28,748 bases of DNA from a virus. The notes beneath the pieces were generated by a model. That model ran no database searches. It was not told the DNA's origin and saw only the letters and a program-made list of their open reading frames with translations. This document shows positions 1 to 28,748 of the stretch, in pieces; within the stretch, counting starts at the first letter, position 1; each line of letters begins with the position of its first letter. The DNA is taken from the IMG/VR virus record IMGVR_UViG_3300011113_000618, positions 1 to 28,748 of that record, one strand, 5' to 3'. Position numbers and translations under genes: made by a program.

Positions 1-359
1 CGTATGTCTACGGTGTATCTTATTTTAGGTGGGAAAATTTTTGCATCTAACGATCTATGACAAATTGTCATATTATCTTTTAAAATTTTGAAGTTAAAAA
101 CTTCTGAACCTTCGGTCATAGAGGTTTCTAGAATTGTTGGGTCTTCTGCGATTTCATTTTGTAAGTCCATCATATAAACTGTGGTTCTCATTTTCTGATC
201 AAGCAAAAATTCATTGACATAATCTTTCAAGTATTCGTAGAGATCTAGGGATCTCTCAGCCTTGACATTATAGTTTTTTACGTTGAAGTAACGTTGAATT
301 ACAATATTATTATTAAGTGTAATCAAAAACTCCAGTTTGGTTAAATCTTGTTCTTTCAT
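1..359 (-). CDS. Hypothetical protein, 3' end outside window
   Basis: An open frame starts at the ATG on the minus strand at 359 and runs without a stop off the left edge, giving the first 119 or so residues (begins MKEQDLTKLEF). It is rich in charged and aromatic residues and looks like a soluble mixed alpha/beta protein. No signal peptide, membrane segment or familiar motif is visible. It lies 55 bases downstream of the flap-nuclease gene with no hairpin between them, so it probably belongs to the same DNA-metabolism transcript. The leader is A-rich with no Shine-Dalgarno sequence. The conserved codon structure over the whole stretch makes it a real gene, but I do not recognise the family. 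Confidence 0.7.
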   Translation of the reverse strand, partial: MKEQDLTKLEFLITLNNNIVIQRYFNVKNYNVKAERSLDLYEYLKDYVNEFLLDQKMRTTVYMMDLQNEIAEDPTILETSMTEGSEVFNFKILKDNMTICHRSLDAKIFPPKIRYTVDI

Positions 360-414
360 AATTTGTTTGATTTATTAAAATATAAGGGTTTTTTGTGGTT
401 TTCCAAATTTTTTT

Positions 415-1422
415 TCAATTTGTTTGTTGTCTGTTGAATTTTCTTTTCTCTTTACGTGTAAGTTTCATAAATGGACGAAGGAATTCAACAAAACCTTCAT
501 CCGATTTAGGTAAGTACTTAAAGAAACCATCTTGTGTCATCATTCTAATCACGTTTTTATAACTTCTTCCTTCTGGATCTATGTTTTCCCGAATATGTTC
601 TTCCACCAACTCTTTAGCATCCACAGTTATCATTGGGTTCTGCAAATCCATAATCAATTTTCTTTTTATAAAAAAATCAACACCACCTGTTTCTTGTTTA
701 GATATTCCTTGTAGTAAATTTTCTAAAGCCTTTGATTTTTTTTTCGAATGAATTTGTTTTGCTTTCGACAAAATATCATCGATTGATGTTTGAACTTCAA
801 GTACCTCTGGAAAAAACTTCACCAGTGTTTTTTCACCAAAGTTAGTTACTCCAAATACATTATCTGATTTATCTCCGAGTAAAATTTTTGCAACAAGTAA
901 ATTTGTATGTGGAACTTCGATGTTGTCTAATTTCACTTTATCTCCCTCGTAGAAGTATCTTTTATGTAAGGGTGAGTACACCGTCACTTGAGAACTTAAA
1001 AGTTGCAGTAGGTCTTTATCTGAAGAAAAAACGGTAATCTTTTCATTGGTAGCCATCAGACAATAATGAGAAATTAAGTCATCTCCCTCATTGTATGAAA
1101 CCCGAAGTTGTCTAATAAAGAATTCTTCTAAATAATTTTGAACTTTGTTCCGTTGAATGTTGAATGATTCCTTTTGAAACTCATTGAGTCGCTCCTTACG
1201 GTTTAACTTGTAGTCTGGGTATAATTCTCTACGTCGTTGTGAGTTATGGTCACCATCCCAGACCACGAAGACTTTGTCGTAATCGTGTTCGTCCAGTTGT
1301 TTTCGAATTGTGTTGATGAAGTGGAAAAGTCCTCCAATGTGATTTCCATCGACAAAAAATTCTCTGACACCATAGAATCCGAGATTGAATAAATTATCTC
1401 CATCGATTAATAATGTTTTCAC
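415..1422 (-). CDS. rnh: T4 RNase H-like 5'-3' exonuclease / flap endonuclease
   Basis: This 335-residue protein belongs to the FEN-1 / Pol I 5'-nuclease superfamily. T4 RNase H (305 aa) removes RNA primers and 5' flaps from lagging-strand fragments. The metal-binding acidic residues are in the expected order: D7-G-D9 in the first strand, D56-G-D58 after VVW, the E112-G-D114-D115 cluster, and S-D135-K-D137. The helix-three-turn DNA-binding signature follows as GDKSDN around 183-188. A basic stretch (RRRELYPDYKLNRK) after D58 matches the arch region that contacts flap DNA. Its ATG overlaps the uvsX stop by four bases (ATGA), so the two are translationally coupled. The C-terminal tail is Lys/Arg-rich. 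The nuclease call is firm. The T4-style name rests on position next to uvsX and gp32. Confidence 0.92.
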   Translation of the reverse strand: MKTLLIDGDNLFNLGFYGVREFFVDGNHIGGLFHFINTIRKQLDEHDYDKVFVVWDGDHNSQRRRELYPDYKLNRKERLNEFQKESFNIQRNKVQNYLEEFFIRQLRVSYNEGDDLISHYCLMATNEKITVFSSDKDLLQLLSSQVTVYSPLHKRYFYEGDKVKLDNIEVPHTNLLVAKILLGDKSDNVFGVTNFGEKTLVKFFPEVLEVQTSIDDILSKAKQIHSKKKSKALENLLQGISKQETGGVDFFIKRKLIMDLQNPMITVDAKELVEEHIRENIDPEGRSYKNVIRMMTQDGFFKYLPKSDEGFVEFLRPFMKLTRKEKRKFNRQQTN

Positions 1423-2435
1423 TCTTGTTCATGTTCAACTTCTGTTTCCTCCTTGAGTGTAAAATCACCATCTAGACCAAGAATTTCTTTCCAATAATCA
1501 GCATATTCTTTTTTGTATTTCTCAACCGATGCCTTTTCCTCTGCCGCATCTTTTCCCGAGATAAATCCATGAGGTGTTACAATAATCTTTCCATCTTCAT
1601 AACCCAATCCATTAATATGATTTTTCAAGACTGAAATTTTGGTTCTTGATGCAAACTTGACCGTTCGTTTATCTTTCGTGGCCGTAATTTTGGTAGTACC
1701 AGCACCTTTTTGATTCCCAAACAAAAATACGATTGAAGAATTTAACCAAATTGATTCGCCACCTTTACTTTTAATTTTAGGTTGACCAAATGGATTGTCT
1801 GGAAGTTCTACCCAAGGTTGAGCGACAATAATCAAAGTATTTTGAAATTTTGATTCGGCTTTCCTTGACCCTGAAATTCTTTGATTGATACCCATACCAA
1901 TCTTATCTGAAAGAACAGAGGCGTTATGTTGTTTTCCACCTTTACCATCAAAGGTCATTTTACAAGGCACAGATCCAACACTATCCCAAAGAAAAACCAA
2001 ATCATAATCGATCTCACCCTTTTCTTGTGCGTCGATTATTTCATTGATATAATCGGTAATTTGTTCAATATATTGAAAGTTGTTATTGAAAAGGAAGAAT
2101 CCTTCCCAATCGACTTCACCTGTCGTTTCGTCCACAATTTCTTCACATTCAAATCCCATCATTTTTGCGTGACCGAAATCCCATTTTTGTTCAGTAATAA
2201 TAAAAACTGGAAGAACGTTTCTCCTTTGAGCGTCGATTGCCGACTTAATCAAAGCTGTCGTTTTACCAGTGTCAGAGTGACCCAAAAACATATTAATATG
2301 TCCAATTGCTGGACCTGGTAGTCCAACGGCGTCTAGAAACTCACGACCTAGATCGAAATATTCTTGTTGTTTGTATTTAGCTGAAGTTGAGAATTTTTTC
2401 TTAATATCAGAGAAATCTTTTTTCTTGATTGCCAT
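1419..2435 (-). CDS. uvsX: UvsX/RecA-like recombinase
   Basis: A 338-residue RecA-fold strand-exchange ATPase. The Walker A loop is GHSDTGKT at about 52-59, and Walker B is the hydrophobic strand DLVFLWD ending at D151. The glutamate of TEQ at about 82 and the segment LIIVAQPW near 201-208 correspond to the catalytic-glutamate and switch regions of RecA-type cores. The C-terminus is acidic, as in T4 UvsX (391 aa) and RecA, but the protein is shorter. It would form filaments on gp32-coated single-stranded DNA to drive repair and recombination-dependent replication. The gene lies between rpiB (four bases upstream) and the flap nuclease (overlapping ATGA), so it is part of one operon. No separate promoter is visible. 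A bacterial RecA is less likely given the T4-type neighbours. Confidence 0.93.
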   Translation of the reverse strand: MAIKKKDFSDIKKKFSTSAKYKQQEYFDLGREFLDAVGLPGPAIGHINMFLGHSDTGKTTALIKSAIDAQRRNVLPVFIITEQKWDFGHAKMMGFECEEIVDETTGEVDWEGFFLFNNNFQYIEQITDYINEIIDAQEKGEIDYDLVFLWDSVGSVPCKMTFDGKGGKQHNASVLSDKIGMGINQRISGSRKAESKFQNTLIIVAQPWVELPDNPFGQPKIKSKGGESIWLNSSIVFLFGNQKGAGTTKITATKDKRTVKFASRTKISVLKNHINGLGYEDGKIIVTPHGFISGKDAAEEKASVEKYKKEYADYWKEILGLDGDFTLKEETEVEHEQE

Positions 2436-2439
2436 AAAG

Positions 2440-2886
2440 TTAAATTAAATTTGTTGGAATATGAATTTTGTTAACCCGACGTTCGTGTCTTCCACCTTCG
2501 AACTTAGTTTCTAAGAAATAATCCAAGATATCTATCGCATCTTCTGCAGAGACGAACCTAGAAGGTATACACAATATATTTGCATTATTGTGTAACCTCG
2601 CCAAGGTTGCTATCTCCGAGTTCCAACAAATTGCCGCTCTTACGTTTTTCCATTTGTTGGATGTGATTGATACACCATTGCCAGACCCACACAGAAGAAC
2701 ACCGATAGTATCAGGTTCATTAGAAATTTTTTTCGCTACTTTGTGAGCATAGTCTGGGTAATCGACCGCTTCATAGGTGTCTGGTCCCAGATCCTCGACA
2801 ACTAAACCATTCGATTCTATTCTATTCTTCAGTAGTGATTTCAAATCAACTCCTGCGTGGTCTGATGCAATGTATACCTTAGTCAT
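2440..2886 (-). CDS. rpiB: Ribose-5-phosphate isomerase B (RpiB/LacAB family)
   Basis: At 148 residues this is the normal length for RpiB (149 in E. coli). It should interconvert ribulose 5-phosphate and ribose 5-phosphate in the non-oxidative pentose phosphate pathway. The N-terminal phosphate-binding strand ends in ASDHAG (D9, H10), followed by VDYPDYA and the active-site loop LLCGSGNGVS with catalytic-position C66, then RLHNNAN with H99. These fall at the same numbers as the catalytic residues of E. coli RpiB. The loop threonine at 68 is serine here, which is conservative. The gene is packed between the SSB gene (10 bases away) and uvsX (four bases away), so it is expressed with the replication genes. 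All key residues are present, so an active enzyme is expected. Its use for nucleotide supply during infection is inference. Confidence 0.93.
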   Translation of the reverse strand: MTKVYIASDHAGVDLKSLLKNRIESNGLVVEDLGPDTYEAVDYPDYAHKVAKKISNEPDTIGVLLCGSGNGVSITSNKWKNVRAAICWNSEIATLARLHNNANILCIPSRFVSAEDAIDILDYFLETKFEGGRHERRVNKIHIPTNLI

Positions 2887-2896
2887 ATGTTATCAA

Positions 2897-3727
2897 TTAG
2901 AAAGGTAGATCTTCGTCTGGTTCAGCGTTAGCTTGAGGATCTTGGTATGATTGTGCACCACCCATAGAAGTTTCAGTTTCAGTCGAATCACCAAAAACAT
3001 ACTTATTGGCATTTGAATCCCATTTTGGGGTTTCGCCTCGAGAGATTGCCTCAAGATACTCAATTGGTTTTTTTGAGTATACATCACTCCAAGTCAATTC
3101 ATCCTTCAACCAATCTTCTTGAACATTAGGGTCACTATGTAATGGACTTGGGTCATCGTGCATAATAGTTTGGATTGCTGTGTACTCTTTACCAGTATTG
3201 GATTTTTCTTTTCTCAATTCGATAATCAAGTCACGTCCTTTTGTTGAGTCAGTAATGTCACCTTTCTGTCTCCAGATTGGAATAATTTTGTCGAGGATTC
3301 CATCGTTTTTGTAGTTATGTTTGAACCTCCAGAATTTTACACCTTCTTCTTCAGCATCACGATCGATAACTTTGACAATATAAAATTTTCTAGAATTATA
3401 TTGTTTAGCCAACTCTTTATCAGAATCTTTACCTGTAGCTCTCAACTCTTCATAGAGTTCATTCAACGGAGATCTTTCGTTGTCGTTTTTACCCGGATCG
3501 TATAGTTTTACCCATTTACCACCAACTTGTAATTCGTGGTAGTAGACTTCTTTGAATGGTGAAGATCCATCTTTTGTAGGAAGAATCCTAACTCTTTTTT
3601 GTCCTGTGGAGGAATTTTGTGGGAGGATACAAGCGAAGTATTTCTTCATTTTTTCCTCTTGAGATAGACCATCTCCTGATTGGTTTTTCTCGTACTGTGC
3701 CAGAACGGCGTCTAGTGAACTCATCAT
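2897..3727 (-). CDS. 32: gp32-like single-stranded DNA-binding protein
   Basis: A 276-residue protein with the layout of T4 gp32: a short basic N-terminus, a core OB-fold region (about 28-150) and an acidic low-complexity tail. The core shows the gp32-type patterns of a strand near RVRILPTKDGSSPF, then GGKWVKLYDPG, and further on RKFYIVKVIDRD followed by KFWRFKHNYKNDGILDKI. T4 gp32 holds a zinc ion with one His and three Cys, but this protein has a single cysteine near the N-terminus, so it cannot bind zinc that way. The last six residues are DEDLPF, close to the tip of bacterial SSB proteins. It heads the SSB-rpiB-uvsX-nuclease operon, downstream of a terminator. The start may be either of two adjacent ATG codons (3727 or 3724). 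Confidence 0.88.
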   Translation of the reverse strand: MMSSLDAVLAQYEKNQSGDGLSQEEKMKKYFACILPQNSSTGQKRVRILPTKDGSSPFKEVYYHELQVGGKWVKLYDPGKNDNERSPLNELYEELRATGKDSDKELAKQYNSRKFYIVKVIDRDAEEEGVKFWRFKHNYKNDGILDKIIPIWRQKGDITDSTKGRDLIIELRKEKSNTGKEYTAIQTIMHDDPSPLHSDPNVQEDWLKDELTWSDVYSKKPIEYLEAISRGETPKWDSNANKYVFGDSTETETSMGGAQSYQDPQANAEPDEDLPF

Positions 3728-3761
3728 AATGTTTGTAGAAATTTAAATTGGTTAAAAGTAG

Positions 3762-3792
3762 AAAATAAAAAAAGGGTCTTAGTGACCCTTTT
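3762..3792 (-). terminator. Intrinsic terminator after the 228-aa gene
   Basis: A perfect 9-bp stem (AAAAGGGTC paired with GACCCTTTT) closes a five-base loop at 3770-3792. On the minus strand it is followed by a run of T. It lies just past the stop of the 228-residue gene and just before the SSB gene, so it separates the tail block from the DNA-metabolism operon. The A-rich flank on the other side means it could also work for plus-strand transcripts. Confidence 0.8.
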
Positions 3793-3816
3793 AATATAAT
3801 AAAGTTTCCTGAAAAA

Positions 3817-4503
3817 TCAATAATAGGATCTGAAGTTGGGTGGTGGATTTGGTAAAGTAATATCAAAACTTTTCTTTACTTCTGATGGTACAATGTTTTC
3901 TACTTCGTCTGAAGTTAAAACATACTCATTTTTTCCTGACTTTTCAAGATCTTCTTCTTTTTCGTCAAAAAAATCTGTAAGTTTTTGGTTAAATGGGCCT
4001 GAATCCAAACTCCTAAGTTCAAGTTTTTCCTGTGCTGTTTTAGGCCTATATTTTTCTACTTTCATTTCTAGAGAGTTGATTTTATCAATCAACTGATCCA
4101 TTTCTCCAACTTTACTCTGTAATGTATCAAGTTGTTTGAACATTTTCTGAAAATAATCATCTTGTTTACTTTGTATGTCTTTTTGGGTATTAACGAGATC
4201 TGTTATATCAAGTTCTTCCGAACCTGATTCAGTTTCCATACTTACACCTTCAGGGCCGATCTTTTCAACTTCATCATCTTGTGTTACATCTATAACCTCT
4301 GGTGTTGCTGGTTCTTGAGGTAATGTAGGATCTGTAGTTCCACCTGGTAGTGGGGCTTGTCCTAAAACATTTGGATCAGTTGGTGGGGTGTTTGGATCTA
4401 AGGGTTCTGTTGGGATGGCTGGTGGAATTTCTTGTTCAGTCACATATTTATTGATTTGATAGTGACGTTTAATTTCTTGAATTATTTTTTTATCTATAGA
4501 CAT
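3817..4503 (-). CDS. Hypothetical Pro-rich coiled-coil protein
   Basis: 228 residues, family not recognised. After a basic N-terminal helix (about 1-22) comes a Pro/Thr-rich, probably disordered stretch (about 25-75) and an acidic region. A likely coiled coil follows from about 105 to 152, with heptad-like hydrophobic spacing in KMFKQLDTLQSKVGEMDQL and onward. The C-terminal third is charged and ends in a Pro-rich FDITLPNPPPNF segment. There is no signal peptide or membrane helix. It starts three bases after the stop of the 74-residue gene and ends at a hairpin terminator, so these two form a small unit between the baseplate genes and the SSB operon. A virion or assembly role fits the position, but the sequence does not show one. 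Confidence 0.75.
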   Translation of the reverse strand: MSIDKKIIQEIKRHYQINKYVTEQEIPPAIPTEPLDPNTPPTDPNVLGQAPLPGGTTDPTLPQEPATPEVIDVTQDDEVEKIGPEGVSMETESGSEELDITDLVNTQKDIQSKQDDYFQKMFKQLDTLQSKVGEMDQLIDKINSLEMKVEKYRPKTAQEKLELRSLDSGPFNQKLTDFFDEKEEDLEKSGKNEYVLTSDEVENIVPSEVKKSFDITLPNPPPNFRSYY

Positions 4504-4506
4504 ATT

Positions 4507-4731
4507 TTATCCATTTAATAGTTGTTTTATTCCGTGAGATGTTTCAACTTGAATTTTTCTATTTGTTCTCATCGTATTATCGACTCTTTCAATCAATCCG
4601 TCTCTTTCTCTTACGGTATAACAATCTCCAGTGTCCAAATCACAAACTTCACTAAAACCATTACCAACTTGTTTTTGGGTGTACCTTGTTCTTTTACCCA
4701 AATAGTTGTCCAAAATATTTTGTAGTTCCAT
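4507..4731 (-). CDS. Hypothetical small protein (74 aa)
   Basis: A 74-residue basic protein beginning MELQNILDNYLGKRTRY, with a central acidic DLDTGDCYTVRERDG stretch and a Lys/Arg-rich end. It probably folds as a small alpha/beta domain. No known motif is visible. It lies 32 bases after the 2188-residue baseplate gene. Its own leader contains the TATTTAT motif (4744-4750), and it is followed with a three-base gap by the 228-residue gene. Tight spacing and its own leader support it as a real gene. Its function is unknown. Confidence 0.7.
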   Translation of the reverse strand: MELQNILDNYLGKRTRYTQKQVGNGFSEVCDLDTGDCYTVRERDGLIERVDNTMRTNRKIQVETSHGIKQLLNG

Positions 4732-4743
4732 ATTTTTTTTATT

Positions 4744-4750
4744 ATAAATA
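4744..4750 (-). promoter_or_regulatory. TATTTAT motif, candidate late promoter of the 74-aa gene
   Basis: The coding strand reads TATATTTATAATA 13 bases before the ATG, in a gap of only 32 bases. The same 7-mer recurs ahead of other transcription units in this window. It is an AT-rich word that could arise by chance, so the call is tentative. Confidence 0.3.
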
Positions 4751-4763
4751 TAAGGACTTTGAA

Positions 4764-7700
4764 TTAAATCAACTTGTACTCTTTGAGTTTTTCATAAACT
4801 TCTAGTCCCGTCCTGACAAATTGATCTTTTGAATTTTGATTAACTTCTAACCACTTTTTAAAATCTTCGGGTGTTTGAAATCTTTTCCTAGGCCAATAAT
4901 ACGACCATAATGTAAACATATTTGCAGCAAAATCTGCGGCAGTTTGCCATTTGTCACTATACCCAATGTTTTGATTTATAATCAATAGATTACTTCTTTC
5001 CGAAGTGAACCACAGATTGATGATAAAATCGATTGATTTTCCAAAATTTTCAAATGCTGCAAACGGTACACGATTGCCTAATGAATATTGTTTACAGACG
5101 TAGGTTGGAAGTAGATATTTATTTAATTGACCATAATTGATATTCGGTATTGGTGAAAAACCTCCTAAAGGTAAACCCCCCAAATCGAAATTGAAAGTGT
5201 TGAATTTCAAGTTATCGTGACCATTCATATATGCTGTGTAGAATACTATGGCTCTTACCTTGGATCTGTAACTTGCTGGAATATTTTGAGTTTTCTGTTT
5301 TAAAATAGTGGAGAAATTATTGAAAGTAATTCCAGTTGTAAATCCTTCACCCCCCTCCCATTCTCTATATGGTATTTCAGCAGATCTGATACTGTTAAAA
5401 CACAAGATACTAGGTGTCGTTGTATATTTTACATTTTCTTGAATTGAGTCGCTAATCGTTATATTATTATTTGTTGCACCAGAAGAAGGTGCACTAGTTT
5501 GTTTGAGTCTCCGTATTGATGCGAGTAATTCACCCAGAACGTTGTTATTAACAGATATAAGTTGTTTATCAATTTGTGGTAATGAGTAAAACGGTATTCG
5601 GATTCCTTCAAAGTAGGTTCTAAATGATCCCGCTTCTATTCGGTGTTCAACAGATTGAATTTGATAAGACCCATTGAACATTGGTACGTTTTTGAGGTTG
5701 AAGTACATTGTTGGTTGAAGAAGTGCGCAACCCAAAGCTTCAACTCTTACAGTATAACTTCTAGTTTTGTATAAATTATAAAGACTGAGACTACCTAATG
5801 TAGATCTTGCACCACCTGCTTGTGCTACTATCTCTGTAATAACCCTATTAGCTTCTGAAGTTGAGGCACCGATGATTTGATCTAAATTGATAGAACTAAA
5901 TATATTTTGATTCCTAGTTCCAAAATCTACATTGAATCCAATTACTCTGTTTGAATTTCCCCAATCTGTTTTTTTGGTTGATGGGACAGATAAAGGAATC
6001 TGATCTGAATCTAATTCAAAACTATCTGAACTCCATAAATAATTTGGGTTAGTTTTAAAACTTAGATGTTCACTAGGATTACCAACATAATAACACAAAA
6101 ATGCTGGTTGAGAATATCTCGTATCGACGTTTTGATATACCCCAAATAAATTATTTGCTATATCATTAACGGTTTGTGATTTTGGATCAATTCCATTTTG
6201 TACTTCACCATCACCCCACCAATTTATGTATGCAGGAATTGGCATCATAAAAAATTTATTATCTGCTATAATTTGACTCACAAAATCTATTACTCTTCCA
6301 TTCAAACTTGAATATGAATTAATAAAATTTAATAACTTGAATGGGTCAACTAAAAGATCTCCAACATCTCGGTTTGCTCTATCTAAAAATAGAACTTCTT
6401 GAAACAGAATTTTTTCATCGAAATTTGAACCAGCAATCCATTTGTCGTTAAACGATTTGAATGCTTCCCATAAATCTAGTTTCGGTGGTAACCCATCAAT
6501 TGCTGATAAGAGTGGTTTAGTGGTAGTTTCTTGTACTTGGGGTAATTGTTTTTGTAACTTATCGAATAAACTATCTAGTGTAACATTCAGAAAATTTTCT
6601 TTTTGGTTAAAAAACTCATTAACATCTCCTATAAAATCATTTCTAGAATAATTGTAATTTGTTGCAAACAACTTTTGTTTACCGAATAATTTGACTAATG
6701 GTGCTACAATTTCAATGTTTTCAGATGTGAAAGCTATATTCATTGTAATGAAAAAATCAGTGAAAAAACTACCACTATCGTCATATTCTAGATTTGGGTT
6801 TGTAGCAAAACCTACATATGTTTGTAAAGTCTTCCAAGCATCAATATTTTGAAGATACGAAACACCAAAACTAACGCCCGATCCATCTCCTGGTAATGTA
6901 CCATTCACGTATGGTTCGAACTTGTATTCATCGAAAACTCTATTTGTGGGATTAGTTGTGATACTACCAAATAATCTACGATCATAGTTTCCAGGATTTC
7001 CGTATCTGAAAGCCAAATTGTAATTTATAAAATTTTGTAATGCTTGTGTAATAGATCTTCCTTGTTCATCACTTAATGTATTTAGAAGGTCGACTTGTGT
7101 TCCTCCTTGTAATTTTTCAGATACCACCGCTTTATCAATAATTAAACAATTTGCAAAAACTTGTTGGAAAGTTCTGTTTGCTAAGTTATCGTCTGCCAAA
7201 TCAGACTCATCAAGTTGTCTAGTTGACCTTGTAAATTTCAAAAACTCAGCCTCAAAAGCATCCAAAATTTCTGTTTTGAAGACCCCGAAAATTTCTTCGA
7301 TATTAGAGTATGTATCGCTGAAGTTGAATGCTTTGGAATTTATTTCCGTAGGTAATATTGTGTTGAAATACTCATCATATCTCGGTTTTTCGATACTACT
7401 TAAATCGAAATATCCGAAGTTAGAGCAACCCCAAAAAAATCGAACCGATCCATCATTGACAGCTTTATTGTCAAAAATTTCTTGTGTTTGTATCAAATTG
7501 GCTCCTAGAAGTCGGAAACACTCAAATTGTACTTGATTGTAATTAGTTCCGAAACTTGGTAAAATAATTGTTTTATTTCTTGCATTTGTGTTAAATTTTG
7601 GAGAATCTTTTATGTCAAAAGATGTAAACCATCCAGCAAAATCCAAAGAACTATTAATATTACCTTGAGTGATATCATACCCTCTAGGTAGTCTTAAAAA

Positions 7701-10700
7701 AGAATTTGAAAGACCAATACTCAATCCTTCACTCACAACTTTATCTAAATCAACATCACTATAATCTGTAAAAAAATTTTGTCCCGTGAAAAAAAACAAG
7801 ACATCATTTATCAAACCAGGATAAAATCCAACGTATTTTCTTTTTATAGATTCTGATGTACCAGTTATAGTTATTGTTGTTTGTCCATACAAACTTATGT
7901 CGCTTCCAGACAAATTTTTGGTTTTATAATTATGTTGCAAATCACTAGTAATAGGATAGTAAATTTTTCCTATATCTACGTTTTTCCAAACAGAATCTAG
8001 TATATCTACACCAGTCTCGACATACTTTTTATAACGATGCCAAATCGATCCATATTTCAAAATCCAAGCATAAGGTATTCTATGGATCGCACCGAATTTT
8101 GTTAGTGTAGCATACAAATAATCATTACTTGGATTTTTAGAGTTATCTTCGGGATCAATTATATTTTTAAGAGGTTCACGTAGTGTTGATAATGGTAAAC
8201 TATTTAAAAACAAATATGCTGCAGTCAAATAAGGGTATTTCAAATCATCTCTGTCATTTTTAACTCCTTCAATAAAAGCGTTAATGAAGAAAGGAGTATT
8301 GAACATAGATACTGTTTGATTGGAATCAAGATTACCTGTGTTTCCATTATAGGATACTACACCTTCCGATATCAAAAAATTGTTATCTTTGATCTTATCG
8401 GTGTAATATTTATTGAAACCAAATGGTGTGTTTGCCCCTGTTTGTTGAACGTTCGCAACTAAATCAATTTGTGGTTGTGTATATTTTAAAAAAGAATTAT
8501 TCACAAACGGTCTATTATTGTTTATATCAACGTTTACTGTTTTTTCAAAATTAGTAATGAAGTTCAAGTTCTGATTCAAAAACAAACTTTTTGTTGTATT
8601 GTTATATCCTATTGTTTGTTTAGAAATATTTGATAAATTATTGTTCACCCAGATTGGGTCGACGAATGGGTAAAGATCTAGAAAATCAATAGAAGATGAT
8701 GAACTGTTTTTAATATATTGATCCACTTTCGATAATATTGTTGCATCCTCACTCGAAAATTGAGCACCAGAACTTATTACACTTGATTGTAATAATGAAA
8801 AATCTTTTTGAGTTTCAATTCTCAAATAATCGGAAGTAAATATACCACGTATAAACTGTTGCCATGAAACTCCAACCCCTTCATTTGAAATGTTACGTAA
8901 TACTTGAAGATAATTTGATGACCTAAATGCCGTGTTTTTGAGTATCTTTATTAGTCCTGGATTACCAAATGTGTTGAGAGCTTTTCTAATATTCACAACT
9001 TCCATTTCTGATAAGCTATCTGTTACACTCAAATTTTGTGCCGTAGGTCGAGAGAGTCTGTCCCAGTAAGTTTGTAAATAAATTCTTTCATAAATTTCAT
9101 ATAAAAATTTTACATCTTGTAAATCCGAAAATATTCTGTTTGTTGTTGGGAAATCGACAGCATTTACCGAAATTCTGGTCACAATTCGACCAACATCATT
9201 TTCTGCGACATTACCCGATTGTTGTGACTCACTTTGATTACTTTTTGCAAGACCTCGGATGTATTCTTCAACAAATTGAACTTCAGGCCAAATTTGGTAA
9301 TCTGAAGCTCTGGTTTTGGAAATTTCAGATTGTTCACCAGGATACATTGCAACGTATCTTGAAACCCCACTTTTGTCAACTTCTTGTTTCAAATATAAAG
9401 GCCAAGGATACACCTCTTGATTAACTAGGTTATCCTGATTTGTATCACGAGTATTTTGTTTGATGTCTGGTGAAACACCGTCTGAGTAACAGGCAGATTT
9501 TCGTATACTATTGTCTCGTTGTGACCAAGCCTGTCGATGTACCAAATTTAAAAGTCTATAGAAAGCTTCAACAGAAGCAAATATAATTGCCATAACATTT
9601 CTAATTGTCGGTTTGAAACCTAGACCATTGGGGCCTTCAACTTTTTTTGACAAAAACTCTGTCATCTTTTCAACAATCTGTTCCTTTTTCTGCCTTAGTT
9701 CTTCGAATGTCCTATCTAAAATATCTTCAAACTGACCTTGACCATCGAAAACAAATGCATACGTTGGGTATACCACATCTTCTGAGAGTTCCTGTAAAAT
9801 TGTGTAGAAGAATTGTTGTTCATCCGCCTGTAAAGTTGTAACTTCGAGGTCATTAGTTGGTTTTCTTTTGTTTCTCAATTCAAAAGTTTTAGGCCAATCG
9901 ATAGCATCTGGCGTAATTAGTTTCACGAAACTATTTGGTTTTACTACCGCTTTGTCGTTACTTCTACTAGCGTCTATTTCTTGAACAGTTTTAATTTCAC
10001 TTGGCGTGGGTGCATTGTTTCCGATTTTGTAGTTACCACCTACACCCAAAGTTTTATTTTTTGATAGTCCTGTTTCATATTCGGTTACAATTTTTTCAAG
10101 TTCACCTAAAGCATTTTCACCAGCCTGACTGTCAGATCTAATTGTTTGATTAAAAATATAAACGTATGTTAATGGTTCTCCATCAGGAGTTTTGAGAGCA
10201 AACACTTTGTTCGGATCGATAAATCGTCTTACCCAACTAGATGAGTCTGTAATGTCTATGATTGATCTCCTATAATCTTCTAATATACTAAAATACTCTT
10301 CACAATCAGTCAAAGGTGAGAAATCAGTTTGACCAAAAGTTGTTTCCAAATTTTTTTGTAATGCTTGTAATTGTGCTCTGAATTCTGGAAAAGTTACTTC
10401 TGGAAAGTTTTCGGCCAATAACCCCAAAGATTTATATTTTTTGTATACGTCTGAAATGAATTGTCTACCTCTAGTCGTCCTTTCGTTTCTAACTGTGACT
10501 TGATCGTTACCCACCGACACTTGTGCTGCGGCAAAACCCGCAGGTATTTCTTGAGTAATTTTAAAATCATTCGTGTACATAAACGGTGTTGCAAACAAGG
10601 CGCCAATTTGTGTTTCAGCTAACACTGTATATTTGTATGAATAAAATTGTAAATTAATTCTATAATTACCAGTTGCGGCTTCAAACGCTGCTGAAAATTT

Positions 10701-11330
10701 AGTGAGTATCAACTGATACTTAATTGCTTTACCATAATACCCTTTGATTGTTAAGTAAAAAGTAGGGTATGGAAGATTAAAGAAAAAAGCATATTCGGAT
10801 TTATCACCTTTTTCAAAAAGAGCCCTACCCATAGCATCTATAAGAACAATATCTACGGTTGGTGTAAAAGACCTTGTATTTTTTATAGCTATTGATTCAA
10901 TACCCAATAGACCAGTATCTTCGGTATTCTGTGTATTTTGTTTACCATAAAATTGATCCGTCTTACTTGGTTTACTAATTTGATCAATACTTTGTTGATT
11001 GATTCCTCTACCATCCAAAGTATTTAATCCAGTTATTTGGTCTGTATAGGTATTATCCAAAAAAGTTTTACCACCTGGTCTCAGAAAATTTATAGAGGCT
11101 AAAGTTTGTGTTTGAATTGCGTTTTCTAAATCTTGTCCCTGTATCAATTTAGTCCTTGGTAGCATCTGAGCTTCCAAATTGGCGTACATTACAAAATTCT
11201 CTTGATTGATGCCTCTCTCACTTACAATACCTTCTTTGGATATTGTCTTATTAGGGTCAACAATTATTATATTATCAACGTCTTTTACAACAAAAACATC
11301 TTCATTTGTTTTAGGAAAATTATCTGCCAT
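4764..11330 (-). CDS. Giant baseplate/tail structural protein (2188 aa)
   Basis: A very long, Asn/Gln/Ser/Phe-rich protein with no signal peptide or membrane segment. Two regions look like T4-like baseplate architecture. One near residues 145-260 (IAIKNTRSFTPTVDIVLID, then a GYYGKAIKY strand pair) is beta-rich. One near 1857-1915 (LGCALLQPTMYFNLKNVPMF, then GSYQIQSVEHRIEAGSF) resembles conserved strands in large baseplate or hub proteins. The last 200 or so residues form a separate helical domain (FTTGITFNNF to the end) that faintly resembles the N-acetylglucosaminidase/lysozyme fold. The gene starts inside the end of the gp53-like gene (11-base overlap) and ends the baseplate operon. A baseplate wedge or hub part is likely from context. 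The exact T4 counterpart cannot be named. Confidence 0.75.
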   Translation of the reverse strand: MADNFPKTNEDVFVVKDVDNIIIVDPNKTISKEGIVSERGINQENFVMYANLEAQMLPRTKLIQGQDLENAIQTQTLASINFLRPGGKTFLDNTYTDQITGLNTLDGRGINQQSIDQISKPSKTDQFYGKQNTQNTEDTGLLGIESIAIKNTRSFTPTVDIVLIDAMGRALFEKGDKSEYAFFFNLPYPTFYLTIKGYYGKAIKYQLILTKFSAAFEAATGNYRINLQFYSYKYTVLAETQIGALFATPFMYTNDFKITQEIPAGFAAAQVSVGNDQVTVRNERTTRGRQFISDVYKKYKSLGLLAENFPEVTFPEFRAQLQALQKNLETTFGQTDFSPLTDCEEYFSILEDYRRSIIDITDSSSWVRRFIDPNKVFALKTPDGEPLTYVYIFNQTIRSDSQAGENALGELEKIVTEYETGLSKNKTLGVGGNYKIGNNAPTPSEIKTVQEIDASRSNDKAVVKPNSFVKLITPDAIDWPKTFELRNKRKPTNDLEVTTLQADEQQFFYTILQELSEDVVYPTYAFVFDGQGQFEDILDRTFEELRQKKEQIVEKMTEFLSKKVEGPNGLGFKPTIRNVMAIIFASVEAFYRLLNLVHRQAWSQRDNSIRKSACYSDGVSPDIKQNTRDTNQDNLVNQEVYPWPLYLKQEVDKSGVSRYVAMYPGEQSEISKTRASDYQIWPEVQFVEEYIRGLAKSNQSESQQSGNVAENDVGRIVTRISVNAVDFPTTNRIFSDLQDVKFLYEIYERIYLQTYWDRLSRPTAQNLSVTDSLSEMEVVNIRKALNTFGNPGLIKILKNTAFRSSNYLQVLRNISNEGVGVSWQQFIRGIFTSDYLRIETQKDFSLLQSSVISSGAQFSSEDATILSKVDQYIKNSSSSSIDFLDLYPFVDPIWVNNNLSNISKQTIGYNNTTKSLFLNQNLNFITNFEKTVNVDINNNRPFVNNSFLKYTQPQIDLVANVQQTGANTPFGFNKYYTDKIKDNNFLISEGVVSYNGNTGNLDSNQTVSMFNTPFFINAFIEGVKNDRDDLKYPYLTAAYLFLNSLPLSTLREPLKNIIDPEDNSKNPSNDYLYATLTKFGAIHRIPYAWILKYGSIWHRYKKYVETGVDILDSVWKNVDIGKIYYPITSDLQHNYKTKNLSGSDISLYGQTTITITGTSESIKRKYVGFYPGLINDVLFFFTGQNFFTDYSDVDLDKVVSEGLSIGLSNSFLRLPRGYDITQGNINSSLDFAGWFTSFDIKDSPKFNTNARNKTIILPSFGTNYNQVQFECFRLLGANLIQTQEIFDNKAVNDGSVRFFWGCSNFGYFDLSSIEKPRYDEYFNTILPTEINSKAFNFSDTYSNIEEIFGVFKTEILDAFEAEFLKFTRSTRQLDESDLADDNLANRTFQQVFANCLIIDKAVVSEKLQGGTQVDLLNTLSDEQGRSITQALQNFINYNLAFRYGNPGNYDRRLFGSITTNPTNRVFDEYKFEPYVNGTLPGDGSGVSFGVSYLQNIDAWKTLQTYVGFATNPNLEYDDSGSFFTDFFITMNIAFTSENIEIVAPLVKLFGKQKLFATNYNYSRNDFIGDVNEFFNQKENFLNVTLDSLFDKLQKQLPQVQETTTKPLLSAIDGLPPKLDLWEAFKSFNDKWIAGSNFDEKILFQEVLFLDRANRDVGDLLVDPFKLLNFINSYSSLNGRVIDFVSQIIADNKFFMMPIPAYINWWGDGEVQNGIDPKSQTVNDIANNLFGVYQNVDTRYSQPAFLCYYVGNPSEHLSFKTNPNYLWSSDSFELDSDQIPLSVPSTKKTDWGNSNRVIGFNVDFGTRNQNIFSSINLDQIIGASTSEANRVITEIVAQAGGARSTLGSLSLYNLYKTRSYTVRVEALGCALLQPTMYFNLKNVPMFNGSYQIQSVEHRIEAGSFRTYFEGIRIPFYSLPQIDKQLISVNNNVLGELLASIRRLKQTSAPSSGATNNNITISDSIQENVKYTTTPSILCFNSIRSAEIPYREWEGGEGFTTGITFNNFSTILKQKTQNIPASYRSKVRAIVFYTAYMNGHDNLKFNTFNFDLGGLPLGGFSPIPNINYGQLNKYLLPTYVCKQYSLGNRVPFAAFENFGKSIDFIINLWFTSERSNLLIINQNIGYSDKWQTAADFAANMFTLWSYYWPRKRFQTPEDFKKWLEVNQNSKDQFVRTGLEVYEKLKEYKLI

Positions 11331-11640
11331 AATAGAAAAAATGATTATTTAAAGCATTTTGGTAATCCTGCAAAGATGTTATCAAAGGGAATGGAATACG
11401 AATAATGGAATTATCTGGTATATTCCATTCCAATCCCCCGTATTGTGGGTTTCCTTGTAAAATTAACCAACCGAAAAAAGGTGAATTGTAATATTGTTGG
11501 GAAACTTTATCCAATCTACTTACGGCTGTTCTATAAATAAACCTCTGATCTGTTCCTTTAGATGGTAGTGAAACAAATGGAACAACAGTTTGTTGACCAT
11601 TTATTAGAAATTGTTCATAACGATTATAATATTGATCCAT
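11320..11640 (-). CDS. 53: Baseplate wedge protein, gp53-like
   Basis: 106 residues matching the pattern of the T4 gp53 family, a wedge subunit that joins baseplate arms: an N-terminal DQYYNRYEQF, then VPFVSLPSKGTDQRFIYRT, SRLDKVSQQYYNSPFFGWLIL, a GNPQYGG turn, and the C-terminal NSIIRIPFPL with a LysM-like ending. T4 gp53 is 196 residues, so this is a compact version holding just the core. It is coupled to both neighbours. Its ATG shares one base with the stop of the 1639-residue gene (TAATG), and its end overlaps the start of the 2188-residue gene by 11 bases. Co-translation of three baseplate parts supports the assignment. Confidence 0.8.
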   Translation of the reverse strand: MDQYYNRYEQFLINGQQTVVPFVSLPSKGTDQRFIYRTAVSRLDKVSQQYYNSPFFGWLILQGNPQYGGLEWNIPDNSIIRIPFPLITSLQDYQNALNNHFFYYGR

Positions 11641-14600
11641 TAGTTGAATTTCTTTTTGAGGTTAAATACATTTGGATTTTGGTCAATATTATTTGGAGAA
11701 TATAAATTGACCAATTGTGTTTTTACTAGATCAGTTGGGAAAAAGTTTTCTTGAAAATCAATTACTCTTTGTATTTGAGGGCCAGTATTTGATGTAAACG
11801 CTGGTGTAAAATTTACAAAATTTTTACCTAATGTTTGTTTATACGTTTCCAAGAGTTGTACTCCTGTAATTGTTAATGTATCATAGGTGTTTTTCAATAA
11901 AGTTCCATAGTACTGATAAACAATATCTCTGACAAGAGGGGATAACCCCTCAGAAAGATCTCTAAGAAATTGTTGAAGTGCTGTTTGATCTGTGTATATT
12001 TTACATAGAATCAAATATTCAGCTTGTTGGGGTGAACTAAGAAGTGCGGTTGATGAACCAAATACATTTGCTGTGTAATATATGAAAGAATTTTCTGGTT
12101 GATTTAATGGTCTTTCTAAATCACTTTGGAAATACATATCATTATAAAGTTTTCCATCATATAGTGAAATTAAAAAATAATTTAAATCGGCAGAAATTGA
12201 CTGTAAATCGTTGACTAACTTAGTTTGTGGTGTTGTGTCACCAACAAAATTATAAATTACTGGTGCACCTTTAGTATTTATTTTTCCATCAGACAAATTT
12301 TTACCCAAAAAGGTTGCTTTATCTATTTCATAAACATAATTTTGTTGAAATCTGACTAAGTCTGATACCCACTCCGTTAAATCATTGATGAAGCTTGATC
12401 TATAAGTAATTAAAAATCTTTGATAATTTGATTTGAATATTTCTTTTTGTGTTTGGGTAACTGATTGATTATTCATAGGACCTAAACTATAAGTTGTGCC
12501 AGATGTACCGACACTGGCCTCATTAAAAATATTGAGATTTTGACTTTGTATGTAATTAGATAAAATTTCAAATATTTTATCAACATTCAGTTGATATAAC
12601 AATGGTTTACCATAGATATAGACAGGGTTAACAATTAATATTCCCTCGTGATATCCCAAATTTCCACCGTATTTTGTGTTTAATAGTGTGAGCATTCCAT
12701 AGCCATATTTCCTAAGAATTTTTTCAAAAAAACTAATTGTAAATGTAAAATAGTTTTGAGTATCCGTTAAGAATTGTGATACAAAATTTGTATAATCCAA
12801 GTTTCCAGTAATACCTGAAAGATTTGATCCAGTTTGAGTAAGAATCCCAATTGTGTCACCCCCCAAATTTTGTATTTGTTGCTCCAAATTCGTTACTCCA
12901 ACTGTCGGTAGTTTGTTCTGTAACTTTTCTATAATTTGTTGGTCTAGAGCATTGAATGAAGTATCGGTCGATTCGGCTCTTTCGTCGTATACTTCGGTGT
13001 TTGCATAATAGTTAAATGACAATGCGTTCTGTAATGTTTCTATTGGTTTAGCTAAACCTGATCCACCTATAAAATTGAACCCCATAGAAATATTTGCTAT
13101 CATAGGTTGAAATCCAATACCCTCTGGGTTCATATCATATATTTTTTCGTATGTAATTGCAAAAGATGTTGGTATCACTTTTGTGTTGTAGAAATCTCCA
13201 ATCCTTAAAACCAACACTGGTGGAGCACCGAATGATGTATTTAATGCATCATTAGTGATTGGTTTTCCATCTGGACCGATTGTTGGGATTGTATCTCCCG
13301 GTCGTGCACATTGTTGAATAAAAGTTAATCGTGCATTTAATCCCTCTGGTGTCATTGAGTGGAATGACGGGTGAAAATGTTTAAGTTTATTTTTTATCGA
13401 ATCAAATGCAAAAAAATCTGTTTCTTTTAAAACTTCGAAGTAGTCACATTCGTTCAGAAGTAAGCGTAATAACTTTTTAGAAGCGCCTTTGTATAGATCT
13501 TTCGTAGGTTGACTTATAGAAACAGGTTTTGGTCTGACGGAAGTTTGGTTTTCTCTCCCATCTTGTGTCAAAACAATGTTAGAGCCCACATTTGCTGGTT
13601 CAGGGTTTACAGGTGTTGTTGTTACTGTTATGGATTGAATGTTTGAAACCCTACAAGCCATTGCGTGAACTGAATAGATTTTCGTTGAACCAGTAAGATT
13701 GGTAGAACAATCAAAACTATTTAAACACATACCATCACCAGTTTTTGGATTGACAATTGTTGTTTCCCCCTGAGCTATACCATTTATTACGATACGAGAA
13801 CCAATGAAGTCGGATAATGTTTTATTACCATCGAATTGGAAATTTTGAAAAAATTTTAAAGCTGATTCGTTTCGTCTCTGTGAAAGGGATAAATTATATG
13901 GTTCTGACCCAGGTGACGATGCTGCCGAAAAAAGAGTAATTTTAACCAACGCATTTTGATCTTGAGATAATAAATCGTATATTTTTTTGCAAAACTCTTG
14001 AATTTTATTGAAATTACCTTCCACAACTTGAGTAAAAAATTCTTGTACAGGTTGTTTTTGAGATGATGGTTTTGTATTTGTTTGATACAAATTTTTGTTG
14101 TTCTGAGAAACGTAGGTTTCATATAATGGTCTGAAGTCTTGTTGGGGTTGTTTTGGGATATCATTGTCAAAATAAAAACCAAAATTTACATATTCATCAA
14201 AAGATGGCGTTGTTGGTTGATTTTGTGTTGTCTTGATATCCACCGATTGTGGGTCTGGTTTTATGTTGTTTATAGCATCTTGATATTGTTCCTCAGTTAC
14301 ATTTGGATTGTTAACTACTTGTTGCCAAGCCTGTAAGTCTGATAATGGAACATTATTGTAAATTGCGGCCAATTCATAAAGATCATATTTTTTACACCCA
14401 GCAAAAAATGAATTGATAACTTGATCAGCGATTTGTCTTGATCCTTCATTTGCCAAAACTTTTTGTGCAACCAAATTCAAAATAGATGGATGATCAACTA
14501 AAATTTTCCATTTCAACGTTCCAGATCTGGTTGTATTCTTGTAGGTATAAATTGGTTCAGGTCTTCCTAGAAAAGTTGTTTCATTGAAAGATGGTCTAGT

Positions 14601-16559
14601 GTCCTCACTGAAATCTAAATCATACGGTGGAAACCACATAATTCTACCACCATTTGGGCCTTGTTCGCATTTTGGTAAATCTTGATACCTGAGTCCTGGT
14701 CTTGAGGATGTTCTCCAAGCCAAATTTTCTATAGAAAACATATATTTTTTTACACCCCCCTCGCCTCGTAACATTGAATCTCCACCTTTTTCTGGTGCTA
14801 TGTTCAACTGATAAGTTTTATCGAGAATTGAATATGAAGCTTTTCTGATATTACCATCTGACTTTTGTAGATCGCCATATGAAATGTAAGGAGTATCTTT
14901 GGTAAAAACTCTACAATATTCTAAGGGTGTATTTAGTTGATTTGGGGTAAAACTTATTACTCTCGAGCCTTTTGTTATTTGTTTGTATCCATCATCAAAA
15001 ATTTTACTCGTTTGATTAATTGCGTTTCCAACATGAGAATATTTACGTCCATCTAATGGCATTGACTCGACAAGTCTTTGTGTGTCATCTAAAATTGAAC
15101 CTGCTTTAAAAGTATATCTCGATGATTCACTATTGGTAAATTGATTTGCTATATTTGGGTAGTCAGGGTCTTGTTCACCTGACGAACCGTTTGGTCGTAC
15201 ACGTTTTCCAGCATCTGGTGCTAGTTTTGAATTCATCCAACTTAATCCCCCTGTGATATCTCCCTGACTTTGATATGTCTCCCCTATGAACCCAAAATTA
15301 AGTCTTTCTGAAAGTTCTTGTCCCTCATACTCTTTACCAAGAACTTGTGGACCATAAACTGGTGCTAAAATTTCTTCACCAAATTCATTGATTGGTATCA
15401 CCCCTGGAGGTGAGTTCAAATATATTGGTTCTCGTTCTGGTGAACCAACATAGTACAATCCTTGACCCAAATCTTGTGCTACAGAACCAAATATAGCTTG
15501 TCCGATTGCTGATATTATTCCACGTCCTCCCGTGTTATATCTCGGTCTATATCTGTTGTAATCTAAGTTATTCGTAAGTTGAGCTCTTTGTCCCTCACCA
15601 GTATAATCCAAAAATAGTTGTGAAGGGGAGGTTGGTCTACTTCCAAATAATCCAAACACACCCCCTCTTCTTCCACCCTCACTTGCTCTAGCTAATGACT
15701 GTGTCGAATTAATAGTTCTTTGTTCATTGTCCACTGTAAAATAATCCCCAGGTATTGGTGAGAACGGTAATGTAAATCCAGCAATCCTTTGTACAATATC
15801 TTGACCTTGTGATAAAATATTCCCACCACCCGAAGTGATTTTGTAATCTCTGAATATAAGGGGTCTTTTACCTGCGACAATTAATGATAAATTTATAGGA
15901 TCTTGTAAACCATTTAGAATGTTTACTCGGCCTAAAGTTTCTGTTCGAACATTTTGATCTATTCTTTGTTGGTATGCTTTTTTCAAAAATTCAACACCGA
16001 GTTGAGCAAGTTCTGAATCTTGAAGAACATTTCCATTTGAACCTGTTGGTATTTCTTGTAGTAATACACTAAATGGTGAGTACGTAGAAGGTCTGAAACT
16101 AGGTGGATCCCAATACGTAGAATTCTTCTGTACCTTTACAATGTCTCCTATATCATAATAACGTATAAAACCTTCTCTAGGTGAATACTCATTTTTTATT
16201 TGACCCTTCTTTTGAAAAGAAGTTGAGAACAATTTTAGTTCATTTGTATAGGGGGGGAATGGTCCGTATGGTCCTCTGTTTGTTGGATTTTGAGAAACAC
16301 TAATTAATCCTGAAATATCTTTTTTGAAACCACCTTCAGGTCCGAATTGATTTGTAAGATATAAACCATCCGCAAAAGGTGACAAATCAATAAGTTCATC
16401 TGGCGAATCAACCACTGAATATTGACTTGGTTGATACTCATTTGGTGTGTTGGACACCGAATATGCAAACGCACCTGGTTTGGTATACGGTCTTAGGTTA
16501 CGACCTATTAAACTATTACGTATTGCTGATGTTGCGGCGAAAGTTAGTTTGGATGGCAT
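11640..16559 (-). CDS. Large baseplate/tail protein with OmpA-like segment (1639 aa)
   Basis: A large soluble virion-type protein. Residues about 640-700 contain FLGRPEPIYTYKNTTRSGTL followed by WKILVDHPS, and about 1110-1165 contain VLVLRIGDFYNTKVIPTSF and a NPEGIGFQPMIANISMGF strand. Both are beta-rich patterns I associate with phage tail and baseplate proteins. Between them, at about 865-990, VKITLFSAAS, then GSEPYNLSLSQRRNESALKF and an IVINGIAQGE strand resemble the peptidoglycan-binding OmpA C-terminal domain. The LSxRR arginine is kept, but the usual TD aspartate is replaced by small residues. A Gly/Arg-rich stretch lies near 290-350. The gene has its own leader with TATTTAT and is followed with one-base overlap by the gp53-like gene. 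A baseplate or hub part is likely. The precise T4 equivalent is not clear. Confidence 0.75.
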   Translation of the reverse strand: MPSKLTFAATSAIRNSLIGRNLRPYTKPGAFAYSVSNTPNEYQPSQYSVVDSPDELIDLSPFADGLYLTNQFGPEGGFKKDISGLISVSQNPTNRGPYGPFPPYTNELKLFSTSFQKKGQIKNEYSPREGFIRYYDIGDIVKVQKNSTYWDPPSFRPSTYSPFSVLLQEIPTGSNGNVLQDSELAQLGVEFLKKAYQQRIDQNVRTETLGRVNILNGLQDPINLSLIVAGKRPLIFRDYKITSGGGNILSQGQDIVQRIAGFTLPFSPIPGDYFTVDNEQRTINSTQSLARASEGGRRGGVFGLFGSRPTSPSQLFLDYTGEGQRAQLTNNLDYNRYRPRYNTGGRGIISAIGQAIFGSVAQDLGQGLYYVGSPEREPIYLNSPPGVIPINEFGEEILAPVYGPQVLGKEYEGQELSERLNFGFIGETYQSQGDITGGLSWMNSKLAPDAGKRVRPNGSSGEQDPDYPNIANQFTNSESSRYTFKAGSILDDTQRLVESMPLDGRKYSHVGNAINQTSKIFDDGYKQITKGSRVISFTPNQLNTPLEYCRVFTKDTPYISYGDLQKSDGNIRKASYSILDKTYQLNIAPEKGGDSMLRGEGGVKKYMFSIENLAWRTSSRPGLRYQDLPKCEQGPNGGRIMWFPPYDLDFSEDTRPSFNETTFLGRPEPIYTYKNTTRSGTLKWKILVDHPSILNLVAQKVLANEGSRQIADQVINSFFAGCKKYDLYELAAIYNNVPLSDLQAWQQVVNNPNVTEEQYQDAINNIKPDPQSVDIKTTQNQPTTPSFDEYVNFGFYFDNDIPKQPQQDFRPLYETYVSQNNKNLYQTNTKPSSQKQPVQEFFTQVVEGNFNKIQEFCKKIYDLLSQDQNALVKITLFSAASSPGSEPYNLSLSQRRNESALKFFQNFQFDGNKTLSDFIGSRIVINGIAQGETTIVNPKTGDGMCLNSFDCSTNLTGSTKIYSVHAMACRVSNIQSITVTTTPVNPEPANVGSNIVLTQDGRENQTSVRPKPVSISQPTKDLYKGASKKLLRLLLNECDYFEVLKETDFFAFDSIKNKLKHFHPSFHSMTPEGLNARLTFIQQCARPGDTIPTIGPDGKPITNDALNTSFGAPPVLVLRIGDFYNTKVIPTSFAITYEKIYDMNPEGIGFQPMIANISMGFNFIGGSGLAKPIETLQNALSFNYYANTEVYDERAESTDTSFNALDQQIIEKLQNKLPTVGVTNLEQQIQNLGGDTIGILTQTGSNLSGITGNLDYTNFVSQFLTDTQNYFTFTISFFEKILRKYGYGMLTLLNTKYGGNLGYHEGILIVNPVYIYGKPLLYQLNVDKIFEILSNYIQSQNLNIFNEASVGTSGTTYSLGPMNNQSVTQTQKEIFKSNYQRFLITYRSSFINDLTEWVSDLVRFQQNYVYEIDKATFLGKNLSDGKINTKGAPVIYNFVGDTTPQTKLVNDLQSISADLNYFLISLYDGKLYNDMYFQSDLERPLNQPENSFIYYTANVFGSSTALLSSPQQAEYLILCKIYTDQTALQQFLRDLSEGLSPLVRDIVYQYYGTLLKNTYDTLTITGVQLLETYKQTLGKNFVNFTPAFTSNTGPQIQRVIDFQENFFPTDLVKTQLVNLYSPNNIDQNPNVFNLKKKFN

Positions 16560-16572
16560 ATATTCTACACCA

Positions 16573-16579
16573 ATAAATA
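16573..16579 (-). promoter_or_regulatory. TATTTAT motif, candidate late promoter of the baseplate operon
   Basis: The coding strand reads AAGTATTTATTGG 14 bases before the ATG of the 1639-residue gene, in the 40-base gap after the tape measure gene. It matches the motif ahead of the other late units. No -35 element is evident. Confidence 0.3.
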
Positions 16580-16599
16580 CTTATCCTCGTTTTTTTTCT

Positions 16600-18741
16600 T
16601 TATACCTCGGCCGAATTTTGGACATTGCTGTATTGTGATCCTTGCATTCTTTCAGTTATTAGTGCAACAACCCTTCGTTGGAATTCGGCACTACTTACAA
16701 TTTGGTTGGTCAGATCTACTTTTGTTCCGTCTTCTGTAACTACTTTGAGATCGATGTTTCCTCTTATGGGTGAAAAAACCACATTTTGATTTTGTTGTTC
16801 AACAGATATTTGATTCGTATTTGGTGGTTCAATTTCATTCAACTTCGGTCGTTGTAGTGTACTCTGTATCGATGATTTTAGTTGGTTTGTTTGAAAAGCT
16901 ACAAGTGTACTCAATTGGTTGTTAATTTGCGGAATATTCACCCCAGTCAACTGTGTAGTGTTATTTTGATTGAATGTTCCTGAATTGCTAGTGGTTTGAG
17001 CTTTTGGGTTGTTCAAATTTTCCATCATTTTGTTCAACATCGTTCCAAAACTGAAAAGACTTGTACTTGCTTGTGATGTACTACTTGATAAATTGGCTAA
17101 ATTTGAATTCACATTTTGTGTATTCACGGAATTCAAATTAGTTTCAGCTTTTTCAATACTACTTTTGATCGGTTCAAAAATTCCATCTTCAATTTCGGTT
17201 ATAAATTTGTTTGTTATATCAACTAGAAATCCAGCACCAGAACCAAATAAATTATCATTACTCATTCTTTTTTTAACTTCACCAATAAAATCAAAACTCT
17301 GTATTTGTGTCCCCAAATTTTTTAAACCATTGCTATAGTTCGTTGACACTTCCTCAATTTTTTTAAATGCAGACTCAAAATTGAAAGTGCCGTTTTGAAT
17401 TTCACTGTAGAATTGATTCAAAATTTTTGGTAAGTTTTGGTAATTTTCATCTACTTTTTCGATAACAGGTTTAAGTCTTGTTCCAGCCCTTAATGTAGCC
17501 GTGTTTCCAGCTTCAATTGTTGCTCTTATGAGTTGTTGTAAATCCCCAGCTGGTTTAGAACCAGGTACAATACCACCCAATAAAGTAACCATAGATTCTA
17601 TACCAGCTCTTATCAGCTCGTCCTCTGTTAATTGTGCTTGAGCAATTTCTTCTAAAGTTTCTGGTCGTCCTCTAAGGTATTCTATATCTTTTGAACTCAA
17701 TTGTGAAACTAGTTTTTCTGTACCTTGTAATTTTACTGTGTAAGCTCCCGACTTTTTGTTGAACTCAGCTAAGTTAGCTATAAGTAACTTGTCTTCTTCT
17801 GTTACATTCATAATTTTGAATTCTGAGCCTAACGCATTCAGTTTACCCATAGCCAAGGCATTTTTTTGTAAGGACTCAACACTTTGACCCGTGATTTGTG
17901 CTATATCTCTCAAGTCTCTTTTGGCATTTGAAAATAGTTTTACTTCCCCGGTTTGTTTATCGAAATACGTGAACTGGGCGGTCATTTTAGTTAAACCATC
18001 GTATAATCCTTCAACATCTTCTTGCGCCAAATAGAGTAATCTAAACGGGTCTGCTAAGTCTCCTACCGCAACACCCATTCTTTGGAAACCAGCGACCGCC
18101 TCTATTGCTCCTTCAGGTGAAAAAACTCTTTCAGCAAAGTTGAAGATTTCGAACATATCTGTTCTGAGTGAAACTGCTTTTGCTGCCATTCTAGATAGAC
18201 CTTCAACCCCATCTTTGAAACCGAACTTGTTCAAATTTCCTAAATTTTGTTGTACTTGAGTGAATACCGCATTCGTATTAGCACCAACCACCCTTGCAAT
18301 GTTTGCAGTTTGTTGCATCCTATCTCTTATTATGGTTGATTGTATCCCAGCATTTTCGAAATCCAAGACAACACTACCCATTTCAGTAGATGCGATTCCC
18401 AAGGCTTTACCAGCTGTAAACAAATTGGATGCTAATTCCGCTGTTAAAATTTTGTTAGTATTAAATGCTTCTGATACTTTTTGTTGTATATTGAATGCAT
18501 CTTGGAATGAACCCCCCAGAGCTGTAATGAAAGGTATTGAACTAATAAATTCTTTTCTCAAACCAACCACCGCTGCTTGTGTCCTCCCGAATGTTTGTGC
18601 TAGTTCTGTATTCCTCAAACTCATTTCTACCATAAGTTGTCCAGTAGTATCTCGGAGTTGTTTCGGTAAATCTTCAAATCCTTTCTTGATTTGATCTTTA
18701 ACCTGTTGGAAATAAGTGGTGAAATCTAGTTCTTTGTCCAT
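16600..18741 (-). CDS. Tail tape measure protein
   Basis: 713 residues and largely alpha-helical, with Ala/Gln/Ser-rich repeats of hydrophobic heptads, as expected for a tape measure that sets tail length and lies inside the tube. The N-terminal 330 residues are helical (TTGQLMVEMSLRNTELAQTF; AAVVGLRKEFISSIPF; MAAKAVSLRTDMFEIFNF) and resemble tape-measure N-terminal domains. A Ser/Asn/Gln-rich, probably flexible part follows at about 535-640. The C-terminus (IDLKVVTEDGTKVDLTNQIV, then a helix) looks like a small alpha/beta end domain. At roughly 1.5 angstrom per residue it would span about 105 nm, similar to a T4 tail, which is an inference. It sits between the gp26-like/small-ORF pair and the baseplate genes, the usual place. 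Confidence 0.82.
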   Translation of the reverse strand: MDKELDFTTYFQQVKDQIKKGFEDLPKQLRDTTGQLMVEMSLRNTELAQTFGRTQAAVVGLRKEFISSIPFITALGGSFQDAFNIQQKVSEAFNTNKILTAELASNLFTAGKALGIASTEMGSVVLDFENAGIQSTIIRDRMQQTANIARVVGANTNAVFTQVQQNLGNLNKFGFKDGVEGLSRMAAKAVSLRTDMFEIFNFAERVFSPEGAIEAVAGFQRMGVAVGDLADPFRLLYLAQEDVEGLYDGLTKMTAQFTYFDKQTGEVKLFSNAKRDLRDIAQITGQSVESLQKNALAMGKLNALGSEFKIMNVTEEDKLLIANLAEFNKKSGAYTVKLQGTEKLVSQLSSKDIEYLRGRPETLEEIAQAQLTEDELIRAGIESMVTLLGGIVPGSKPAGDLQQLIRATIEAGNTATLRAGTRLKPVIEKVDENYQNLPKILNQFYSEIQNGTFNFESAFKKIEEVSTNYSNGLKNLGTQIQSFDFIGEVKKRMSNDNLFGSGAGFLVDITNKFITEIEDGIFEPIKSSIEKAETNLNSVNTQNVNSNLANLSSSTSQASTSLFSFGTMLNKMMENLNNPKAQTTSNSGTFNQNNTTQLTGVNIPQINNQLSTLVAFQTNQLKSSIQSTLQRPKLNEIEPPNTNQISVEQQNQNVVFSPIRGNIDLKVVTEDGTKVDLTNQIVSSAEFQRRVVALITERMQGSQYSNVQNSAEV

Positions 18742-18766
18742 CTGTTCTGACTATTACATAATTCCA

Positions 18767-18773
18767 ATAAATA
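18767..18773 (-). promoter_or_regulatory. TATTTAT motif, candidate late promoter of the tape measure gene
   Basis: The coding strand reads CTAATATTTATTGG 26 bases before the tape-measure ATG, in the 46-base gap after the small overlapping ORF. It is the same word as ahead of the other late units. The match is to the core only. Confidence 0.3.
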
Positions 18774-18787
18774 TTAGAGTAGTACTT

Positions 18788-18928
18788 TTACGTAGATGAT
18801 ATTTTATCTAGTAATCTTTTCCTCCAAAAAATTGGCATATTCAAATAATCAGAATAAGATACATTACATCTTTGGTTCAGAATAAAAAATTCGTCTACTT
18901 GGTAAGCTCTATAATCAGAAGAAAACAC
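18788..18928 (-). CDS. Small overlapping protein, possible tail assembly chaperone part (46 aa)
   Basis: A 46-codon frame overlaps the 3' end of the gp26-like gene by 14 bases. Reading from GTG at 18928 it gives a compact, coherent peptide (DYRAYQVDEFFILNQRC, then NMPIFWRKRLLDKI), with the look of the helical second product of tail assembly chaperone pairs. It fills nearly all of the space before the tape measure gene. An upstream TTG in the same frame is another possible start. The preceding gene ends in a run of six T (GAATTTTTTCGT), and this frame is +1 (equivalently -2) to it, so frameshifted expression is also possible. No family is recognised with certainty, but codon pattern and position argue for a real gene. 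Confidence 0.62.
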   Translation of the reverse strand: MFSSDYRAYQVDEFFILNQRCNVSYSDYLNMPIFWRKRLLDKISST

Positions 18929-26418: not shown

Positions 26419-26574
26419 ATGAAAAAAACAACCAAAAACATTAAAATTTCAATAGATTCACACACCAAGCTAAAAAAATTCTGTGATGATAATGGAATAA
26501 AAATCTATAAGTTTTTGGAAAAACTCATCGAACAAAATTGTACCAAGAAAAAAGATATCTATGGTGAAGATTAA
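26419..26574 (+). CDS. Small ribbon-helix-helix-type DNA-binding protein (51 aa)
   Basis: This is the only convincing plus-strand gene. Its 51 residues read as a short basic N-terminus, a strand (KNIKISID), helix A (SHTKLKKFCDDNG), a turn and helix B (IYKFLEKLIEQN), and a basic/acidic tail. Length and order fit the Arc/CopG/MetJ ribbon-helix-helix class, which binds operators as dimers through the strand. It lies in the gap between the sheath start and the end of the FISUMP tail gene. Its stop is six bases from that gene's stop, so the two converge with no visible terminator. It may regulate nearby phage promoters or host genes. The target is unknown. Because it is so short, expression needs proof. 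Confidence 0.68.
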   Translation: MKKTTKNIKISIDSHTKLKKFCDDNGIKIYKFLEKLIEQNCTKKKDIYGED

Positions 26575-26580
26575 AGACTC

Positions 26581-28692
26581 TTAGACAAGATCTCTAACAC
26601 AACGAATACATAGAGCTGAGTTTGGTGGCGCGGCTTCTCCTCCAAAACCAGCGCCTTCACAAGCAATATAATTTACCGTAGTTGGTTGTAAAAAATTGTA
26701 ATTAGTGGTCCACCACCAAGCACCGTCACCTCCAGCGATAACAGGGTCACAATTCCCAAATTCATCAGAACGGATACTTCCGCTAGGATACGCTGAAAAA
26801 TCACTAGAGTTTGTAGGAGTAGGTTCAAAAGGGAATATGGTCCATCCGTAAGGAGGACCTGGTGTGGTAGCTTTAATTTGTTGAGTCACACCTGAATAAA
26901 GGGCTAACGGGGCTCCTTCCCCCCCTAAAGGATAAAAATTAGAAGGATTATAACCAGGAAATATACCGCCATTCAAAGAGGTTATTAAATTATACCAATC
27001 TCCACTACTAGCTGGTCTGAATCCTACGGGACAAATACCACGTACGTCGGTGATAGTAAAATAATTATAAAGTTTACCAGCGGTCTGATTGTAATTAGGG
27101 TCGTCAGGGGAATTGCCACTCAATTGGGTATACATCCATGCCCCCTCGCCACTGAACGAACAAAATGGTTCGGTGTTACCAGATAAATAACCTCTATATG
27201 GTATTATATCCCCATTGTTGTAATGAGTGGTTTTCATATTACCCCCCAACCACACACGGTTACCAATTATAATTTGTTCATAAGTATTACCATCATAGTC
27301 AGTTACTAAGGGAAGAGTGTTTGTTGGTGTTGGTGTGGGAGTGATAGAACTAGTAATTACTGGTGTTGGTGTTATTGAACTAGTAATTGTTGGTGTTGGT
27401 GTTGGTGTTATTGAACTAGTAATTGTTGGTGTTGGGGTATTGGAACTTGTTGGTGTTGGTGTTATTGAACTAGTAATTGTTGGTGTTGGGGTATTGGAAC
27501 TTGTTGGTGTTAATGTTGGAGATGGTGTTACAGAGGGTGTTGGTGTATTAGTTGGTGTGTTTGTAGGGGTAACTGTATTACTCGGTGTAACGGATGGGGT
27601 TGGAAGATCAAAAGTTAAGTTTTGGGGTGATCCGATCAAAGAAACCGCATAAGTAATAATTGAGGTTGGATCGTTATTTTGTTGCGTGATCTCAAACCTC
27701 AATCGATCGCCTGTATTTACCTCAAAATTGATTACATTGGTCCCATAAAAATCAAATTCAGAACTATTACTCAAACTAACAAATAGATCATATGAACTTA
27801 CATTCTGAGTTGACAATATGGTAAAAGTTCCTGTATAATCAACATTTATCGTACGAACTACAGGAGAATTTCTAACCGCTTGAACTGTCAGATCAAATAC
27901 ACCTTCATTTACAGGAAATACTTTTCTTTTTCGATTGATTGGTTTGAAATTTGTTTCGAAAACATTCAATACTCTTGATACCGCAGGAGCCACCTCGAAT
28001 TTGTCTTGATCTAAAATGAATCCCAACATAGTAAAATCATAATTTTGAATATAAAATCTACGTTTGTCGATTTGAGTTACAGATTCATCAGAAATGTTTG
28101 AGTTTATAATCGGAATAAAATGACCATTGACTTTTGTGTAAGCTTGACGAGACGCGAAAGTTTGAAGTACATTTTTATTAAACTCGTTGAGTTCTCTCAT
28201 ACGATTACAAATTATTTTAACGTTAAAAGAAATATCAACGGGTACAGGTTGGGGAATTTTATAAATGTCTAATCCCTTAATGTTACCATTCCAAGTAGGG
28301 ACTGCCGCATAAAAAAATTCTTTTTGATTTGGGATATTATAAAGTGTTGCTGGGTTTGTACCATATTTAACTTCAGGAACTCTAACAACAGTAATAAATG
28401 GTGGTTCTGTGTTACCATTCAAATCTTGAAAAGACCACGTCTGTGTAAATTGAGCCCAATTTTGTGTGGTGATAAGAATGTCAACAGTAGGTATAATCTT
28501 ACCATCAACGATTGTTTTTAATTCGTTTTTTACAAAATCCAAAAACCCCCTATCTAAATCAGCATAATCTAAATTCTTTGGAAGGTATGTACCATCGTTT
28601 GTGATATCCTCCAACAATTGTTCTCTTCGCTCCAATAATATTTTTGGAGGAACTAAATTAATATTTGGTATTACTTTTTTGGGTAAAGCCAT
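26581..28692 (-). CDS. Chimeric tail protein: N-terminal tail domain, Pro/Thr repeats, FISUMP domain
   Basis: 703 residues in four parts. Residues 1-250 or so (DVKIIPTVDILITTQNW-like start, PVPVDISFNVKIICNRMREL) resemble a tail completion or terminator domain such as T4 gp15, which is a guess based on style and position before the sheath. About 255-362 is a beta-sandwich-like segment. About 364-460 is a Thr/Pro/Ser linker with repeated ITSSITPTPT and SSNTPTPT units. From about 461, DYDGNTYEQIIIGNRVWLGG, then MKTTHYNNGD, AGKLYNYFTITDVRGICPVG, DFSAYPSGSIR, GGDGAWWWTTNY and ALCIRCVRDLV match the FISUMP (Fibrobacter succinogenes major paralogous) domain found on Bacteroidota surface proteins. The linker would hold this domain away from the tail. 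It starts two bases after the upstream partial gene. Confidence 0.8.
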   Translation of the reverse strand: MALPKKVIPNINLVPPKILLERREQLLEDITNDGTYLPKNLDYADLDRGFLDFVKNELKTIVDGKIIPTVDILITTQNWAQFTQTWSFQDLNGNTEPPFITVVRVPEVKYGTNPATLYNIPNQKEFFYAAVPTWNGNIKGLDIYKIPQPVPVDISFNVKIICNRMRELNEFNKNVLQTFASRQAYTKVNGHFIPIINSNISDESVTQIDKRRFYIQNYDFTMLGFILDQDKFEVAPAVSRVLNVFETNFKPINRKRKVFPVNEGVFDLTVQAVRNSPVVRTINVDYTGTFTILSTQNVSSYDLFVSLSNSSEFDFYGTNVINFEVNTGDRLRFEITQQNNDPTSIITYAVSLIGSPQNLTFDLPTPSVTPSNTVTPTNTPTNTPTPSVTPSPTLTPTSSNTPTPTITSSITPTPTSSNTPTPTITSSITPTPTPTITSSITPTPVITSSITPTPTPTNTLPLVTDYDGNTYEQIIIGNRVWLGGNMKTTHYNNGDIIPYRGYLSGNTEPFCSFSGEGAWMYTQLSGNSPDDPNYNQTAGKLYNYFTITDVRGICPVGFRPASSGDWYNLITSLNGGIFPGYNPSNFYPLGGEGAPLALYSGVTQQIKATTPGPPYGWTIFPFEPTPTNSSDFSAYPSGSIRSDEFGNCDPVIAGGDGAWWWTTNYNFLQPTTVNYIACEGAGFGGEAAPPNSALCIRCVRDLV
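27338..27600. repeat. Tandem coding repeats in the Pro/Thr linker
   Basis: DNA repeats inside the chimeric tail gene built on an 18-bp step (six residues). The word beginning TTATTGAACTAGTAATTG recurs at 27372, 27408 and 27462 (offsets 36 and 54), with a diverged copy near 27338. A 54-bp unit is present twice almost exactly. The reading frame is kept, so changes in copy number would alter linker length. Confidence 0.9.
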
Positions 28693-28694
28693 AA

Positions 28695-28748
28695 TTAAAT
28701 CCCCATAAATTCGTTAGCAGTTACTGGTGTTGCAATGTAACTGACATA
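28695..28748 (-). CDS. C-terminal end of an upstream gene (partial)
   Basis: The right edge reads as an open frame of 17 codons (YVSYIATPVTANEFMGI) ending in TAA at 28695-28697. Its stop is two bases from the ATG of the chimeric tail protein, typical of a tight operon. The chimeric gene has no promoter-like motif of its own, which also suggests read-through from this gene. Too little is visible to name it. Confidence 0.5.
   Translation of the reverse strand, partial: YVSYIATPVTANEFMGI

Follow-up and report, generated by a model that had tools for sequence, protein, structure and literature searches.

The virus record IMGVR_UViG_3300011113_000618, which was analysed over its whole length of 28,748 bases (here called the window), encodes a 703-aa fusion of a gp15-like tail terminator and a FISUMP domain in a single ORF (26581..28692, minus strand), an architecture that is also found on two related contigs, L002 and L010. 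We consider it reasonably probable that this protein is a tail terminator of the gp15 type displaying an exchangeable adhesin, and it is the display and the binding that we infer. The steps that lead to this reading are computed, namely, the ORF, the FISUMP match, a gp15-like predicted fold, the gene order, extensions limited to one clade of relatives, modules that differ within that clade, and breaks in sequence identity at the linker.

The fusion ORF has 703 codons, an ATG start, and no internal stops. The initial annotation had proposed a virion tail protein, encoded before the sheath and joined through a Pro/Thr linker to a FISUMP domain, and each element of that proposal was recovered: the frame is unbroken, the N-terminal part is a terminator by predicted fold in a gene located before the sheath gene, a 97-residue Pro/Thr/Ser stretch precedes FISUMP, and the C-terminal domain scores over the Pfam cut-off across the whole profile. 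Its expectation of gp15-like and FISUMP hits from profile search and structure prediction was borne out by the FISUMP match in Pfam and by the gp15-like predicted fold, and no gp15-like match appeared by sequence. The motifs NTYEQIIIGN, KLYNYF, and RGICPVGFRP that it quoted are present, and the end reads IRCVRDLV rather than IRCVRD. Its suggestion that the domain may be displayed at the neck for adhesion was put forward as inference, as it is here. The fusion architecture is kept in L002 (97% in the best segment, query 1-703) and in L010 (84%, query 1-701). At 28695..28748 (minus strand) lies the end of the preceding gene, which is 171 aa in L002; these 54 bases are identical at 54/54 positions to L002 3987-4040, the 3' end of L002 ORF 3525-4040. 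The gp15 gene comes directly after this preceding gene in the window and in another relative, L083, and not in L002; in the window the two genes adjoin, so there is no protease gene between them.

The terminator fold is predicted for residues 39-231 (28000..28578, minus strand). An AF2 model of the N-terminal part, built from 37 sequences, is of moderate quality (pLDDT 70.8, pTM 0.45), and its best match in VIA-align is T4 gp15 (4huh_E, Z 11.5, rmsd 3.7, 146 residues). The top 32 rows of that comparison comprise 30 neck, tail or collar entries from phages, GTAs or tailocins, all matching within residues ~35-259, and 2 uncharacterised proteins. In a Foldseek search of the PDB the T4 portal-neck-tail complex ranks first (E 3.6e-6), and among the viral predicted structures of BFVD the top matches are uncharacterised and are followed by several named gp15 or tail sheath stabilisers. 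The T4 gp15 fold match, the agreement of Foldseek and BFVD, and the position of the gene before the sheath gene are our grounds for reading this part as a terminator, and we regard the structural matches as good evidence, at the level of a model, for a terminator fold. In sequence searches, Pfam, PHROGs, and NCBIfam gave only weak matches to the N-terminal part, which we take as noise, as we do the best hit of a PDB profile search (E 0.096). The fold is followed by a predicted beta-sandwich domain at residues 261-352 (27637..27912, minus strand), which lies within the length common to stand-alone homologues; its matches to assorted beta-sandwich proteins, including the PBSX exported protein XepA (6i56, Z 7.7), have Z scores of 7.7-8.2, a range in which matches can arise by chance, and indicate the fold class only.

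The linker, delimited by composition, spans residues 366-462 (27307..27597, minus strand) and contains 36 Thr, 24 Pro, and 16 Ser among its 97 residues. Its DNA holds a 54-bp direct repeat (27394..27511, minus strand; 2.2 copies, 100%). Behind it, the FISUMP or Fib_succ_major domain occupies residues 476-700 (26593..27267, minus strand) and matches profile positions 3-187 of 187 of PF09603 with 63.6 bits in the protein search (gathering cut-off, 33.9); searching the record in all six frames places a 66.8-bit match at 26593-27267. TIGR02145, the NCBIfam FISUMP model, scores 40.7 bits, about 1 bit below its cut-off of 41.65 (profile 6-176 of 176, E 4e-10), and the homologues in L010 and L083 score 64.5 and 38.3 bits with it. 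We observe 18 invariant columns in an alignment of nine FISUMP domains, four of them from the clade described below and the other five from Bacteroidota MAGs (three) and further phage contigs (two). The Bacteroidota domains (L110, L114, and L117) share 29-32% identity with that of the window; they lie on bacterial MAG contigs, and no gp15 core was seen in the frames read there. An AF2 model of FISUMP from 5 sequences reached a pLDDT of 30.4, and PDB profile searches with 5 or 9 FISUMP sequences returned no relative at E <0.07 (best E, 0.075). The available text of PMC8143477 describes a C-type-lectin-like fold for the Fib_succ_major family.

The next tail gene downstream encodes a 1072-aa tail sheath protein (23083..26301, minus strand; PF04984 and PF17482 over cut-off, phrog_23 at 6.9e-57). 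After the sheath come two proteins, one matching DUF7487 and Mom below threshold and one matching no family, then the tube (19774-20262), and, downstream of the tube, a T4-type baseplate protein (18915-19664) with other large ORFs beyond. A gp32-like SSB, RpiB, a RecA-like recombinase (sub-threshold), and a 5'-3' exonuclease are encoded further downstream, the RpiB gene being a ribose/galactose isomerase gene (LacAB_rpiB, 177.8 bits) at 2440-2886 (minus strand) between the SSB and recombinase genes. Three further features of this region were recorded. Among the tail genes, a 1639-aa protein (11640-16559, minus strand) has a weak OmpA-family match at residues 852-926 (23 bits; cut-off, 27.2). 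A tandem repeat with a 114-bp unit (20298-20510; 1.9 copies, 98% alike) separates the tube gene from the next upstream gene. Between the gp15 fusion and the sheath, a 51-codon ORF lies on the opposite strand (26419-26574, plus strand), with counterparts of 49-56 aa ending in D(I/L)YG(E/D) at the same place in all 14 relatives examined; our impression is that its product looks like a small ribbon-helix-helix protein.

Among named phages, the recombinase matches only the Flavobacterium phage immuto group (43.9%, 4 records), and the best-listed phage records for the sheath, at 30-40%, are an uncultured phage, a Microcystis phage, and Synechococcus phages. Judged from its genes, the virus is likely an uncultured, T4-like phage with a Bacteroidota host. 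Immuto (Immutovirus, NC_055915) resembles the window in the SSB-recombinase-exonuclease and sheath-tube-hub-tape orders, whereas the window adds RpiB and has two genes between sheath and tube. The immuto sheath measures 709 aa by coordinates versus 1072 aa in the window, and in tblastn neither the gp15 core nor FISUMP matches immuto. The likeness to T4 gp15 (4huh, 4hud) lies in the predicted fold of residues 39-231 and in a gene placed in the neck-to-sheath region. However, T4 gp15 is a 272-aa protein, to which the window protein adds the beta-sandwich, the Pro/Thr linker, and FISUMP, and T4 has genes 16 and 17 between genes 15 and 18 where the window has the sheath as the next tail gene.

Homologues were collected from IMG/VR scans (the best 80 of 209 and the best 80 of 203 matches) plus further loci; 150 ORF matches gave 83 distinct proteins, and setting aside 4 that were cut or started late left 79 distinct complete ones. 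Among the matches listed, the core is ~345 residues long and mostly stands alone before the sheath gene: 73/79 proteins are 333-356 aa, including one of 333 aa that is open at its 5' end and one of 350 aa (L011) that is frame-broken and lies on the same contig as L083. The remaining six, again among the matches listed, are extended to 512-920 aa. All six fall within one 13-row clade in the tree of 79 (support, 100/100), together with seven unextended rows. The label "extended" needs at least three changes on this tree, which both a single origin with losses and several gains would fit. FISUMP is fused to the core in three of the 79 distinct complete homologues among the matches listed (window, L002, and L010), in agreement with the earlier remark that the domain is not standard in tail terminators. 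Elsewhere in the clade, L003-L008 encode two distinct 512-aa proteins that carry only a Cys-containing domain of ~95 residues after the core, and the 920-aa protein of L009 carries the Cys-containing domain and further domains. As far as these sequences tell, FISUMP is one of several C-terminal modules in one small clade and not a fixed feature. Gene order around the core is constant, with the 171-aa gene, the gp15 core, and the sheath following one another in 68/68 loci where all three were found; this survey covered 82 loci with the gp15 core, L011 and L083 being counted separately though they are one contig. A tblastn search with either half of the protein, the gp15 core or FISUMP, found no match among 50,697 phage records (E limits, 0.01 and 0.001).

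We observe that sequence identity between relatives changes abruptly inside the linker or at its edge. L002 and L083 are 99.3% identical over 6,051 bp from L002 position 7765 onward, through the sheath, and upstream of this block they share matching blocks of only 82-86%. Position 7765 of L002 is codon 589, within the linker and ~11 codons ahead of FISUMP. The FISUMP domains of these two contigs differ at one of 240 aligned residues, and the L083 copy sits behind the linker of a 684-aa protein, not behind gp15. The first 400 residues of that protein resemble the neighbouring proteases but are without the GDSG, TNxHV, and DAA motifs, and we describe it as degenerate and serine-protease-like. 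In L083 itself the gp15 frame stops at 350 aa (L083 1470-1600), and the linker and other domains continue in another frame; on this one contig a mutation, an assembly error, and a programmed shift would look alike. Between the window and L002, identity is 95.2% up to position 1270 of the window read in reverse (codon ~405, in the linker) and is followed by a block of 81.9%, and dS is 0.23 in gp15 versus 1.77 in the sheath. L002 and L009 share 95.4% up to codon ~520, at the linker edge, and the next block, from the gene end on, shares 79%. Ahead of the sheath gene on the L009 contig, the 3' end of the FISUMP gene is matched exactly over 21 bases, which weakly suggests, given so short a match, that FISUMP formerly ended there and has since been lost. 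The conserved core, the optional extension, the differing modules, and the identity breaks at the linker are what lead us to regard the C-terminal part as an exchangeable module.

Pro/Thr/Ser-rich proteins are not confined to the terminator in these phages. We scanned the L002 contig, read in pieces, for ORFs of at least 100 aa in which Pro, Thr, and Ser make up 60% or more of some 40-residue stretch and found 11: two Ser-rich ORFs antisense to a longer ORF, which are probably not genes, the gp15 fusion, and eight others, some of them cut by piece or contig ends. Six of these eight were scanned with Pfam; three have surface-type domains and three have nothing over cut-off. The domains in the former three (L198 805-3510; L195 7765-10533, minus strand; L194 14778-18848) are SprB repeats (92.3 bits; cut-off, 28), Y_Y_Y just over its cut-off, DUF285 in two proteins, and a cohesin match under its cut-off. 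These are kinds of domain that occur in surface proteins, SprB in those of gliding Flavobacteriia. In addition, serine-protease-like genes lie near the terminator gene in L002 (4049-5953), L003-L006, L008, L009 (758-6000 and 8767-11320), and L083 (2691-4013 and 4042-6096). The L009 locus has five of them and the same contig has one more (L123). Two of the scanned proteins match phrog_20754, and GDSG is present in 7/9 proteins compared, the other two being without GDSG, TNxHV, and DAA. Directly after the terminator gene of L019, a 1,935-residue open frame with several Pro/Thr linkers (7247-13051) runs off the locus. Sheath proteins can also be rich in these residues: 23/81 loci with a sheath ORF have at least 62% Pro/Thr/Ser within 50 residues, L025 (2608-5937) being the example read.

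Within FISUMP, the C-terminal part (residues 544-703; 26584..27063, minus strand) changes faster between the window and L002. Amino-acid identity is 0.62 and dN/dS 0.39 over these last ~160 codons, compared with 0.95 and 0.11 over the first 80 FISUMP codons and 0.997 and 0.01 in gp15; the sheath has a dN/dS of 0.04, and the gp15 and sheath comparisons together span 0.01-0.09. Six pairs were compared among the window, L002, L083, and L085. For the second part dN/dS is 0.32-0.40 in 5/6 pairs and 0.15 in the near-identical pair L002-L083, and for the first part it is 0-0.14 in 5/6 pairs. The exception is the window-L085 pair, which goes the opposite way, with 0.64 in the first 80 codons, on 9 differences, versus 0.39 in the second part. 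This concentration of change in one half of FISUMP may be relaxed or diversifying, and is not proof of positive selection, because a dN/dS of 0.39 is below 1.

A variable C-terminal part is what would be seen if the FISUMP end were a DGR target, diversified by reverse transcription from a template repeat, and Fib_succ_major domains are reported as DGR targets in Bacteroides phages and human-microbiome metagenomes in the available portions of PMC8143477 and PMC4159848. For the present phage we give this explanation hardly any credence. A reverse transcriptase (RVT_1) was found in 0/11 records, which are fragments and include the window and the 131,753-base L002, and four records searched for a template repeat hold no second copy of the FISUMP end beyond stretches of at most 21 bases. 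The 151 mismatches between the window and L002 copies are spread across all substitution types and show no adenine bias, with A in 35/151 positions of the window copy and 41/151 of the L002 copy. With reverse transcriptase, template repeat, and adenine bias all not found in these records, which may be incomplete, DGR diversification is disfavoured.

The main rival to an adhesin on the terminator is decoration that has no role in infection: the tethered domains would stabilise the neck, space the particles, or bind debris or exopolymer, with no effect on which host is infected. We judge it unlikely, if clearly worth weighing, since 73/79 relatives among the matches listed have no extension, the modules are optional even inside the 13-row clade, and L002 encodes other Pro/Thr/Ser-rich proteins; yet the C-terminal part of FISUMP changes faster, which fits binding better, as does the adhesin and DGR-target role proposed in Bacteroides phages, in what is accessible of PMC8143477 and PMC4159848. 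The adhesin-like reading itself leans on the DGR-target Fib_succ_major/DUF1566 proteins of Bacteroides phages, which the available text of PMC8143477 likens to a fimbrial tip protein. Those of the Bacteroides uniformis (Bacuni) siphophages belong to the same domain family and, according to the same partial text, have a proposed function in host adhesion; they are DGR targets, whereas in the window the domain sits on the tail terminator of a T4-like phage and a DGR was not found.

It is also conceivable, at a low probability, that the fusion is not a real gene, the reads of co-occurring phages having been joined during assembly at the repetitive linker. In favour of such a chimera are the perfect 54-bp repeat in the linker, the identity jumps within it or at its edge, and L083, with a gp15 frame of 350 aa and a separate gene for FISUMP. 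Linker repeats are possible misjoin sites in short-read assemblies, and single mosaics such as L083 could be artefacts; however, misassembly cannot easily explain one fused frame in the window, L002, and L010 alike, the latter two having different sample numbers, nor the gp15-linker-other domain arrangement on L003-L009, where, as elsewhere, every fused frame is open to its stop. The initial annotation had named an artefact with two separate genes in related phages as a refutation, and this is partly what L083 presents, with the fusion nevertheless standing on three contigs. A slim chance remains for a different identity of the N-terminal part, as another tail protein, e.g., a neck or completion protein of similar fold. 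Features of this fold recur among terminators, completion proteins, and certain other proteins of the tail, a distal-tail protein is present low in the BFVD match list, and no similarity emerged when the 37-row alignment was compared by hhalign with the single T4 gp15 sequence, a result still compatible with homology. T4 gp15 nevertheless comes first by structure, and the position before the sheath gene fits a terminator.

If the protein is indeed a terminator displaying an adhesin, it would cap the head-proximal end of the contractile tail, and in this clade a flexible Pro/Thr/Ser linker with a terminal domain would have been added to it. The T4 tail terminator assembles as a ring. With such a ring, several FISUMP copies would be tethered flexibly at the neck end. 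By binding a glycan or a surface protein, on the host or in its matrix, they might aid capture or adsorption as an addition to, and not a substitute for, the baseplate fibres. If the repetitive linker DNA recombined, one displayed domain would be exchanged for another and the essential cap left undisturbed, and binding could thus be varied without a diversity-generating retroelement. We extend this only tentatively, to a scheme we doubt somewhat more than we believe, in which the terminator is a mount for exchangeable surface-binding cassettes (FISUMP, Cys-containing domains, and others), with the linker DNA as a recombination joint between the cap and the protease-like proteins and as the basis of RT-free diversification.

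The available parts of PMC8143477 and PMC4159848 already describe FISUMP in phages, both as a domain for adhesion and as a DGR target. Its proposed function in phage adhesion is therefore not new, and its placement on a tail terminator appears to be, since we found no description of a terminator-FISUMP fusion in the portions of the open-licence literature available to us.

The usual places to look for receptor-binding and adhesive domains are the baseplate and fibres. If the reading given here is true, the neck too can serve for binding to the host or its matrix, through optional modules on the essential tail cap, and a conserved part of the virion would offer a fusion site that is used in nature. 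It would also extend FISUMP from the DGR-diversified proteins of siphophages to a virion protein of a T4-like phage, in which variation apparently arises by recombination.
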